From: Pseudomonas sp. S04
GTDB taxonomy: Bacteria > Pseudomonadota > Gammaproteobacteria > Pseudomonadales > Pseudomonadaceae
DNA: 64,000 nt
Assembly (NCBI RefSeq): GCF_009834545.1
Contig: NZ_CP019427.1
Location: 5,028,001 to 5,092,000, forward strand
Reading direction: 5' to 3'
Position 1 is the first letter of the stretch, and each line of letters begins with the position of its first letter. This document shows positions 1-64,000 of this stretch, in pieces. Position numbers and translations under genes: made by a program. The notes below the pieces were generated by a model, which did not search any database, was not told the DNA's origin, and worked only from the letters and a program-made list of their open reading frames with translations.

Positions 1-1978
1 CTGAACGGACTTTGCCTCCGGCGATATAGCAAAACGTGGTGTACGGGCTAAAGCACGGCGAGGGAAAAGACTGGTCGATCTGTGCCCGACCATTGAAGTT
101 TGTCTGGTAGATCGCGAACGAGGTGTTGAGAGCGCCCTCGTAAAACTCGCCTTTGAGGCCCAACTCATAAGTTTCTCCAGAGCGTGGGGCTAAGGTGTTG
201 CCGGCATACGTCATGTAGTCGGTTTGTGGGGAGAAGATTTCGGCGTAGCTGGCATACGCCGACCAGTTATGCGTCAGTTCATACACCAGCCCGTAGAAGG
301 GAACGACCTTGGCATTGGTTTTCTGGCCGGTGGGTTTAGAGACGCCGCTTGGCTCGGCGATCTGGTCCTGGCTGTAATCCCACCAACTAACGCGGGCACC
401 GATGATGACGTCCAGCGGATCAAGCACGTTCATCCGCAAGGAACCATAGACGCCTTGCTGGTCGAGCGTTGACTTAACGGTGCGGTAGCGGGCCAGGCGA
501 TCATATTCTGGCGGGATGAATTCGAGGATGTTCGGAATGTTTTCGGTTTCTGCATACCATTGGGTGTCATAGCGACCAGAGTCGCGCTTGGCGTGCGTGG
601 CGTTGGCCCCGAGGATGACTTCGTGGCGGCGTTCGAACAGTTCGAAGTGCCCGTTGAGGTACGCGTCGGTGTTGTACTGATAGTTGTTTTCCGAACGACT
701 TTCCGCCCAGTTGTAGCCACCGCCATGGGTCAGCGGATCAATCAGGCCGCCGGTGTTGCTGTAAATGGTGTCCAGATTCATTTTGGTGTAGTTGGTGGTC
801 AGGCTCATTCGCCAATCGTCGTTGAGTTGGTGCTTGGCTTCGAGGAACACCTGAGTGGTTTCCACATCGTTGTAGTCCGATGGCGAACTCAGGTTGGTCG
901 AACGTTTCCAGTCAATGTTCGCACCGGTCTTGTAGGCTGGAAGGCCGAAGTCCATCACCCCACGGTTGTTCACGTTCTGGTAGGAAAAACCGGTGCTTAT
1001 CAGGGTTTTTGGCGACAGGTCGAACTCCAGGACGCCATAGGTCGAGGACCGCTCGGTCTTGGCGTTGTCATAAAAGTACCCACGATCGCCGTAGGAAGTT
1101 ACCAAACGGCCCCGAACACTCTTGCCTTCGTTAAGTGGACCCTGGACGTCGACTTGTTGTTGATAATTGTCCCAACGCCCCGCGGATGTAGTGGTGCCCA
1201 GGTGGAAGTCCGCTGATGCACGTTTGCGCACCAGGTTGATGGCACCACCCGGCGAACCGGCACCCTGAAACAGGCCGGCTGAACCCTTGAGGAATTCAAC
1301 GCGTTCGTAGGGCACCAGGTCAGCCCAGTTCTGCGAGGTAATGCTGTTGCTGTTGGGCAGCGGAATGCCATTGATCTGGTAGTTGTCGATCTGGTAACCG
1401 CGGGCGTAAGGCTGGTTGTCCCCCACCATATAGCCGTAGGTGATCACACCGGGCAGGACGTTGTAGACGTCATCCAGGGTCTGGATGTTCTGGTCCTTGA
1501 TGCGCTGGGCGGTGAGTACCGTAATGCTCTGTGGAATATCCTTGAGGGGACGCTCGCTTTTACCGATGCTTACGGCGCCCGTGGTGTATGAGCGGGTGTC
1601 CTCGGTATTGATGCCCAAACCGGCGCCCTGAATGGTGGTAGCACCCAGTTCCAGTGCGTCGCCCTGGTAGGGAGCGGCAATCAGGTAGCTGCCATCGGCG
1701 GTTTTTTGCGCCACCAGGCCGGTGTTACCGACGATACGCTCCAGCGCTTGCTCAACGCTCAGTTGCGCATGCAGGGCGCTCGCCTGACGACCTTCGGCAA
1801 CGTCAGTGGCGAACAGTATTCGGCTCCCGGTCTGCGCCGCCAGCGCGTTCAGGGATTTATCCAGCGCCTGTGCCGGGATATCCAGCGAATAAACAGCGCC
1901 TTGTGCGTTGACGGTGCCTGCCAGCATCAGGCCGCTCGCGAGCAAGCTCAGGCGAAGCGATGACGTGTTCTTACCCAT
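1..1978 (-). CDS. TonB-dependent siderophore receptor with STN signalling domain (C-terminus outside window)
   Basis: Outer-membrane receptor that takes up a ferric siderophore using TonB energy. The frame opens at the ATG complement of 1976-1978 and stays open to the window edge, giving about 659 residues; the end of the barrel is missing. Visible parts are a signal peptide ending in VNAQ, an STN (secretin/TonB short N-terminal) domain at about residues 28-80, a plug with QSITVLTAQRI and the region around GSAGLFQGAGSPGGAINLV, then barrel strands. The STN domain marks the transducer subclass that signals to a FecR-type regulator, and the fecR/fecI-like pair is encoded just upstream on the same strand. 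A Fur-like box lies about 85 bp before the start. The exact ligand cannot be read from the sequence. Confidence 0.92.
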   Translation of the reverse strand, partial: MGKNTSSLRLSLLASGLMLAGTVNAQGAVYSLDIPAQALDKSLNALAAQTGSRILFATDVAEGRQASALHAQLSVEQALERIVGNTGLVAQKTADGSYLIAAPYQGDALELGATTIQGAGLGINTEDTRSYTTGAVSIGKSERPLKDIPQSITVLTAQRIKDQNIQTLDDVYNVLPGVITYGYMVGDNQPYARGYQIDNYQINGIPLPNSNSITSQNWADLVPYERVEFLKGSAGLFQGAGSPGGAINLVRKRASADFHLGTTTSAGRWDNYQQQVDVQGPLNEGKSVRGRLVTSYGDRGYFYDNAKTERSSTYGVLEFDLSPKTLISTGFSYQNVNNRGVMDFGLPAYKTGANIDWKRSTNLSSPSDYNDVETTQVFLEAKHQLNDDWRMSLTTNYTKMNLDTIYSNTGGLIDPLTHGGGYNWAESRSENNYQYNTDAYLNGHFELFERRHEVILGANATHAKRDSGRYDTQWYAETENIPNILEFIPPEYDRLARYRTVKSTLDQQGVYGSLRMNVLDPLDVIIGARVSWWDYSQDQIAEPSGVSKPTGQKTNAKVVPFYGLVYELTHNWSAYASYAEIFSPQTDYMTYAGNTLAPRSGETYELGLKGEFYEGALNTSFAIYQTNFNGRAQIDQSFPSPCFSPYTTFCYIAGGKVRS

Positions 1979-2060
1979 GATTTCCCCATTCGAACAGTCG
2001 ATAAAAGCGTTCTTCATGGGATTGGCGTATGGGCCGAGCCAGATGTTGAGGCTGATCTGG

Positions 2061-2075
2061 AAATAATTCTCATTT
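2061..2075 (-). promoter_or_regulatory. Fur-box-like site upstream of the TonB receptor
   Basis: On the minus strand the core AATGAGAATTATT matches 11 of 13 positions of the central part of the classical Fur consensus (AATGATAATCATT). It lies between the fecR-like stop and the receptor start, where an iron-repressed promoter for the receptor would be expected. The assignment is by similarity only. Confidence 0.6.
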
Positions 2076-2096
2076 GTTTAAATGACGGTATTTTTA

Positions 2097-2951
2097 TCAG
2101 CGAGCTTTACTGAAAGTGATGCTGCCGTCGGCCGCGCGCGCGAGGCTTACTGGCAGGATCGATGGCAGCAGGCCGATCAGCGCTTCGACCGAGTTGCTGT
2201 CAAATTCGCCGGAGAGGCGCAATTCGCCGACCTGCGCATCTGCCAACCGCAACGGTTTGCTACGGTAATGCTGAAGGTCCGCGATCACCTCGCTCAAAGG
2301 GGTGCCGTCAAAGCGCAACTTGTTCTGACGCCAGGCGGTGAGGGCCGCGACATTGACTGGCCGCACGTCGCCCAAGTGGCTCGATGACGCCCGCAGTTGC
2401 TGGCCGCCGTTCAGTCTGACGGCTGCAGAACGATTGCTGCTGACCTCAACGGCACCCTCGATTACAGCCACGTCCACGCCACGAGCATCACTGCGCACAT
2501 CAAATACCGTACCGATGTCCCGGACACTGACGCCTTGGCTGCGCACGATAAAGGGTGTGTCGGCATGCACGACGGTGAACAGCGCTTCGCCGTGACGTAA
2601 TTCCATTTGGCGGCTGCGCAGGCGCTTCTCAATGATCAAGTGACTGCCGGAATTCAACTCGACGCGGCTACCGTCGGCTAATTCAAGCTGTTGCCGTTGG
2701 CCTAGTGCGACCTGAACATCTTCGGTGTGCCAGGCGGGGTCGAGTAACCACACGGCACTGCTCAGAGCCAGGACCAGGAGGCCGCCGCAAGCCGCATTCC
2801 GGCGTTTACGGCGGCTGTCAGTCATTGCCTTGCCTTCGGCCAGCAGGGCTTCCCTGGACGGAACGCGCTCGCGCAAAGCCTCGGCAAACGGTTGCAACGG
2901 ATCGTCCAGGTCGGGGCGGCGTTTTTTGTCGAGCGTGTCCGGCCGATTCAT
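2097..2951 (-). CDS. FecR-type anti-sigma/sigma-regulator protein
   Basis: Inner-membrane regulator that passes the signal from the ligand-loaded TonB receptor to its cognate ECF sigma factor. The 284-residue protein has a cytoplasmic N-terminus of about 55 residues, one membrane segment (GGLLVLALSSAVWLL), and a periplasmic FecR domain containing DGSRVELNSGS, the RHGEALFTV stretch and IGTVFDVRS; the C-terminal STN-interacting part contains YRSKPLRLAD. Its start codon overlaps the stop of the upstream sigma gene by 4 bp (ATGA), so the two are translationally coupled. Length and order (sigma, FecR, receptor) are typical for Pseudomonas iron-starvation sigma systems. Confidence 0.9.
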   Translation of the reverse strand: MNRPDTLDKKRRPDLDDPLQPFAEALRERVPSREALLAEGKAMTDSRRKRRNAACGGLLVLALSSAVWLLDPAWHTEDVQVALGQRQQLELADGSRVELNSGSHLIIEKRLRSRQMELRHGEALFTVVHADTPFIVRSQGVSVRDIGTVFDVRSDARGVDVAVIEGAVEVSSNRSAAVRLNGGQQLRASSSHLGDVRPVNVAALTAWRQNKLRFDGTPLSEVIADLQHYRSKPLRLADAQVGELRLSGEFDSNSVEALIGLLPSILPVSLARAADGSITFSKAR

Positions 2952-3493
2952 GTTTTCACCTGCTTCTGTTGCCGCACAAGCCGGCGTGCAGGCTCCCAGC
3001 GCAGAATGATGGCGGCCATGGCACGGCCAAAATGCTGGGTGACCATATTCAGGGAAATATCCAACTCATCGGCAATTTCACGTTGCGGCATGCCATGGAT
3101 ACGGTGCAGCAAAAATACCTGGCGCTGGCGCGCCGGCAGCGCCTCGATGATTGCCAGCAGGGCATGCACGTGTTGTTCGAATTCGACTGCCCGTGCACCG
3201 TCCCAACTATCCATTCCCTCTTCCGGTGACTGGTGCGTCAGAACATACAGGCTGCGAGTGCGCTCGGCGCGGATGCGGTCGATGGCGCGGTTGAAACTCA
3301 TCTTGCGCAGGAATGCCAAAGGCAGTGCGACTTTTTCCTGGGGCGGCTTTTCGAGAATCTGGATACAAACGTCGTGAACAAGATCACGAGCAAAGTGTTT
3401 GCCGTTGAAACGAAGCCGGATGTACTCCACCAGCGAATCGTAGTGAAGGGTCAGCGCAGTCATCAGCTCTTCATTGGGCGACGTCTTCGACAT
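2948..3493 (-). CDS. FecI-type ECF sigma-70 factor
   Basis: Extracytoplasmic-function sigma factor expected to direct transcription of the adjacent receptor gene when the siderophore is bound. The protein (about 181 residues) shows sigma region 2 (DLVHDVCIQILEKPP, then RKMSFNRAIDRIRAERTR) and region 4 (LPARQRQVFLLHRIHGMPQ followed by the helix REIADELDISLNMVTQHFGR). The start was set at the ATG giving MSKTSPNEE rather than a TTG nine bases upstream. A Fur-like palindrome lies about 19 bp before this ATG, which suggests iron repression of the regulatory pair. The overlap with the FecR gene supports a two-gene operon. Confidence 0.9.
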   Translation of the reverse strand: MSKTSPNEELMTALTLHYDSLVEYIRLRFNGKHFARDLVHDVCIQILEKPPQEKVALPLAFLRKMSFNRAIDRIRAERTRSLYVLTHQSPEEGMDSWDGARAVEFEQHVHALLAIIEALPARQRQVFLLHRIHGMPQREIADELDISLNMVTQHFGRAMAAIILRWEPARRLVRQQKQVKT

Positions 3494-3511
3494 GGTAAGC
3501 AAACGGCATTG

Positions 3512-3528
3512 ATGAGAATGTGTCTCAT
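3512..3528 (-). promoter_or_regulatory. Fur-box-like palindrome upstream of the FecI-type sigma gene
   Basis: ATGAGA-N5-TCTCAT is a perfect 6-bp-arm palindrome and matches about 10 of 13 core Fur positions. It sits immediately upstream of the sigma factor start, the usual location in PvdS/FpvI/FecI-like genes. Inferred from sequence only. Confidence 0.5.
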
Positions 3529-3757
3529 TGTATCGTCATCTTTGCGGCGTTTGCGAGCCGTCCGATGTTGTTCATTAAACTGATATGGCTAATTGAGCCG
3601 ATTGGTTGTGCTCGGTCATCTCTAGCCTCACCTACTCCCGCGCCCACGCAAAACGTAACCCCACAGACCGACTAGACTTCTTCACTCCAGTGCCGCAGGT
3701 CCCTGTAGGCACTCCCCTAAGCTGTCATTCCCACCGAATTGAACTGAGTACACAATC

Positions 3758-4510
3758 ATGTGTGAATCATGCGATTCAGGCTCTGTTTCAAAAGTGAACA
3801 CTCGTCGTCATTTTCTTCGTCTGGTCGGATTGGGAGCTGGCGCCCTGCTGCTGGCCGGCGCTCTGCCCGGCAGGCTTGCGCAGGCAGCCGAAGCAACCTC
3901 CGCACCGCCCAAACCGAAAAACGTCATCAGCCCGGATGAGGCACTCAAAAGGCTGATGGCCGGCAATGAACGTTACGTTAGCGGTAACTCCGAAACCCAC
4001 GATTTCAAGGACGAGCGTGAAGCCTTGGTCTCCGGCCAGAATCCTTTCGTGGCAGTCCTCAGTTGCTCCGACTCGCGTATCGCACCCGAGTACGCGTTTG
4101 ATACCGCACGCGGCGATCTGTTCGCCATACGCGTGGCGGGCAACTTCGTTACCGATGAAGGTCTGGCGAGTCTTGAATACGGTGTCGCGGTGCTGGGGGC
4201 ACCGCTGATCCTGGTCTTGGGGCATGAGCGGTGCGGCGCTATCGAGGCCGGTATCAAAGCCATCAAGGATCACACGGTGTTCCCCGGGCACATCCCGAAA
4301 CTGACGGACGCACTCAAGCCCTCTATCGAAAGCGTGCTCAAGCAACCAGGGGAACTGGTGGAAAACGCCACCGTGCAAAACGTCAAGGACTCGGTCGAGC
4401 GCCTGAAGAAAGCCACTCCCCTGCTGAGCGATGCACTCGACAAGGGCAATCTGAAAATCGTCGGCGGCATCTATCGCCTGGCAACCGGTAAAGTCGAGCT
4501 GATTGCCTGA
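3758..4510 (+). CDS. Tat-exported beta-class carbonic anhydrase
   Basis: Interconverts CO2 and bicarbonate with a zinc ion. The zinc ligands and catalytic dyad of the beta class are visible: CSDSR (C103, D105, R107) and HERCG (H156, C159). The N-terminus carries a twin-arginine motif (NTRRHFLRLVG) followed by a hydrophobic stretch and an AQAAEA cleavage region, so the enzyme is predicted to be folded with zinc and exported through Tat to the periplasm. Total length is 250 residues, about 40 more than cytosolic family members because of the signal. The ATG at 3758 gives an N-terminus MCESCDSG; a GTG at 3794 is a possible alternative. A terminator follows at 4569. Confidence 0.9.
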   Translation: MCESCDSGSVSKVNTRRHFLRLVGLGAGALLLAGALPGRLAQAAEATSAPPKPKNVISPDEALKRLMAGNERYVSGNSETHDFKDEREALVSGQNPFVAVLSCSDSRIAPEYAFDTARGDLFAIRVAGNFVTDEGLASLEYGVAVLGAPLILVLGHERCGAIEAGIKAIKDHTVFPGHIPKLTDALKPSIESVLKQPGELVENATVQNVKDSVERLKKATPLLSDALDKGNLKIVGGIYRLATGKVELIA

Positions 4511-4520
4511 GCCGTGCTGG

Positions 4521-4548
4521 CTGCAATCCTCTACCCCTGAGATATAAT
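4521..4548 (+). promoter_or_regulatory. Possible sigma-70 promoter (perfect TATAAT)
   Basis: A perfect -10 hexamer TATAAT lies at 4543-4548, with CTGCAA (3 of 6 to consensus) 16 bp upstream. It points toward the small gene at 4640, but an intrinsic terminator lies between the two. It could give a short terminated RNA or an attenuated leader. Weak -35, so low confidence. Confidence 0.3.
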
Positions 4549-4568
4549 CGGCCAGCCAGTTAAAAAGA

Positions 4569-4594
4569 GACCTTGTTTATCAAGGTCTTTTTTC
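4569..4594 (+). terminator. Intrinsic terminator after the carbonic anhydrase gene
   Basis: The 8-bp stem AGACCTTG/CAAGGTCT with loop TTTAT is followed by a run of T on the plus strand; A residues before the stem make it potentially bidirectional. Confidence 0.8.
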
Positions 4595-4639
4595 GCCCGT
4601 AGAAAAGTGACCCACACCACCGCACAAGGACCTACTCCC

Positions 4640-4969
4640 ATGGACCGCCCCCTGGAAACCGTCGCCCTCTTCGCCCTCAAGCTGGTTCACGAGAGCGAAG
4701 GTCAAAGCCCGATCCTGCGTGACGATCCGGTCATGGACGACTACCAGCGGGAGGTTTTCCAGTTGCTGGTGCGCCGTGGTGATGTGGCGGCGATCCAGTT
4801 GAAAGTGGCGACCTGCGTTGGCCTGGCGCTGGCGGCCCTGGGCGGGGTGGACAAACCCATGGGCCGTGAGCTGCAGCGCCTGGCCGCGGAGTTCAGCCAG
4901 GCGCAGACGCTGGAGCAGATGCAGGTTCCGCTCCTGGCGCTCAGGGACTACCTGAAAGACATTCAGTGA
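4640..4969 (+). CDS. Conserved small protein of unknown function
   Basis: A protein of about 109 residues starting MDRPLETVALFALKL. An AAGGA ribosome-binding site about 10 bases before the ATG at 4640 is the reason for preferring it to a GTG at 4607. The product is soluble and mostly helical by appearance, with no signal peptide, membrane segment or motif that I recognise; the centre contains a small hydrophobic patch (VGLALAALGGVD). A strong terminator hairpin lies in its upstream leader. It is not obviously linked to either neighbour. Codon use is like that of the surrounding genes. Confidence 0.7.
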   Translation: MDRPLETVALFALKLVHESEGQSPILRDDPVMDDYQREVFQLLVRRGDVAAIQLKVATCVGLALAALGGVDKPMGRELQRLAAEFSQAQTLEQMQVPLLALRDYLKDIQ

Positions 4970-4984
4970 GGGCCCTCGCGCGCC

Positions 4985-5326
4985 CTACTCGTCCTTGCCC
5001 GACGCGCGTACTGCGACTTCGATCGCCCGCACGCTGATCGCCGCGAATATCGCGGTCATCAGCACGCCGTTGAACCCCAACAGAATTGCCAGCACCCGCG
5101 AGACGCCCAGCTTGGGTACCAGCTCGCCATAACCGATGGTCAAGCCGGTCACGAAGCCGAAGTAGATGCCGTCCAACGGCGCCCAGCCTTCCAGGTGGCT
5201 GATGATCAGGCCGCACACCACGATCAGCAAAAACAGGATGGAGAAAATCGGCCAGACGACGCGAAAGTAGAAGCCGACGGCTTTGTAGAACTCACGGCGC
5301 ACGTACGCTGAATGCGTGGATGTCAT
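4985..5326 (-). CDS. Two-TM potassium channel family protein
   Basis: Small inner-membrane ion channel subunit (113 residues). The order is membrane helix 1 (VVWPIFSILFLLIVVCGLII), pore helix, selectivity-filter sequence TIGYGE, then membrane helix 2 (VLAILLGFNGVLMTAIFAAI). This is the minimal ion-channel (Ion_trans_2) fold; four subunits would form a pore. The filter TIGYGE matches the potassium-channel signature T-x-GYG. There is no RCK/TrkA-N regulatory domain. The ATG giving MTSTHSAYVRR has an AGGAAG ribosome-binding site; an upstream in-frame start at 5356 is less likely. Confidence 0.85.
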   Translation of the reverse strand: MTSTHSAYVRREFYKAVGFYFRVVWPIFSILFLLIVVCGLIISHLEGWAPLDGIYFGFVTGLTIGYGELVPKLGVSRVLAILLGFNGVLMTAIFAAISVRAIEVAVRASGKDE

Positions 5327-5410
5327 GGTGTGGGCTTCCTGGGGGTGATGACCCATTGGGGGACCCCATCAGCTTGGCACAGGCCTCGGAAAATCGAGGT
5401 CAATTGTTGA

Positions 5411-6304
5411 TTATTTGTGTTCAACGGTCGCCGCTGTCCTGGGCTGCGGTCGGCGGCCCTGGATCAACCCCGCCACCAGCGCTGCCAGTATCAACAGGAT
5501 CGACAGTCCTTCATTGATATCCACTCGGTGGCCCAGCATCAGCACCGAGCCGGCAACCCCGAACACCGGGATCAGCAACGACAGCGGCGCCACCCGGGAC
5601 ACCGGATACTCGCGCAGCAACAGGTTCCAGCCCCAGTAACAGAAGTGAGTCGCCGCGTAGACCTGGAACAGCAGGGAAAACAGCGCCAGCCACTCGAAGT
5701 GCCGGACCAGCCCGGTAAAAGGCGCCGAACCATGGGCCAGCCAGGTCAGGAACAACAAGGGAATCGGCGGAAACAGGCTGGCCCACACCACAAAGGCAAA
5801 CATCTCACGCACTTTCGACTGTTTGATAATGACGTTACCGACACTCCAACTGAATGCGCTGACCAACAACAGCACATACCCCAGGGTCGTGGCCTGGCCG
5901 GGACTGTTGACGATGATGCACAGCAAGCCCACCACGGCCAGCCCCACGCCCACCAGTTGGCCGAGACGCAAGCGCTCGCGAAACAGCAGCACGCCCCAGC
6001 CCAGGGTGAAAAAGGCACTGAACTGGACCAACAGTGCCGCCGTCCCGGGCGGCACCCCAAGCTCGATGCCCAGGTTGATCAACGCCCACATCGCCACCCC
6101 AAAAATCAGGCCATAGGCCGCCAACCAGCCCAGGGCGATCGGCGGACGGCGGACAAAAAACACCCAGGGCAACGCTGCCAGGGTGAAGCGCAGGGCCGTC
6201 AGCAACAGCGGATCAATCGCCGCCAGGCCCAGCTTGGTCACCGGAAAGTTCAGACCCCAGACCGCCGTCACCAACACGGCGAGGATCAGGTGTTTGTTTT
6301 GCAT
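5411..6304 (-). CDS. EamA/DMT-family exporter
   Basis: Ten-helix inner-membrane transporter of the drug/metabolite superfamily, made of two EamA repeats. The opening VWGLNFPVTKLGL and the paired repeats match the family; overall it resembles the EamA (O-acetylserine/cysteine exporter) branch, though the substrate cannot be assigned from sequence. The start chosen is MQNKHLILAV at 6304. The gene is divergent from the AraC-type regulator at 6398 with a 93-bp shared control region, so the regulator is a reasonable candidate to control it. Confidence 0.88.
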   Translation of the reverse strand: MQNKHLILAVLVTAVWGLNFPVTKLGLAAIDPLLLTALRFTLAALPWVFFVRRPPIALGWLAAYGLIFGVAMWALINLGIELGVPPGTAALLVQFSAFFTLGWGVLLFRERLRLGQLVGVGLAVVGLLCIIVNSPGQATTLGYVLLLVSAFSWSVGNVIIKQSKVREMFAFVVWASLFPPIPLLFLTWLAHGSAPFTGLVRHFEWLALFSLLFQVYAATHFCYWGWNLLLREYPVSRVAPLSLLIPVFGVAGSVLMLGHRVDINEGLSILLILAALVAGLIQGRRPQPRTAATVEHK

Positions 6305-6397
6305 GCTCGGCCATTCCACAAAATGAGGCCGACACTATGGACAATGAGCGCCACGGCCCGCTTGCACTATCAGGTCATTGATCGGTAGATTTGGGCC

Positions 6398-7183
6398 ATG
6401 CGCGACATTGATATCGATCCCTACGAACACACGCCCCGCGACGCCGTGGTGACTGCCAACGACTATTGCGACGGCCTGCACTTCGCTCGGCATAGCCATC
6501 AACGCGGGCAATTCGCCTACGCCGCCTGCGGGGTGATCACGGTGTTCACCGACCAGGGCAACTGGGTGGTGCCCCCACAACGGGCCGTCTGGGTCCCGGC
6601 CCATGTGCCCCACGAAATGCACATGCACGGGCCGGTGACCATGCTCAACAGCTACATCCGCCCCATCGCCGCCACACGGCTCGGCCTGCCGGCGCACTGC
6701 CAGGTGTTTGGTGTGTCGGCGCTGCTGCGCCAACTGTTGATCCGCGCCATGGACGTGCCGGCGCTGTACGCCGAGGACCAGCGGGACGGCCACCTGATGA
6801 ACCTGCTGCTGCACGAAATCGCCGACATGCAGCCGCTGTCGCTCAATGCGCCGCTGCCCAGTGAGCCGCGCCTGGCCCAGGCCTGCAGCAAGCTGCTGGA
6901 GCAGCCGTCATTGGCGATCGGGATCGACGACATGTGTCGCCAGGTCGCCATGAGCCGCCGCACCTTTACCCGGCTGTTTCGCGAGCAGACCGGAATCAGC
7001 TTTGTCGAATGGCGCCAGCAGGCGTGCCTGTTGATGGCCGTGGTACGCCTGGGCAATGGCGAGGCCGTGACGCGGGTGGCAACCGATCTGGGCTACAGCA
7101 GCCCGAGTGCGTTCACCGGGGTTTTCCGGCGGGTGCTGGGGCAGGCGCCGAGTCGCTACTTCACGCAAAATAGCCAGGCTTGA
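6398..7183 (+). CDS. AraC-family transcriptional regulator
   Basis: DNA-binding regulator of 261 residues. The N-terminal cupin-like sensor part contains HSHQRGQFAYAACG and WVVPPQRAVWVPAHVPHE, typical of AraC-type ligand-binding domains. The C-terminus has the paired helix-turn-helix region, with VAMSRRTFTRLFREQTG and YSSPSAFTGVFRRVLGQAPS. It is divergent from the EamA transporter and directly precedes the serine hydrolase gene. The ligand is unknown. Confidence 0.92.
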   Translation: MRDIDIDPYEHTPRDAVVTANDYCDGLHFARHSHQRGQFAYAACGVITVFTDQGNWVVPPQRAVWVPAHVPHEMHMHGPVTMLNSYIRPIAATRLGLPAHCQVFGVSALLRQLLIRAMDVPALYAEDQRDGHLMNLLLHEIADMQPLSLNAPLPSEPRLAQACSKLLEQPSLAIGIDDMCRQVAMSRRTFTRLFREQTGISFVEWRQQACLLMAVVRLGNGEAVTRVATDLGYSSPSAFTGVFRRVLGQAPSRYFTQNSQA

Positions 7184-7222
7184 TTGAGCTGTGGCGCTTC
7201 ACACAAACAAAGGTTCCCATGG

Positions 7223-8113
7223 ATGAGTACACCCTTGATGATGTCCTGCACGGTAAACAACGGTCTGCCCCTCGCCCCCGCCGCCGAGCCGGTCAGCGTG
7301 CCCTGGTGGAGCTTCGGTAAAACCGTGCTGGCGGCCACGGCGCTGACCCTGGTGCGCGATGGCCTGGTGGCGCTGGACGAACCGGTACCGGAAGGTCCGT
7401 TCACCTTGCGCCAATTGCTGCGGCATGAGGCCGGGCTGGCGGACTACGGCCAACTGGCGGAGTACCACGCAGCCGTTGCCCGGCATGAAACCGCGTGGTC
7501 GGCCGAGGAGATGCTGCAACGCCTGGACGCTGCCCGGCTGCGTTATGCGCCGGGCAGTGGCTGGGGCTATTCGAATGTCGGCTACCTGTATATCGCCCGG
7601 TTGATTGAGCGTACCACCGGCCTGACGCTGGAAGAGGCGCTGATCCAGCGGGCGCTGGCGCCTTTGGATATCGTCCAGGTACGGCTCGCCAGAGTGCCCG
7701 GCGACCTGCAAGACATGGCCCCGGCCTACGATCCGGCGTGGGTGTATCACGGCCTGTTGCTCGGACCGCTGCAGCAGGCCGTGACCTTCCTTGATCGGCT
7801 ACTGGCCGGGCAGTTGTTGCCGGATCATTTGTTGAGCGAAATGCAGACCCTGCGTCAGTTAGGCGGGCCAATAGCTGGCCGACCCTGGGAGTCTGCAGGT
7901 TATGGCCTGGGAGTCATGAGCGGCACGATCTCGGGGGGCTTGCACCTGTGTGGGCATACCGGCGGTGGGCCCGGCAGTGTGGTGGCGGTTTATCGGGCCA
8001 CGGATGGCGAACATTCGGCGAGCTGTGGGGCGTTTCTGCAGGGGGGTATGGATGGAGAGGTCGAGGCGGCGGTGGTCCGCGACTTGAGACTAGCCTTGGC
8101 CAGTGCCCAATAA
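7223..8113 (+). CDS. Beta-lactamase-related serine hydrolase, N-terminus uncertain
   Basis: Class C beta-lactamase/penicillin-binding-protein fold hydrolase. The catalytic SxxK motif is WSFGK, followed by the conserved FTLRQLLRHEAGL segment and the YxN-type motif YSN; the HTGGGPG near the end corresponds to the KTG-like third motif. No signal peptide is visible, so a cytosolic enzyme is likely. The 5' end is odd: an ATG at 7219 with a better placed AAAGG site encodes a plausible start (MDEYTLDDVLHGK) but in a different frame, and the frames would need to merge near 7250. A frameshift at the 5' end is possible; the ATG at 7223 keeps the frame intact. Confidence 0.75.
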   Translation: MSTPLMMSCTVNNGLPLAPAAEPVSVPWWSFGKTVLAATALTLVRDGLVALDEPVPEGPFTLRQLLRHEAGLADYGQLAEYHAAVARHETAWSAEEMLQRLDAARLRYAPGSGWGYSNVGYLYIARLIERTTGLTLEEALIQRALAPLDIVQVRLARVPGDLQDMAPAYDPAWVYHGLLLGPLQQAVTFLDRLLAGQLLPDHLLSEMQTLRQLGGPIAGRPWESAGYGLGVMSGTISGGLHLCGHTGGGPGSVVAVYRATDGEHSASCGAFLQGGMDGEVEAAVVRDLRLALASAQ

Positions 8114-8134
8114 CCCGGCAGCGCGTTTTTATTC

Positions 8135-8320
8135 GTAGGAGCAAGGCTTGCCCGCGATGCCTTCAGGGGCACCGCGTCTATCCGGCCAGCGCGCAGTATC
8201 GTTGACGTCCATCGCGAGCAGGCCGCAAGCGGGCGCCCGCTCCTGCAGGGATTCAGGGTGTTCGCAGATTTTGCAGATACCACCACCGAACCTGTGTAGG
8301 AGCGAGCCTGCTCGCGATGG
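8135..8320. repeat. Cluster of three REP-type palindromes in a 358-bp gene-free stretch
   Basis: REP-like sequences occur at about 8135-8160 (gtaggagcaaggcttgcccg), 8210-8247 (inverted) and 8295-8320 (gtaggagcgagcctgctcgc). They fill most of the non-coding gap between the serine hydrolase and the PAAR gene. No further gene is supported here. Confidence 0.8.
8143..8250 (+). repeat. Direct repeat copy A, left flank of the PAAR module
   Basis: About 108 bp closely matching 10639-10742 in the same orientation; shared blocks include aaggcttgcccgcg, caccgcgtctatcc and atcgcgagcaggccgcaagc. The two copies bracket the PAAR gene and its partner. Confidence 0.75.
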
Positions 8321-8471
8321 TCGTCAACGATGACACGCCAAGCCAGATTCACTGCGCTGCCATGAAGTAACGGAGCACGCCTACAGCACTCAAGGAAACG
8401 TCTGATTTATCTCCCGCAAGAGCGTCATCTAGCGTGGGTCCTTTCGTCAAATCGACAGGGACCTATCTGGC

Positions 8472-9932
8472 ATGAAGCGCTATCACATCACCGTCGGGGC
8501 CAAGACCACTGCCGACGGCACCGTAATGACCGGCTACGAATTCTGGACCATCGATGGCCAGCCCATCGCCCGCGAAGGCGACGAGGTCGCTTGTCCGGCC
8601 TGCGACAGCACTGGCGTCATCGTCTGTGACGGTCCGCACCTGGTGGATCTCATGCAAGGACGCCCCACCGCCCTGGACGGTGACCTCTGTCACTGCAAGT
8701 GCGACCCACCACCCCGCCTGATCGCCAACCAGACCCTGCAGTGCCAGGAGTTCAAGGACCTCGCACCAGATCCGCGCTTCACGCCGCCGTCCACTCCGTT
8801 CACAACCCAGCAGCCTGCAACCGGGCCGCGCTCATCCAATTTCACCTCAACACCCAGCCGCCCCACACCCACCTTCACCGAACGACCTGAAAGGGTCTGC
8901 GAAAATCTCTGGATCAGTTACCAGCAACAAGCCGAGTCCATCGTCGCACCCGGCGGCCAGTTGATCGCCGATCCCAAGGCCCGCAACCGCGCGATCAATG
9001 CCGCCTACGCCCGACTGTGGCTGCAGGACCCGCGTTTCCAGTGGGCCGGCCTCGCCGCCTTCGCCTCAAAACAGGTGGGTTGTGGCTTGCTGCATGCCGC
9101 GGATTCGATCGACCGGATCCAGGCTGAATATGACGCCGAGCAGCAACTGCAACAGAGTGCCAGGTCAGGGTTCTATGGCTTGCTCGAGCCCAGCGAACGC
9201 GAGCGACAGGCCAGACTCCAGACCTTCCGGCAAGCACAACGCGACTACGAGCACGCGCTGCGCAACAATCCGCTACCAGGTATCGACTTCAGGCCCGAGG
9301 GCGAACTGTCCTACGCGCAGCAGCTGTACCAGCACGTGTACAAGATGTTGGCCATGGGCAATACCACGCTGTTCCTGGACGTGTATCCGTTGCATGTTTT
9401 TTATCAGGAGCGGGGGATGTCTGCGCTGGAGGCCTGCTTGCCTTCGCGCAAAAACATCTATGGGAATGTTCAGAATCCGGTGCTGTGGCCTGTGGCGCAG
9501 GAAAGGCTGGAGTTCGGTACTAACTACGAGGAAATCCTGCAAGCATTTCAGGCCATTGAGATTGGTAGTATCGCCCGAAGTGTTGAGCTACTGGCGGAGC
9601 ATGAACAGGTGAACATCCTGCAACCGGCAATGTACAGCGACCGAACATTGGTAGCGCTGCTGCGTGGCAACCACTTGTCCCATGTCACCAACTTTCCATC
9701 CGGAGTTGCTCAAGCCATCGAGTTGACACTGGCCAGTCAATGCCAACGAATGGATGACGGACGCACCATCGACTTCGGTCGACATCTCCTGGCCGACTTG
9801 TCCGATATCCAACAACGCATGCCGTTCGTACTCAGGGCTGCGGCGCAATTTGAAAGTCTATTGCGTAGCAATCATCGCAACCAGATTGAACAGGCCATCC
9901 AGGATATCGCCGCAGGCTGGGGAGTGCGATGA
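8472..9932 (+). CDS. PAAR-domain protein with DUF2515-like C-terminal domain, candidate T6SS effector
   Basis: 486 residues. The first 90 resemble a PAAR spike-tip domain: GYEFWTIDGQPIAREGDEV, then cysteine pairs CPAC and CHCKC that could hold the metal at the cone tip. A proline/threonine-rich linker follows at about 90-145. The C-terminal 340 residues contain RNRAINAAYARLWLQDPRF and FLDVYPLHVFYQ, which resemble the DUF2515 family (function not established, includes Bacillus YppC-like proteins). PAAR proteins cap the VgrG spike of type VI secretion systems and often carry toxin domains. No vgrG or other T6SS gene is in the window, so this is an orphan cargo locus. Its stop overlaps the next gene by 4 bp. 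The toxin role is inference. Confidence 0.75.
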   Translation: MKRYHITVGAKTTADGTVMTGYEFWTIDGQPIAREGDEVACPACDSTGVIVCDGPHLVDLMQGRPTALDGDLCHCKCDPPPRLIANQTLQCQEFKDLAPDPRFTPPSTPFTTQQPATGPRSSNFTSTPSRPTPTFTERPERVCENLWISYQQQAESIVAPGGQLIADPKARNRAINAAYARLWLQDPRFQWAGLAAFASKQVGCGLLHAADSIDRIQAEYDAEQQLQQSARSGFYGLLEPSERERQARLQTFRQAQRDYEHALRNNPLPGIDFRPEGELSYAQQLYQHVYKMLAMGNTTLFLDVYPLHVFYQERGMSALEACLPSRKNIYGNVQNPVLWPVAQERLEFGTNYEEILQAFQAIEIGSIARSVELLAEHEQVNILQPAMYSDRTLVALLRGNHLSHVTNFPSGVAQAIELTLASQCQRMDDGRTIDFGRHLLADLSDIQQRMPFVLRAAAQFESLLRSNHRNQIEQAIQDIAAGWGVR

Positions 9933-10540
9933 GACTGCCTGGACGGGTGTCTTGGCGACGCTGTGGAGTCGGACTGATCCTTGCTTCGCTCGTGACCGTA
10001 TTGGCGTTTGAAACACAGTCGAAAGATGAAATCTCACTGGTCATTGGCGAGCCTTACGAGGCCATGCGCAAGCGGTCCAGCGCAGCTATCGGCCCGGCCA
10101 TTCCCGGGCACTCCTGGTTCAATACTCCCAAGTCGGATGCTAGCCTGCGTTTCACCGACCCCCAGTACGGATTCATCACCCCGCTGGCCCGATTCTTTAC
10201 GGTTAGTTTCACCGATGAACTCGTCAGAAGCGTACGGCTTTCCCCGCAAATCGAACCCCTGTTGCTCGACGATACCCTCAAGGTAGTGCTGGACCTGCAG
10301 GAGCAATGGCACAACGCTGGGTGGGTGCCGATCCGCGTCGAACAAGACCCTCCGTTCGCCGACACCCCTCAATGGCGTGCCCAGTTGCGGGATGTGAACA
10401 AAGGCGGAACCTCTTACTGGCAAGCAGGGAACCAGTATCAGGTGATGCTGGTGGTCAATCGTTTCAAAGACATCAAGCGCCCCACAGAAGAGCGCTACCT
10501 GATCAAGCTGGCACTGGCCAGACCCTGGGTGAAACCGTGA
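9929..10540 (+). CDS. Exported protein coupled to the PAAR gene, candidate immunity protein
   Basis: 203 residues. An N-terminal hydrophobic segment (CGVGLILASLVTVLAFE) could be an uncleaved anchor or a signal peptide, placing the rest in the periplasm. The remainder has no motif I recognise; it contains PIRVEQDPPFADTPQWRAQL and ends in LARPWVKP. Its ATG overlaps the PAAR gene stop (ATGA), the arrangement commonly seen for effector and immunity genes. A periplasmic location would fit protection against an effector acting there. Alternatively it could be an accessory or chaperone protein. Function is inferred from position only. Confidence 0.7.
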   Translation: MRLPGRVSWRRCGVGLILASLVTVLAFETQSKDEISLVIGEPYEAMRKRSSAAIGPAIPGHSWFNTPKSDASLRFTDPQYGFITPLARFFTVSFTDELVRSVRLSPQIEPLLLDDTLKVVLDLQEQWHNAGWVPIRVEQDPPFADTPQWRAQLRDVNKGGTSYWQAGNQYQVMLVVNRFKDIKRPTEERYLIKLALARPWVKP

Positions 10541-10587
10541 TTCCGGCGCTTGCTGGCGGGCAAGTCATTGATGACTGAGCTGCGCCT

Positions 10588-10619
10588 TTTTGTAGGAGCG
10601 GGTGCCCGCTCCTACAAAA
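10588..10619. terminator. Long hairpin after the PAAR operon (REP palindrome, possible terminator)
   Basis: A 15-bp perfect stem TTTTGTAGGAGCGGG/CCCGCTCCTACAAAA with a 2-base loop. It is made from a REP-like core and begins 48 bp after the partner gene stop. It lacks a long T tract outside the stem, so it could end transcription or only stabilise the 3' end. Confidence 0.55.
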
Positions 10620-10638
10620 CGCTTAACTAATCGGCGTT

Positions 10639-10742
10639 AAGGCTTGCCCGCGCACTCAGGGACACCGCGTCTATCCAGGCAGTACGTGTCATCGTTCACG
10701 TCCATCGCGAGCAGGCCGCAAGCGGGCGCCCACTCCTACAGT
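10639..10742 (+). repeat. Direct repeat copy B, right flank of the PAAR module
   Basis: Second copy of the repeat at 8143-8250, same orientation, with scattered substitutions and a few small gaps. It ends 20 bp from the stop of the converging histidine kinase gene. Confidence 0.75.
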
Positions 10743-10761
10743 GGAATGGGGACGAGCATGC

Positions 10762-12105
10762 CTACCCCTCCAACACCGGCAACACCACCCGCGCCTCCAG
10801 CCCGCCGACCTTGCGGTTTCTCACGGTCAGTTCGCCGCCATGTTCCAGCACGATCGCCCGTGCAGCCGAGAGGCCGAGGCCGACGCCGCCGGTGCTTTTG
10901 TTGCGCGAACCTTCCAGGCGATAGAAGGGCACGAATACCTGTTCGTGGCTTTCCTTGGGGATGCCCGGGCCGCGGTCCAGGACGCGGATGGTCACGTGGT
11001 CGTCGTGGCTGCGCAGTTCAATGGCCGGTTCGCTGGCGTATTTGAGGGCGTTTTCCAGCAGGTTGGTGATCACCCGCTTGAGCCCCAGCGGCCGGCCGAG
11101 GTAGGCCAGGCGCGGTGGGCCGCTGAAGGGGATGTCGATGGACTGGTCGCGGTAATCGTCGATCAGGGTTTGCAGCAGTTCGGCCAGATCGAACGGCGTG
11201 GCCTCTTCGAGACGGGCGTTGTCGCGGAAGAATTCCAGGCTGGAGTTGATCATGGCGTGCATCTCATCAACGTCGCGGAACAGCTTGGCCTGCAGTTGCG
11301 GGTCGTCGATGAACTCGCCGCGCAGGCGCATGCGGGTCAGTGGTGCGCGCAGGTCGTGGGAGATGGCGGCCAGCATCTGCGTGCGGTCCTTGATGAAGTG
11401 CTGCAACTGGGCCTGCATCGCATTGAACGCGAGGATCGCCTGGCGGATTTCCAGCGGCCCCAGCGGCTTGATCGGCGGCGCACGGAAGTCCACGCCAAAG
11501 CGTCGCGCGCCCTGGGCGAAGGTCTGCAGCGGCCGGGCCAGGCGGCGGGTGGCGATCAGCGCCACCAGGCCAGTGGACAGCAACACCAGGGCGATCACGA
11601 TCAGGTTGCGCGCCCAATGCTCCAGGCCCCAACTGCGCGAAGGCATGCTGAACATCAGCCAGGAACCGTCGCTCAGTTGCATCGCCATGGCGTACTGGCC
11701 GTCCTGTTGTGGCCAGTCCGTCGGTTGATAGGCTTCCAGGTGCTGGCTGTTGAACAGTTGGTGGGCCTTCGCCGTGTTGGCCCGGGTGGCCGCCTCAGGG
11801 GTTACCGGCAGGCCCAGGGCCGCATGGCTTTGGCTCCAGCGGATTCCCAGGCTACTGTCACTGGCAGCAGCAGCCAGTTGCGGGCGTTGCGCGGGCTCGG
11901 AAGCGGCAATGACCCGGCTCAGGGAGGAAATTTTTTCCAGCAGCCCGGTCTCGGTCAAAGGTGGATAGGCCCACACCCCGGCCACCTGGGTGAACAGGGC
12001 GTAGAAGCCCAGCGACGTGAGCATCGCCAGGATGGTGGTGAGGGCGATCCAGCGCGTCACGGTGTCCCGCGAGCGCAGGCACCAGCCCGCCCGCCAGCCC
12101 TTCAT
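10762..12105 (-). CDS. Sensor histidine kinase (HAMP, HisKA, HATPase)
   Basis: Membrane sensor of a two-component pair, 447 residues. One membrane segment near residues 19-45 (WIALTTILAMLTSLGFYALF), a periplasmic domain of about 120 residues, a second membrane segment (LIVIALVLLSTGLVALIA), a HAMP linker, the H-box ISHDLRAPLTRMR with the phosphorylated His, an N-box NLLENALKYA and G-boxes DRGPGIP and GVGLGLS. The sensed signal is not evident. Its start overlaps the stop of the response regulator by 4 bp, so the pair is one transcript on the minus strand. Confidence 0.93.
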   Translation of the reverse strand: MKGWRAGWCLRSRDTVTRWIALTTILAMLTSLGFYALFTQVAGVWAYPPLTETGLLEKISSLSRVIAASEPAQRPQLAAAASDSSLGIRWSQSHAALGLPVTPEAATRANTAKAHQLFNSQHLEAYQPTDWPQQDGQYAMAMQLSDGSWLMFSMPSRSWGLEHWARNLIVIALVLLSTGLVALIATRRLARPLQTFAQGARRFGVDFRAPPIKPLGPLEIRQAILAFNAMQAQLQHFIKDRTQMLAAISHDLRAPLTRMRLRGEFIDDPQLQAKLFRDVDEMHAMINSSLEFFRDNARLEEATPFDLAELLQTLIDDYRDQSIDIPFSGPPRLAYLGRPLGLKRVITNLLENALKYASEPAIELRSHDDHVTIRVLDRGPGIPKESHEQVFVPFYRLEGSRNKSTGGVGLGLSAARAIVLEHGGELTVRNRKVGGLEARVVLPVLEG

Positions 12106-12812
12106 TGACGGGTCACGCTGGGGGTGAACAGGTAACCACCGTTGCGCACGGTGCGAATCATTTCCGGGCGTTTGCTGTCGATTTCCAGCTTGCGCCGCAA
12201 GCGGCTGACCTGGACATCGATGCTGCGGTCGAAGGCTTCATGGGTACGCCCACGGGCCAGGTCCAGCAGCAGTTCGCGGGTGAGGATGCGCTGCGGGTGT
12301 TCGACGAATACCAGCAGCAGGTCGAACTCGCCGGCCGACAACGGGATCATGACCTGGTCCGGCGAGCGCAGTTCGCGGCGCGTGAGGTCCAGTTGCCAGT
12401 CGGCGAACTTGATCAGCGGATGCGGCACCTGGCCGGTCAACGGCCGGACTTCACCCACCCGACGCAACACCGCGCGCACCCGCGCCAGCAGTTCGCGGGC
12501 GTCGAAGGGTTTGCTCAAGTAGTCGTCGGCGCCCATTTCCAGGCCCACCACCCGATCACTCAGCTCACCCATGGCGGTGAGCATGATCACCGGCGTGGTG
12601 TATTGCTGGCGCAGGCGCTGGCACAGGGTCAGGCCGTTGTCGCCGGGCATCATCAGGTCGAGGATGATCAGGTCCGGCATTTGCTGCTCGATAGCCGCCC
12701 ACAGCGCGACGCCGTCGGTGGCCACGGCCACGTCATAACCTTGCTGGACAAAAAACTTACTCAGCAGATCGAGGACCTCAAGGTCGTCGTCCACGATCAA
12801 AAGATGGCTCAC
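12102..12812 (-). CDS. OmpR-family response regulator
   Basis: 236 residues. The receiver domain has the acidic pocket (IVDDD), phospho-acceptor in LIILDLMMPG, and the conserved LTA and KPF. The C-terminal winged helix has AGEFDLLLVFVEHP and the recognition segment AFDRSIDVQVSRLRRKLE. It is first in the operon with the kinase at 10762-12105. Targets are not known; nearby genes such as the divergent mlaA gene are possible but there is no direct evidence. Confidence 0.93.
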   Translation of the reverse strand: MSHLLIVDDDLEVLDLLSKFFVQQGYDVAVATDGVALWAAIEQQMPDLIILDLMMPGDNGLTLCQRLRQQYTTPVIMLTAMGELSDRVVGLEMGADDYLSKPFDARELLARVRAVLRRVGEVRPLTGQVPHPLIKFADWQLDLTRRELRSPDQVMIPLSAGEFDLLLVFVEHPQRILTRELLLDLARGRTHEAFDRSIDVQVSRLRRKLEIDSKRPEMIRTVRNGGYLFTPSVTRQ

Positions 12813-12980
12813 CGGCGGGCATCACTCAACGACTGATAGTGCGGATATCTAAAACCATTCGGCGCGCCGCGTCATTTATTTCATCCTGGTCACAAAGCGA
12901 CGCAGCGGTAAAAAACCAGACATCTTTGTGCAAGGCGCAGCTGCCAGGATCAAGCTCCTTTTCTACGAAGACTGTTCGCC

Positions 12981-13772
12981 ATGCCTTTGTTCAAGCGCTC
13001 CCCTGCACTGTTTCGCAATGCCGCACTGCTGTTGAGCTTGACCTATCTGTACGGATGCTCCAGTCGCACCTCGACCGATAACCCGATGACCTGCGCGCAA
13101 GTCAGCTACCCGTTGTATGACCCGGCCGAGCCAGTGAACCGCGGGATCTTCGCCTTCAACCAGGTGATTGACGAGTACGCCGTCGCGCCGGTCGCCCGGG
13201 GTTACGGCTACACGCCGGAATTCTTCCAGTTGGGCATGCACAACTTCACGACCAACTTCAACGAACCGACGGTGTTCCTCAACGACCTGTTGCAAGGCAA
13301 TGGCCAGCGTTCGCTCAACACCCTGGGGCGCTTCACCCTCAACAGCACCGCCGGCTTGCTGGGGGTGATCGATGTCTCGGACTCCCTGGAAATCCCGCGC
13401 CACAGCTCGGACTTCGGCCAGACCTTCGGCGTCTGGGGCATCCCGGACGGGCCGATCGTCGAAGTCCCAGTGCTCGGGACCGCCAACAGTCGCGATGCCG
13501 TAGGCAAGGTGCTGGCAGTGGCCATCAACCCGTTCGGCGACCATAGCGATACCGTCGAGACCCTGACGACAGTGGCCAGTGTCGGTGGCACCATCGACAA
13601 GCGCGCCGAAGCGCTGCCGCTGACCGACGCCCTGCAAGCCCTGCCGGACCCGTACAGTGCGCTGCGTGACGTCAGCGCCGAAAAACGCGCGGACTTTGTC
13701 CAGAACGGCAAACGCGGCGCGTCCGGGCTGCACGACGATCTCTGCACAGAAGCTCCAACCGATGCCACGTAA
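12981..13772 (+). CDS. mlaA: MlaA-family outer-membrane lipoprotein
   Basis: Outer-membrane lipoprotein that removes surface phospholipids for return to the inner membrane via the Mla pathway. 263 residues with a lipobox (TYLYGC, Cys around residue 26), then the family signature YDPAEPVNRGIFAFNQVIDE, NEPTVFLNDLLQG, LGRFTLNSTAGLLG and SSDFGQTFGVWG. No other mla genes are next to it, which is usual for mlaA. It is divergent from the two-component system. The stop codon lies inside the start region of the next small gene. Confidence 0.9.
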   Translation: MPLFKRSPALFRNAALLLSLTYLYGCSSRTSTDNPMTCAQVSYPLYDPAEPVNRGIFAFNQVIDEYAVAPVARGYGYTPEFFQLGMHNFTTNFNEPTVFLNDLLQGNGQRSLNTLGRFTLNSTAGLLGVIDVSDSLEIPRHSSDFGQTFGVWGIPDGPIVEVPVLGTANSRDAVGKVLAVAINPFGDHSDTVETLTTVASVGGTIDKRAEALPLTDALQALPDPYSALRDVSAEKRADFVQNGKRGASGLHDDLCTEAPTDAT

Positions 13773-14040
13773 CAGCCCGTCGCTGATGCTCGAGCAACGC
13801 CTGGTCAAACGCGCCAACACCGGCCTGCACTGCAGCGAGACCAGCCTGCGGTTGTCGGAAGACCAGCGTGAATTGATCCTCAGCCGCTACATCGAACTCT
13901 ACCGCCCCGAAGGCGTGGAGTGGGTCGAGCGCAGCCACCGAGTCTCGGTGACTGCCCTGCTGCGCTGGATCATCGCCCAGGGCGAAGCACTGCCGGTGGA
14001 GCAAGGCCAGGAGCTGCCGGCACGCCAGGCAATGAACTGA
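13762..14040 (+). CDS. Small conserved protein of unknown function downstream of mlaA
   Basis: About 92 residues beginning MPRNSPSLMLEQRLVK, overlapping the mlaA stop by 11 bp; an alternative ATG at 13786 would remove the overlap. The sequence is basic and helical, with LSEDQRELILSRYIELYRPE and VTALLRWIIAQGE. It has no signal or membrane segment. The overlap suggests co-expression with mlaA, but no function is recognised. Confidence 0.65.
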   Translation: MPRNSPSLMLEQRLVKRANTGLHCSETSLRLSEDQRELILSRYIELYRPEGVEWVERSHRVSVTALLRWIIAQGEALPVEQGQELPARQAMN

Positions 14041-14113
14041 ATTGCGCCGATAAGGGCCGCCTTCAAGTTGGGTTATCATCGCCGGCTAATTTTGCCCTGG
14101 AGCTTCGCCCCGG

Positions 14114-16036
14114 ATGTCCACGCCAGCACCGCAGTCCACCCCCTCCACACCCTTGCCCGCCGTCCTGGTCGGCCCGCTGTTGCGGCGCCTGGAACCGACG
14201 CGCCTGGTGCTGTGGCTGGTAGGCTCGCGGGAGCTGGCGCTGACCTTGCGCCTGGCGCCTGTGGGCGACCTGGTGCTCGATGCGACGCGCTGCCAGGTCA
14301 TCCCGGTCGGCACCCATGCCTTTGTCCACCTGATCGACATCCACCTGGACAGCGCCCTGCCCCAGGACATCAGCATCGACTACGACCTGTTGATCCGCGA
14401 GGACGACGCCAGCCTGGTCGGCATTGCCCAGTGGGCCCCGCACCTGCTCTACGACCAGGCACAATCGCCGAACTTCGTCCTGCGCAGCCGCATCGATCAA
14501 CTGCTCCACGGCTCGTGCCGCAAACCCCATCATCCGGCCAACGACGGCTTGCTCTGCGTCGACCAGTTGCTGGCGACGCCCCATGAGCCGAGCCAGCGCC
14601 CGGCACTGCTGATGATGAGTGGCGACCAGGTCTACGCCGACGATGTCGCCGGGCCGATGTTGCGGGCCATCCATGCTCTGATCGAACGGCTGGGGCTATA
14701 CGGCGAACACCTGGAGGGCGCAGTGGTGCAAGACAGCGCCGCGCTCTACCAGCACCCGGCCAGCTACTACCATCGCGCCGACCTGCTGCCGGCACTGGAA
14801 AGTAACGACAGCCTGCGCGAACGGTTTTTCGGCGGTGCGCGCAAGCCGATCTTCACCAGCAGCAGCGCCGACAATCACCTGGTGACCTTCGCCGAAGTCA
14901 TGGCCATGTACCTGCTGGTCTGGGGCCCGACCGCCTGGACCCTGATCGACCCGCAGCCACCGGTGCTGACACCCGAGCGCCGCGAGCGCTACGCCCTGGA
15001 ACAGACCCGGATCGATGGCTTCAAGCAGGGGCTGGGCAATGTCGCCCGGGTGTTCGCCCACCTGCCCTGCCTGATGATCTTCGACGACCACGACATCACC
15101 GACGACTGGAACCTCAGTGCCCAGTGGGAGGAAACCGCCTACGGCCATCCGTTCTCCAAGCGCATCATCGGCAACGCGCTGCTCGCCTACATGCTGTGCC
15201 AGGGCTGGGGCAACAACCCGGATGCCTTCACCGCGCTGCTGGAAAAAACCCGCGGCCTCAACCCCCAGGACGGCTACCTGGACAACAGCGCCCAGGATGA
15301 ATTGATCGGCGACCTGCTGAAATTCCAGCAATGGCACTACGTGCTGCCGACCACCCCGGCACTGGTGGTGCTCGACACCCGCACCCGGCGCTGGCGCAGT
15401 GAGTTCAACCTCAAGCAGCCCTCGGGCCTGCTGGACTGGGAAGCCCTCAGCGAATTGCAGCAGGAACTGCTCGACCACCCCTGCGCCATCATCGTGTCGC
15501 CGGCGCCGGTGTTCGGCGTCAAGCTGATCGAAACCGTGCAGAAAGTCTTCAGTTGGTGCGGCTACCCGCTGCTGGTGGACGCGGAAAACTGGATGGCCCA
15601 CCGTGGCGCAGCGCAGGTGATCCTCAACATCTTTCGCCACTCGCGCACGCCCGGTAATTACGTGATCCTCTCCGGCGATGTGCATTACTCGTTCGTCTAC
15701 GAGGTGCTGATCCGGCATCGCACCGCCGGGCCACGGATCTGGCAAATCACCAGCAGCGGCATCAAGAATGAATTTCCGCCGAGCCTGCTGGAGTGGTTCG
15801 ACCGCCTCAACCGCTGGCTGTACTCGCCGCGCTCGCCGCTGAACTGGCTGACCAAACGCCGGCGCATGCAGGTGGTGCCCCATGTGCCCGAGCACGCAGA
15901 AGCCGGCGAACGCCTGTGGAATTCGGCGGGCATCGGCCAGGTGTTTTTCAATCAGCAGGGCCAGCCGCAAGCGATCTACCAGCACAACGCCAATGGCGCA
16001 GAAAAAACCCGGATGGTGGCGCCGACGGTCGATTGA
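14114..16036 (+). CDS. PhoD-like alkaline phosphatase/metallophosphatase family protein
   Basis: 640 residues. The metal-binding motifs of the PhoD-like family are visible: MMSGDQVYADD in the centre, IFDDHDITDDW, and a late LSGDVHYSF. No Tat or Sec signal is present, so unlike secreted PhoD it is predicted to be cytosolic. The family hydrolyses phosphomonoesters or phosphodiesters; the substrate here is not known. It stands alone between the small gene after mlaA and the VOC gene. Confidence 0.85.
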   Translation: MSTPAPQSTPSTPLPAVLVGPLLRRLEPTRLVLWLVGSRELALTLRLAPVGDLVLDATRCQVIPVGTHAFVHLIDIHLDSALPQDISIDYDLLIREDDASLVGIAQWAPHLLYDQAQSPNFVLRSRIDQLLHGSCRKPHHPANDGLLCVDQLLATPHEPSQRPALLMMSGDQVYADDVAGPMLRAIHALIERLGLYGEHLEGAVVQDSAALYQHPASYYHRADLLPALESNDSLRERFFGGARKPIFTSSSADNHLVTFAEVMAMYLLVWGPTAWTLIDPQPPVLTPERRERYALEQTRIDGFKQGLGNVARVFAHLPCLMIFDDHDITDDWNLSAQWEETAYGHPFSKRIIGNALLAYMLCQGWGNNPDAFTALLEKTRGLNPQDGYLDNSAQDELIGDLLKFQQWHYVLPTTPALVVLDTRTRRWRSEFNLKQPSGLLDWEALSELQQELLDHPCAIIVSPAPVFGVKLIETVQKVFSWCGYPLLVDAENWMAHRGAAQVILNIFRHSRTPGNYVILSGDVHYSFVYEVLIRHRTAGPRIWQITSSGIKNEFPPSLLEWFDRLNRWLYSPRSPLNWLTKRRRMQVVPHVPEHAEAGERLWNSAGIGQVFFNQQGQPQAIYQHNANGAEKTRMVAPTVD

Positions 16037-16085
16037 CCACGGCCCCACACCAACGCAGTACTCACTAGGTCTACGAAGGATACGT

Positions 16086-16514
16086 ATGCTCACACGGAAC
16101 AAGATGGTCCCCGAACTGACGGTCAGCGACATCCAGCAGAGCCTGGCGTTCTGGACCGACCTGATTGGTTTTCAGATCGCCTACGAACGCCGCGAAGAAG
16201 GCTTTGCCTACCTGGATTTCGACGGCGTGCAAGTGATGCTCGAACAGTACATCGCCGAGGACGACGGGCAATGGCACACCGGCGCACTGCAAGCGCCGTT
16301 TGGCCGCGGGATCAATTTCCAGATGACGGTGGATCGCGTCGAGCCGATCCTGGCCCGCCTGGCCGCTGTGCAATGGCCGCTGTTTCGCCCCTTTGCCGAT
16401 GCCTGGTATCGCTCGGGTGAAGTAGAGGTCGGCCAGCGTGAATTGATCGTGCAGGACCCCGACGGCTATCTGTTGCGACTGGTCGAAGCCCTGGGCGAAA
16501 GGCCTGTGCGCTAG
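16086..16514 (+). CDS. VOC-family (glyoxalase/bleomycin-resistance fold) protein
   Basis: 142 residues with paired beta-alpha-beta-beta-beta modules: VPELTVSDIQQSLAFWTDLI at the start, YLDFDGVQVMLEQ in the middle and LIVQDPDGYLLRLVE at the end. This layout is that of bleomycin-resistance-like proteins and small dioxygenase relatives. The start has a GAAGGATA ribosome-binding region. Substrate unknown; a role in drug binding should not be assumed from the family name. Confidence 0.88.
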   Translation: MLTRNKMVPELTVSDIQQSLAFWTDLIGFQIAYERREEGFAYLDFDGVQVMLEQYIAEDDGQWHTGALQAPFGRGINFQMTVDRVEPILARLAAVQWPLFRPFADAWYRSGEVEVGQRELIVQDPDGYLLRLVEALGERPVR

Positions 16515-16798
16515 CGCCATAGCCTGCGCCGACAGGGTTATCAGTTTATCAATAATGCTTATTTGGCCCCTGCCGCGATTGACGCTCCAGGCCTGGCGCG
16601 CCCCTAATGCAAGACCACCAGAACCCGCTCGGCGGCCTGCTGGTCGGGGGCGCGTCAGCCGGTAAACAGCCCTGCGTCGCACACCGGCTTCGCGCTCCAG
16701 CCAGCGCTGGACTACCCTTGCTGCACCTTGAATGTTCTGTGCCACACCGCGACTGCCCATCTGCCCGACACGCTGTGCAATCACTCAGAGAACGACCC

Positions 16799-18472
16799 AT
16801 GCTCAGAGATATTTTAATTATTCTTACGGCATCGCTGGTGGTCATTGCGCTGTTCCGGCGCTTGAACCTGCCACCGATCCTTGGCTACCTGTGTGTCGGC
16901 TTGCTGGTCGGGCCACAGGCGTTGGGTTGGGTCAGTGACTCCGAAGGCCTGCCCTACCTGGCGGAGCTGGGGGTGGTGTTCCTGCTGTTTTCCCTGGGCC
17001 TGGAGTTTTCGCTGTCGAAAATGCTCGCCCTGCGCAAAGTGGTATTCGGCCTGGGCAGCCTGCAGGTGCTGGTCTCCAGCGTGCTGTTAGGCGGAGCCCT
17101 GTACATGGCGGGCGTGCAGCCCAGTGCCGCGGTCCTGTTGGGGGCCGGCCTGGCGCTGTCCTCCACGGCCATCGTCAGCAAAGAGCTGACCAGCCTGGGC
17201 GAGGTCTTCAGCCCCCATGGCCAGAACGCCATTGGCGTGCTGCTGTTCCAGGACGTGATCGCTGTCCTGCTGCTGACCATGGTGCCGGTGTTTTCCGGGA
17301 CGTCCGGACAAGCCTGGTATTGGGCCCTGCCGATTACCCTGGGCAAGACCGTGGTGCTGTTTGTCGGCCTGTTCCTGATCAGTCGCTGGCTGTTGCCCAA
17401 GCTGTTCGACGAGATCGCGGCCTCGCGCTCCGCCGAGCTGTTCGTGCTGCTGGCCCTGGTGATTGTGATGCTGACGGCCTGGCTGACCCATCTGCTGGGA
17501 CTGTCACCTGCACTCGGGGCATTTCTGGCGGGCATGCTGCTGGGTGAAAGCAGCTATCGCCATCAGATCGAGGCCGACATCCGGCCATTCCGGGATATTT
17601 TGCTCGGGGTGTTTTTCGTCAGTATCGGCATGCTGATCGACCTGAAAATATTCCAGAGCCACGGCTTGCTGATTGTCGGCTTGACCCTGGCGCTGCTGGT
17701 GACCAAGGGTGTGGTGGTCGCCCTGATCCTGCGGTTCACTGGCAGCAACAGCGAAACCGCCTGGCGCAGCGGCCTGGCCCTGGCCCAGGGTGGCGAGTTC
17801 TGCTTTGCCCTGATGACACAGATGCAAGCCAACAACCTGGTGTCCAAGGAGCTGAGCGGGCTGTTGCTGACCGCGACCTTCTGCTCGATGGTGGTCACCC
17901 CGCTGATGCTGCGGGTCGCGCCGGCCATCGCCAAGCGCCTGCACCGGGCGCCGAACGATGCGGTCAACATGGATGAAATCGCCCAGCAAAGCCAGGAACT
18001 GCAGGGGCACGTGATCATCTGTGGCTACGGTCGCGTCGGCCAGGCCATCGGCCGTGTGTTGCAGGGTGAGCACTATCGGTTTGTCGCGGTCGATGACGAC
18101 CCGGCGCAGATCCAGCACGGGGCCGAGCACACGCATGTGCACTATGGTGATTCGCGGCGCCTGGAACTGCTCACCGCCCTGGGGATAAGTCGCGCCCGCC
18201 TGGTGGTGATCGCGGTGAATGACCCGGATGCGGCAATGGCCATTACCCACGCCGTGCGCCAGATCAACAGCACCATCGAAATCATCGTGCGCACCCAGGA
18301 CGACAGCCAGACCCTCGAGTTGAAAACGGCCGGTGCCACCGAGGTCGTCCCCGAAGTGCTCGAGTCGACGCTGACCCTGGCGGCCCACACCCTGATCATG
18401 CTCGGCACCTCCAAAGAGCGGGTGCAACTGCGGGTCGAGGACGTGCGACGTAATCGTTATCGCTTGCTGTAG
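16799..18472 (+). CDS. KefB-type monovalent cation:proton antiporter with TrkA-N domain
   Basis: 557 residues. The first 380 or so form a CPA2 antiporter domain (about 12 membrane segments) with LPPILGYLCVGLLVGP at the start, ALSSTAIVSKEL and LFQDVIAVLLL typical of the KefB/KefC group, and LSPALGAFLAGMLLGES. A cytosolic TrkA-N nucleotide-binding domain follows, with the Rossmann motif GYGRVGQAIGRVL. The ATG giving MLRDILIIL was chosen; an upstream in-frame extension is unlikely because it lacks membrane-protein character. Probably exports K+ or Na+ for pH or electrophile defence. Confidence 0.9.
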   Translation: MLRDILIILTASLVVIALFRRLNLPPILGYLCVGLLVGPQALGWVSDSEGLPYLAELGVVFLLFSLGLEFSLSKMLALRKVVFGLGSLQVLVSSVLLGGALYMAGVQPSAAVLLGAGLALSSTAIVSKELTSLGEVFSPHGQNAIGVLLFQDVIAVLLLTMVPVFSGTSGQAWYWALPITLGKTVVLFVGLFLISRWLLPKLFDEIAASRSAELFVLLALVIVMLTAWLTHLLGLSPALGAFLAGMLLGESSYRHQIEADIRPFRDILLGVFFVSIGMLIDLKIFQSHGLLIVGLTLALLVTKGVVVALILRFTGSNSETAWRSGLALAQGGEFCFALMTQMQANNLVSKELSGLLLTATFCSMVVTPLMLRVAPAIAKRLHRAPNDAVNMDEIAQQSQELQGHVIICGYGRVGQAIGRVLQGEHYRFVAVDDDPAQIQHGAEHTHVHYGDSRRLELLTALGISRARLVVIAVNDPDAAMAITHAVRQINSTIEIIVRTQDDSQTLELKTAGATEVVPEVLESTLTLAAHTLIMLGTSKERVQLRVEDVRRNRYRLL

Positions 18473-18584
18473 GCCGGATAAAAGCCAATCCACCGTCACT
18501 GATCAACGGGCGCGCGTAAACGGGCGCCCGCCAGGCGCGACTGTGCCCCTCGATGACGCCCGACGATTCTTTCAAGGCTAAAAC

Positions 18585-19307
18585 ATGCTCAATTCTGTCG
18601 CCCTCAAGCACGCCGAACCGCTGCATTGTCAAAGCTGCAAGTTAGCCGCCTTGTGCCTGCCGCTGGCGCTCAACAGCCAGGACATCAGCGCGCTGAACGA
18701 GATCATCAAACGCGAACGCCCGTTGCGCAAAGGGGACTACCTATTCCACCAGGGCGACCCCTTTACCTCCATCTACGCGATTCGTTCCGGCACCCTGAAA
18801 ACCTCCAGCCTCACCAGCAACGGCGAAGAACACATCATCGGCTTTCATTTGCCGGGCGAACTGATCGGCTTCTCCGCCATGGACCTGAACGCCTACACCT
18901 CAACGGCCCAAGCCCAGGAAACCACCACGGTGTGCGAAATCCCCTTTGACCAACTGGAGAACCTGCTGGAGAAGATCCCCAAGCTGCGCCGCCAGTTGAT
19001 CCACATCATGAGCCGCGAGATTCGTGACGATCAGAACATGATGCGCCTGCTGGCGAAGAAAAATGCCCAGGAGCGCCTGGCGGCTTTCCTGATCAATCTC
19101 TCAGTGCGCTTTCACGCCAATGGCTACTCGGCCCATCAGTTTCGCCTGAGCATGACCCGCCAGGAAATCGCCAACTACCTGGGGATCGCCACCGAGACCA
19201 CCTGCCGCACATTCACCTTCCTGCAGCAGCAAGGCCTGATCCAGGCGCAGGGCAAATACATCAAGATCATTGACGCGCCCTCGCTGTGCGAGCTGTCCGA
19301 CCGCTAG
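18585..19307 (+). CDS. FNR/ANR-type transcriptional regulator (4Fe-4S cysteines present)
   Basis: 240 residues. It has the FNR cysteine pattern C15-X2-C18-X5-C24 plus C117 (TTVCEIPF), so it should bind an oxygen-sensitive 4Fe-4S cluster. A cyclic-nucleotide-binding-like beta roll, dimer helix (RRQLIHIMSREIRDDQNMM) and crp-type helix-turn-helix follow. The recognition helix reads ATETTCRTF where canonical ANR/FNR has VET-x-SR: the Ser that contacts the TTGAT site is Cys here. It is probably a paralogue of ANR rather than ANR itself; other pseudomonads such as P. putida carry several FNR paralogues. No clear FNR box was found in front of it. Confidence 0.88.
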   Translation: MLNSVALKHAEPLHCQSCKLAALCLPLALNSQDISALNEIIKRERPLRKGDYLFHQGDPFTSIYAIRSGTLKTSSLTSNGEEHIIGFHLPGELIGFSAMDLNAYTSTAQAQETTTVCEIPFDQLENLLEKIPKLRRQLIHIMSREIRDDQNMMRLLAKKNAQERLAAFLINLSVRFHANGYSAHQFRLSMTRQEIANYLGIATETTCRTFTFLQQQGLIQAQGKYIKIIDAPSLCELSDR

Positions 19308-19321
19308 GCGCCGCGGCGTGT

Positions 19322-20497
19322 TCATGACGCCTTCAAGACCCCATACACCCCACGCACAATCATCTCCACTTCCCGCTCATCAAGGGTCAGGGGCGGCAGC
19401 AGGCGGATGGTCTTGCCCCGGGTGACGTTGATCAGCAGGCCATGATCGCGGGCGGCGATCAGGCTCAGGTCGCGGATCGAGTGGCTCAGCTCGATCCCGA
19501 TCATCAAGCCCTGGCCACGAATCGCTACCACGTTCGCCAGGCCATCGAGCTCGGCGTGCAGCCGTGCCAACAGGCGTTCGCCCTGGCGCCTGGCGTTGTC
19601 CAGCAAGCCTTGTTCCTCGATGATCTCCAGCACCGTGCAACCCACCCGGCAGGCCAGCGGGTTGCCGCCAAAAGTGCTGCCGTGACTGCCTGGGGTGAAC
19701 AGCCGCGCAGCGTTGCCCCGGGCCAGGCACGCGCCGATCGGCACTCCGTTGCCCAGGCCCTTGGCCAGCGTCATGACGTCCGGCACCACGCCCTCGTGCT
19801 GGAAGGCGAACCATTGCCCGGTACGACCGATGCCGGTCTGGATCTCATCGAGCATCAGCAGCCAATTGCGCCGGTTGCAGCGCTCGCGCACCGCGCTCAG
19901 ATAGCCCGGCGGCGCCAGTTGCACGCCGCTCTCGCCCTGGATCGGCTCCATCAGGATGGCCACGATGCGCTGCCCGTGATCCTGGTGCGCTTGATCCAGC
20001 GCGGCGAGGTCGCCGAACGGTACTTTCAGGAAGTCCCCCGGCAAAGCGCCGAAGCCCAGGCGCACCGCCGGGCCGTCGCTGGCCGACAGGGTGCCGAGGG
20101 TGCGGCCGTGAAAGGCGTTTTCCATGACCACCACCAAGGGCTGCTCGATACCTTTTTGCCAGCCGTACAGGCGCGCCAGCTTCAGCGCGGTTTCATTGGC
20201 TTCGGCCCCGGAATTGCTGAAGAACGCCCGCTCCAGGCCTGACAGCTGGGTGAGCTTTTGCGCCAGTTGCTGCTGCCAGTCGATGCTGTACAGGTTGGAG
20301 GTGTGCAGCAACAGGCCGGCCTGTTCGCTGATGGCGCTGACCAGCCGTGGGTGCGAGTGGCCGACGTTGGTCACCGCCACACCCGCCACCGCGTCCAGGT
20401 ACTCGCGACCGGCCTGGTCCCACAGGCGGGTCCCCAGGCCTTTGGCAAAACTCAGGGCCAGGGGTTGGTAGGTACTCATCAGGTGGGTGGCGGTCAT
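19322..20497 (-). CDS. ArgD-like class III aminotransferase (acetylornithine aminotransferase family)
   Basis: 391 residues, PLP-dependent. Family features are [38 protein letters not shown], the [14 protein letters not shown] stretch and the Schiff-base lysine in [15 protein letters not shown]. Acts on acetylornithine or related omega-amino acids such as ornithine, putrescine or GABA; the exact substrate is not set by these motifs. Pseudomonads usually have more than one argD homologue, and this one stands outside an arginine operon. It is divergent from a LysR gene with a palindrome between them, so substrate-responsive control is likely. Confidence 0.85.
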
Positions 20498-20570
20498 GGC
20501 AGCGTGCTCCAGCAGGGTTCGGTGTTTTTGCAGTATCGTTAGCCACCTGAGCTGGATAAACAGCCTGAAA

Positions 20571-20587
20571 CTTCAATCATCTTGAAG
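20571..20587. promoter_or_regulatory. Perfect palindrome, probable LysR operator
   Basis: CTTCAA-N5-TTGAAG, containing the LysR-type T-N11-A pattern, centred at 20579 and ending 12 bp before the LysR start. It fits an autoregulatory site that also controls the divergent aminotransferase gene. Confidence 0.55.
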
Positions 20588-20599
20588 CTGGAATTGATA

Positions 20600-21544
20600 A
20601 TGGACCTATTCCTGGCCATGACGGTGTACGTCAAAGTGGTCGAGACTGGCAGCATGACCGCCGCTGCCCGCCAATGCAGCTTGTCGACCACCATGGTCGG
20701 CAACCACTTGCGCGCCCTCGAGCAACGCCTGGGCGTCAGCCTGATCAACCGCACCACCCGCCGCCAGCGCCTGACCGAGTTTGGCGCGGCCTACTACGAG
20801 CGGTGCCTGGAGGTACTGGGGCTGGTGCAGGACAGCGAACGGCTCGCCGAAACCGTGCAGGACGAACCCGAGGGCATACTGCGCATTGCCGCCCCACCGA
20901 GCTTCGGTTCCGAATGCCTGGCGCCAGCCATGCACCTGTTCACGCAGCAATACCCGCAAATCCGCGTCGATGTGGTGCTGAGCCAGCAGGTGGTGGACCT
21001 GATCGACAACAGCGTCCACGCCGCCATTCGCCTGGGCACCCCCGAGCCATCGGGGCTGATCGCGCGGCCGTTGATGGACTTCACCCTGACCATCTGCGCC
21101 GCCCCGTCCTACCTGGAGCGCCGGGGAGTGCCCCGCACGCCGGCCGAACTGAGCCACCACGCCTGCCTGACCTACGCCTACCCTGTCGGCGATGACTGGA
21201 GCGCGGTGGGCAAACAATGGCCACTGACCGGGCCCGAAGGCGAGGTGCTGGTGCCGGTCAGCGGGCCGATGATGATCAACAGTGCACCCGGCCTGCACCA
21301 GGCCGCCCGCGCCGGCATGGGCGTGGTCATGCTGCCCGATGCGCTGGTGCAGCAGGACCTGCAGGACGGCAAGCTGGTGGCGCTGCTGCGTGACTATCAA
21401 CTGCCCCGCCGGCCGATGAACCTGGTCTACGCACCGGACCGCTATCGCTTGCCGAAGCTGCGCTGTTTTGTCGAGTTCGCAGTGCAAATGTGGGGCAAAC
21501 AAGGTGCCGGGCCGGTCGCACCCAAATCGCATAAATCACCGTAG
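20600..21544 (+). CDS. LysR-family transcriptional regulator
   Basis: 314 residues. The N-terminal winged helix-turn-helix reads MTAAARQCSLSTTMVGNHLR and ALEQRLGVSLINRTTRRQRL, followed by the linker helix and the two-lobed effector domain (DVVLSQQVVDLIDNSVHAAI, RLGTPEPSGLIARPL). It is of the common CrgA/DmlR-like class. The ATG at 20600 was chosen because it gives the standard short N-terminus MDLFLAMTVYVKVVETGS. It is divergent from the ArgD-like gene, the most likely target. Confidence 0.92.
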   Translation: MDLFLAMTVYVKVVETGSMTAAARQCSLSTTMVGNHLRALEQRLGVSLINRTTRRQRLTEFGAAYYERCLEVLGLVQDSERLAETVQDEPEGILRIAAPPSFGSECLAPAMHLFTQQYPQIRVDVVLSQQVVDLIDNSVHAAIRLGTPEPSGLIARPLMDFTLTICAAPSYLERRGVPRTPAELSHHACLTYAYPVGDDWSAVGKQWPLTGPEGEVLVPVSGPMMINSAPGLHQAARAGMGVVMLPDALVQQDLQDGKLVALLRDYQLPRRPMNLVYAPDRYRLPKLRCFVEFAVQMWGKQGAGPVAPKSHKSP

Positions 21545-22302
21545 GAGCAAAGCTTGCTCGCGATCGCGATCTCAAGGGCGGCATCGAGGCATCGCGGCAT
21601 AGGTATCTACACAACTGTGGTGCGACCGGGATGTTGGATCAGGCCGAGTACATATCCATTTCTTCGGTAACGGCCTCCTATGGTTCCGCCTGACGGCGGC
21701 TCACTTTTGGACAGCGCAAAAGTAAGCAAAACGCTACATCCCCACCACTCGGTGCCTCGCTTAGGCTCGGCATGCCCGTACTCCGACATTGATTTGGGGG
21801 GCCGCCGCAATGGGCCCTCCCTGGCCCAGTGCGGCTAAACCGGCGTCCTGCCGGTTTACCCCCCAAATCAATATCGGATTCCGGCCAGCGTGGTTAACGG
21901 GCGCCCAGAATCAAAAACAAAGCGAGGCGGCCTAAAAGCCGACCTGATCGCTAGGGCATGCGCGGTGTAGCTTCTACTTCCTAAGACGCTGACGAAGTCA
22001 GCCATCTTTTGATCTGGCTTTGGCTTTGGCTTTTGATCCTGGGCGCCCCGTTAACCACGCTGGCCGAACGCAGGCTTGAAGCCGTGGGTAACCCGGCAGG
22101 ACGCCGGGTTAGCCGCCCCGCGCCATGGATGGCGCGTGGCGGCGGCCCACGGATTCAAGCCTGCGTGAGGGCACACCGAGCCTAAGCGAGGTGCCGAGTG
22201 GTGGGGCAAGAGCGTTTTGCTTACTTTTGCGCTTCTCAAAAGTGAGCCGCCGTTGAACTGCCCCCCGAATGTTGGACACCTGACCCCTCGGGAGGGTGTT
22301 CC

Positions 22303-22845
22303 ATGACGAAATACAACCTAGCACTCAAGCAATCACTGATTGAAGAGTGTTTGTCTGCCAGTAGCGTTCATGAGGTGGCCCTCAAGCATGGCTTGAGTCC
22401 ATCGCTGCTGCGGCGCTGGATCAAGGGTTTTGAAAAACACGGTGCCTCTGGCTTGATTGCCAAGTACAGCCATTACGATGCCCAGTTTAAATTGAAGGTT
22501 TTGCAGTGCATCGAACAAGATGGACTGTCGGACCAACAGGCCTGTATACGGTTTGATATCCGTGGTCCAAGTAGTATCAGGCAGTGGCGAAAGCTGTACG
22601 ATGAAGGCGGTGTAGAAGCACTACAACCGCATCGTCTTAAAGAGTCCAGCATGCCCCGCAAACCTTCTAGGCAACCCAAAGCAAGTCCTGTTCTTCCTGC
22701 GGACGCAGAGCTGACCTCTGAACAAATGCTCGCAGAACTGGCCTATCTGCGCGCGGAGAATGCCTATCTAAAAAAGCTCGATGCCTTAATCCAAGCGGAT
22801 CCCCGTACTGCGCAGCCAAAAAAACGCAGTCCGTCCAAGGATTGA
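22303..22845 (+). CDS. IS3-family transposase OrfA (copy 1)
   Basis: 180-residue DNA-binding subunit. Two helix-turn-helix repeats of the IS150 type are seen (SSVHEVALKHGLSPSLLRRW and LSDQQACIRFDIRGPSSIRQW), then a basic segment and a C-terminal leucine-rich coil (EQMLAELAYLRAENAYLKKL). An A7 run at 22818-22824, close to its end, is a likely -1 programmed frameshift site; the orfB frame is open from there, so an OrfAB fusion transposase can be made. Confidence 0.93.
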   Translation: MTKYNLALKQSLIEECLSASSVHEVALKHGLSPSLLRRWIKGFEKHGASGLIAKYSHYDAQFKLKVLQCIEQDGLSDQQACIRFDIRGPSSIRQWRKLYDEGGVEALQPHRLKESSMPRKPSRQPKASPVLPADAELTSEQMLAELAYLRAENAYLKKLDALIQADPRTAQPKKRSPSKD

Positions 22846-23666
22846 GGCATGAGTATCCACTTGCTCTGTTGCTACGTGCTGCGGGACTTGCACGCAGTAC
22901 CTTCTATTATCAAAGCAAAACACTGCTAACCGACAAGCATGCCGACCTTAAAGATCGCATCCGCAGCGTCTATCACGGGCATAAGGGGCGTTACGGCTAC
23001 CGCCGTATCACCGCAACCCTTGGAAACAGTGGTGAGTTGATCAATCACAAGAAGGTGCATCGGCTGATGCAGATGATGGGCCTCAAGTCGTTGGTCAAAG
23101 TGAAGAAATATCGCTCTTACCGAGGTGCTGAAGGGCTTGTTGCGCCTGATCTACTAAAGCGCGAATTTAAGGCAGAAGCCCCTAACCAGAAATGGGCAAC
23201 CGACGTGACGGAGTTCAAGGTGAAGGGGCAGAAACTGTTTCTTTCGCCTCTCATGGATTTGTACAACGGCGAGATCCTGGCTTACCAGATCAACCGACGT
23301 CCCGAGTTCAGGATGGTTTCGACGATGCTGGAAAAGGCCTTCGGGCGACTGAATCAAGGGGACAAACCGATACTGCACTCTGACCAGGGTTGGCAGTACA
23401 GGCAGCCTACCTACCGACACATGCTGGCCGAAAAGAGCATCGAGCAGAGCATGTCGCGCAAGGGTAATTGCTTGGACAATGCCGCCATGGAAAGCTTTTT
23501 CGGCACGCTCAAGAGCGAGTTTTTCTATCTGGAATCATTTGAGAGTGTGGAGCAGCTGGCATCAGGCATAGAGGATTACATCGCCTACTACAACCAAGAC
23601 CGCATAAGCCTCAGACTGAATGGCTTGAGCCCGGTACAATTTCGGACCCAGGCATTAAATCAATAG
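22842..23666 (+). CDS. IS3-family transposase OrfB, DDE integrase (copy 1)
   Basis: 274 residues with the retroviral-integrase-type catalytic core. The DDE residues are in WATDVTEFKV, LHSDQGWQY and LDNAAMESFFGTLKSE; the HTH_21-like N-terminus contains YHGHKGRYGYRRI. It overlaps orfA by 4 bp in the -1 frame, with only a TTG available as its own start, so most product is probably made by frameshifting from orfA. Confidence 0.93.
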   Translation: MRHEYPLALLLRAAGLARSTFYYQSKTLLTDKHADLKDRIRSVYHGHKGRYGYRRITATLGNSGELINHKKVHRLMQMMGLKSLVKVKKYRSYRGAEGLVAPDLLKREFKAEAPNQKWATDVTEFKVKGQKLFLSPLMDLYNGEILAYQINRRPEFRMVSTMLEKAFGRLNQGDKPILHSDQGWQYRQPTYRHMLAEKSIEQSMSRKGNCLDNAAMESFFGTLKSEFFYLESFESVEQLASGIEDYIAYYNQDRISLRLNGLSPVQFRTQALNQ

Positions 23667-23828
23667 CGTCCCCTGTCCAACTTTCGGGGGGCAGTTCACG
23701 TCAGGCGGAACCATAGGAGGCCGTTACCGCAAAAATGGATATGTACTCCGCCTAATCCAACACCCCAGAGGCCGCCACGCGGGCAAGCCTTGCTCCTACA
23801 ACAGCGCGTAGTCGAATCACATTATGGA

Positions 23829-23874
23829 TTAGCCTCCAAAGGCTACTTTTGCAAATGTAGCCTTTAGAGGCTAC
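23829..23874. promoter_or_regulatory. Tandem 18-bp palindromes upstream of the SatD-like gene
   Basis: Two palindromes of the form GTAGCCT-N4-AGGCTAC: 23829-23846 (one outer mismatch, centre CCAA) and 23857-23874 (perfect, centre TTAG). Start-to-start spacing is 28 bp. The second one lies exactly between the candidate -35 and -10 of the promoter at 23849-23877, which is where a repressor operator would act. The same pair with the same spacing recurs at 25253-25298. Confidence 0.7.
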
Positions 23875-23877
23875 TTT
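23849..23877 (+). promoter_or_regulatory. Candidate promoter for the SatD-like/DUF3307 operon
   Basis: TTGCAA at 23849-23854 and TACTTT at 23872-23877 with 17 bp between, 32 bp before the ATG. Palindrome 2 fills the spacer. Moderate matches only. Confidence 0.4.
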
Positions 23878-23908
23878 TAAGCACTACGTCTTTCCTCTAG
23901 GCACCTGC

Positions 23909-24526
23909 ATGACGATCAAGGCAGTCCTGACCGGCGATCTGATTCATTCCCAGCACTCCCACGACACCCTGGCGTACATCGAGGGGCTTGCAGCAGTGCT
24001 GGCGACCTTGAGTGAGCGCTACGGCGCCAGCGCTGAAACCTTCCGTGGCGATGGCTTTCAACTGGTGCTCGGGCAACCGGCGCTGGCCTTCGACTGTGCG
24101 CTGGCCTTGCGGGCCGGGCTGATTGCCGCCAGTCCCAAAGGCGAGCGTTGGGACGCCCGGGTCGCCATCGGCCTCGGAACGGCGCAAGCAGACCAAGGCT
24201 ACGGCGAAGTCTTTGTGCTTTCCGGGCAAGGCCTGGACAGCATGAAAAAATCGACCCTGGGGGTTTTCAGCAGCGACGGGCAGTTTCTCGAGCGCACAGA
24301 GCTGGTGACCGAGTTTGTCGGCGCCATCATCGAGCAATGGACCCAGGTGGAGGCCCAGACCTACGGCGTACACCTGACCAGCCAGGGCGATCAATCGAGT
24401 ACCGCCCACTACCTGGGCAAATCCCGGGTCACGGTCAACAAGGCCTTGCAACGGGCCCAGGCACGATTGCTCGATCGTTTCCTGGAACGCACCCACCAGT
24501 GGATCGAGGAGTTGCAACATGGCTGA
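23909..24526 (+). CDS. SatD-like regulator/adaptor with C-terminal helix-turn-helix
   Basis: 205 residues. The N-terminus VLTGDLIHSQ and the FRGDGFQLVLG and ARVAIGLGTAQ segments resemble the SatD family, whose fold is related to nucleotidyl-cyclase-like domains but whose role is not established. The C-terminus HYLGKSRVTVNKALQRAQAR looks like a helix-turn-helix, so it may bind the palindromes on both sides of the operon. It overlaps the downstream membrane-protein gene by 8 bp. The ribosome-binding site is weak. A SatD-type gene next to a DUF3307-type gene is a recurrent pairing; in Streptococcus mutans the name comes from the acid-tolerance sat operon. Function here is unknown. Confidence 0.72.
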   Translation: MTIKAVLTGDLIHSQHSHDTLAYIEGLAAVLATLSERYGASAETFRGDGFQLVLGQPALAFDCALALRAGLIAASPKGERWDARVAIGLGTAQADQGYGEVFVLSGQGLDSMKKSTLGVFSSDGQFLERTELVTEFVGAIIEQWTQVEAQTYGVHLTSQGDQSSTAHYLGKSRVTVNKALQRAQARLLDRFLERTHQWIEELQHG

Positions 24527-25256
24527 GCCGAGCACCCTGTTGCTGATACTGCTACTGATCCATGTGCTGGCCGACTTCTCCCTGCCGTGGAAACGCTGGT
24601 TCAGCGATGCTGCCACCGGCTTACACCGAGCGCGGGCGCTGACGGGCTATGTCGCGGTCGCCGGGCTGGGCTACTTTAGCGCGCTGGCGCTGACTGCCAA
24701 CCCGCTCCCCTGGGCTGCACTGATCGCGCTGTCGCTGGCCGTGGCACGAGCGGCGCTGCATGGATTACTACCGCGGCCCGCGCCCCATCCGGTGCGCCGT
24801 TTTATCCTGGAGCAGGGACTATGCGTGCTGGCGATCCTCGGGGTCTGGGCCGTGATCGAGGGTGCCGCGCTGCCCTGGCACGCCTGGTTGAGGGGACTGG
24901 TGAGCCCGCCAAACCTGTTGATCGCCCTGGCCTACCTGCTGGTGTTGCGCCCCACTTCCAGCTTGATCGGGGCCGCCCTCGCCCCGTGGATCAGGGAAGT
25001 CGACAAGCTCGGCTCACTGGCCAATGCCGGTGCGCTGATTGGCAATCTGGAGCGGGTGTTGATCCTGACCTTCGTCCTGTTGCAGCAATGGGAGGCCGTG
25101 GGTTTCCTGATCACCGCCAAAAGCATCCTGCGCTTCAATGAAATCCAGGGGGCCAAGGTCCGCTCACTGAGCGAATACGTGCTGCTGGGCACCTTGTTGA
25201 GTTTCACCATGAGTATCGCCATCGGGCTGGCGGTGACGCGGATCCTGGCACTGTAG
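24519..25256 (+). CDS. DUF3307-like integral membrane protein
   Basis: 245 residues with about six or seven membrane helices. The first helix contains LLILLLIHVLADFSLPWK, which resembles the HxxxDF pattern of the DUF3307 family; the C-terminal part has LERVLILTFVLLQQWEAVGF followed by the conserved-looking ITAKSILRFNEIQ and a final helix. It overlaps the SatD-like gene, so the two are made together. The last codon lies inside the first downstream palindrome (25253-25270). No transport or enzyme motif is recognised. Confidence 0.7.
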   Translation: MAEPSTLLLILLLIHVLADFSLPWKRWFSDAATGLHRARALTGYVAVAGLGYFSALALTANPLPWAALIALSLAVARAALHGLLPRPAPHPVRRFILEQGLCVLAILGVWAVIEGAALPWHAWLRGLVSPPNLLIALAYLLVLRPTSSLIGAALAPWIREVDKLGSLANAGALIGNLERVLILTFVLLQQWEAVGFLITAKSILRFNEIQGAKVRSLSEYVLLGTLLSFTMSIAIGLAVTRILAL

Positions 25257-25298
25257 CCTCCTGAGGCTACTTTTCGAGATGTAGCCTCAGAAGGCTAC
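25253..25298. promoter_or_regulatory. Second tandem pair of 18-bp palindromes, downstream of the DUF3307-like gene
   Basis: Perfect copies GTAGCCT-N4-AGGCTAC at 25253-25270 (centre CCTG, overlapping the stop codon) and 25281-25298 (centre CAGA), spaced 28 bp start to start like the upstream pair. The 10-bp gaps are ttttgcaaat upstream and ttttcgagat here. It lies 101 bp before the diguanylate cyclase gene and may control it, or act as a 3' hairpin of the operon. Confidence 0.65.
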
Positions 25299-25398
25299 AC
25301 CTGCGCGGCGACTTCCGGCACTGGAGCGGCACTGTACCTTGGGCTAGTCTCAGCGGCGCAGGGGCCACTTCGGCATTAGCACAGCAGGGAGAGCGATC

Positions 25399-26412
25399 AT
25401 GGGGGATGCGTCTGAATTCGAGCCATTACAGGTCCATCCGGTGGACCTCAATGAAGACATGCTGCAGGCGATTCTCGACCTGACCAGCGATGGCATCTGG
25501 GACTGGAACGCCAACACCGGCTTCGTCTACCGCAACCGTGGCTGGTACGCAATGCTTGGCTACGCCCCCCACGGCCTGGAAAACAGTGTGCTGACCTGGG
25601 AAAACCTGATCCACCCGGAAGATTTCCCCCGGGTGATGCAACTGTTCGATGACCATCTACAGCAGCGCTCGCCGCGTTACCTGGCGCAATACCGCTGCCG
25701 CATGCAGGACGGCTCCTACACCCGGATCGAAGACCACGGCTATGTGGTCGCGCGCAACGCCGATGGCTCGGTCGCGCGGATGATCGGCGCCCATCGCAGC
25801 ATTGAAGACAAGCAGCGCCTGGTGGAGCAACTGGAGCAACGCAACAAGTCCCTGGAAGCGATCATCGACGAACGCACCCGCGAGCTGTCGCGAGTCAATC
25901 AACAGTTGCAGGTGCAGTTGCAGGAGAACCGCAAGCTGGCGGAGAGCGACAGCCTCACCGGCATCGCCAACCGCTACCGCCTGGAAACCGCCCTGCCCCT
26001 GGAATGCGAACGCGCCGAGCGATTTCGCCAGCCGCTGTCGCTGATCGCCATGGACATCGATGATTTCAAAGTCATCAATGACCATTACGGCCATGCCCTG
26101 GGTGATGCGGCATTGGTGCACGTGGTGGAAACCATCAAGCGCTGCGTGCGCGAAGGCGACTTGCTGGCCCGCTGGGGCGGCGACGAGTTCATCATGCTGC
26201 TGCCCAATACCCCCGTCACCACCGCCCAGGTCCTGGCCGAAACCATTCGGTTTGAACTGGAAAGCCTGGCCCCTGTAGGTGACTACCAGGTGACCATGAG
26301 CTTTGGCGTGGTCGAGCGCTTCGCCGACGAACAGAAGACCGGCCTGCTGGCCCGCGCCGACCAGGCGTTGTACCGCTCGAAGATCGTCGGCAAAAATGTG
26401 ATCTCCGGATGA
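25399..26412 (+). CDS. PAS-GGDEF diguanylate cyclase
   Basis: 337 residues; makes the second messenger cyclic di-GMP. A PAS/PAC sensor domain occupies about residues 20-140 (DGIWDWNANTGFVYRNRGWY), then a coiled coil (145-180), then the GGDEF domain. The catalytic motif GGDEF is intact (260-264) and the RxxD inhibitory site is present (R251-D254), so it should be active and product-inhibited. There is no membrane segment, so it is cytosolic. It lies just after the second palindrome pair, so the SatD-like protein may regulate it. Confidence 0.93.
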   Translation: MGDASEFEPLQVHPVDLNEDMLQAILDLTSDGIWDWNANTGFVYRNRGWYAMLGYAPHGLENSVLTWENLIHPEDFPRVMQLFDDHLQQRSPRYLAQYRCRMQDGSYTRIEDHGYVVARNADGSVARMIGAHRSIEDKQRLVEQLEQRNKSLEAIIDERTRELSRVNQQLQVQLQENRKLAESDSLTGIANRYRLETALPLECERAERFRQPLSLIAMDIDDFKVINDHYGHALGDAALVHVVETIKRCVREGDLLARWGGDEFIMLLPNTPVTTAQVLAETIRFELESLAPVGDYQVTMSFGVVERFADEQKTGLLARADQALYRSKIVGKNVISG

Positions 26413-26418
26413 GCCGGG

Positions 26419-27126
26419 CTAGTTCCCGGCCTTCACCAACACCGGTTGCGCCGAATACCGCTGCGGGTACAGCTGTTTGAGCTGTGCCACTTTCGGCAGG
26501 TCGTTGATCACGATGTAGGGGTGGTTGGGGTGCTCGGTCAGAAAGTCCTGATGGTAATCCTCCGCCGGGTAAAAACCGCTGTCGCGCTCGATGCTGGTCA
26601 CAATCGGTGCGTTGAAGGCATGGGCCGCGTCCAGCTGGGCGATGTAGGCCTGGGCGACCTTTTGTTGCCGGGCATCCTCCACGAACAGTGCCGAACGATA
26701 CTGGGTGCCACGGTCCGGCCCCTGGCGGTTGAGCTCAGTGGGGTTATGGGCCACCGAAAAATAGATCTGCAGCAAGCTGCCGTAGCTGACCTGGGCCGGG
26801 TCGAAGGTCACTCGTACCGCTTCGGCGTGGCCGGTATCGCCCTCGCCGACACGTTCGTAGCGGGCTGTTTCGGCCGAGCCCCCGGCGTAGCCGGACACCG
26901 CACTGGTCACCCCTTTGACGTGCTGGAACACCCCCTGCACGCCCCAGAAACAACCACCGGCGAACACCGCGGTTTCGCTCGCAGTGTTCGGCACTTCGTC
27001 GACCACTGGCGCTGCCAGGACGACTGCTTCTTCGCTCGCGCCCAGGGAAAAGCCCAGGCACTGCCCGACCACGCCGGCAAGCGCCAGGCCGAACAAGGTG
27101 TGACGCCAGGTCAATCGGCGATTCAT
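26419..27126 (-). CDS. msrA: Peptide-methionine (S)-S-oxide reductase MsrA, exported
   Basis: 235 residues. The catalytic motif GGCFWG and the conserved GYAGG, GDTGHAEAV and DYHQDF stretches identify MsrA. The N-terminal 30 residues (LFGLALAGVVGQCLGFSLG) form a signal peptide or anchor, so this copy repairs oxidised methionine in the envelope rather than in the cytosol. It follows msrB in the same direction, and both lie opposite a two-component system. Confidence 0.92.
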   Translation of the reverse strand: MNRRLTWRHTLFGLALAGVVGQCLGFSLGASEEAVVLAAPVVDEVPNTASETAVFAGGCFWGVQGVFQHVKGVTSAVSGYAGGSAETARYERVGEGDTGHAEAVRVTFDPAQVSYGSLLQIYFSVAHNPTELNRQGPDRGTQYRSALFVEDARQQKVAQAYIAQLDAAHAFNAPIVTSIERDSGFYPAEDYHQDFLTEHPNHPYIVINDLPKVAQLKQLYPQRYSAQPVLVKAGN

Positions 27127-27195
27127 GGTAGGTACTCCTGATGGGGAAATTTTGCGGCTGGCGGTGCGGCCACTGACCGAGGTAAAAGCCCGGGG

Positions 27196-27705
27196 TCAGG
27201 CGGCAAAGGTCATGGCCAGGCCATTCATGCAGTAACGCAGTCCGGTCGGTGGCGGGCCGTCGTCGAACACATGGCCCAGGTGCCCGCCACAACGCCGGCA
27301 ATGCACCTCTTCGCGCAGCACGCCGAAGCTGCGGTCCTGGCGGGTGGCCACGGCGTTGGGCAGCGGTGCCCAGAAACTGGGCCAGCCGGTGTGGCTGTCG
27401 AACTTGCGGCTTGAGGTAAACAGCGCCAGCTCGCAGCCGGCGCAGGCAAAGGTGCCGTCCCGATGCTCGTCGTTCAGTGCACTGCTGTAGGCGCGTTCGG
27501 TGCCCTCCTCCCGCAGGATGTGGTACTGCTCGGGGCTCAGCAGGGCGCGCCATTGGGCCTCGCTGTGGCTGACCTCGAAAGTCTCGGCCGCCTGCGCCGC
27601 ACCGATCAACGCCGGGGGCGCCACCCGCCGGGTCAAGACCCCGGCCACCAGCGCCGCAACACCCAGCCCGCCGCCGGCCAGAAGAAACTGTCGCCGTGAG
27701 TACAT
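27196..27705 (-). CDS. msrB: Peptide-methionine (R)-S-oxide reductase MsrB, Tat signal
   Basis: 169 residues. Zinc-site pairs CAGC and CRRC, the fold marker SHTGWPSFW, the GHLGHVFDDGP stretch and the catalytic Cys in RYCMNG are all present. The start MYSRRQFLLAGGG has a twin-arginine pattern with hydrophobic core and an AQAAE cleavage region, so export by Tat is likely. It is first in the msrB-msrA operon, and 146 bp separate it from the divergent response regulator gene. Confidence 0.92.
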   Translation of the reverse strand: MYSRRQFLLAGGGLGVAALVAGVLTRRVAPPALIGAAQAAETFEVSHSEAQWRALLSPEQYHILREEGTERAYSSALNDEHRDGTFACAGCELALFTSSRKFDSHTGWPSFWAPLPNAVATRQDRSFGVLREEVHCRRCGGHLGHVFDDGPPPTGLRYCMNGLAMTFAA

Positions 27706-27851
27706 GGTTCCTCTCCTTCACTGTGTTTTCTGGAACACAGCCTAGGCTTGAGGTGATCGCCAAATCCTCACGCACTGTTAAACAATTCGTGATAACTGAG
27801 CGTCGGGAAAAGCCGCACAATGGCCGCACTACGCAACCGGATCGGAGCTTT

Positions 27852-28568
27852 ATGGACCAGCCTAAACGTGTCCTGGTGGTCGAGGACGACAGCCACATCG
27901 CCGACCTGATCTGCCTGCACCTGCGCGACGAACACTTCGAGGTGGTGCACAGCGCCGATGGCAACCAGGGCTTGCGCCTGCTCGAACAGGGCAACTGGGA
28001 CGCGCTGGTCCTCGACCTGATGCTGCCCGGTGTCGACGGCCTGGAAATCTGCCGCCGCGCCCGCGCCATGGCGCGCTACACGCCGATCATCATCACCAGT
28101 GCACGCTCCAGCGAAATGCACCGCATCCTCGGCCTGGAACTGGGTGCCGACGACTACCTGGCCAAGCCGTTTTCCATGCTCGAACTGGTGGCCCGGGTCA
28201 AGGCCCTGCTACGCCGGGTCGATGCCATGGCGCGCAATCTGAAGATGGACGCCGGCAGCCTCAGCAGCGACGGCCTATTCATCGACCCGATCACCCGCGA
28301 AGTGACACTGCACGGCAAACGCCTGGACCTGACGCCACGCGAGTTCGACCTGCTGTATTTCTTTGCCCGCCAACCGGGCAAAGTGTTCTCGCGCATGGAC
28401 CTGCTCAATGCGGTATGGGGCTACAGCCACGAAGGCTACGAACACACGGTCAATACCCACATCAACCGCCTGCGCGCCAAGATCGAGGCCGATCCGGCGC
28501 AGCCGGTGCGCATTCTCACGGTCTGGGGCCGCGGCTATAAATTCGCCAGCGCGCAGGAGCCGACATGA
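27852..28568 (+). CDS. OmpR-family response regulator, divergent from msrBA
   Basis: 238 residues. Receiver domain with VVEDDSH, phospho-acceptor Asp in LVLDLMLPGVDG, ITSA and KPF; winged-helix output domain with LTPREFDLLYFFARQPG and HTVNTHINRLRAKIE. The ATG giving MDQPKRVLVVEDD was chosen. Its last 4 bp overlap the kinase start. Divergence from msrB suggests that it controls the envelope methionine repair genes, but this is inferred from position. Confidence 0.92.
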   Translation: MDQPKRVLVVEDDSHIADLICLHLRDEHFEVVHSADGNQGLRLLEQGNWDALVLDLMLPGVDGLEICRRARAMARYTPIIITSARSSEMHRILGLELGADDYLAKPFSMLELVARVKALLRRVDAMARNLKMDAGSLSSDGLFIDPITREVTLHGKRLDLTPREFDLLYFFARQPGKVFSRMDLLNAVWGYSHEGYEHTVNTHINRLRAKIEADPAQPVRILTVWGRGYKFASAQEPT

Positions 28569-30085
28569 GGCTGACCCTGAGCCAACGCCTGTCGCTGGTG
28601 TTCGCCTTGCTCCTGCTGATCTGCAGTGGCAGCTCGGTGTGGATGCAGGTGCGCGCCAACCAGATGCACGAGCTGGAGGTGGTGCAAGGCTTGTCCCGCG
28701 ACCTGGCGCAGCACATCGCCCGCGACACTCAGTTGATGGATGCCAACGGCCTGAAACCCGAAGCCCTGCGTGGCCTGTTCAGCCAACTGATGCTGGTCAA
28801 CCCGAGTGTCGAGGTGTACCTGCTGGACAACCAGGGCCGGGTGATCGGCGATGCCGCGCCCGAGGGCCATCTGCGCCGTGAACAGGTTGACCTGGCGCCA
28901 TTGCAGCGCTTGCTCAACGACGAGACCCTGCCGATTCTCGGCGACGACCCGCGCAGCCTCGACGGGCGCAAGGTATTCAGCGCCGCGCCGCTCAAGGTCA
29001 ACGGCCAGCAGGCCGGTTATTTGTATGTGGTGCTGCTCAGCGAAGAACGTGATCGCTTGGCCGCGCGCGGCGCCACCAGTGCGGCGCTGAACACCGCCCT
29101 ATGGTCGATTGGCCTGGTGGCGTTGCTGTGCCTGATTGCCGGCCTGACTGCGTTCACCCTGATCACCCGGCCCCTGCGGCGCCTGACCGACAGCGTGAAG
29201 AGATTCGACATCGACGGCATCCCCACCACGGCGCCCGCCCCCGCCCCTGTGGAGCCGCCCACCAGCCAGGACGAAATTGCCGTACTCGCTGCCGCGTTCC
29301 GGCAGATGCAGAACCGCCTGGGCGAACAATGGCGCTCCCTGACCCGCCAGGACCAGGAGCGCCGTGAGCTGGTGGCGAACATTTCCCACGACCTGCGCAC
29401 GCCTTTGGCTTCGTTGCATGGCTACCTGGAAACCCTGTCGCTCAAGGACGCCAGCCTGACCCCGGACGAACGCCGGCGTTACCTGGGCATCGCCCTGGAC
29501 CAGAGCCGCAAGGTCGGTGGCTTGGCGCAATCGCTGCTGGAACTGGTGCGCCTGGAGCACGGTTTTGTCCAGCCGGTGCTGGAGCGTTTTTCCCTGACCG
29601 ACCTGGTGCAGGACATTTTCCAGAAATTCGAGCTGAACGCCGAGGCCCGGCATGTGCAACTCAAGGCCAGTTTTGCGCCGAGCGTGTCGGGGGTGTGCGC
29701 CGACCTCGGATTGATCGAACGGGTGCTGACCAACCTGTTCGACAACGCCCTGCGCTATACCCCAGTCGGTGGGGTGGTCGAGATCCGCCTGGAGCCTCAG
29801 GGCAAGTTTGTCGAAATCACCGTCAGCGACAGCGGCCCGGGGATCGCCGCCGAACTGCGCGAAGGGTTGTTCCTGCGTCCGTTCAATATTGGCGGCGCAC
29901 GGCGCGATGGTGGCTTGGGCTTGCGGATTGTGCAGCGGATCCTCGAACTGCATGGGCGCCAGGTACGGCTGCTGGATGTCCCCGGCCAGGGCGCGACCCT
30001 GTGCTTTTCCCTGGCGGTGGACGAAGCAACGGCCACGGCCCTGGCAGTGCGCTCGATGAACCTCAATACACCGGGACAGGCCTGA
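28565..30085 (+). CDS. Sensor histidine kinase (periplasmic sensor, HAMP, HisKA, HATPase)
   Basis: 506 residues. Membrane segment 1 at about 9-29 (LVFALLLLICSGSSVWM), a periplasmic domain of about 145 residues, membrane segment 2 (LWSIGLVALLCLIAGLTAF), HAMP, a proline-rich insert (APAPAPVEPP), H-box ISHDLRTPLASLHG, N-box NLFDNALRYTP and G-boxes DSGPGI and GGLGLRI. It probably senses an envelope redox or oxidant signal given the msr neighbours; that is inference. Confidence 0.92.
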   Translation: MRLTLSQRLSLVFALLLLICSGSSVWMQVRANQMHELEVVQGLSRDLAQHIARDTQLMDANGLKPEALRGLFSQLMLVNPSVEVYLLDNQGRVIGDAAPEGHLRREQVDLAPLQRLLNDETLPILGDDPRSLDGRKVFSAAPLKVNGQQAGYLYVVLLSEERDRLAARGATSAALNTALWSIGLVALLCLIAGLTAFTLITRPLRRLTDSVKRFDIDGIPTTAPAPAPVEPPTSQDEIAVLAAAFRQMQNRLGEQWRSLTRQDQERRELVANISHDLRTPLASLHGYLETLSLKDASLTPDERRRYLGIALDQSRKVGGLAQSLLELVRLEHGFVQPVLERFSLTDLVQDIFQKFELNAEARHVQLKASFAPSVSGVCADLGLIERVLTNLFDNALRYTPVGGVVEIRLEPQGKFVEITVSDSGPGIAAELREGLFLRPFNIGGARRDGGLGLRIVQRILELHGRQVRLLDVPGQGATLCFSLAVDEATATALAVRSMNLNTPGQA

Positions 30086-30111
30086 CGGACCAGAGGCGAC
30101 TGCATCGCCAG

Positions 30112-30632
30112 CCCTGTAGGAGCGAGCTTGCTCGCGATGGCGGTATGTCAGGCGCCATGGATATTGAATGTGTCGGCCTCATCGCGGGCAAGCCCGCTCC
30201 CACGATGGCTCTGGGTGCCCACAGATCCCGCATACACGCCACAAACCCTGTGGGAGCGAGCTTGCTCGCGATGGCGGTATGTCAGGCGCCATGGATACTG
30301 AATGTGCCGGCCTCATCGCGGGCAAGCCCGCTCCCACAATGGATTTGTGGTGCCCACAGATCCCGCATACACGCCACAAACCCTGTGGGAGCGAGCTTGC
30401 TCGCGATGGCGGTGTGTCAGGCGCCATGGATACTGGATGTGCCGGCTTCATCGCGGGCAAGCCCGCTCCCACAATGGATTTGTGGTGCCCACAGATCCCG
30501 CATACACGCCACAAACCCTGTGGGAGCGAGCTTGCTCGCGATGGTGGTGTGTCAGGCGCCATGGATATTGAATGTGCCGGCCTCATCGCGGGCAAGCCCG
30601 CTCCCACGATGGTTTTGTGGTGCCCACAGATA
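30112..30632. repeat. Four tandem units of about 135 bp, each a pair of inverted REPs (BIME-type array)
   Basis: Units begin at 30112, 30246, 30381 and 30516 (periods 134, 135, 135). Each holds a REP (gtgggagcgagcttgctcgc), a linker containing gtcaggcgccatgga, an inverted REP (gcgggcaagcccgctcccac) and a second linker containing cagatcccgcatacacgcc. Units differ by a few substitutions. It fills the 554-bp gap between two convergent genes. Open frames across it are a by-product of the repeat. Confidence 0.92.
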
Positions 30633-30639
30633 CCTGCAG

Positions 30640-31404
30640 TCAGTCGCGGTAGCCGGGCGCCACTCGGTCGAGCAGGCGCAGCAGGGCTTTCCAGGCCAGG
30701 TCCAGGGCGTCCGGATCACTCAGTTCGCCTGCGGCCAAGGGGCGCTGCGGCTGGTTGAACTGGCGTTCGGTGTGTTCGCAGACCGCTGTCGGAGGCAGTA
30801 CCAGGTCACCGCAGGCTTGGGCGGCCAACTGAATGTCGCAGGCCTTTTCCAGGTAGTACATGCGCAGGAACGCCTGGGCCACGCTGCTGCCGACAGTCAA
30901 CAGACCGTGGTTGCGCAGCATCAGCACGGGCTTGTCGCCCATGTCCGCCACCAGCCGCGCTTGCTCGGCCAGGTCCAGGGCGATGCCTTCGTAATCGTGA
31001 TAGGCAACACGGCCATAGAACTCCATGGACATCTGATTCACCGGCAACAATCCGCAGGCCAGCGCCGCCACCGCACAGCCAGCCCGGGTGTGGGTGTGCA
31101 GCACGCACTGGGCGTCCTCGCGGGCCGCGTGCAGGGCGCTGTGGATCACGAAACCGGCCGGATTGACCGGGTAGGGACTGTCCTCCACCGCACGTCCGTC
31201 GAGCCCGATCTTGACCAGGTTCGAGGCGCTGATTTCGTCGAACATCAACCCATAAGGGTTGATCAGGAAATGATGTTCAGGCCCCGGCAGGCGCACCGAG
31301 ATGTGAGTGAAGATCAGGTCGGTCATGCGAAAGTGCGCGATCAAGCGGTAGCAGGCCGCCAACTCCTCACGCAATTGCTGTTCGGTCGGGTTGATCACTG
31401 GCAC
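30640..31404 (-). CDS. Class II aldolase/adducin family protein
   Basis: 254 residues. The zinc-binding HTHTRAG motif and a later RNHGLLTVG with the third histidine are typical for the FucA/AraD superfamily, as is the FTHISVRLPG phosphate-binding region. These enzymes cleave or epimerise phosphorylated sugars, and many relatives have unknown substrates. Its start overlaps the end of the CobW-type gene by 10 bp, so it is the last gene of the three-gene minus-strand operon with the amidohydrolase. Confidence 0.88.
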   Translation of the reverse strand: MPVINPTEQQLREELAACYRLIAHFRMTDLIFTHISVRLPGPEHHFLINPYGLMFDEISASNLVKIGLDGRAVEDSPYPVNPAGFVIHSALHAAREDAQCVLHTHTRAGCAVAALACGLLPVNQMSMEFYGRVAYHDYEGIALDLAEQARLVADMGDKPVLMLRNHGLLTVGSSVAQAFLRMYYLEKACDIQLAAQACGDLVLPPTAVCEHTERQFNQPQRPLAAGELSDPDALDLAWKALLRLLDRVAPGYRD

Positions 31405-32324
31405 TGCTCCAAGCCCTCGACCAGCGCGTCCCAGCCGCTGAAGCCGCGGCGGCCGATGAACACCAGGCGCGAGCCCGTGGCCTGGGCCTCGTCGGTGGCG
31501 GCAAGGAACTGGCTACGGGTGCCGACGTGTTGCAGCCAGTGCGCCTTGGTGCCCTGATCCAGCAGCACCAGGCCCTTGACCCGAAACACATCGCGGGGCA
31601 ACGCCTGCAACCAGCCGCGCAGGCGCTCGACGTTCAAGGGCGTTGGGCTCTGCCAGAGAAAGCTGCTGAACATTTCACCGTGGTCGTCACTGGCAACCAG
31701 GGTCAAGGGTTTGAGCGCGCGCGTCTGCAGGTCCAGGTCCGAATCCAGCCACAGCGCGTCGGGCAGCTGCGCCTGGACGCTTTCGTGGATCCGGGTCCGC
31801 AGACCCAACGCGTCGCGCAAGGCTTGCAGTTGGACGGCGTCCACCAGGTCGGTCTTGTTCAACAGCAGCAGGTCGGCCGCCGCCACTTGCGCCCGGGCCA
31901 GGCGGGCGTACTCGCCGTCGAGCTGCAGATGACCGGTGGCATCGACCACGGTGATCACCATGTCCAGTTGCATCTGGCTGCGCAGTTGCGGGTAGGCCAG
32001 GGTCTGCACGATGCGCTGTGGATCGGATACCCCGCTGCACTCGATGACGATGCGCTCCAGCCGTGGCTGCAATTGCGCAAGGCTGCTCAACTGCGCCAGC
32101 AGGTCTTCCTGCACCGTGCAGCAGATGCAGCCGTTCTGCAGGCTGTACACCGCATCGGTGACCTCGGAAACGATCGCCGCATCGATGTTCAGCTCACCAA
32201 AATCATTGACGATCACCGCCAACCGACTGCCTTCGGCGCGGCGCACCATGCGGTTGAGCAAGGTGGTCTTGCCGGCCCCGAGAAACCCCGAGACCACGGT
32301 CACCGCGATGCGTTGAGGGTTCAT
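31395..32324 (-). CDS. CobW/G3E-family GTP-binding metallochaperone
   Basis: 309 residues. Walker A GFLGAGKTTLLN (about 13-24), the metal-binding CICC motif (about 65-68), the GTPase NKTD specificity motif and a C-terminal CobW_C domain (RVKGLVLLD). Family members deliver or insert metal (Zn or Co) into client enzymes using GTP. Sitting between an amidohydrolase and a zinc-type class II aldolase, it could load metal into one of these; that is inferred from context. It overlaps both neighbours, so the operon is tightly coupled. Confidence 0.88.
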   Translation of the reverse strand: MNPQRIAVTVVSGFLGAGKTTLLNRMVRRAEGSRLAVIVNDFGELNIDAAIVSEVTDAVYSLQNGCICCTVQEDLLAQLSSLAQLQPRLERIVIECSGVSDPQRIVQTLAYPQLRSQMQLDMVITVVDATGHLQLDGEYARLARAQVAAADLLLLNKTDLVDAVQLQALRDALGLRTRIHESVQAQLPDALWLDSDLDLQTRALKPLTLVASDDHGEMFSSFLWQSPTPLNVERLRGWLQALPRDVFRVKGLVLLDQGTKAHWLQHVGTRSQFLAATDEAQATGSRLVFIGRRGFSGWDALVEGLEQCQ

Positions 32325-34069
32325 TGGGCCTTGCCCTCCAGCACCGGTGGCTCACCTGTCCACACGGCCTTGAGGCCGGCGTCGGCCAGTGCGCCGTTGC
32401 GGTCATAGACCAGTTGCCCGTCGACGAAGGTCAACAGCACCTGGGTCTGGTGGATGTAATTGCGCGCCGGCTGGGCAAACAGGTCGCGGTCGATGACGAT
32501 CAAGTCCGCCGATTTGCCGACTTCCAGGCTGCCGGTCGACTGCTCCAGGCCCATGGCTACGGCACCATTGAGGGTGATCACGTTCAGCGCCTGCTCGAGG
32601 CTGATCGGATCGCCGAAGCAGGACGGATCGTCGTTCCACGGGTTTTGCCGGGTGACCATGGTTTCCAGCGCCAGCCACGGGTCGATGGACGCCACCGGCC
32701 AGTCGGTGCCCATCACCGCAGTGCCGCCGGCTTCGAGCACGCCCTTGAAATCGTAGATGCGCTTGAGCCGCTCCTGGCCGTAGCCCGAACGTGCGCCGCT
32801 GGCGAATGGCGTCGGGTACCAGGCCGCAGGGGAGAATTCGGCGATCACGTTGAGTTCCTTGAAGCGCGGCAGGTTGCCAGGGTGCAGCAAGGTGCTGTGG
32901 GCGCACTGGTGGCGCACACCGCTGAAGCCGTTGCGCCGCCGGGCCTCGGCGACGGCATCGAGGAACACATCGGAAGCGCCGTCACCGGTGCAGTGGGCGA
33001 TGACGCGGATGCCGCGGCTGTCCATGTCCACCACCATGTCGGTGATGTGCTCGGGGGTCAGGTTGAGCTTGCCGCGCCAGCTCGACTCTTCTGGCCAGGG
33101 GGTCAGCAGGTACGAGGACTTCGGCTCCACGGTGCCGTCGAAGTGGAATTTCACCGCGTTGGCGCTCAGGCGCGCGCTGCGGTAGTAGTGACGCTCACCA
33201 CTGAGCAGCTCCCAGCGGCGACGCACCGGGAAGATGTCGTCCTGCCAACTGATGGCGGCTTCAATGCGCACCGTCAGTTCGCCGCTGTCGTCCAGCTCTT
33301 TCAGCGCCTGCAGGCGTTGCTCGCAGACGTGTACGTATTTGCTCGCGGTGACGCCACGCGAGCTCTGGAAATGCACCCCATCACGGTAGGCGCGGCGCAG
33401 CACGCTGACCGGGGTCGGCGGCATGGCGGCGTGGATCATCGCGTAGGCACCGTCGATCATCAGGCCGTTGGGTTCGCCGCTCAGTTCGTCGCGCTCCAGG
33501 TAGCCGTTGCGCGGGTCGGCGGTATGGCGGTCGATGCCCGCCAGTTCCAGGGCCTTGGAGTTGACCATCATGGTGCCCCACATGCGATCGAGCAGGGCCA
33601 CCGGGCGATCCGGCATGACGCTGTCGAGCCACGCCCGGCCCGGGGTCAGGCCGGCTTCGCGGAAGGTGTAGCGCACCCAGTACTGCCCATAGATCCAACC
33701 GTCGCCGGGGTGGGCCTCGGCATAGGCCAGGATGCTCGCGCGCAACTGTTCCGGGGTCGGGTCTTCGATGCCGACATCCAGGTCGTCGCTGTAGCGCGGG
33801 GCCAGGGCCAGGTCAGGGTGGGTGTGCATGTCGTGCAGGCCCGGCATGCAGAAGGCGCCCTGCAGGTCATGCACCAGGGTGTTCGGGCCCTTGAACCCTT
33901 GCAGCTCGGCCAGGCTGGCAACCCCCACCAACTTGCCGCCGCGAATGGCCACGGCCTCAGCCCAGGGCTGCGCAGGGTTCTGGGTATAGATGCGACCGTT
34001 GCCAAGGATCAGGTCGGCATAGGTCCCTTGCGCAGAATGGGTAGAGGAAAAGTTGTCGGACTCAGCCAT
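32321..34069 (-). CDS. Amidohydrolase family protein (YtcJ-like)
   Basis: About 582 residues. Metal-dependent hydrolase with a composite beta-sandwich (GGKLVGVASLAEL) and TIM barrel. HTH of the first metal site (HDMHTHPD), a later HCTGDGASD, HQCAHSTLL and the catalytic Asp in GTDWPVA match the exo-type amidohydrolase group that includes YtcJ. An AGGTGG ribosome-binding site supports the ATG giving MAESDNFSS. It is the first gene of the operon and is divergent from a LysR gene. Its substrate is likely an amide or cyclic amide imported by the nearby ABC transporter; inferred. Confidence 0.87.
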   Translation of the reverse strand: MAESDNFSSTHSAQGTYADLILGNGRIYTQNPAQPWAEAVAIRGGKLVGVASLAELQGFKGPNTLVHDLQGAFCMPGLHDMHTHPDLALAPRYSDDLDVGIEDPTPEQLRASILAYAEAHPGDGWIYGQYWVRYTFREAGLTPGRAWLDSVMPDRPVALLDRMWGTMMVNSKALELAGIDRHTADPRNGYLERDELSGEPNGLMIDGAYAMIHAAMPPTPVSVLRRAYRDGVHFQSSRGVTASKYVHVCEQRLQALKELDDSGELTVRIEAAISWQDDIFPVRRRWELLSGERHYYRSARLSANAVKFHFDGTVEPKSSYLLTPWPEESSWRGKLNLTPEHITDMVVDMDSRGIRVIAHCTGDGASDVFLDAVAEARRRNGFSGVRHQCAHSTLLHPGNLPRFKELNVIAEFSPAAWYPTPFASGARSGYGQERLKRIYDFKGVLEAGGTAVMGTDWPVASIDPWLALETMVTRQNPWNDDPSCFGDPISLEQALNVITLNGAVAMGLEQSTGSLEVGKSADLIVIDRDLFAQPARNYIHQTQVLLTFVDGQLVYDRNGALADAGLKAVWTGEPPVLEGKAQ

Positions 34070-34150
34070 GCAAGCCACCTTCGAGTTCAGTGCGGGTGAA
34101 GGGTCTTCCGCGCACGTTTGGCTTCGGTGACCCTGACGAATGGCACTAGT

Positions 34151-34176
34151 ATTGTTGAATCAACCAATACAACAAT
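34151..34176. promoter_or_regulatory. Dyad ATTGTTG-N12-CAACAAT in the amidohydrolase/LysR control region
   Basis: A 7-bp-arm perfect inverted repeat about midway between the divergent starts (34069 and 34255). Likely binding site of the LysR protein at 34255. Confidence 0.5.
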
Positions 34177-34254
34177 CGATTTTTTTTGGCTTAATCGTTC
34201 GATTTACGTCACCATACGATTCAACACTCAGCTCCCTTAAAGACAGGATTCTTT

Positions 34255-35160
34255 ATGCGCTTTCCTTCGATGACAGCCCTGCGGGCTCTGGATGCGGTGG
34301 CCCGGCTGGGCAGCGTGTCGGTCGCCGCCCGCGAACTGAACCTGACCCGCAGCGCCATCAGCCACCAGATCAGCAAGCTGGAAGAGTGCGTGGGGTTTGC
34401 CCTGACCGAGCGCATCGGCCGCGGGATCGGCCTGACCTACCAGGGCGAGCGTTATGCCCGCGAAGTGCATGGGATTTTGTTGAACCTGCTCGACGCCGGC
34501 CAGCCGGTTGACGACCAGGAAGTCTCGGGACGGCTGTGTGTCAGCTGCGCGCCGGGGTTCGCCACTTACTGGCTGTGCCACCACATTGGCGCGTTCCTGC
34601 GCCAGTACCCGCAGGTGCAGTTGCAGCTGATCTCCCCCAAGTCGCCGGACGACACCCACAACACCAACGTCGACCTGTTTATCGCCTACGGCATTGGCGA
34701 CTGGCCAGAAATGCACGTCGAGGAAATCGTCGCGCTACGCTTTTTCCCGGTGTGCAGCCCGCGCCTGATCAACGCCTTGAGCGGCCTGAAGAACCCGCAG
34801 GAACTCAGCGCCTACCCGCTGCTGCACATGACCGACTACTCGGACTGGCGCGTCTGGCTGACCGCCGCCGGTGCCTCGGGCGTCAATGCCATGAGCGGAA
34901 TCCTGTTCTCCGACGCCCACTGCGCGCAGTCGGCGTGCATTGCCGGCCAGGGCATCGCCATCGGCGACAACCTGATCAGCGGCGACGCGCTGTCCAAGGG
35001 ACTGTTGGTGCGCCCGTTCGACATCACCATCGACCTGCACCGCGGCTACTACCTGGCAACCGACCCGCAAAAAGCCGAGCGGCGGGTGGTCCAGGCCTTT
35101 AGCAGTTGGGTCAAGACTCAGTTGCAATCCTCGCACCAGACCTGGCAAGACACCCTCTGA
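34255..35160 (+). CDS. LysR-family regulator (GcvA-like)
   Basis: 301 residues. The winged helix reads ALDAVARLGSVSVAARELNL and TRSAISHQISKLEECVG, a pattern close to GcvA-type regulators. The effector domain begins at about residue 90 with SGRLCVSCAPGFATYWL. It lies between the amidohydrolase operon (divergent) and the ABC transporter operon (downstream, same strand), and probably controls both in response to the substrate. Confidence 0.9.
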   Translation: MRFPSMTALRALDAVARLGSVSVAARELNLTRSAISHQISKLEECVGFALTERIGRGIGLTYQGERYAREVHGILLNLLDAGQPVDDQEVSGRLCVSCAPGFATYWLCHHIGAFLRQYPQVQLQLISPKSPDDTHNTNVDLFIAYGIGDWPEMHVEEIVALRFFPVCSPRLINALSGLKNPQELSAYPLLHMTDYSDWRVWLTAAGASGVNAMSGILFSDAHCAQSACIAGQGIAIGDNLISGDALSKGLLVRPFDITIDLHRGYYLATDPQKAERRVVQAFSSWVKTQLQSSHQTWQDTL

Positions 35161-35346
35161 CGTGGCGGCAAACTCCGCTCTTTCATAGGGCGGAGTCAGC
35201 GGGTAATTGAGTAATTTTACTAACCAATACCCACAAAATAATTCCATTGATGTAGCGATACTTTTAACAATAATAAACCCAAAGCCCATTTCGGATTTGC
35301 ATCCGTCCTCGTACGTCTTATGGGCAATAAAAAGAGGAACTCCATC

Positions 35347-36438
35347 GTGTCCAGCGGTTCAGCGATTCAGCTCAGCGCACAAGGTATCAGCCAGTATTAC
35401 GGTCGCTTCGCAGCGCTGGATAACGTCGACCTGGACGTTCGCCAAGGCGAGTTCCTGACGTTGCTGGGGCCTTCCGGTTCGGGCAAGACCACCTTGCTGA
35501 TGATCCTCGCGGGCTTCCTCAGCCCGACGTCCGGCAAGTTGATGGAACAGGGCGTCGACATCATCAAGCGCTCGGCGGAAAAACGTAACTACGGCATGGT
35601 GTTCCAGGGGTATGCGCTGTTCCCGCACATGACGGTGGCGGACAACGTGGCCTACCCGCTGCGCATCCGCAAAGTCGCCGCCGAAGAACGCCAGCGTCGG
35701 GTCAAGCACATTCTCGAAGTGGTCGGCCTCGGCGCGCACATGCACAAGAAGCCCGCCGAAATGTCCGGCGGCCAGCAACAGCGCGTGGCGATTGCCCGGG
35801 CGCTGGTGTTCGAACCGGACCTGCTGCTGCTCGACGAGCCCCTGTCGGCACTGGACAAGAACCTGCGCGAACAGCTGCAGACCGAACTGCAACGCATCCA
35901 CCGCCAGGTCGGCACCAGCTTCGTGTTCGTCACCCACGACCAGAACGAAGCCCTGGCGCTGTCATCGCGCATCGCGATTTTCAACCACGGCAAGCTGACC
36001 CAGGTCGACACTCCGGAAAACATCTACAACCGCCCCGAGAGCCGGTTTGTCGCCGAGTTCCTTGGCAAGATGAACCTGTTCCCGCTGCTGGACCTGACCC
36101 GCAACGGCCCGACCGCCAGCGGCCGCTGTGGCGACAACCTGCTGCACGCCCAGGCCCCCGCGCCCCTGAGCAAACAGCCGAGCGTGCTGGCGGTGCGTCC
36201 CGAACACATGGACCTGCACAGCGAACGCCCGAACCGCGACGGCTACAACGTGATCCCGGCGCAACTCACCGACAAGGTCTACCAGGGTTCCAGCACTCAC
36301 CTGTCGCTGACGGTCGGGGGCGATGCCCTGCCGATCAACCTCTCGGTTCCCGGTAATCATCCGGGGGCCCTGATGCCCAGCGGCGCCCCGGTGTGGCTGA
36401 GCTGGCCGGTCCAGCAAAGCTTCCTGCTGCAAGCCTGA
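35347..36438 (+). CDS. ABC transporter ATP-binding protein (PotA-like)
   Basis: About 363 residues. Walker A GPSGSGKTTLL, Q-loop VFQGYALFPHM, signature MSGGQQQRVAIARAL, Walker B LLLLDEPLSAL, H-loop FVTHDQNEA, and a C-terminal TOBE domain (LAVRPEHMDL). The GTG at 35347 is preferred because AGAGGA lies 8 bases before it; an ATG 27 bases upstream has no ribosome-binding site. It is first in a four-gene importer operon of the spermidine/putrescine-type family (binding protein and two permeases follow). Confidence 0.9.
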   Translation: MSSGSAIQLSAQGISQYYGRFAALDNVDLDVRQGEFLTLLGPSGSGKTTLLMILAGFLSPTSGKLMEQGVDIIKRSAEKRNYGMVFQGYALFPHMTVADNVAYPLRIRKVAAEERQRRVKHILEVVGLGAHMHKKPAEMSGGQQQRVAIARALVFEPDLLLLDEPLSALDKNLREQLQTELQRIHRQVGTSFVFVTHDQNEALALSSRIAIFNHGKLTQVDTPENIYNRPESRFVAEFLGKMNLFPLLDLTRNGPTASGRCGDNLLHAQAPAPLSKQPSVLAVRPEHMDLHSERPNRDGYNVIPAQLTDKVYQGSSTHLSLTVGGDALPINLSVPGNHPGALMPSGAPVWLSWPVQQSFLLQA

Positions 36439-36527
36439 CCCCTGAATTACGTGCGTCACAAAGCTCTCTCCTAACGACAACAATAGGCCCTTGTCCCAAC
36501 GGACACCCGCCATCTGAGGACTTGCCC

Positions 36528-37640
36528 ATGAGCCAGGATCATCAACGCGACTGTATTGAAGTGCTTATCGAAAAGGCCCGTGGCGGGCAGATCAACCGAC
36601 GCACCTTTATCCAGGCCATGGGCCTGTTGGCGGCAGTGCCTCTGGCGCTGCGCAGCGGTATCAGTTGGTCGGCCGACAAGCCGCTGGTGGTGGTCAACTG
36701 GGGCGGCGACGCACTGACCGCCTTCCGCTCGGCCTGGACCGACACCTTCACCAAGAACACCGGAATCCAGGTGCGCATCGACGGCGCCGGCCCCACCGAG
36801 GGCGCGATCCGCTCGCAACTGGCCAGCGGTCAGCCCAGCTGGGACGTAGTCGACGTCGAGAGCTACAGCGCAATCGTCCTGGGCAAGGAAAAGATCCTGC
36901 AGCCGCTGGACTACAACGTGATCAAGCGTGACCAGGTGGCGCCGGTACTGGCCTCCGACCACGGGATCGCCAGCTACCAGTTCAGCTACGTGATGGCCTG
37001 GGACAGCGAGAAGTTCGGCGATAACGGGCCGAAAACCTGGGCCGATTTCTGGGACGTGAAGAAATTCCCTGGCAAACGCACCCTCTATAAGTGGATGAAC
37101 GGCATGCTCGAAGCGGCGCTGCTGGCCGACGGCGTACCGGCCGATCAGCTCTACCCGCTGGACGTAGTGCGCGCACTGAACAAGATCGACGAGATCAAGC
37201 CCCACGTGCTGTCGTTCTGGAGTTCGGGCGCCGAAAGCCAGCAACTGATGGTCGATGGCGAAGTCTCGGTGGGCGCTATCTGGCACACCCGCGCCAAGCT
37301 GCTCAGCGAAGACACCGAAGGCCGCGTGCGCTGGAGCTTCGACAACGGCTTCATCAACTCCAGCAGTTGGGCCGTGCTGTCGGGCAACCCGGCGGGCAGC
37401 CAGCCGGCGATGCAGTTCATCCAGCATGCCCTGCAACCGCAAGGCCAGCTCAAGCTCTTCGAACTGCTGGGTAACGGGCCGTCCAACAGCGCGACCGAGA
37501 AGCTGATGTCGGCCGAACAACTGCAAGCCAACTGCGCGTCAGAAGAGAACCTGAAAAAACAGATCGCGCTCAACGCCCAGTGGTACGCCGATAACTACTC
37601 CAACGCCCTGGAGCAGTACCTCACGCGGCTGTCCAAGTGA
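36528..37640 (+). CDS. Extracellular solute-binding protein (PotD/F-like), Tat signal
   Basis: 370 residues. The N-terminus has a twin-arginine motif (INRRTFIQAMGLLAAVPLAL), so the protein is probably exported folded. The mature part has VVNWGGDALTAFRSAWTDTF and the VVDVESYSAIVLGKE stretch, typical for the polyamine/opine-type class of periplasmic binding proteins. TGAGGA precedes the ATG at 36528. It captures the substrate for the ABC transporter; the ligand is not identified. Confidence 0.9.
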   Translation: MSQDHQRDCIEVLIEKARGGQINRRTFIQAMGLLAAVPLALRSGISWSADKPLVVVNWGGDALTAFRSAWTDTFTKNTGIQVRIDGAGPTEGAIRSQLASGQPSWDVVDVESYSAIVLGKEKILQPLDYNVIKRDQVAPVLASDHGIASYQFSYVMAWDSEKFGDNGPKTWADFWDVKKFPGKRTLYKWMNGMLEAALLADGVPADQLYPLDVVRALNKIDEIKPHVLSFWSSGAESQQLMVDGEVSVGAIWHTRAKLLSEDTEGRVRWSFDNGFINSSSWAVLSGNPAGSQPAMQFIQHALQPQGQLKLFELLGNGPSNSATEKLMSAEQLQANCASEENLKKQIALNAQWYADNYSNALEQYLTRLSK

Positions 37641-37650
37641 GCCATCGATC

Positions 37651-38517
37651 ATGACCATGACCTTGACCCTGAGCAAACCCAAGCCGCGGTTCAGTTCGCC
37701 GGCGCTGGAACGCAGCTTGCTGCTGTTCCCGCTGCCAGTGTTGCTGCTGATCTTCTACGTGCTGCCGTTTATCGGCGTGGTTGGCTGGAGTTTCTCGTTG
37801 CCGACACCGGGCCTGGACCAGTACGAACGCATCGCCACCGACCCGGCCATCCACGACATGCTCTGGCGCACCCTGCGCCTGTGCCTGACCGTCAGCGTCC
37901 TGGCCCTGGTGATCGGTTACCTGCTGGCTTACTGCTGGGTGTTCAGCCCGCCGTTCTGGCAGCGGGTGGTGGAGATCTGCATCTTCATCCCGTTCTGGAT
38001 CTCGGTGCTGGTGCGGGCGTTTGGCTGGTTGATCGCCCTGCGCAGCAACGGAGTGCTCAACAATGGGCTGATGGGCATGGGCCTGATCGATCAACCGCTG
38101 CAACTGAGCCGCAACGAAATCGGGGTGGTGATCGGCATGCTCCACGTGATGATTCCGTATGCGGTGTTCCCGCTGCTGTCGAGCATGCGCCAGCTGGACC
38201 AGCGCATCCTCATGGCCTCCCGCGGCCTGGGCGCCGGGCCACTGCGCACCTTCTGGCAAGTGTTGCTGCCCCAGACCCTACCGGGAGTGCTGGGTGCCTT
38301 CATCATGGTCTTCGTGTTCTGCCTGGGCTTCTTCATTACCCCGGTACTGCTGGGTGGCGGGCAGACGGTGATGATCGCCGAGTACGTGTTCCTGCAAATG
38401 TTCCAGACCAGTAACTGGGGCCTGGGAGCTGCCTTGAGCGTGGTGCTGCTGTTGTTGGTCAGCGCATTGATCTGGGTCCTGCTGAAAATGACCCGTGTGA
38501 ACCGCCTGGTAGGCTGA
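37651..38517 (+). CDS. ABC transporter permease (PotB-like)
   Basis: 288 residues with six membrane segments and the EAA-type loop SRGLGAGPLRTFWQVLLPQ that docks to the ATPase. Starts MTMTLTLSK 10 bp after the binding-protein stop. Confidence 0.9.
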   Translation: MTMTLTLSKPKPRFSSPALERSLLLFPLPVLLLIFYVLPFIGVVGWSFSLPTPGLDQYERIATDPAIHDMLWRTLRLCLTVSVLALVIGYLLAYCWVFSPPFWQRVVEICIFIPFWISVLVRAFGWLIALRSNGVLNNGLMGMGLIDQPLQLSRNEIGVVIGMLHVMIPYAVFPLLSSMRQLDQRILMASRGLGAGPLRTFWQVLLPQTLPGVLGAFIMVFVFCLGFFITPVLLGGGQTVMIAEYVFLQMFQTSNWGLGAALSVVLLLLVSALIWVLLKMTRVNRLVG

Positions 38518-38525
38518 GGTTATCT

Positions 38526-39353
38526 ATGAACACCCATCGTACAAGCCTGAGTACCCGCCTGCTGGCCGTGACCGCCATGGCGTTCATGCTGTTCCCGCTG
38601 CTGACGGTGATACCGGTGTCGTTCACCAGCAAGCGCTTCCTGTCGATGCCCGAGGGCAACTGGTCGCTGCGCCATTACGAGGCGCTGGTGAGCAACCCGG
38701 ACTGGTTCCATGCCATCAGCCAGAGCCTGACCATTGCCTTTGCCACCAGTATCATCGCGACCCTGCTGGCGGCCAGCTTCAGCCTCGGCATCTGGTACAT
38801 GCGCTCGAAACTGGCCACCGCGCTGATCGGCCTGGTGCTGTTGCCCATGGCGATCCCGCCGGTGATTTCGGCGCTGGTGCTGTACTTCATGGAAACCAAG
38901 CTCGGCCGCTTCGCCCCGGGCATGGGCTACGACACCCTGACCGGGGTGGTGATCGCCCACGTGATCATGGTGGTGCCGTACGGGGTGGTGACCATGCTCG
39001 TGGCCCTCAGCCAGATCGACCGTCGGATTGAACTGGCGTCGCGCAACCTCGGCGCCAGCCTGATGCAGACCACCTTCATGGTGATCCTGCCGAACCTCAA
39101 ACTGGGCCTGGCATCCACCGCCCTGCTCGGCTTCGCCCTGTCATGGGAAGAAGTGGCGGTGACCCTGTTCATCACCAGCGTCAACGTCGACACCTTGCCC
39201 AAGCGCATCTGGAGCGGCTTGCGCGACAACGTCGACCCAAGCGTGGCCGCCATCTCGGTGCTGCTGATCAGCCTGACCCTATTGGTGCTGATTGGACGCC
39301 TGGTGGTCCAGCACCTGGTCGACAAACGAGCGCAAAGGCTTCAACACCCGTGA
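38526..39353 (+). CDS. ABC transporter permease (PotC-like)
   Basis: 275 residues with six membrane segments and the EAA loop SRNLGASLMQTTFMVILPN. Last gene of the importer operon, 8 bp after the PotB-like gene. Together the two permeases form the membrane channel. Confidence 0.9.
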   Translation: MNTHRTSLSTRLLAVTAMAFMLFPLLTVIPVSFTSKRFLSMPEGNWSLRHYEALVSNPDWFHAISQSLTIAFATSIIATLLAASFSLGIWYMRSKLATALIGLVLLPMAIPPVISALVLYFMETKLGRFAPGMGYDTLTGVVIAHVIMVVPYGVVTMLVALSQIDRRIELASRNLGASLMQTTFMVILPNLKLGLASTALLGFALSWEEVAVTLFITSVNVDTLPKRIWSGLRDNVDPSVAAISVLLISLTLLVLIGRLVVQHLVDKRAQRLQHP

Positions 39354-39445
39354 CAACACCGCCCCGGTCCAATAGATTAGGCGGCCTGAAAAGGCCGTCG
39401 TGCTTTCTCGCCTCAATTCAAGTTTAAAGAAGTAGTGAAATTTCA

Positions 39446-40150
39446 ATGCCAGATTCCAATACCGCTGAATTCGTAGTCACCTTGTCGTCCAAAGCGGAAT
39501 ACGAAAACTCCATCAATCTTTCACAACACGTGCCCCAGGCCAAAACCATCAGCGAGATGGTCCTGGACGCCTTCCACACTTCCAAGGAAAGCGACCAGAT
39601 TCGCGAGCTGCGCACGGCCATCCGCCAGGCCCATGACCGCTTCGACGACGACCAGGCGTACGAACTGATGGGCCAGCTCAAGCAGCTCAAGGACGCCGAG
39701 GCCGCCGACATCGCCGCCCTCGAAGACCTGAGCAGCAAGTTCCCGATCAGCCGCATCCTGTCCAGCTTCAAGGACGACCCAAGCTTCCAGGAGCTGGTCT
39801 ACGGCTTGGCCCTGAAAGTCCTCAACCAGACCCACCAGGCCATCAGCAACCCAAGCGGCAGCAAGGGCAAGGCCGCCCGCGCGAAGAAAGAAGTCGAAGT
39901 GTTCAGCATCAGCAAGGACGGCCTCACCGTGACCCTGCCCCTGCGCACCCCACGCTCGAAACCCAGCGTCGATCGCCAAGCCTATGAATTCCTCGGCTTC
40001 ACCTTCGTCGGCGAAGGCGACGAACTGGAACTGGAAAACGAAACCTTCCTCGACGCCAGCGGCACCGAACAACCGGCCACCCGCAAAGCCATCATCACCG
40101 CCCTGCAACAGCAGACCGCGTTTGCCGGCTACAGCATCGCGGCCCAGTAA
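39446..40150 (+). CDS. Conserved protein of unknown function
   Basis: 234 residues, charged and soluble, with a predicted helical N-terminal half (EMVLDAFHTSKESDQIRELR and QLKQLKDAEAADIAALEDL) and a lysine-rich hinge (GKAARAKKEVEV) before a beta-rich C-terminal part (FSISKDGLTVTLPLRTPRS). I do not recognise a family. It is a single gene with its own terminator at 40174 and no sign of transfer. Confidence 0.75.
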   Translation: MPDSNTAEFVVTLSSKAEYENSINLSQHVPQAKTISEMVLDAFHTSKESDQIRELRTAIRQAHDRFDDDQAYELMGQLKQLKDAEAADIAALEDLSSKFPISRILSSFKDDPSFQELVYGLALKVLNQTHQAISNPSGSKGKAARAKKEVEVFSISKDGLTVTLPLRTPRSKPSVDRQAYEFLGFTFVGEGDELELENETFLDASGTEQPATRKAIITALQQQTAFAGYSIAAQ

Positions 40151-40173
40151 TCGCCGAGCAAAACCAGCCCAAC

Positions 40174-40210
40174 AAAAAGCCCCTCTCTTCGTTTGAAGGC
40201 GGGGCTTTTT
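40174..40210 (+). terminator. Intrinsic terminator
   Basis: Stem AAAAAGCCCC/GGGGCTTTTT with a 17-base loop, ending in T5, 23 bp after the unknown gene's stop. Symmetric A and T tracts allow termination in both directions. Confidence 0.85.
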
Positions 40211-40728
40211 GCTGGGGTGAGCGAGCGCATCGGCGGAGAAAACGCAGCGCAAGAGCGGCGAGGACCAGGTCCTCGAACGCAGCCTCGCGGGCTCGACAGC
40301 TGCTATGGGGGATTGGGGGGATTGCCGGGATCTGTGGTTTGGTGCAGATCGCCATCGCGGGCAAGCCCGCTCCCACAGAGTTATCCCACAGAGATGTTTC
40401 AGCCAGAAAAAGCAGGCCGGCCGGTAGGCCGCCTCGCCCGCCCTGACCACTCAACAGGCCGAGCGTTAGCTCGCCTGCAGCTCTTGATCTTGCTCCGCCC
40501 GCCCCATCGGCAGGCTGAGCGAAGGTGTCCATCAGGGGGGAGGCGCGGAGCGCCGTGCGGCGAAGCCGCATACATCGAGAGGAGGTGCAGCGAAGCAAAC
40601 CGGAGGCGATGCCCCCGGATGGATACCGTAGCGAAGGGACCCCGAGCCTAAGCGAGGGGCCGTACGCCTGGGGCAAGCGTTTTTTTGGTTACTTTTTTTA
40701 GGCGCTTGTAAAAAAAGTGACCCGCCGT
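40211..40728. repeat. Gene-free repeat region left of IS copy 2
   Basis: Contains an inverted REP at about 40351-40378 (gcgggcaagcccgctcccac), the short repeat cagcctcgcgggctcg (also near 53599), and from about 40497 a block of roughly 200 bp (gccccatcggcaggctgagc, then cggaggcgatgcccccggat) nearly identical to 48797-48996. Open frames here (both strands) follow the repeat and show no protein character. Confidence 0.8.
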
Positions 40729-40760
40729 TGAACTGCCCCCCGAAAGTTGGACAGGGGACG

Positions 40761-41585
40761 CTATTGATTTAATGCCTGGGTCCGAAATTGTACCGGGCTC
40801 AAGCCATTCAGTCTGAGGCTTATGCGGTCTTGGTTGTAGTAGGCGATGTAATCCTCTATGCCTGATGCCAGCTGCTCCACACTCTCAAATGATTCCAGAT
40901 AGAAAAACTCGCTCTTGAGCGTGCCGAAAAAGCTTTCCATGGCGGCATTGTCCAAGCAATTACCCTTGCGCGACATGCTCTGCTCGATGCTCTTTTCGGC
41001 CAGCATGTGTCGGTAGGTAGGCTGCCTGTACTGCCAACCCTGGTCAGAGTGCAGTATCGGTTTGTCCCCTTGATTCAGTCGCCCGAAGGCCTTTTCCAGC
41101 ATCGTCGAAACCATCCTGAACTCGGGACGTCGGTTGATCTGGTAAGCCAGGATCTCGCCGTTGTACAAATCCATGAGAGGCGAAAGAAACAGTTTCTGCC
41201 CCTTCACCTTGAACTCCGTCACGTCGGTTGCCCATTTCTGGTTAGGGGCTTCTGCCTTAAATTCGCGCTTTAGTAGATCAGGCGCAACAAGCCCTTCAGC
41301 ACCTCGGTAAGAGCGATATTTCTTCACTTTGACCAACGACTTGAGGCCCATCATCTGCATCAGCCGATGCACCTTCTTGTGATTGATCAACTCACCACTG
41401 TTTCCAAGGGTTGCGGTGATACGGCGGTAGCCGTAACGCCCCTTATGCCCGTGATAGACGCTGCGGATGCGATCTTTAAGGTCGGCATGCTTGTCGGTTA
41501 GCAGTGTTTTGCTTTGATAATAGAAGGTACTGCGTGCAAGTCCCGCAGCACGTAGCAACAGAGCAAGTGGATACTCATGCCTCAA
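40761..41585 (-). CDS. IS3-family transposase OrfB (copy 2)
   Basis: Identical in protein sequence to the OrfB of copy 1 (274 residues, intact DDE core). Expected to be made as an OrfAB fusion by -1 frameshift. Confidence 0.93.
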   Translation of the reverse strand: MRHEYPLALLLRAAGLARSTFYYQSKTLLTDKHADLKDRIRSVYHGHKGRYGYRRITATLGNSGELINHKKVHRLMQMMGLKSLVKVKKYRSYRGAEGLVAPDLLKREFKAEAPNQKWATDVTEFKVKGQKLFLSPLMDLYNGEILAYQINRRPEFRMVSTMLEKAFGRLNQGDKPILHSDQGWQYRQPTYRHMLAEKSIEQSMSRKGNCLDNAAMESFFGTLKSEFFYLESFESVEQLASGIEDYIAYYNQDRISLRLNGLSPVQFRTQALNQ

Positions 41586-42124
41586 TCCTTGGACGGACTG
41601 CGTTTTTTTGGCTGCGCAGTACGGGGATCCGCTTGGATTAAGGCATCGAGCTTTTTTAGATAGGCATTCTCCGCGCGCAGATAGGCCAGTTCTGCGAGCA
41701 TTTGTTCAGAGGTCAGCTCTGCGTCCGCAGGAAGAACAGGACTTGCTTTGGGTTGCCTAGAAGGTTTGCGGGGCATGCTGGACTCTTTAAGACGATGCGG
41801 TTGTAGTGCTTCTACACCGCCTTCATCGTACAGCTTTCGCCACTGCCTGATACTACTTGGACCACGGATATCAAACCGTATACAGGCCTGTTGGTCCGAC
41901 AGTCCATCTTGTTCGATGCACTGCAAAACCTTCAATTTAAACTGGGCATCGTAATGGCTGTACTTGGCAATCAAGCCAGAGGCACCGTGTTTTTCAAAAC
42001 CCTTGATCCAGCGCCGCAGCAGCGATGGACTCAAGCCATGCTTGAGGGCCACCTCATGAACGCTACTGGCAGACAAACACTCTTCAATCAGTGATTGCTT
42101 GAGTGCTAGGTTGTATTTCGTCAT
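41582..42124 (-). CDS. IS3-family transposase OrfA (copy 2)
   Basis: Identical in protein sequence to OrfA of copy 1 (180 residues). The A7 slip run is at 41603-41609 on the plus-strand numbering. The MTKYNLALKQ start is used; longer in-frame starts come from the flanking repeat. Confidence 0.93.
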   Translation of the reverse strand: MTKYNLALKQSLIEECLSASSVHEVALKHGLSPSLLRRWIKGFEKHGASGLIAKYSHYDAQFKLKVLQCIEQDGLSDQQACIRFDIRGPSSIRQWRKLYDEGGVEALQPHRLKESSMPRKPSRQPKASPVLPADAELTSEQMLAELAYLRAENAYLKKLDALIQADPRTAQPKKRSPSKD

Positions 42125-42227
42125 GGAACACCCTCCCGAGGGGTCAGGTGTCCAACATTCGGGGGGCAGTTCACGTAAGGGCGGAACCATTAGCCGCCAT
42201 CACCACAGCAACGGATATGCCCCCCCA

Positions 42228-42262
42228 ACAAAAAGCCCCGCTCTTCTCACAAAGGCGGGGCT
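42228..42262 (-). terminator. Terminator of the cyo operon
   Basis: On the minus strand, stem AGCCCCGC/GCGGGGCT followed by TTTTTG, 20 bp after the cyoE stop. Confidence 0.85.
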
Positions 42263-42281
42263 CCAGTTACAGCGGCAAACC

Positions 42282-43169
42282 TCAAGGCGCGTAAGTCAGC
42301 AACAACTCACTCGGCACCTTGAAATCCAACGACATCATCACGCTCAACGCAGTGATGGTGAAGATCGAGAACACAAACAGCTTGCGTGCCCACACCGTGT
42401 CATCCACCGCCTTGTAGCCGGTCCAGGCCATATACAACCAGTACATGCCCATGGCCGCCGCAACCGCGAGATAACTCATCCCCGCATAACCACTGAAGGT
42501 CAGCATCAAGGTCGCCACCAGGAACGCCAGGATGTAGAGCAGGATATGCCGCTTCGCCACCTGGATCCCACGCTTGACCGGCAACACCGGAATCGATGCC
42601 GCCAGGTAGTCGTTGAAACGGAAGATCGCGATCGCATAGGAATGCGGCATCTGCCACAGGCTGAACATCACCAGCAGGGTCAGCGCAGCCATGTCGAAGC
42701 TGTTGCTCACGGCCACATAACCGATCACCGGCGGCATCGCCCCCGACAGACTGCCCACCAGCGTGCCGTGTACCGACTTGCGCTTGAGATACAGGCTGTA
42801 GAAGCCGACATAGATGACAAACCCGATCACCGCGAACAGCGCCGCCAACGGGTTGGCCACCTTGTACAGCAGGGCCACGCCAGCAACACCCAGGACAGTC
42901 GCGTAGACCAGTGCCAGTTTCAGGGAGATCAGGCCCTGCACCAGCACCCGGTTCTTGGTGCGCTCCATCTTCAGGTCGATGTCACGGTCGATGCAGTTGT
43001 TGAACACGCAACCCGAGGCCACCACCAGGGACGTGCCGATCATCGCGGCCAGGAAAATGGCCAGATCGACATGCCCCTTCGAGGCCAGGAAAAATCCGCC
43101 TGCCACAGAAAGCACGTTACCGAAAATGATCCCCGGTTTGGTGATTTGGATAAAGTGCTTAAAGGACAT
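42282..43169 (-). CDS. cyoE: Protohaem IX farnesyltransferase (haem O synthase)
   Basis: 295 residues, about nine membrane helices, UbiA-type prenyltransferase. It attaches farnesyl to haem B to make haem O for the bo3 oxidase. The Asp-rich motif [18 protein letters not shown] is visible at about residues 57-75, and a second [18 protein letters not shown] loop follows. It is the last gene of cyoABCDE, 11 bp after cyoD. Confidence 0.96.
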
Positions 43170-43180
43170 CCGGACTTACC

Positions 43181-43513
43181 TCACTTCGCCATCATGAAGG
43201 TGTGGATGCTGAACATGATCCACAGCGACAGACCCACCAGCAGGACAATTACCAGTGCGGCGAAGACAAACGCGATCACGTTGTTACGCTGAGCCTGCGA
43301 ACGATCCAGGTGGAGGAAGTACACCAGGTGCACCAGCACCTGGATCACGGCGAATGCCAGGACGATCCACAAGGTGATCGACTTCGGCAGCGATGGGTAC
43401 ATCACCAGGCCGAAAGGAATCACCGTCAGGATGACCGACAGGATGAAGCCGATGGCGTAGGACTTGACGCTGCCGTGACCGGCGTCGTCGTGGGAATGTG
43501 ATGTGTTAGCCAT
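43181..43513 (-). CDS. cyoD: Cytochrome o ubiquinol oxidase subunit IV
   Basis: 110 residues with three membrane helices and a His-rich N-terminus (TSHSHDDAGHGS). Accessory subunit that assists assembly of the bo3 oxidase; LVHLVYFLHLDRSQAQRNN is the family signature. Adjacent to cyoC with no gap. Confidence 0.95.
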   Translation of the reverse strand: MANTSHSHDDAGHGSVKSYAIGFILSVILTVIPFGLVMYPSLPKSITLWIVLAFAVIQVLVHLVYFLHLDRSQAQRNNVIAFVFAALVIVLLVGLSLWIMFSIHTFMMAK

Positions 43514-44140
43514 TTACATAGTCCCCATCAGATAAACAACGGTGAATACGCAGATCCACACGACGTCCAGGAAGTGCCAGAACAGGCTCAGGCAGCTCAG
43601 ACGGGTCTTGTTGGTCGCCGTCAGGCCGTTTTTCTGCACCTGGTACATCATGATCGCCATCCAGATCAGACCGCTGGTCACGTGCAGACCGTGGGTACCG
43701 ACCAGGGTGAAGAACCCGGACAGGAAGCCGGAACGGCTAGGGCCGTAGCCTTCGGAGATCAGCAGGTGGAACTCGTTGATCTCCATGGCGATAAAGCCGG
43801 CGCCGAACATGAAGGTCATGGCCAACCAGCCCAGGACCTGGCTCTTCTTGCCCTTGAACAACGCCAGCATGGCGAAGCCGTAGGTGATCGAACTGAACAG
43901 CAGCAGAGCGGTTTCGCCCAGTACATACGGCAGTTCGAAGATGTCGTGGCCCGACGGGCCACCGGCGACGTTGTTTACCAGTACCGCGTATACCGCGAAG
44001 ATCGACGCAAACAGGATGCAGTCGGTCATCAGGTAGAGCCAGAAGCCGTATACGGTCATCTCGCCCGAGTCGTGGTGATGGTCATCATGCCCATGTCCAT
44101 CGACATGGGTGTGTCCAGCATTGGTCACTAAGTTCGACAT
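43514..44140 (-). CDS. cyoC: Cytochrome o ubiquinol oxidase subunit III
   Basis: 208 residues, five membrane helices, subunit III fold ([20 protein letters not shown], then [18 protein letters not shown] and [18 protein letters not shown]). His-rich N-terminus as in pseudomonads. Starts 3 bp after cyoB. Confidence 0.96.
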
Positions 44141-44143
44141 GGT

Positions 44144-46174
44144 TTAAGCCTGTTCCAACGAGGTTTCAACACGGGTGGCGGTGGCTGGAACTTTCCCGGC
44201 CGCTACCAGACGCTTGTGCTGCTCGGCTTCGATGCGCTCGATCACGTCGACCGGCACCATATAGCCCTGATCATCACGCGCAGCGTGGATCACGAAGTAC
44301 ACCACGGTGCCGACCAGACCGAAGGCGGCCAGCCACCAGATGTGCCAGATCATCGCGAAACCGAACACTGTCAACAGTGCGCCCATGACCACACCGGTGG
44401 CGGTGTTGTTTGGCATGTGGATCGGTTCGTAACGGCTTGGCGCCTGGTACGCAGTACCGTTTTCCTTGGCTTCGGTGAACGGATCGATCACATCGGCTTT
44501 TGGCAGTACGGCGAAGTTGTAGAACGGTGGTGGCGAGGAGGTCGACCATTCCAGGGTGTGGGCATTCCACGGGTCACCGTGTTCGCACATGTTTTCTGGC
44601 TTGTTGCGATCACGCACGCTGACGTACAGCTGGATCAACTGGCAGGCGATGCCGACAGCGATCATCACGGCGCCGAACATGGCGACGTACAGGTACGGCA
44701 CCCATTCCGGGTTGGTGGTGGCGTTCAGGCGACGGGTCATGCCCATGAAGCCCAGGACGTAGAGCGGCATGAATGCGACGAAGAAGCCGGTGATCCAGAA
44801 CCAGAATGCAGCCTTGCCCCAGCCTTCGTGCAGCTTGAAGCCGAACGCTTTCGGGAAGTAGAAGCCAAAACCTGCGATGTAGCCGAACACGGCGCCGCCG
44901 ATGATCACGTTGTGGAAGTGCGCGATCACGAACAGGCTGTTGTGCAGGACGAAGTCAGCACCCGGGATGGCCAGCAGTACGCCGGTCATGCCGCCGATGG
45001 CGAAGGTCACCATGAAGCCCAGGGTCCACAGCACTTGGCTGGTGAAACGCAGGCGGCCCTGGTAGATGGTGAACAGCCAGTTGAATAGCTTCACACCCGT
45101 GGGGATCGAAATCAGCATCGTCGCCAGGCCGAAGAAGGCGTTGACGCTGGCACCCGAACCCATGGTGAAGAAGTGGTGCAGCCAGACCATGAAGCCGAGG
45201 ATCGAGATCGCGCCCGAAGCGTAGATCATCGAGTGGTGGCCGAACAGTTTCTTGCCAGTGAAGGTCGAGATGACTTCGGAGAAGATCCCGAACGCCGGCA
45301 GAATCAGGATGTACACCTCGGGGTGACCCCAGGCCCAGAACAGGTTGACGTACATCATCGGATTGCCACCAAGTTCATTGGTGAAAATGTGGAAATCCAT
45401 GTAACGGTCAAGCGTCAGCAGTGCCAGGGTAGCGGTCAGGATCGGGAACGAAGCGACGATCAGGACGTTGGCCCAGGTGCAGGTCCAGGTGAAGATCGGC
45501 ATGTCCATCAGCTTCATGCCCGGGGTACGCATTTTCAGCACGGTAGCCAGGAAGTTGACCCCCGTCAGCGTCGTACCTAGCCCGGATAGCTGTAGCGCCC
45601 AGATGTAGTAATCCATCCCCACGCCCGGACTGTATTGCAGGCCCGACAGCGGCGGATAGGCAACCCAACCGGTCTTGGCGAATTCGCCAACGCCCAGGGA
45701 CAGGTTGATCAGCACCACGCCGGAAACCAGCAACCAGAAGCTCAAGGAGTTCAGGAACGGGAAGGCAACGTCACGCGCGCCGATCTGCAGCGGCACTGCA
45801 AGGTTCATCAGGCCGGTGAAGAATGGCATCGCCATGAAGATGATCATGATCACACCGTGAGCGGTGAAGATCTGGTCATAGTGTTCAGGAGGCAGGTAGC
45901 CCGGCGAACCCTCGGTGGCCATGGCCAACTGGGTACGCATCATGATGGCGTCGGCAAAACCGCGCAGCAGCATGACCATGGCGACGATGATGTACATCAC
46001 GCCAATTTTCTTGTGGTCGACCGAGGTCAACCACTCGGTCCACAGGTAGGTCCACTTCTTGAAGTAGGTGATTGCAGCGAACAGCGCCAGACCACCGAGC
46101 GCGATCATGGCGATGGTAATCATCACGATCGGTTCGTGGAACGGGACCGCTTCCCAACTTAATTTACCAAACAT
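44144..46174 (-). CDS. cyoB: Cytochrome o ubiquinol oxidase subunit I
   Basis: 676 residues, the catalytic haem-copper subunit. Ligand motifs are present: [19 protein letters not shown] with the low-spin haem His, [17 protein letters not shown] with the CuB His-Tyr pair, WLHHFFTMG, and [13 protein letters not shown] with the haem ligands. It reduces O2 to water with ubiquinol and pumps protons. Length matches the E. coli protein. Confidence 0.97.
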
Positions 46175-46177
46175 CGT

Positions 46178-47113
46178 TTACTCCTCTGCCCCGGCAGCTG
46201 AATGCGATTCCATGTCCGTAGCGGCCACTTCTTTCTCTTTCTTCTCGTGCTTGACCTTCGGACCCGGTTTCATCCCTTCGTACTTGTCGACGATGATCTG
46301 GAACAGGTTCGGCGTAACCGAGGAGTAGAGCTCGACTGGGTTGTTCTGGCTCTGCTTGGAAAGGGCTGCGTATTCAGCTTGTTCAAGCTGTTTAGGTGCC
46401 TTTTTGACTTCGCTTACCCAGGCGTCGAACTCTTCCTGGGTGGTGGCGATTGCCTTGAATTTCATACCGGTGAAACCAGCGCCGCTGTAGTTGGCGGAGA
46501 TACCGTCCATTTCAGCGTTCTGGTTGGCGATCAGGTGCAGCTTGGTCTGCATGCCCGCCATCGCGTAGATCTGGCCGCCCAGGCCCGGGATGAAGAACGA
46601 GTTCATCACGGCGTCCGAGGTCACCTTGAAGTTGATTGGCGTGTGCGCCGGGAACACGATCTTGTTGACCGTGGCGATGCCTTGTTCCGGGTAGATGAAC
46701 AGCCACTTCCAGTCCAGCGCGACCACTTCGATGGTCACAGGCTTAACGTCGGACTCCAGCGGACGGTACGGGTCCAGGGCGTGGGTCGATTTGTAGGTGA
46801 CGTAACCCAGGGCAATGATGATCAGAACCGGGACAGCCCACACTGCGATTTCGATCTTGGTGGAGTGGTTCCACTTAGGCGTGTAGGTGGCGCTGGTGTT
46901 GGACGCACGGTACTTCCAGGCGAACAGGAAGGTCATGACGATGACCGGAACCACGACCAGGAGCATCAGCAGCGTTGCGGTGATGATCAGGTTTCGCTCG
47001 TCCAGGCCGACCTGGCCCTTGGGATCGAGCAAGGTCATGTTGCAGCCTCCCAGCAACAGCGTGCCGAGCAGCGGCAATAAGCCTAGTAGTCTGGGGTACC
47101 TGTTTTTACTCAT
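46178..47113 (-). CDS. cyoA: Cytochrome o ubiquinol oxidase subunit II
   Basis: 311 residues with a lipoprotein signal ([13 protein letters not shown]), two membrane helices and a cupredoxin-like domain that has lost the CuA ligands, as usual for quinol oxidases. The ATG giving [11 protein letters not shown] was chosen over an in-frame start 54 bp upstream. First gene of the operon. Confidence 0.95.
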
Positions 47114-47772
47114 CTCACGACCTCTAAAGCAGCTTGCGCAATGCAGTTGGGTTTCGATCGCCAACACTTCACCCTGCCAAGGGTTGGCATTTTTCTTGGA
47201 TTGAATAAGGGCTTGCCCGTCACGCGTTAAACGCTGATTGACACATCCTGGGCCAGCGGTGAGTTCTTATTCGAATTCGTGGTCAAAGGCCTTGTTACAG
47301 ACCAATTCCATTTGGTGCGGATAATTGGAAAGGCACCGACACCTGGGGTCGCACGAAGCTATCGAACCGCTCCTCGACCACCCTTCTCTGCTCAGGGGTG
47401 AGCAGTGCCGGAATTTCAGTGCGGGCGATTGTAGATATGTAACGTTTTATAAACCATGTCTCATCTCGAAATAATTTTTATCGGATACGGCAACAATCAT
47501 TAACCAATCCTGTAAAGATTGCCGATTTTATCGCGATTCATTCTCAACAAGAACCCCAAAAATTGTAGGCCTACTGTGCGCAGTTCAGACAGCTTCCAGG
47601 CCCCAGCTCGGTCCGCCATGCTCGCCAAAGCCCCCTTTTCACAAGGCCTGTGGCGATTCGCCGAAGCCTGTTAAAACTGCCTGTCGCGGCATTCTTGCTG
47701 GCTTTTGGCCAAGACCGGTGCCGGGCAGATCTTTGTATCTTTTCATGCCAAAACACGAAGCTTGAAATGAGT

Positions 47773-47803
47773 TGCGACACTTGAGCTGTGACAACATGTC
47801 GCA
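47773..47803. promoter_or_regulatory. Dyad TGCGACA-N17-TGTCGCA
   Basis: Perfect 7-bp arms 17 bp apart, about 660 bp upstream of cyoA and 130 bp from the dsbB stop. Could be a regulator site; no regulator is identified. Confidence 0.4.
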
Positions 47804-47863
47804 CACTCGCCGCACCCTCGATTGCCCCACATCACGAACTTTTTACTGGCGCGCTGAAACGTC

Positions 47864-47901
47864 AAACGCCCCGGCCTCTTTCGAGGACCAGGGCGTTTTT
47901 T
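47864..47901. terminator. Bidirectional terminator after dsbB
   Basis: AAACGCCC/GGGCGTTT outer stem with an inner CCTC/GAGG stem; six T on the plus side, a weaker T tract on the minus side. It lies 30 bp after the dsbB stop. Confidence 0.7.
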
Positions 47902-47931
47902 GTGCAACGACGGTGGTTGAGGGTGTCGGCC

Positions 47932-48441
47932 TCAGTTCAGCTGTTTGCGGTTGCGCGAAACCAGCAGCGGCACCAGGACCACGGTCAGGACGAAGGCCAC
48001 CAGGGCCCATTGCGCCAGCGACAGGCCAAGGATCGGCGGATAAGGCGTGGAGCAGAAACCGTCGACCTGGAAGCCCAGCGGGAAGATCTTCGCCAGTGGC
48101 AAACCATCGACAATCGGCTGCAGCACATCAATACCGCAGCTCACCGATGGATAGAACTGGGTGTAGACGTGATGGGCCGCGGTGCCCGCCCCTGCCAGGG
48201 CAAAGATCACCACCAGGGTCTCGAACACCGTGATGCTGCGTCGGGTGCGCATGGCCGCGCCGGCGAACGCACTGAGAGCGATCAGCAGCAATGCATAACG
48301 CTGCAGGATGCACAGTGGGCACGGGGCTTCGCCCAGCACGATCTGCATGTACAGCGCGCCCCCGATCAGCGCCAGGCAGATGATGCCCAACAACACCAGA
48401 AAGCGCCGCTCACGGCCCAGGCGCATCGAATCCTCGTTCAT
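47932..48441 (-). CDS. dsbB: Disulfide bond formation protein B
   Basis: 169 residues with four membrane helices. It re-oxidises DsbA and passes electrons to quinone. The first-loop cysteines CPLC and the second periplasmic loop Cys pair (SVSCGIDVLQ and DGFCSTPYP) are present. The start MNEDSMRLGRERR was chosen; one 18 bp upstream is possible. It stands upstream of the cyo operon on the same strand but with its own terminator. Confidence 0.93.
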   Translation of the reverse strand: MNEDSMRLGRERRFLVLLGIICLALIGGALYMQIVLGEAPCPLCILQRYALLLIALSAFAGAAMRTRRSITVFETLVVIFALAGAGTAAHHVYTQFYPSVSCGIDVLQPIVDGLPLAKIFPLGFQVDGFCSTPYPPILGLSLAQWALVAFVLTVVLVPLLVSRNRKQLN

Positions 48442-48459
48442 TCCCGTTTCCTTCGTCAT

Positions 48460-48999
48460 AAATCAGGCTATGGCCGCCAGTTTACACGCCAGGCGTGCGT
48501 ATGCAGCACGTGGCGTGGTATCGGACCTTTCGCTGGGAATTAACGGTGGAGGGTATTAACAGCGGATTAACCCGTGGAATCTGTGTTGACGCGCATGACG
48601 CCATCGCGAGCAAGCTCGCACAGTGAATCTGTGGGACCAGGCCAGGCGGCGCTCCGCTTGCCCGGGATGGCGGTGGGTCAGGGGGCATAAATGTTGGCTA
48701 TGCCGGCCTCATCGCGGGCAAGCCCGCTCCCACAAAGATACTCCAACGCAGGAAAGCAGGCCGACCGGCAGGTCGCCGTGCTTTTGCTCTTGATCCACCC
48801 GCCCCATCGGCAGGCTGAGCGAAGGTGTCCATCAGGGGGGAGGCGCGGAGCGCCGTGCGGCGAAGCCGCATACATCGAGAGGAGGTGCAGCGAAGCAAAC
48901 CGGAGGCGATGCCCCCGGATGGATACCGTAGCGAGGGGCCGAACGCCTGGGGCAAAGACCTTTGGTTACTTTGGGGCGTTTGCCAAAGTGACCCGCCGT
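48460..48999. repeat. Gene-free repeat region between dsbB and IS copy 3
   Basis: REP sequences at about 48602-48622 (gcgagcaagctcgcac) and 48712-48736 (inverted REP), then from about 48797 the same block of roughly 200 bp as at 40497, ending at the IS target. This copy lacks about 22 bp present in the 40497 copy (around 48930). No gene is supported. Confidence 0.8.
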
Positions 49000-49031
49000 T
49001 GAACTGCCCCCCGAAAGTTGGACAGGGGACG

Positions 49032-49856
49032 CTATTGATTTAATGCCTGGGTCCGAAATTGTACCGGGCTCAAGCCATTCAGTCTGAGGCTTATGCGGTC
49101 TTGGTTGTAGTAGGCGATGTAATCCTCTATGCCTGATGCCAGCTGCTCCACACTCTCAAATGATTCCAGATAGAAAAACTCGCTCTTGAGCGTGCCGAAA
49201 AAGCTTTCCATGGCGGCATTGTCCAAGCAATTACCCTTGCGCGACATGCTCTGCTCGATGCTCTTTTCGGCCAGCATGTGTCGGTAGGTAGGCTGCCTGT
49301 ACTGCCAACCCTGGTCAGAGTGCAGTATCGGTTTGTCCCCTTGATTCAGTCGCCCGAAGGCCTTTTCCAGCATCGTCGAAACCATCCTGAACTCGGGACG
49401 TCGGTTGATCTGGTAAGCCAGGATCTCGCCGTTGTACAAATCCATGAGAGGCGAAAGAAACAGTTTCTGCCCCTTCACCTTGAACTCCGTCACGTCGGTT
49501 GCCCATTTCTGGTTAGGGGCTTCTGCCTTAAATTCGCGCTTTAGTAGATCAGGCGCAACAAGCCCTTCAGCACCTCGGTAAGAGCGATATTTCTTCACTT
49601 TGACCAACGACTTGAGGCCCATCATCTGCATCAGCCGATGCACCTTCTTGTGATTGATCAACTCACCACTGTTTCCAAGGGTTGCGGTGATACGGCGGTA
49701 GCCGTAACGCCCCTTATGCCCGTGATAGACGCTGCGGATGCGATCTTTAAGGTCGGCATGCTTGTCGGTTAGCAGTGTTTTGCTTTGATAATAGAAGGTA
49801 CTGCGTGCAAGTCCCGCAGCACGTAGCAACAGAGCAAGTGGATACTCATGCCTCAA
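49032..49856 (-). CDS. IS3-family transposase OrfB (copy 3)
   Basis: Identical protein to the other two OrfB copies; intact DDE core. Confidence 0.93.
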   Translation of the reverse strand: MRHEYPLALLLRAAGLARSTFYYQSKTLLTDKHADLKDRIRSVYHGHKGRYGYRRITATLGNSGELINHKKVHRLMQMMGLKSLVKVKKYRSYRGAEGLVAPDLLKREFKAEAPNQKWATDVTEFKVKGQKLFLSPLMDLYNGEILAYQINRRPEFRMVSTMLEKAFGRLNQGDKPILHSDQGWQYRQPTYRHMLAEKSIEQSMSRKGNCLDNAAMESFFGTLKSEFFYLESFESVEQLASGIEDYIAYYNQDRISLRLNGLSPVQFRTQALNQ

Positions 49857-50395
49857 TCCTTGGACGGACTGCGTTTTTTTGGCTGCGCAGTACGGGGATC
49901 CGCTTGGATTAAGGCATCGAGCTTTTTTAGATAGGCATTCTCCGCGCGCAGATAGGCCAGTTCTGCGAGCATTTGTTCAGAGGTCAGCTCTGCGTCCGCA
50001 GGAAGAACAGGACTTGCTTTGGGTTGCCTAGAAGGTTTGCGGGGCATGCTGGACTCTTTAAGACGATGCGGTTGTAGTGCTTCTACACCGCCTTCATCGT
50101 ACAGCTTTCGCCACTGCCTGATACTACTTGGACCACGGATATCAAACCGTATACAGGCCTGTTGGTCCGACAGTCCATCTTGTTCGATGCACTGCAAAAC
50201 CTTCAATTTAAACTGGGCATCGTAATGGCTGTACTTGGCAATCAAGCCAGAGGCACCGTGTTTTTCAAAACCCTTGATCCAGCGCCGCAGCAGCGATGGA
50301 CTCAAGCCATGCTTGAGGGCCACCTCATGAACGCTACTGGCAGACAAACACTCTTCAATCAGTGATTGCTTGAGTGCTAGGTTGTATTTCGTCAT
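49853..50395 (-). CDS. IS3-family transposase OrfA (copy 3)
   Basis: Identical protein to the other two OrfA copies; same A7 frameshift run near its end. Confidence 0.93.
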   Translation of the reverse strand: MTKYNLALKQSLIEECLSASSVHEVALKHGLSPSLLRRWIKGFEKHGASGLIAKYSHYDAQFKLKVLQCIEQDGLSDQQACIRFDIRGPSSIRQWRKLYDEGGVEALQPHRLKESSMPRKPSRQPKASPVLPADAELTSEQMLAELAYLRAENAYLKKLDALIQADPRTAQPKKRSPSKD

Positions 50396-50589
50396 GGAAC
50401 ACCCTCCCGAGGGGTCAGGTGTCCAACATTCGGGGGGCAGTTCACGTAAGGGCGGAACCATTAGCCGCCACAACCGCAGCAATGGATATACCTCAAATCC
50501 AAGATCAAAAGATCACAACCTTCAGCAGCTCCCACAGACCCTCAACACCATAGAATCTCCCACAATTGACCTTGCCTCGACTAAAGACT

Positions 50590-50616
50590 GGTGGAAGCGA
50601 GCCTGCCCGCGATAGG
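50590..50616. repeat. Degenerate REP sequence beside hmp
   Basis: ggtggaagcgagcctgcccg resembles the REP core of this genome. It lies in the gap between IS copy 3 and the hmp stop; nothing else is recognised in that gap. Confidence 0.55.
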
Positions 50617-50650
50617 GGCGACTCGGTCTGACCAAATCGCCCCTTTGCCG

Positions 50651-51832
50651 TTACTCCAGCGCCGCAGCCGGCCCAAAGAACTCGTAACGGCTCTGGCTCT
50701 CTGGCACACCCAACGCCTTGAGGTGACGCTTGATCGCCGCCATGAAACCCTTGGGCCCCAGGAAGTAGGCATCCAGGTCCCGTTGCTCGGGCAACCAGTT
50801 GCCCAACTGCTCCTGGCTCAGCAACCCGACCTGGTCAGCCGCCGGGCTGACCCCGTCATCTTCGGCGTAGCAGTAGAAGCGCTTGAGTTGCGGATGACGC
50901 GCGGCCAGGGCGTCGATCCAGTCACGGAAGGCATGCACCCCGCCGTTGCGCGCGCAATGGATAAAGTGCACCGGCCGCTCGGTTGCCAGGGCCGCTTCGA
51001 GCATGGCCAGGGTCGGGGTGATGCCCACCCCGCCGCTGATCAGCACTAGCGGCTTGTCGCTGGCCGTCAGGGTAAAGTCGCCAGCAGGCGGGAACAGCTC
51101 GATGCGGGCGCCGACCTGGAACTGGTCATGCAGGTAATTCGAAGCGCGGCCGCCGGCTTCGCGCTTGACGCTGATGCGGTACTGGCCGTCGGTACCCAGG
51201 GACGACAGCGAGTAGTTGCGACGAATCTCTTCACCGTCCAGCAGCAGCTTCATGCCGATGTACTGGCCTGGCTCTGCGGCAAGGATCGGGCCCTTGTCCG
51301 CGGGTTCAAAGTAGAACGAGGTGATTTCCGCGCTCTCCTCGACCCGCTGGGCCAGGATGAACTCGCGCGCCCCGCGCCAACCGCCGACAGCTTCGGCTTT
51401 CTGGTCGTAGATCGCGGCTTCGGCACCGATCAGGATCTCAGCCAGTTGGCCATAGGCCGCGCCCCAGGCATTCATCACTTCGGGCGTGGCGATCTCGTCA
51501 CCGAGCACTTCACTGATGGCGCGCAACAGGCAGCTGCCAACAATCGGATAGTGCTCAGGAAGAATCTGCAGGGCCACATGCTTGTTGATGATCTTCGCCA
51601 CCAGATCGCCCAACTGGTCGAGCTGGTCGATGTGCCGGGCGTACATCAGCACGCCATTGGCCAGGGCCCGGGGCTGGTCGCCGCTGGCCTGGTGCGCCTG
51701 GTTGAACAGCGGGCGCACTTGCGGGTATTCGCTGAGCATCATGCGGTAAAAGTGGGTGATCAGGGCTTCACCACCGCTTTCCAGCAGTGGCACAGTGGAT
51801 TTGACGATGGCACGGTCTTGAGCGCTAAGCAT
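50651..51832 (-). CDS. hmp: Flavohaemoglobin, nitric oxide dioxygenase
   Basis: 393 residues. An N-terminal globin domain (1-140) with the proximal His in INKHVALQILPEHYPIVG, an FAD-binding domain with RRNYSLSS, and a NAD-binding domain with ISGGVGITPTLAMLEA and YFLGPKGFM. It converts NO and O2 to nitrate. It is divergent from norR, with NorR-type sites and a sigma-54-like promoter in the 157-bp gap, so NO-dependent induction is expected. Confidence 0.96.
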   Translation of the reverse strand: MLSAQDRAIVKSTVPLLESGGEALITHFYRMMLSEYPQVRPLFNQAHQASGDQPRALANGVLMYARHIDQLDQLGDLVAKIINKHVALQILPEHYPIVGSCLLRAISEVLGDEIATPEVMNAWGAAYGQLAEILIGAEAAIYDQKAEAVGGWRGAREFILAQRVEESAEITSFYFEPADKGPILAAEPGQYIGMKLLLDGEEIRRNYSLSSLGTDGQYRISVKREAGGRASNYLHDQFQVGARIELFPPAGDFTLTASDKPLVLISGGVGITPTLAMLEAALATERPVHFIHCARNGGVHAFRDWIDALAARHPQLKRFYCYAEDDGVSPAADQVGLLSQEQLGNWLPEQRDLDAYFLGPKGFMAAIKRHLKALGVPESQSRYEFFGPAAALE

Positions 51833-51880
51833 AAGGGGATGAACTCCTGAACGACTGCTTTTAATGGATTACCCTTTGGG

Positions 51881-51898
51881 TATCAGTTTCCATGCCAA
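51881..51898 (-). promoter_or_regulatory. Candidate sigma-54 promoter of hmp
   Basis: On the minus strand TTGGCAT (51892-51898) is a good -24 element; the -12 part reads CTGAT rather than TTGC, so the match is imperfect. Its position about 50 bp before the hmp start fits a NorR-activated promoter. Confidence 0.5.
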
Positions 51899-51938
51899 GA
51901 ATTAAATCGTTATAAATCAATGGTTTGATTAATATGTA

Positions 51939-51975
51939 GTCATAACGACCCTTGGGGTTTTATAGTCACCTCGAC
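51939..51975. promoter_or_regulatory. Two NorR-type binding sites
   Basis: GTCATAACGAC (51939-51949) and GTCACCTCGAC (51965-51975) both fit the GT-N7-AC pattern bound by NorR. They lie between the norR start and the -24 element of hmp, upstream of that promoter as needed for an enhancer protein. Confidence 0.6.
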
Positions 51976-51989
51976 TACATGGAGTCAAT

Positions 51990-53546
51990 ATGACTGCAAA
52001 ATCCCTGCTGACCACCCTGCTGCCGCTGGTCTCTGACCTGTCCCGCGAACTGCCCGAAGGTGAGCGCTACCGGCGCCTGCTGGAAGCCATGCGTGCCCTG
52101 CTGCCCTGCGATGCCGCCGCCCTGCTGCGCCTGGATGGCGAATGGCTGGTGCCGCTGGCCGTCGACGGCTTGAGTACCGACACCCTGGGCCGGCGCTTCA
52201 AGGTCAGCGAGCACCCGCGCTTCGAGGCGCTGCTCAGCAGCCCTGGCCCGACACGCTTTGCCGCCGACAGCGAGCTGCCGGACCCTTATGACGGCCTGGT
52301 CGATGGCCTCGACGAGCACCTGGAGGTCCACGACTGCATGGGCTGCCCGCTGTTTATCGATGAGCGGCCCTGGGGCTTGCTGACCCTGGATGCGCTGGAC
52401 CCGGAACGCTTCGAACCCATCGAACTGGATGCCCTGCAGGCCTTCGCCAGCCTGGCAGCCGCCACGGTCAACGCCGCCGAGCGCATTGAGCGGCTGGCCA
52501 ATCGGGTCGAAGACGAACACCAGCGGGCCGAGGTCTATCGGCAGGCCAGCGGCCAGCAGGACCGCGAAATGATCGGCCAGAGCAAGGCGCACAAGCGCCT
52601 GGTGGAGGAGATCAAACTGGTGGGCGGCAGCGACCTGACGGTGCTGATCACCGGGGAAACCGGGGTCGGCAAGGAGCTGGTGGCCCAGGCAATTCACGCC
52701 GCATCAGCGCGGGCCCACAAGCCGATCATCAGCCTCAACTGCGCCGCCCTGCCCGATACCCTGGTGGAGAGCGAGCTGTTCGGCCATGTGCGCGGGGCCT
52801 TCACCGGCGCCACCAGTGACCGCCGCGGCAAATTTGAACTGGCCAATGGCGGCACCCTGTTTCTCGACGAAGTCGGCGAGTTGTCCCTGACAGTGCAGGC
52901 CAAGTTGCTGCGCGTCCTGCAAAGCGGCCAGCTGCAGCGCCTGGGGTCGGACAAGGAGCATCAGGTCGACGTGCGCCTGATCGCCGCCACCAACCGCGAC
53001 CTCGCCGAAGAAGTGCGCAGTGGCCGCTACCGCGCCGACTTCTATCATCGCCTGAGCGTGTATCCACTGCTGGTGCCGGCCCTGCGTGATCGCGGGCGCG
53101 ATGTGCTGCTGCTCAGTGGCTATTTCCTCGAACAGAATCGCTCGCGCATGGGCCTCAACAGCCTGCGCCTGTCCAGCGATGCCCAGGCCGCGCTGCTGGC
53201 TTACAGCTGGCCGGGCAATGTCCGCGAACTGGAACACCTGATCGGCCGCAGTGCCTTGAAGGCGCTGGGCAATTCCCGCGAGCGGCCGAAGATCCTCAGC
53301 CTCAGTGCGATCGACCTGGACTTGCCCCACGACGCCCTTGAGATCAGCGCAGTGCCTGCGCCCGCCGCACCTGCGCCAGCATTGGAGATGAACGGCGACC
53401 TGCGCCAGGCCACCGAGCAGTACCAGCGCCAACTGATCAGCGCGTGCCTGGAGCGCCACCAGCACAACTGGGCCAGCGCCGCCCGCGAACTGGGCCTGGA
53501 CCGGGCGAACCTGGGGCGAATGGCCAAGCGGCTGGGCATGAAGTGA
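51990..53546 (+). CDS. norR: NO-responsive sigma-54-dependent activator NorR
   Basis: 518 residues. GAF sensor domain (about 1-170), AAA+ domain with Walker A GETGVGKELVAQA, the sigma-54 contact loop GAFTGA and Walker B GGTLFLDEVGEL, and a C-terminal Fis-type helix-turn-helix (NWASAARELGLDRANLGRMA). Senses nitric oxide through a non-haem iron in the GAF domain and activates the divergent hmp gene. GGAG precedes the ATG. Confidence 0.95.
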   Translation: MTAKSLLTTLLPLVSDLSRELPEGERYRRLLEAMRALLPCDAAALLRLDGEWLVPLAVDGLSTDTLGRRFKVSEHPRFEALLSSPGPTRFAADSELPDPYDGLVDGLDEHLEVHDCMGCPLFIDERPWGLLTLDALDPERFEPIELDALQAFASLAAATVNAAERIERLANRVEDEHQRAEVYRQASGQQDREMIGQSKAHKRLVEEIKLVGGSDLTVLITGETGVGKELVAQAIHAASARAHKPIISLNCAALPDTLVESELFGHVRGAFTGATSDRRGKFELANGGTLFLDEVGELSLTVQAKLLRVLQSGQLQRLGSDKEHQVDVRLIAATNRDLAEEVRSGRYRADFYHRLSVYPLLVPALRDRGRDVLLLSGYFLEQNRSRMGLNSLRLSSDAQAALLAYSWPGNVRELEHLIGRSALKALGNSRERPKILSLSAIDLDLPHDALEISAVPAPAAPAPALEMNGDLRQATEQYQRQLISACLERHQHNWASAARELGLDRANLGRMAKRLGMK

Positions 53547-53652
53547 TCGCCCCCAACGGTATTGCCAAGCCAAATGAACGTCCTGCAGCCGTTGACGCAG
53601 CCTCGCGGGCTCGGCAGCGGCGACAAAGGTTGTACCGGTCCTAAAGCCTGCC

Positions 53653-53690
53653 GCCGACAAGTCGATAACTCGTTATCAATAGTTGTCGGC
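53653..53690. promoter_or_regulatory. Imperfect hairpin/palindrome upstream of cheV
   Basis: GCCGACAA pairs with TTGTCGGC and the inner GATAAC with GTTATC. No T tract follows, so it is more likely a protein or RNA structure site than a terminator. It ends 41 bp before the cheV start. Confidence 0.45.
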
Positions 53691-53731
53691 GCTCCCGCGA
53701 TCCTCCGCCACCTTTTCCACAGAAGGTTTTT

Positions 53732-54634
53732 ATGTCCTCCACCAAAGCCCGCGCAGATTCACTTTCGCTTCTGCTGTTTACCTTGCGCAGTGGCAAGCTG
53801 ATGGCGATCAACCTGCTGAAAGTCAGTGAAATCATCCCCTGCCCGCCGCTGACCCGGCTACCGGAGTCGCACCCCCACGTCAAAGGCATCGCCACCCTGC
53901 GCGGCAACTCGTTATCGGTCATCGACCTGAGCCGCGCCATCGGCGAGCGGCCCCTGGCGGACCCGGACGGTGGCTGCCTGATCGTCACTGACGTCAGTCG
54001 CTCGAAACAGGGCCTGCACGTGCAGGCGGTGAGCAAGATCGTGCACTGCCTGACCTCCGATATTCGCCCGCCGCCGTATGGCTCGGGCGGCGGACGTTCG
54101 TACATCACTGGCGTGACCTCGGTCGATGGCACGCTGGTGCAGGTGCTGGACATCGAGAAGGTCATCCACGGCATTGCCCCGGAGCCGGTGCAAATGGCGC
54201 CCACCGAGTTGAGCATGGAAGATGCCGAGTTGCTGGGCAACGCGCGCATCCTGGTGGTCGACGACAGCCAAGTGGCGCTGCAACAGTCGGTACATACCCT
54301 GCGTCACCTCGGGCTGTTATGCCACACCGCCCGCAGCGCCAAGGAGGCCATCGACTGCCTGCTGGAACTGCAAGGCACCGCGCAGCAGATCAACCTGATT
54401 GTCTCGGACATCGAGATGTCGGAAATGGACGGCTACGCCTTCACCCGGACCCTGCGCGAAACCCCCGATTTTGCCCACCTCTACGTGCTGCTGCATACCT
54501 CCCTGGACAGCGCGATGAACAGTGAAAAAGCCCGACTGTCCGGGGCCAATGCGGTGCTGACCAAATTCTCCTCGCCGGAGCTGACCCAATGCCTGATCGA
54601 CGCCGCCAAAGCGGTGGCGCAGCAGGGTCATTGA
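53732..54634 (+). CDS. cheV: Chemotaxis coupling protein CheV
   Basis: 300 residues. CheW-like domain (about 10-150, with NLLKVSEIIPCPPLTRLPES and IATLRGNSLSVIDL) fused to a receiver domain (about 170-300) with VVDDSQVA, the phospho-acceptor in IVSDIEMSEMDGY and a C-terminal lysine in LTKFSS. It links receptors to CheA and adapts by phosphorylation. It stands alone; no other che genes are in the window. Confidence 0.93.
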   Translation: MSSTKARADSLSLLLFTLRSGKLMAINLLKVSEIIPCPPLTRLPESHPHVKGIATLRGNSLSVIDLSRAIGERPLADPDGGCLIVTDVSRSKQGLHVQAVSKIVHCLTSDIRPPPYGSGGGRSYITGVTSVDGTLVQVLDIEKVIHGIAPEPVQMAPTELSMEDAELLGNARILVVDDSQVALQQSVHTLRHLGLLCHTARSAKEAIDCLLELQGTAQQINLIVSDIEMSEMDGYAFTRTLRETPDFAHLYVLLHTSLDSAMNSEKARLSGANAVLTKFSSPELTQCLIDAAKAVAQQGH

Positions 54635-54637
54635 GCC

Positions 54638-55120
54638 GTGGCCCAGGCTTACTGCCTGTTAATGCGCCGCGAACTGGCCGGCCCCCTGCCGCCCTGCGCC
54701 TGGCCGGCGGGTATCAGCCTGACCAGCTACCAACCGACGATGGCCGAGGCGGTGCATCAGTTGCTAGAGGCCGGCTATCGCCAGGGCGGCGGTCAGGTCT
54801 CGGCTCTGGCTACCTGGCGCGAACGTTTTGAGCGCGACCCCGAATACGATCCGCAACTGTGCTTCATCGCCTCCGACGCGCAGGGCCTGGTCGGCGTGAT
54901 CCAGTGCTGGACCAGCGCCTACATCAAGCACCTGGTGGTGCATCCCCGCGCCCGGGGGCAGGGCTTGGGACGGGCGTTGCTGCTGCATGCCTTCAGCGTT
55001 TTCCAGCAGCGTCGCGAAGGGTTTGTCGATTTGAAGGTACTGGAGGACAACCATCGGGCGCGGCAGATGTATGACAGTTGCGGCATGCGCCTGGTCCGCC
55101 GGGAACCCGTTCCAGACTGA
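54638..55120 (+). CDS. GNAT-family N-acetyltransferase
   Basis: 160 residues with the acetyl-CoA motif VHPRARGQGLGRALL and the C-terminal DNHRARQMYDSCGM typical of GNAT enzymes. The GTG at 54638 lies 3 bp after the cheV stop and has only a weak ribosome-binding site; an ATG at 54662 is an alternative. Substrate unknown. Confidence 0.85.
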   Translation: MAQAYCLLMRRELAGPLPPCAWPAGISLTSYQPTMAEAVHQLLEAGYRQGGGQVSALATWRERFERDPEYDPQLCFIASDAQGLVGVIQCWTSAYIKHLVVHPRARGQGLGRALLLHAFSVFQQRREGFVDLKVLEDNHRARQMYDSCGMRLVRREPVPD

Positions 55121-55183
55121 GCACCGCCTCCCCCCACAACTGCATCAGGCATACTCCCTCTCCTACCCATCAGGAGTCCTGCC

Positions 55184-55510
55184 ATGCGATCCCCTGCCCT
55201 GCTCTTCATCGCCCTGACCAGCCTCGCACTCCACGCCCAGGCCTCGAGCCCCGACGCCTGGGCCGCCTACGACAAGGCGGTACTCGCCAGTTGCACCAAG
55301 GCCAGCCAGTTGAGCCACGCCAAGCCGGTGGGTAATGCCGCGTTGTTCGATGATCGCGTCGGCTACAGCGCCTTGCTGCTTGAGGGCCAGTACCCGCAAA
55401 AGCACATGAAGGGACAGCGGGGCACGGAGCTGTGCCTCTACCACAAGAAAAGCAAGACCGCCCATGTCACAGAATGGGACTCGGTGCGCCCGGCCACCCA
55501 GGGTCAATGA
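55184..55510 (+). CDS. Small exported protein of unknown function
   Basis: 108 residues with a clear signal peptide (SPALLFIALTSLALHAQASS) and a mature part of about 90 residues containing two Cys that could pair (ASCTKAS and ELCLYHKK). ATCAGGAGTCC gives a strong ribosome-binding site. No family recognised; periplasmic location is predicted. Confidence 0.8.
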   Translation: MRSPALLFIALTSLALHAQASSPDAWAAYDKAVLASCTKASQLSHAKPVGNAALFDDRVGYSALLLEGQYPQKHMKGQRGTELCLYHKKSKTAHVTEWDSVRPATQGQ

Positions 55511-55578
55511 CTGGCGCACAACTTGCTTCGCACCAGGCCCCGGCGCTGTTTTTTTGTCATCGCTGACGCTTTCGGACT

Positions 55579-56340
55579 GTGAACGCCCCCATGAACACAT
55601 CGTTTTCCTGCGTAGGCTGCGGCAAATGCTGCAATGACCACCATGTGCCCCTGACTCTCGCCGAAGCCCGCATGTGGGCAGCAGATGGCGGCGCAGTGAT
55701 CGTGCTGGTCGAAGGGTTCCTGGACAACGGCCTGGGCCTGCCGGCCGTGCAGCGCGAACACGCCCGCCGCCGCTCAGTGGTGGTGCCCAGCGGTGACACC
55801 CACGCCTACGTGACGATTACCTTCGCCGCCTTCAATGCGGGCCGCTGCCGGAATCTTGACGAAGACAACCTGTGCCGGATCTATGAACGTCGGCCGCTGG
55901 TGTGCCGGATCTACCCGATGGAGATCAACCCACACATCCCCCTGACACCGGGAGCCAAGGACTGCCCGCCCGAGTCATGGCAGCAGGGGCCTGAGTTGAT
56001 CGTCGGCGGCCAATTGGTCGACCCGGCGCTGGCAAGCCTGATCGAAGATTCGCGCCAGGCCGATCGGGACGACATTCAAGCCAAGGAAGGGATTTGCACA
56101 CAGCTGGGAATTTGCACCGCAGCCCTCAAGGGCGACGGTTTTACCGCCTATTTGCCGGATATGGCCGCGTTTGCTGCCGCCATCGACCAGGTTCAGGCCG
56201 AACCGCAATTGGCTGCGGTCGGGCAATGGCAGTTTCATCTGTCGGGGGCCGCGCTGGCCGATCAGGTGCAGGCCGCCGGAGCGCGGGTGACGACTGCGCA
56301 GCCCCTGAATTACGCCTTTATCTCGTTGCAGGCGGCCTAG
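55579..56340 (+). CDS. YkgJ-family cysteine-cluster protein
   Basis: 253 residues. The N-terminal CVGCGKCCND motif and the later CRNLDEDNLCRIYERRPLVC are the Cys clusters of the CxxCxxCC family, which are likely to bind zinc or an Fe-S centre. Cytosolic. The biochemical role of the family is not settled. Confidence 0.85.
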   Translation: MNAPMNTSFSCVGCGKCCNDHHVPLTLAEARMWAADGGAVIVLVEGFLDNGLGLPAVQREHARRRSVVVPSGDTHAYVTITFAAFNAGRCRNLDEDNLCRIYERRPLVCRIYPMEINPHIPLTPGAKDCPPESWQQGPELIVGGQLVDPALASLIEDSRQADRDDIQAKEGICTQLGICTAALKGDGFTAYLPDMAAFAAAIDQVQAEPQLAAVGQWQFHLSGAALADQVQAAGARVTTAQPLNYAFISLQAA

Positions 56341-56385
56341 GCCGCAATGGCAGTGGCCTGATGACTACTGCGCAAGCTCAGCAAA

Positions 56386-56631
56386 TCAGCGTTTGCCCAT
56401 CGAGCGACGGGTACCTGGCGGCGCAGCGCCCGGAACCTTGGTGTGGCCATTCTTGGCGCCATTCTTGTACCACGGCTGATTACCAGCCTTGGCGGCAGCC
56501 AGTTCACCTGGCTTGAACGGGAACTTGAAGGCCGGGATCGCGGCGTTGCTGTCGCTGTCGGCGCTGGAGTCGACGCTGTCTGGCAGGTCAGCCTGGTCGT
56601 CAGCCGCAGGCGCTTGTGTCGGGGAAGTCAT
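56386..56631 (-). CDS. Small disordered-looking protein of unknown function
   Basis: 81 residues, starting MTSPTQAPAADDQADLPDS. The acidic first half is low complexity; the second half has AFKFPFKPGELAAAKAGNQP and a basic tail ending RRSMGKR. Transcribed opposite to its neighbours. The start is chosen because the upstream in-frame ATG at 56727 would add an implausible basic extension. Confidence 0.6.
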   Translation of the reverse strand: MTSPTQAPAADDQADLPDSVDSSADSDSNAAIPAFKFPFKPGELAAAKAGNQPWYKNGAKNGHTKVPGAAPPGTRRSMGKR

Positions 56632-56840
56632 GAATGCTCCGGGTGTAGCGTTGAGTCGCGCCCGGATGATGGGTCGCGAAAAGCCGGCAGTATAGCGGGA
56701 AGAGCCGCGGCAAGCTGCAAGCTTCAAGCGCCAAGCTGTCCGCCCTGTCAGTTAGCCGTCACCCTGCTGACCGGATCGTGGGGCTATAACGGAGGCATAC
56801 TGGCTACCTATCCGACCCACCGGCCCCGGCGATTGACCTG

Positions 56841-58010
56841 ATGCCCAGCAAAAAAACCACGCTCCTGCTTGTCGCTACCCTCGTCGTGCTTGTCGCCGCC
56901 GGGGCCTGGACCCTGCTCCAGCCGGCTTCGAGCAAACTCGCCGCGCCGACGGCGGTGCCGGTGCGTGTGGTCAGCGTCGCGCAGCGCGATGTACCGCGAT
57001 ATGTCAGCGGCATCGGCTCGGTGCTGTCGTTGCACAGCGTGGTCATTCGCCCGCAGATCGACGGCATCCTCACCCGCCTGCTGGTCAAGGAAGGCCAACG
57101 GGTCAAAGCCGGCGACCTACTGGCCACCATCGACGATCGCTCGATCCGCGCCAGCCTCGATCAGGCCCGCGCGCAACAGGGCGAAAGCCAGGCCCAGTTG
57201 CAGGTGGCCCTGGTCAATCTGCAGCGCTACAAGCTGCTGAGCGCCGATGACGGGGTGTCGAAACAGACCTACGACCAGCAGCAGGCCCTGGTCAATCAGT
57301 TGAAAGCCACCCTGCTGGGCAACCAGGCCACCATCGACGCGGCGCAGGTGCAACTCTCCTACACCCAGATACGTTCACCGGTGACCGGGCGGGTCGGGAT
57401 TCGCACCGTGGATGAAGGCAACTTCCTGCGCATGAGCGATACCCAAGGGTTGTTCTCAGTGACCCAGATCGACCCGATCGCCGTCGAGTTCTCCCTGCCA
57501 CAGCAGATGCTACCGACCTTGCAAGGCCTGATCGGCGCGACGCCCGCAGCCGCGGTCGACGCCTATCTGGGAGCCGATACCGACGGCCAGACCGGCAACT
57601 TGCTCGGGGAAGGCCACCTGACGCTGATCGATAACCAGATCAACGCCAACACCGGCACCATTCGCGCCAAGGCCGAATTCAACAACCCCGGGCAAAAGCT
57701 CTGGCCCGGGCAACTGGTGACAATCAAGATCCAGACCGCGCTGGACAAGGCGGCCCTGGTGGTACCGCCGACGGTGGTCCAGCGCGGCCTGGACCAGCAC
57801 TTTGTGTACCGGGTGACGGATGGCAAGGTCGAATCGGTGCCGGTGCAGATGGTCTATCAGAACAGCGACCTGAACATCATCAAGGGCGTGCAGGCCGGTG
57901 ATGTCCTGGTCAGCGATGGCCAGTCGCGACTCAAGCCGGGGAGCCGCGTGCAGATCCTCGACGAACCACCGGAACTGACCCAGGCCACCGTTTCGGAGCA
58001 GCAGCCATGA
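56841..58010 (+). CDS. mexM: RND efflux periplasmic adaptor (MexM-like)
   Basis: 389 residues. An N-terminal membrane anchor (LLLVATLVVLVAAGAWTLL), barrel-sandwich lipoyl halves (IDGILTRLLVKEGQRVKAGD and QLSYTQIRSPVTGRVGIRTV), a helical hairpin between them and a beta-barrel domain. It links the pump to an outer-membrane channel. The order adaptor, pump, response regulator, kinase with no channel gene matches the P. aeruginosa MexMN locus (PA1435-PA1438); the symbol rests on that layout. It overlaps the pump gene by 4 bp. Confidence 0.8.
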   Translation: MPSKKTTLLLVATLVVLVAAGAWTLLQPASSKLAAPTAVPVRVVSVAQRDVPRYVSGIGSVLSLHSVVIRPQIDGILTRLLVKEGQRVKAGDLLATIDDRSIRASLDQARAQQGESQAQLQVALVNLQRYKLLSADDGVSKQTYDQQQALVNQLKATLLGNQATIDAAQVQLSYTQIRSPVTGRVGIRTVDEGNFLRMSDTQGLFSVTQIDPIAVEFSLPQQMLPTLQGLIGATPAAAVDAYLGADTDGQTGNLLGEGHLTLIDNQINANTGTIRAKAEFNNPGQKLWPGQLVTIKIQTALDKAALVVPPTVVQRGLDQHFVYRVTDGKVESVPVQMVYQNSDLNIIKGVQAGDVLVSDGQSRLKPGSRVQILDEPPELTQATVSEQQP

Positions 58011-61000
58011 CGGCCCGCAGGGGGATCAGCGCCTGGTGCATCGATCACCCGGTGGCCACCGTCCTGTTGACCTTCGCCTTGGTGCTGCTGGGCCTGATCG
58101 CCTTCCCGCGATTGCCGATTGCGCCCCTGCCGGAAGCCGAGTTCCCGACCATCCAGGTCAACGCCCTGCTGCCCGGCGCCAGCCCGGACACCATGGCCTC
58201 GTCGGTGGCCACGCCCCTGGAGGTGCAATTCAGCGCCATCCCCGGCATGACCCAGATGACTTCCAGCAGTGCCCTGGGTTCGACCAACCTGACCTTGCAG
58301 TTCACCCTCGACAAGAGCATCGACACCGCCGCCCAGGAGGTCCAGGCCGCGATCAACACCGCTGCGGGCAAACTGCCCAAGGACATGCCGACCCTGCCAA
58401 CCTGGCGCAAGGTCAACCCGGCCGACAGCCCGGTGCTGATCCTCAGCGTCAGTTCGACACAAATGCCCGGCACCGAACTCAGCGACTACGCCGAAACCCT
58501 GCTCGGGCGCCAACTGAGCCAGGTCGACGGCGTCGGCCAGGTCAACATCACCGGCCAGCAGCGCCCGGCCATCCGGGTCCAGGCCTCGGCCGACAAGCTC
58601 GCCGCCATCGGCCTGACCCTGGCCGACATTCGCCTGGCCATCCAGCAGACCAGCCTCAACCTGGCCAAGGGCGCGCTGTATGGCGAGTCGAGCATTTCCA
58701 CCCTGGCGACCAACGACCAACTGTTCCACCCCGAGGAATACGGCGAACTGATCGTCTCCTACAAAGACGGTGCACCGGTGCACCTGCGGGATGTCGCCCG
58801 GGTGGTCAACGGCGCGGAGGACGCTTACGTGCAGGCCTGGTCCGGCACGCAGCCGGGGGTCAACCTGGTAATTTTCCGTCAGCCGGGGGCCAATATCGTC
58901 GAGACCGTCGACCGTATCCAGGCCGCGTTGCCCAGCCTGCAGGCGATGCTGCCGGCGTCGGTCGAGGTCAAGGTGCTGATCGACCGTACCCAGACCATCC
59001 GCGCCTCGCTGCACGAGGTGGAACTGACGCTGTTGATCGCGGTGTTGCTGGTGGTGGCCGTGATGGCGCTGTTCCTGCGCCAGCTGTCGGCGACGCTGAT
59101 CGTCTCCAGCGTGCTCGCGGTGTCGTTGATCGCTAGTTTTGCCCTGATGTACGTGATGGGCTTCAGCCTCAACAACCTGACCCTGGTGGCGATCGTGATT
59201 TCGGTCGGCTTCGTGGTCGACGATGCGATTGTGGTGGTGGAGAACATTCACCGCCACCTGGAGGCCGGCGACGACCAACGCGTGGCGGCGATCAAGGGCG
59301 CCAGCGAGATCGGCTTCACCGTGGTCTCGATCAGCTTCTCGCTGGTGGCCGCGTTCATTCCGTTGCTGTTCATGGGCGGGGTGGTCGGGCGCCTGTTCAA
59401 GGAGTTTGCCTTGACGGCCACCTCGACCATCCTGATTTCGGTGGTGGTGTCCCTGACCCTGGCGCCAACCCTGGCAGCGCTGTTCATGCGCGCGCCGGTG
59501 CACAATGCCCACGCCCGGCCGGGCTTCGGCGAGCGCCTGCTGGCCCTGTATGAGCGCGGCCTGCGCCGTGCCCTCGCGCACCAGAAAGTGATGCTGGGGG
59601 TGTTCGGCCTGACCCTGGCCATGGCCGTGGCGGGCTACGTGTTTATCCCCAAGGGTTTCTTCCCGGTGCAGGACACTGGATTTGTCCTTGGGACCACCGA
59701 AGCCGCTGCCGATATTTCCTATGGCGACATGGTGAAAAAGCACCTGGCGATGGCGCAGATCGTCGCCGCCGACCCCGCCGTGCAGGCGTTTTCCCACTCG
59801 GTCGGGGTTTCGGGCAACAACCAGACCATCGCCAACGGGCGCTTCTGGATCGCCCTGAAGCCACGGGGTGATCGCGATGTCTCGGCCAGCCAGTTCATCG
59901 ACCGGATTCGTCCGCAACTGATGGCGGTTCCCGGCATCGTCCTGTACTTGCGGGCCGGGCAAGACATCAACCTCAGTTCCGGCCCCAGTCGGGCCCAGTA
60001 TCAGTACGTACTCAAGAGCAACGACGGCCCGACCCTCAACGTGTGGACCCAACGCCTGACGGAAAAACTGCGCGGCATCCCGGCTTTCCGCGACATTTCC
60101 AACGACCTGCAACTGGGCGGCAGCATCACCCATATCACCATCGACCGAGCGGCGGCCGCGCGTTTCGGGCTAACCGCCAGTGATGTCGACGAAGCACTCT
60201 ACGACGCCTTCGGCCAGCGCCAGGTCAACGAGTTCCAGACCCAGATCAACCAGTACAACGTGATCCTCGAACTGGACACCCGGCAACGGGGCAAGGCCGA
60301 AAGCCTGGCGTATTTCTACCTGCGCTCGCCCCTGAGCGGCGAGATGGTGCCGCTGTCGGCGCTGGCCCGCTTCGACGCACCGACCATCGGCCCGCTGTCC
60401 ATCGCCCACGACGGCATGTTCCCCGCCGCCAACCTGTCGTTCAACCTGGCGCCTGGTGTGGCCTTGGGCGATGCGGTGATCCTGCTCAACCAGGCGAAAG
60501 CCGAAATCGGCATGCCGACCTCGGTCAACGGCAACTTCCAGGGCGCGGCCCAGGCATTCCAAAGCTCGCTGGCCAGCCAGCCCTGGTTGATCCTGGCGGC
60601 GCTGGTGGCGGTGTACATCATTCTCGGGGTGCTCTATGAGAGTTTCGTGCACCCGTTGACGATCATCTCGACCCTGCCCTCGGCCGGCCTCGGCGCCGTG
60701 ATCATGTTGTGGCTGCTGGGCCAGGACTTCTCGATCATGGCGCTGATCGGCCTGGTGTTGCTGATCGGCATCGTCAAGAAAAACGGCATCCTGATGATCG
60801 ACTTCGCCCTCGACGCCCAGCGCAAGGGTGGGCTTACGCCAGAGGACGCGATCTATCAGGCCTGTATCACACGCTTCCGGCCAATCATCATGACTACCCT
60901 CGCCGCCTTGCTGGGCGCCCTGCCGCTGATGCTGGGCCACGGCCCCGGCGCGGAGTTGCGCCAGCCACTGGGGATTGCCGTGGTCGGTGGCTTGCTGGTG

Positions 61001-61102
61001 AGCCAGGCGCTGACGCTGTTTACCACGCCGGTCATATACTTGTGGCTTGAACGGCTGTTTCATCGGCCTACACCAGCACCTGCGCTGGCGACTACACACT
61101 GA
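58007..61102 (+). CDS. mexN: RND multidrug efflux pump, HAE1 family (MexN-like)
   Basis: 1031 residues, twelve membrane segments and two large periplasmic loops. The proton-relay Asp pair is in VGFVVDDAIVVVENIH in helix 4. The periplasmic domains show QMTSSSALGSTNLTLQF and the internal repeat of the family. Driven by the proton gradient, it exports drugs with the adaptor encoded upstream and an outer-membrane channel such as OprM encoded elsewhere. Substrates cannot be read from sequence. Confidence 0.85.
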   Translation: MTARRGISAWCIDHPVATVLLTFALVLLGLIAFPRLPIAPLPEAEFPTIQVNALLPGASPDTMASSVATPLEVQFSAIPGMTQMTSSSALGSTNLTLQFTLDKSIDTAAQEVQAAINTAAGKLPKDMPTLPTWRKVNPADSPVLILSVSSTQMPGTELSDYAETLLGRQLSQVDGVGQVNITGQQRPAIRVQASADKLAAIGLTLADIRLAIQQTSLNLAKGALYGESSISTLATNDQLFHPEEYGELIVSYKDGAPVHLRDVARVVNGAEDAYVQAWSGTQPGVNLVIFRQPGANIVETVDRIQAALPSLQAMLPASVEVKVLIDRTQTIRASLHEVELTLLIAVLLVVAVMALFLRQLSATLIVSSVLAVSLIASFALMYVMGFSLNNLTLVAIVISVGFVVDDAIVVVENIHRHLEAGDDQRVAAIKGASEIGFTVVSISFSLVAAFIPLLFMGGVVGRLFKEFALTATSTILISVVVSLTLAPTLAALFMRAPVHNAHARPGFGERLLALYERGLRRALAHQKVMLGVFGLTLAMAVAGYVFIPKGFFPVQDTGFVLGTTEAAADISYGDMVKKHLAMAQIVAADPAVQAFSHSVGVSGNNQTIANGRFWIALKPRGDRDVSASQFIDRIRPQLMAVPGIVLYLRAGQDINLSSGPSRAQYQYVLKSNDGPTLNVWTQRLTEKLRGIPAFRDISNDLQLGGSITHITIDRAAAARFGLTASDVDEALYDAFGQRQVNEFQTQINQYNVILELDTRQRGKAESLAYFYLRSPLSGEMVPLSALARFDAPTIGPLSIAHDGMFPAANLSFNLAPGVALGDAVILLNQAKAEIGMPTSVNGNFQGAAQAFQSSLASQPWLILAALVAVYIILGVLYESFVHPLTIISTLPSAGLGAVIMLWLLGQDFSIMALIGLVLLIGIVKKNGILMIDFALDAQRKGGLTPEDAIYQACITRFRPIIMTTLAALLGALPLMLGHGPGAELRQPLGIAVVGGLLVSQALTLFTTPVIYLWLERLFHRPTPAPALATTH

Positions 61103-61110
61103 GGCGGGTC

Positions 61111-61788
61111 ATGCGTGTCCTGATCGTTGAAGACGAAGAAAAAACCGCGGACTACCTGTATCGCGGCCTGACGGAACAAGGCTACACCGTGGACGTCGCC
61201 CCCGATGGCATCGAAGGCTTGCACCTGGCGCTGGAAAGCGACTATGCGGTGATTGTCCTCGACGTGATGCTGCCGGGGCTGGATGGCTACGGCGTGCTGC
61301 GAGCCTTGCGGGCGCGCAAACAGACGCCGGTGATCATGCTCACCGCACGCGAGCGGGTCGAGGACCGGATCCGCGGCCTGCGCGAGGGTGCCGACGATTA
61401 CCTGGGCAAGCCCTTCTCGTTCCTCGAACTGGTGGCCCGCCTGCAGGCCTTGACCCGCCGTAGTGGCGGGCATGAACCGGTGCAGGTGAGCGTGGCCGAC
61501 CTGTGGATAGATCTGCTCAGCCGCAAGGCCACCCGCGCCGGTACCCGTCTGGACCTGACCGCCAAGGAGTTCTCCCTGCTCAGTGTGCTGGCCCGGCGCC
61601 AGGGGGAAATCCTGTCCAAGACCGCGATTGCGGAAATGGTCTGGGACATCAATTTCGACAGTGACGCCAACGTGGTCGAGGTGGCGATCAAGCGCCTGCG
61701 GGCGAAGATCGACGGCCCGTTCGAGGAAAAGCTGCTGCACACCATCCGCGGCATGGGTTATGTACTGGAGAGCCGACGTGCCCCGTAA
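61111..61788 (+). CDS. Heavy-metal-type OmpR-family response regulator
   Basis: 225 residues. Receiver motifs IVEDEEK, VIVLDVMLPG, LTAR and KPFSF; winged helix with LTAKEFSLLSVLARRQGEIL and DSDANVVEVAIKRLRAKID, the subclass of CopR/CusR/IrlR regulators. It follows the RND pump by 8 bp, so the pair is probably expressed with the pump and controls it. Confidence 0.92.
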   Translation: MRVLIVEDEEKTADYLYRGLTEQGYTVDVAPDGIEGLHLALESDYAVIVLDVMLPGLDGYGVLRALRARKQTPVIMLTARERVEDRIRGLREGADDYLGKPFSFLELVARLQALTRRSGGHEPVQVSVADLWIDLLSRKATRAGTRLDLTAKEFSLLSVLARRQGEILSKTAIAEMVWDINFDSDANVVEVAIKRLRAKIDGPFEEKLLHTIRGMGYVLESRRAP

Positions 61789-63142
61789 TTCCATTGCCCT
61801 GCGCCTGAGCGTCATGTTTACCCTGGTGGCGGCGCTGGTGTTCCTGTTGATCGGCTGGGCCTTGTATCAACAGGTCGACAAGGGCCTGGGCCTGTTGCCG
61901 GAAGCGGAGCTGGATGCGCGTTATAGCGTGCTCGAATCCACGGTGGGCCGTTACGGCACGCCGGAACATTGGGTCAAGATCAATAACAAACTCAAGCTGC
62001 TGGGTGAAGAAGACAAGCGCATCAGCTTCTGGATCATCAGTGGCGACCGCCACTACGAGTACGGCGATATCTCCCCCCAAATCCGGGCCTTCGCCGAGGG
62101 CCCGCTGGGCATGCGCGACCTGCAGCTGCCGGAGCAGCCCTACCCGCTGAAGGTGCTGGTCAGCCAGTTCCCGGCCAAGGATCAGCGCCCACCGCTACGC
62201 TTCATGATCGGCATCGACACCCAGGCCGTGCATGCCACCCAGCACCATTTGCTGGTCGCCCTGATCAGCCTGGCAATCGTCGGCGTGCTGCTGGCATCGG
62301 CGCTGGGCTACTGGGTCGCGCGAATTGGCCTCAAGCCGCTGATCAGGCTGTCCCAGGAAGCGCAACGCCTGGCTCCACCGCTGCTGTCGGCGCGCTTGCA
62401 ACTGTCGCCCTTGCCGCCGGAACTCGATCAGTTTGTCACCTCGTTCAACTCGACCCTGGAACGGGTCGAACAGGCCTATACCCGCCTGGAATCGTTCAAC
62501 GCCGATGTGGCCCACGAACTGCGCTCCCCCCTGACCAACCTGATCGGCCAGACCCAGGTAGCCCTGACGCGCGGACGCTCGGCGGAACACTACTTCGAAG
62601 TGCTGCAATCGAACCTGGAAGAGCTCGAGCGGTTACGCTCAATCATCAACGACATGCTGTTCCTGGCCAGCGCCGACCAGGGCAGCAAGGCCACCAAACT
62701 CACCAGCACCTCGTTGGCCGATGAAGTGGCGACCACCCTGGATTACCTGGACTTCATCCTCGAGGATGCCCAGGTCCAGGTCCGGGTCAGCGGTGACGCC
62801 CAGGTGCGGATTGAAATCGCCCACCTGCGCCGGGCCTTGATCAACCTGCTGAACAACGCGGTACAACACACCGCGCCCGGACAGGTGATCGAGGTGCGGA
62901 TCGACGCCGAACACCATCAGGTTCGCCTTGGAGTGACCAACCCCGGCGAGCCGATTGCCAGCGAACACCTGCCGCGCCTGTTCGAGCGTTTCTACCGGGT
63001 CGACGCCTCGCGCAGCAACAGTGGCGCCAACCACGGCCTGGGGCTGGCCATCGTCAAGGCAATTGCGCTGATGCACGGCGGCGATGTGTTTGTGCGCAGT
63101 GACGAAGGGGTCAATACCTTCGGTATCTACCTGCCCATCTAA
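61778..63142 (+). CDS. Heavy-metal-type sensor histidine kinase
   Basis: 454 residues from a GTG start that overlaps the response regulator stop by 11 bp. Membrane helix 1 (MFTLVAALVFLLIGWALY), a periplasmic domain, helix 2 (LVALISLAIVGVLLASALGY), HAMP, H-box DVAHELRSPLTNLIG, N-box NLLNNAVQHT, and G-box NHGLGLAIVKAI. Layout is that of CusS/IrlS-like kinases, but regulation of an HAE1 drug pump suggests a signal other than metal. Confidence 0.9.
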   Translation: MPRNSIALRLSVMFTLVAALVFLLIGWALYQQVDKGLGLLPEAELDARYSVLESTVGRYGTPEHWVKINNKLKLLGEEDKRISFWIISGDRHYEYGDISPQIRAFAEGPLGMRDLQLPEQPYPLKVLVSQFPAKDQRPPLRFMIGIDTQAVHATQHHLLVALISLAIVGVLLASALGYWVARIGLKPLIRLSQEAQRLAPPLLSARLQLSPLPPELDQFVTSFNSTLERVEQAYTRLESFNADVAHELRSPLTNLIGQTQVALTRGRSAEHYFEVLQSNLEELERLRSIINDMLFLASADQGSKATKLTSTSLADEVATTLDYLDFILEDAQVQVRVSGDAQVRIEIAHLRRALINLLNNAVQHTAPGQVIEVRIDAEHHQVRLGVTNPGEPIASEHLPRLFERFYRVDASRSNSGANHGLGLAIVKAIALMHGGDVFVRSDEGVNTFGIYLPI

Positions 63143-63283
63143 TGGCATCCGCAGACTGGGCGCGGCACCCACTATTGCTGTTCCCGCAACAGTCCTTTCT
63201 GTAATCCGCTCTGTTTCCTTTTACCCGCGCCCCTTATCTTTGCCCGCACCAAACAGCACTTGCCAAGCAAGAAGGTTTTTCAG

Positions 63284-63508
63284 ATGTCCAACAGTATGGG
63301 TATTGCCAGCGCTTTCGTTTTGTCGTCCTTGTTCCTCTCGCCATTGGCCATGGCCGAAGAGTCGCCAGCCTTTATCGCGCAGAATGCCGCGCGTGCAGCC
63401 GCCTTCGACAAGGCCCAGAACGAACTGACCGCCAAGGCGCAAAACCCTGAGCACGCCCCGCAAGCAGCGACTGTCCAGGCTCAGCCGCAGGTTGAGAAAG
63501 ACAGCTGA
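63284..63508 (+). CDS. Small exported protein of unknown function
   Basis: 74 residues. Signal peptide IASAFVLSSLFLSPLAMAEE, then a short alanine- and glutamine-rich helical mature part (QNAARAAAFDKAQNELTAKA). GAAGG precedes the ATG at 63284, preferred over a start 24 bp upstream. No family recognised. A terminator follows. Confidence 0.7.
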   Translation: MSNSMGIASAFVLSSLFLSPLAMAEESPAFIAQNAARAAAFDKAQNELTAKAQNPEHAPQAATVQAQPQVEKDS

Positions 63509-63571
63509 TTGATCAGCGTTTCGAGTTTCCCTCGACACTTTACTCGGCTCTTTCCCACGTGAAGTTGTCTT

Positions 63572-63600
63572 AAAAGCCGCTGCTATCAGCGGCTTTTTTT
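63572..63600 (+). terminator. Intrinsic terminator
   Basis: Stem AAAAGCCGCTG/CAGCGGCTTTT with loop CTAT and a following T tract, 63 bp after the small exported protein gene. Confidence 0.88.
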
Positions 63601-63660
63601 TATTGTGTTTTCGCCCCGCCCGCACGCGTCCCTCTTAATAAGAAACACCGGTTTTCAAAC

Positions 63661-63679
63661 AATGACCCTACAGGTCATT
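63661..63679. promoter_or_regulatory. Palindrome in the porin leader
   Basis: AATGACC-N5-GGTCATT, perfect 7-bp arms, 6 bp before an AAGGAG ribosome-binding site. Possible operator or translation-control hairpin of the porin gene. Confidence 0.45.
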
Positions 63680-63701
63680 GCGCCAAGGAGCTGTACCCCA
63701 C

Positions 63702-64000
63702 GTGAGTATCACCGTCAAACTGTGCCCTCTGTTCATTGCAATCACCGCAACGATCCCCACCGCCGCCCAGGCCACCGAAAACTCCCCGCACGAAGGTTTT
63801 GTCGAGGGTTCCAGCCTCAACCTCAGTGCCCGCAACTACTACATGAACCGCAATCGCCTGCAGCAGGCTGATGACAACATCGAGTGGGGCCAGGGTTTTC
63901 TCGGACAATTCGAGTCGGGTTACACCCAGGGTCCACTGGGTTTTGGCCTGGACGCCAATGCCATGCTCGGGCTGAAACTCGATGGCGGGGGCGGCACCGA
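63702..64000 (+). CDS. OprD-family outer-membrane porin (C-terminus outside window)
   Basis: About 99 residues are visible, starting at a GTG with AAGGAG upstream. Signal peptide ([18 protein letters not shown]), then [20 protein letters not shown] and [20 protein letters not shown], the conserved opening of OprD/OpdX porins. These channels take up amino acids or carboxylates; the specificity lies in the missing part. Confidence 0.88.

Follow-up and report, generated by a model that had tools for sequence, protein, structure and literature searches.

A distant SatD relative and its DUF3307-like partner gene are flanked by tandem palindrome pairs of 28-bp period, a putative self-regulated module in Pseudomonas

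Lambda CI and the Gal repressor are looping repressors with operators at two places. A different kind of relative is offered by the two-gene Panoptes (OptS/OptE; PMC12657218) and Pycsar systems, in which a palm-domain nucleotide enzyme is combined with a membrane protein, as in the gene pair analyzed herein; the main text of the Panoptes paper names neither SatD nor DUF3307, and the same is true of a paper on uncharacterised cyclase-like proteins (PMC4886424). In the open-licence literature searched, SatD and DUF3307 were named separately and never together, the Pfam families PF16264 and PF11750 were not named, no function was found for the gene pair, and no paper came up that linked satD and satC to acid tolerance.

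In the 64,000-nucleotide stretch of Pseudomonas sp. S04 DNA analyzed in this study (the window), four GTAGCCT-N4-AGGCTAC sites bracket a two-gene operon, being located at 23829-23846, 23857-23874, 25253-25270, and 25281-25298. The original prediction had described them as two pairs with a spacing of 28 bp and three perfect palindromes, and a pattern search confirmed this: start-to-start spacing was 28 bp within each pair, the 10-bp gaps were TTTTGCAAAT and TTTTCGAGAT, and the copy at 23829-23846 (TTAGCCTCCAAAGGCTAC) carried one mismatch (TTAGCC...), the other three being perfect. The TTTT reported directly 3' of three of the four palindromes was also present as written. The paired sites around the operon are thus a real and confirmed observation, and the interpretation originally placed on them was partly supported, as detailed below.

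With up to three mismatches allowed, the window gave seven matches as compared with a shuffle mean of 1.51, and this number was reached in 1 of 100 shuffles. In the whole 6.1-Mb genome, no matches at one mismatch or fewer were found beyond the four operon sites, which differs from the many dispersed copies that define REP or REPIN elements. Twelve matches with two mismatches occurred elsewhere in the genome; they were attributed to chance because none was paired and a reversed control pattern gave 14 at the same stringency. Of the 298 genomes examined in the genus, 9 carried the 46-bp pair pattern (three mismatches or fewer), and none carried the reversed control. The sites had been expected to accompany the genes rather than to be scattered without them. 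They are indeed not dispersed in this genome, and gene 1 was found in all but four of the nine pair-bearing genomes; those four, however, carry the pair without it.

The upstream pair was assessed by a period scan of the 260 bp before gene 1, with free choice of arm gap (2-8) and period (20-40). The scan picked a period of 28 in 31 and of 29 in 2 of the 38 gene 1 loci, so that the pair is conserved at period 28/29 in 33 of 38 loci, which are not fully independent (L037 and G361 are duplicates, and the two Pseudoalteromonas loci, the two Salinivibrio loci, and the window and G251 are near-duplicates) and which exclude the G085 fragment and L030-L033, the latter mostly from the same genomes as others in the set. 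Among these 33, all but one beat simple base shuffles (4/60 or better), the exception being G440 (18/60). The remaining five, namely L038, in which stop codons interrupt gene 1, Sphingomonas, G907, G839, and G880, were without the geometry and showed other periods that were no better than shuffles. A score of 22 was reached by 25 of the 38 upstream regions versus 2 of 228 control windows taken from the same loci; 27 control windows scored at least 21, and period 28 occurred in one of them. Three further loci obtained through the Pfam SatD model gave periods of 29, 28, and 28 (0/60 shuffles); G907, G839, and G880 failed the scan again, although their partner genes carry the C-terminal signature described below. 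The half-sites themselves vary among loci (GTAGCC, GTAACC, TTAGCC, CAACCA, TGACCC, TGAACC, ATCACA, and ACAACC), and by eye three copies stand in register at G235, Vibrio lentus, and L172. In Segatella copri (Bacteroidota), a period-28 pair scored 22 (1/60 shuffles) within an AT-rich region where the half-sites are poorly defined, and it is at most a possible operator.

The original proposal that the second upstream copy lies in a promoter spacer was borne out by comparison across relatives. In the window, a candidate -35 hexamer (TTGCAA, 23849-23854, forward strand) occupies the linker between copy 1 (23829-23846) and copy 2 (23857-23874), and a candidate -10 hexamer (TACTTT, 23872-23877, forward strand) starts in the last three bases of copy 2, such that copy 2 lies in the 17-bp spacer and runs into the -10. 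The same arrangement was looked for in the 26 loci with a recognisable pair in the canonical register, several of which are close relatives and thus not independent: TTG at positions 3-5 of the linker and, separated from that hexamer by 17 bp, TAnnnT from base 16 of copy 2 onwards. TTG was present in 21 of the 26 upstream pairs and in 0 of 18 downstream pairs, which are without the promoter, and TAnnnT in 25 of 26 and 6 of 18, respectively; since the half-site itself supplies the TA, only the final T is informative. The 26-locus set leaves out the period-scan failures together with the Enterobacter kobei locus, the P. fragi plasmid, Segatella, and G867, which have another register or spacing, as well as three near-copies, namely L036, L037, and the second Pseudoalteromonas locus. 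Counts were taken from re-oriented loci, and pair positions for the half-site, promoter, and complementarity comparisons were entered by hand. A simple promoter scan listed no promoter at the upstream pair, the promoter being visible by comparison across relatives only. Taken at the level of sequence, the view that the upstream pair is a deeply conserved operator over the operon's own promoter is well supported, and a conserved palindromic operator over the promoter of its own operon is what would be expected of a one-component autoregulator.

Gene 1 (23909-24526, forward strand; 205 aa) encodes a palm domain of the class III cyclase/GGDEF fold followed by a C-terminal helix-turn-helix (HTH), and its assignment to the class III cyclase/palm superfamily agreed with the fold. 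A protein search found 147 homologs, some of which are called SatD in UniRef; 78 of them, chosen for spread from the 120 matches listed, were aligned with the window protein. Asp10 and Asp48, which we take from cyclase anatomy to be metal ligands, were invariant in all 79 aligned sequences and in 17/17 of a second set, 11 of which are shared with the first. Residues 46-50 read RGDGF (R46-G47-D48-G49-F50), which is not the GG(D/E)EF signature. The label "SatD-like" held in part: the window protein gave no match to SatD (PF16264) at E ≤ 1, and G000 was also negative in a genome-wide search, but the profile matched 36 of the 79 aligned family members at E ≤ 0.1 (best, 4e-5). On these profile matches, gene 1 is classed as a distant SatD relative, connected through intermediates and lying below the Pfam cut-off. 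The same tandem operator was found at the SatD-model loci G867, G1149, and G1215 (over the cut-off) and G958 (below it).

The predicted C-terminal HTH of gene 1, which resembles sigma-70 region 4, also stood up to comparison, and its recognition region differs where the half-site differs. Both genomes with GTAACC half-sites carry T175A and A183G, and H177 occurs in six TTAGCC loci of the Pseudomonadaceae; Pseudoalteromonas, however, has GTAAC half-sites and yet a different HTH residue, and because of this departure there is no simple code between HTH and half-site. As read from these alignments, the correspondence is also confounded by ancestry.

Gene 2 (24519-25256, forward strand; 245 aa) overlaps gene 1 by eight bases and encodes an all-helical, presumably membrane-bound protein. 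Its designation as DUF3307-like was likewise upheld in part: the window protein matched PF11750 at residues 7-73 only, with 19.8 bits against a cut-off of 23 bits, whereas 38 of 75 aligned sequences matched at E ≤ 0.01. Structural matching of gene 2 gave no informative match. The linkage of the two genes recurs on plasmids: gene 1 was followed by a DUF3307-annotated gene in seven of nine plasmid loci examined (Segatella, P. fragi, E. kobei, Sphingomonas, V. lentus, and two Salinivibrio), the remaining two being Pseudoalteromonas records without gene annotation at this position. The C-terminal signature was present in three of the four partners of the SatD-model loci, and that of G867 merely resembles it. 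By eye, the partners of two distant SatD-type genes (L171 and L172) are short, keeping the C-terminal G..IG.LER...K...RF...EY and seemingly devoid of the N-terminal DUF3307 part; the partner in G867 (L153) is also short.

Regarding distribution, the module was found in 8 of 298 genomes of the genus, one copy being decayed, and in 17 of 398 genomes of a family draw, in 4 of 19 genera. Gene 1 relatives also occur in Burkholderia and on plasmids, and the gene pair accompanied by the operator spans Pseudomonas to the Vibrionaceae and an Enterobacter plasmid, with a possible case in the Bacteroidota. No relatives were found in 50,697 phage records, and none of the 22 stretches of viral contigs that matched a pattern was confirmed. 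A search of PADLOC-DB with both proteins gave no match at E ≤ 1. The Sphingomonas plasmid module (L138) adjoins genes annotated as Pycsar effector, E2-associated protein, and nucleotide cyclase, and a TIR-domain protein is encoded on its other side.

From these features, we infer a working model in which gene 1 encodes a one-component regulator whose N-terminal cyclase-type palm, with an intact metal-binding site, is joined to the HTH. A gene 1 dimer would bind each GTAGCC-N6-GGCTAC palindrome, two dimers sitting side by side at the fixed 28-bp spacing. Since copy 2 of the upstream pair lies between the -35 and the -10, binding there would obstruct RNA polymerase and repress gene 1 and gene 2, and such autoregulation by gene 1 at the upstream pair is quite probable. 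The downstream pair at the gene 2 stop would act as a second operator that strengthens repression, most simply by looping of the 1.4-kb operon. A nucleotide, either sensed or turned over by the palm domain, would make the regulator release the DNA, and the level of gene 2 protein would rise. This nucleotide signal, proposed because the aspartates are conserved, has about an even chance of being correct, and gene 2 protein, proposed as the output of the module because of its linkage to gene 1, is likely to have that role. The model as a whole, in which gene 1 represses its own operon via paired operators in response to a nucleotide with gene 2 as output, appears to us quite likely.

The downstream pair comprises copy 1 (25253-25270), within which gene 2 ends at its TAG stop codon (25254-25256), and copy 2 (25281-25298). 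A corresponding pair was present in 18 of the 26 tabulated loci, one of which (G434) scores 19, near chance; the hosts are Pseudomonas, two further genera of its family, and Salinivibrio. The pair starts between 8 bases before and 37 bases after the end of gene 2, except in G225, where it starts 297 bases after. No downstream pair was found in six Stutzerimonas-type loci, G390, V. lentus, Pseudoalteromonas, or the plasmids of E. kobei, P. fragi, Segatella, and Sphingomonas; with 8 of the 26 tabulated loci yielding no such pair, it is not essential. Within a genome, the downstream half-sites track the upstream ones (5.25 vs 4.69 matches of 6; 0/10,000 shuffles; 13 loci, some of them related), so that one factor most likely reads both. 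That the gene 1 protein also uses this pair, as a second operator, is slightly favored.

The best-surviving alternative holds that the pairs act as RNA, forming long hairpins that terminate or stabilise transcripts instead of serving as operators. Folding energies were indeed below those of shuffles for the upstream pair (-25.4 kcal/mol), the downstream pair (-32.2 kcal/mol), and the single pair of G112 (-52.1 kcal/mol), and the central six bases of the two downstream copies were complementary beyond chance (4.0 vs 2.68 of 6; 0/10,000 shuffles; 16 loci). The RNA-hairpin reading, already raised in the original prediction, thus gained some support at the downstream pair, where the DNA may also serve as an RNA hairpin at the 3' end. 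At the upstream pair, however, the complementarity was marginal (3.45 vs 3.07; 468/10,000; 22 loci), and for the four single pairs described below it was not beyond shuffled partners (5.5 of 6 vs 4.19; 802/10,000). Moreover, the upstream pair lies at and before the -10 and would thus be absent from any transcript started at that promoter, and each arm is itself palindromic with the same half-site, which would be superfluous for one long hairpin. No intrinsic terminator was found at the pairs, the sole terminator-like site in the region standing away from them. Template-switch correction of inverted repeats can produce arm complementarity, and could do so here without any RNA function. Taken together, an exclusively RNA-based role is improbable. 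Known RNA families were rejected as well, the only match being to a miRNA at the downstream pair, with 20.7 bits against a cut-off of 86.

Joint control of the operon and the neighboring GGDEF gene was rejected. The downstream pair also occurs where the next gene differs (G010, G225, and G600). In addition, the region behind the LysR-type gene that flanks the module was surveyed; the query matched 132 of 398 genomes, yielding 30 loci, 28 of which were scanned for a pair scoring at least 22 within 1.5 kb behind the gene, a setting that degenerate pairs would escape (L105 and L106, from single-pair genomes, were left out). Four of the 28 had pairs, L122 did not extend far enough to be read, and L127 corresponds to the window, where an insertion pushes the pair beyond the locus. 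The 22 remaining relatives were readable and have no module at this site; no pair was found in any of them, and in most, by eye, the GGDEF gene comes next. Because these module-less relatives have no pair, the pairs come with the module. As for the insertion in the window, it separates the upstream pair from the LysR-type gene and covers about 21660-23755, with several inverted-repeat matches between its two ends; it includes a transposase gene pair (22303-23666) that we read from Pfam matches as IS3-type. The relative G251 has only 194 bp at this position. The insertion leaves the promoter and the operator intact.

Four genomes (G124, G239, G173, and G112) carry one perfect pair each, with gene 1 not found. 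The pair is located between a LysR-type and a DUF72-like gene, names that we assigned from their sequences, at the place occupied by pair-module-pair in G010 and G600. In these two, 4 kb of sequence is co-linear and 85.5% identical (gene 1, 87.5%; gene 2, 82.7%; LysR-type gene, 89.0%). In an unrooted four-gene tree, these two filled genomes stood apart, each near empty ones, and the LysR-type gene alone gave a partly different tree; with the root placed between the two groups, either three losses or two gains explain the pattern. Since the module diverged like its flanks, it was probably present in the common ancestor of G010 and G600 and lost elsewhere. On this sequence comparison we prefer an old module with losses that each left one pair, although the count alone would favor gains. 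In the leftover pairs the half-sites stay perfect while the right flank diverges, and they may therefore still serve a function, possibly by forming a hairpin after the LysR-type gene. As RNA, the G112 pair (L057, 8555-8620) would form 26 unbroken base pairs with a 4-base loop. In the decayed G085 copy (L053, 9181-9343), gene 1 has 47 codons matched with one stop inside and no pair is present; the fragment ends at a single GTAACC palindrome, which looks like a deletion ending at an operator.

These single-pair sites are also what would be expected if pair-gene 1-gene 2-pair were a mobile cassette that inserts at, or excises from, a pair and leaves one behind, an idea raised at the outset on account of the terminal repeats. 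Single-pair, module-less sites in 4 of 298 genomes, the smaller number of gains than losses on the four-gene tree, and the patchy spread of the module, with relatives in Burkholderia and on plasmids, all point in this direction. No recombinase or transposase, however, was seen in the unit, the G010 and G600 modules are co-linear and diverged like their flanks, the site centres differ between the two ends of the operon, and a promoter lies on the upstream pair and none on the downstream one. Furthermore, apart from the four single-pair sites, all pairs found in the 298 genomes belonged to a module, and no other cargo was seen. Such a cassette is thus very improbable, and the preferred reading remains an operator pair at each end of the operon.

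Finally, operators for another regulator of the cell could explain why four genomes keep perfect pairs with gene 1 not found, as if still used, but within the genome the sites occur at this operon alone, elsewhere they reappear beside gene 1 on plasmids and in distant families, and their half-sites change together at both ends and alongside the gene 1 HTH, making this explanation as improbable as the cassette.

With its conserved operator, a gene pair that was uncharacterised thus becomes a regulator-output module open to testing. The operator suggests that a transcription factor can have a cyclase-type palm domain as its sensor, and tests of specificity can draw on exact DNA targets, a promoter, and natural variants of the half-site. 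In comparison with known systems, the relation to the SatD family (PF16264) is seen in the 36 relatives that match the profile and in the tandem operator shared with the SatD-model loci, in contrast to the window protein, which does not match. Gene 1 shares the fold and two invariant aspartates with class III cyclases such as Ma1120 and with the GGDEF and Cas10 palms, but it is small, fused to a C-terminal HTH, devoid of a GGDEF motif, and known here from sequence. As with lambda CI and Gal, paired operators stand at two places, here 1.4 kb apart; unlike in those systems, the second pair is at the 3' end of the operon, and looping is a proposal. A further link to Pycsar is the Sphingomonas relative beside Pycsar-annotated genes, a relative that is without the operator geometry. 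A defence role of the module is a possibility only, and it is rather unlikely that pairs of SatD-type and DUF3307-like genes constitute widespread, horizontally shared nucleotide switches in which the enzyme itself would be the repressor on tandem operators of 28-bp period and the membrane partner an effector, perhaps in anti-phage or stress responses, similar to Panoptes and Pycsar but controlled at the promoter. Gene 1 differs from the Panoptes and Pycsar enzymes in having a DNA-binding domain and an operator, and gene 2 is an all-helical, DUF3307-like protein and not an S-2TM-beta effector.
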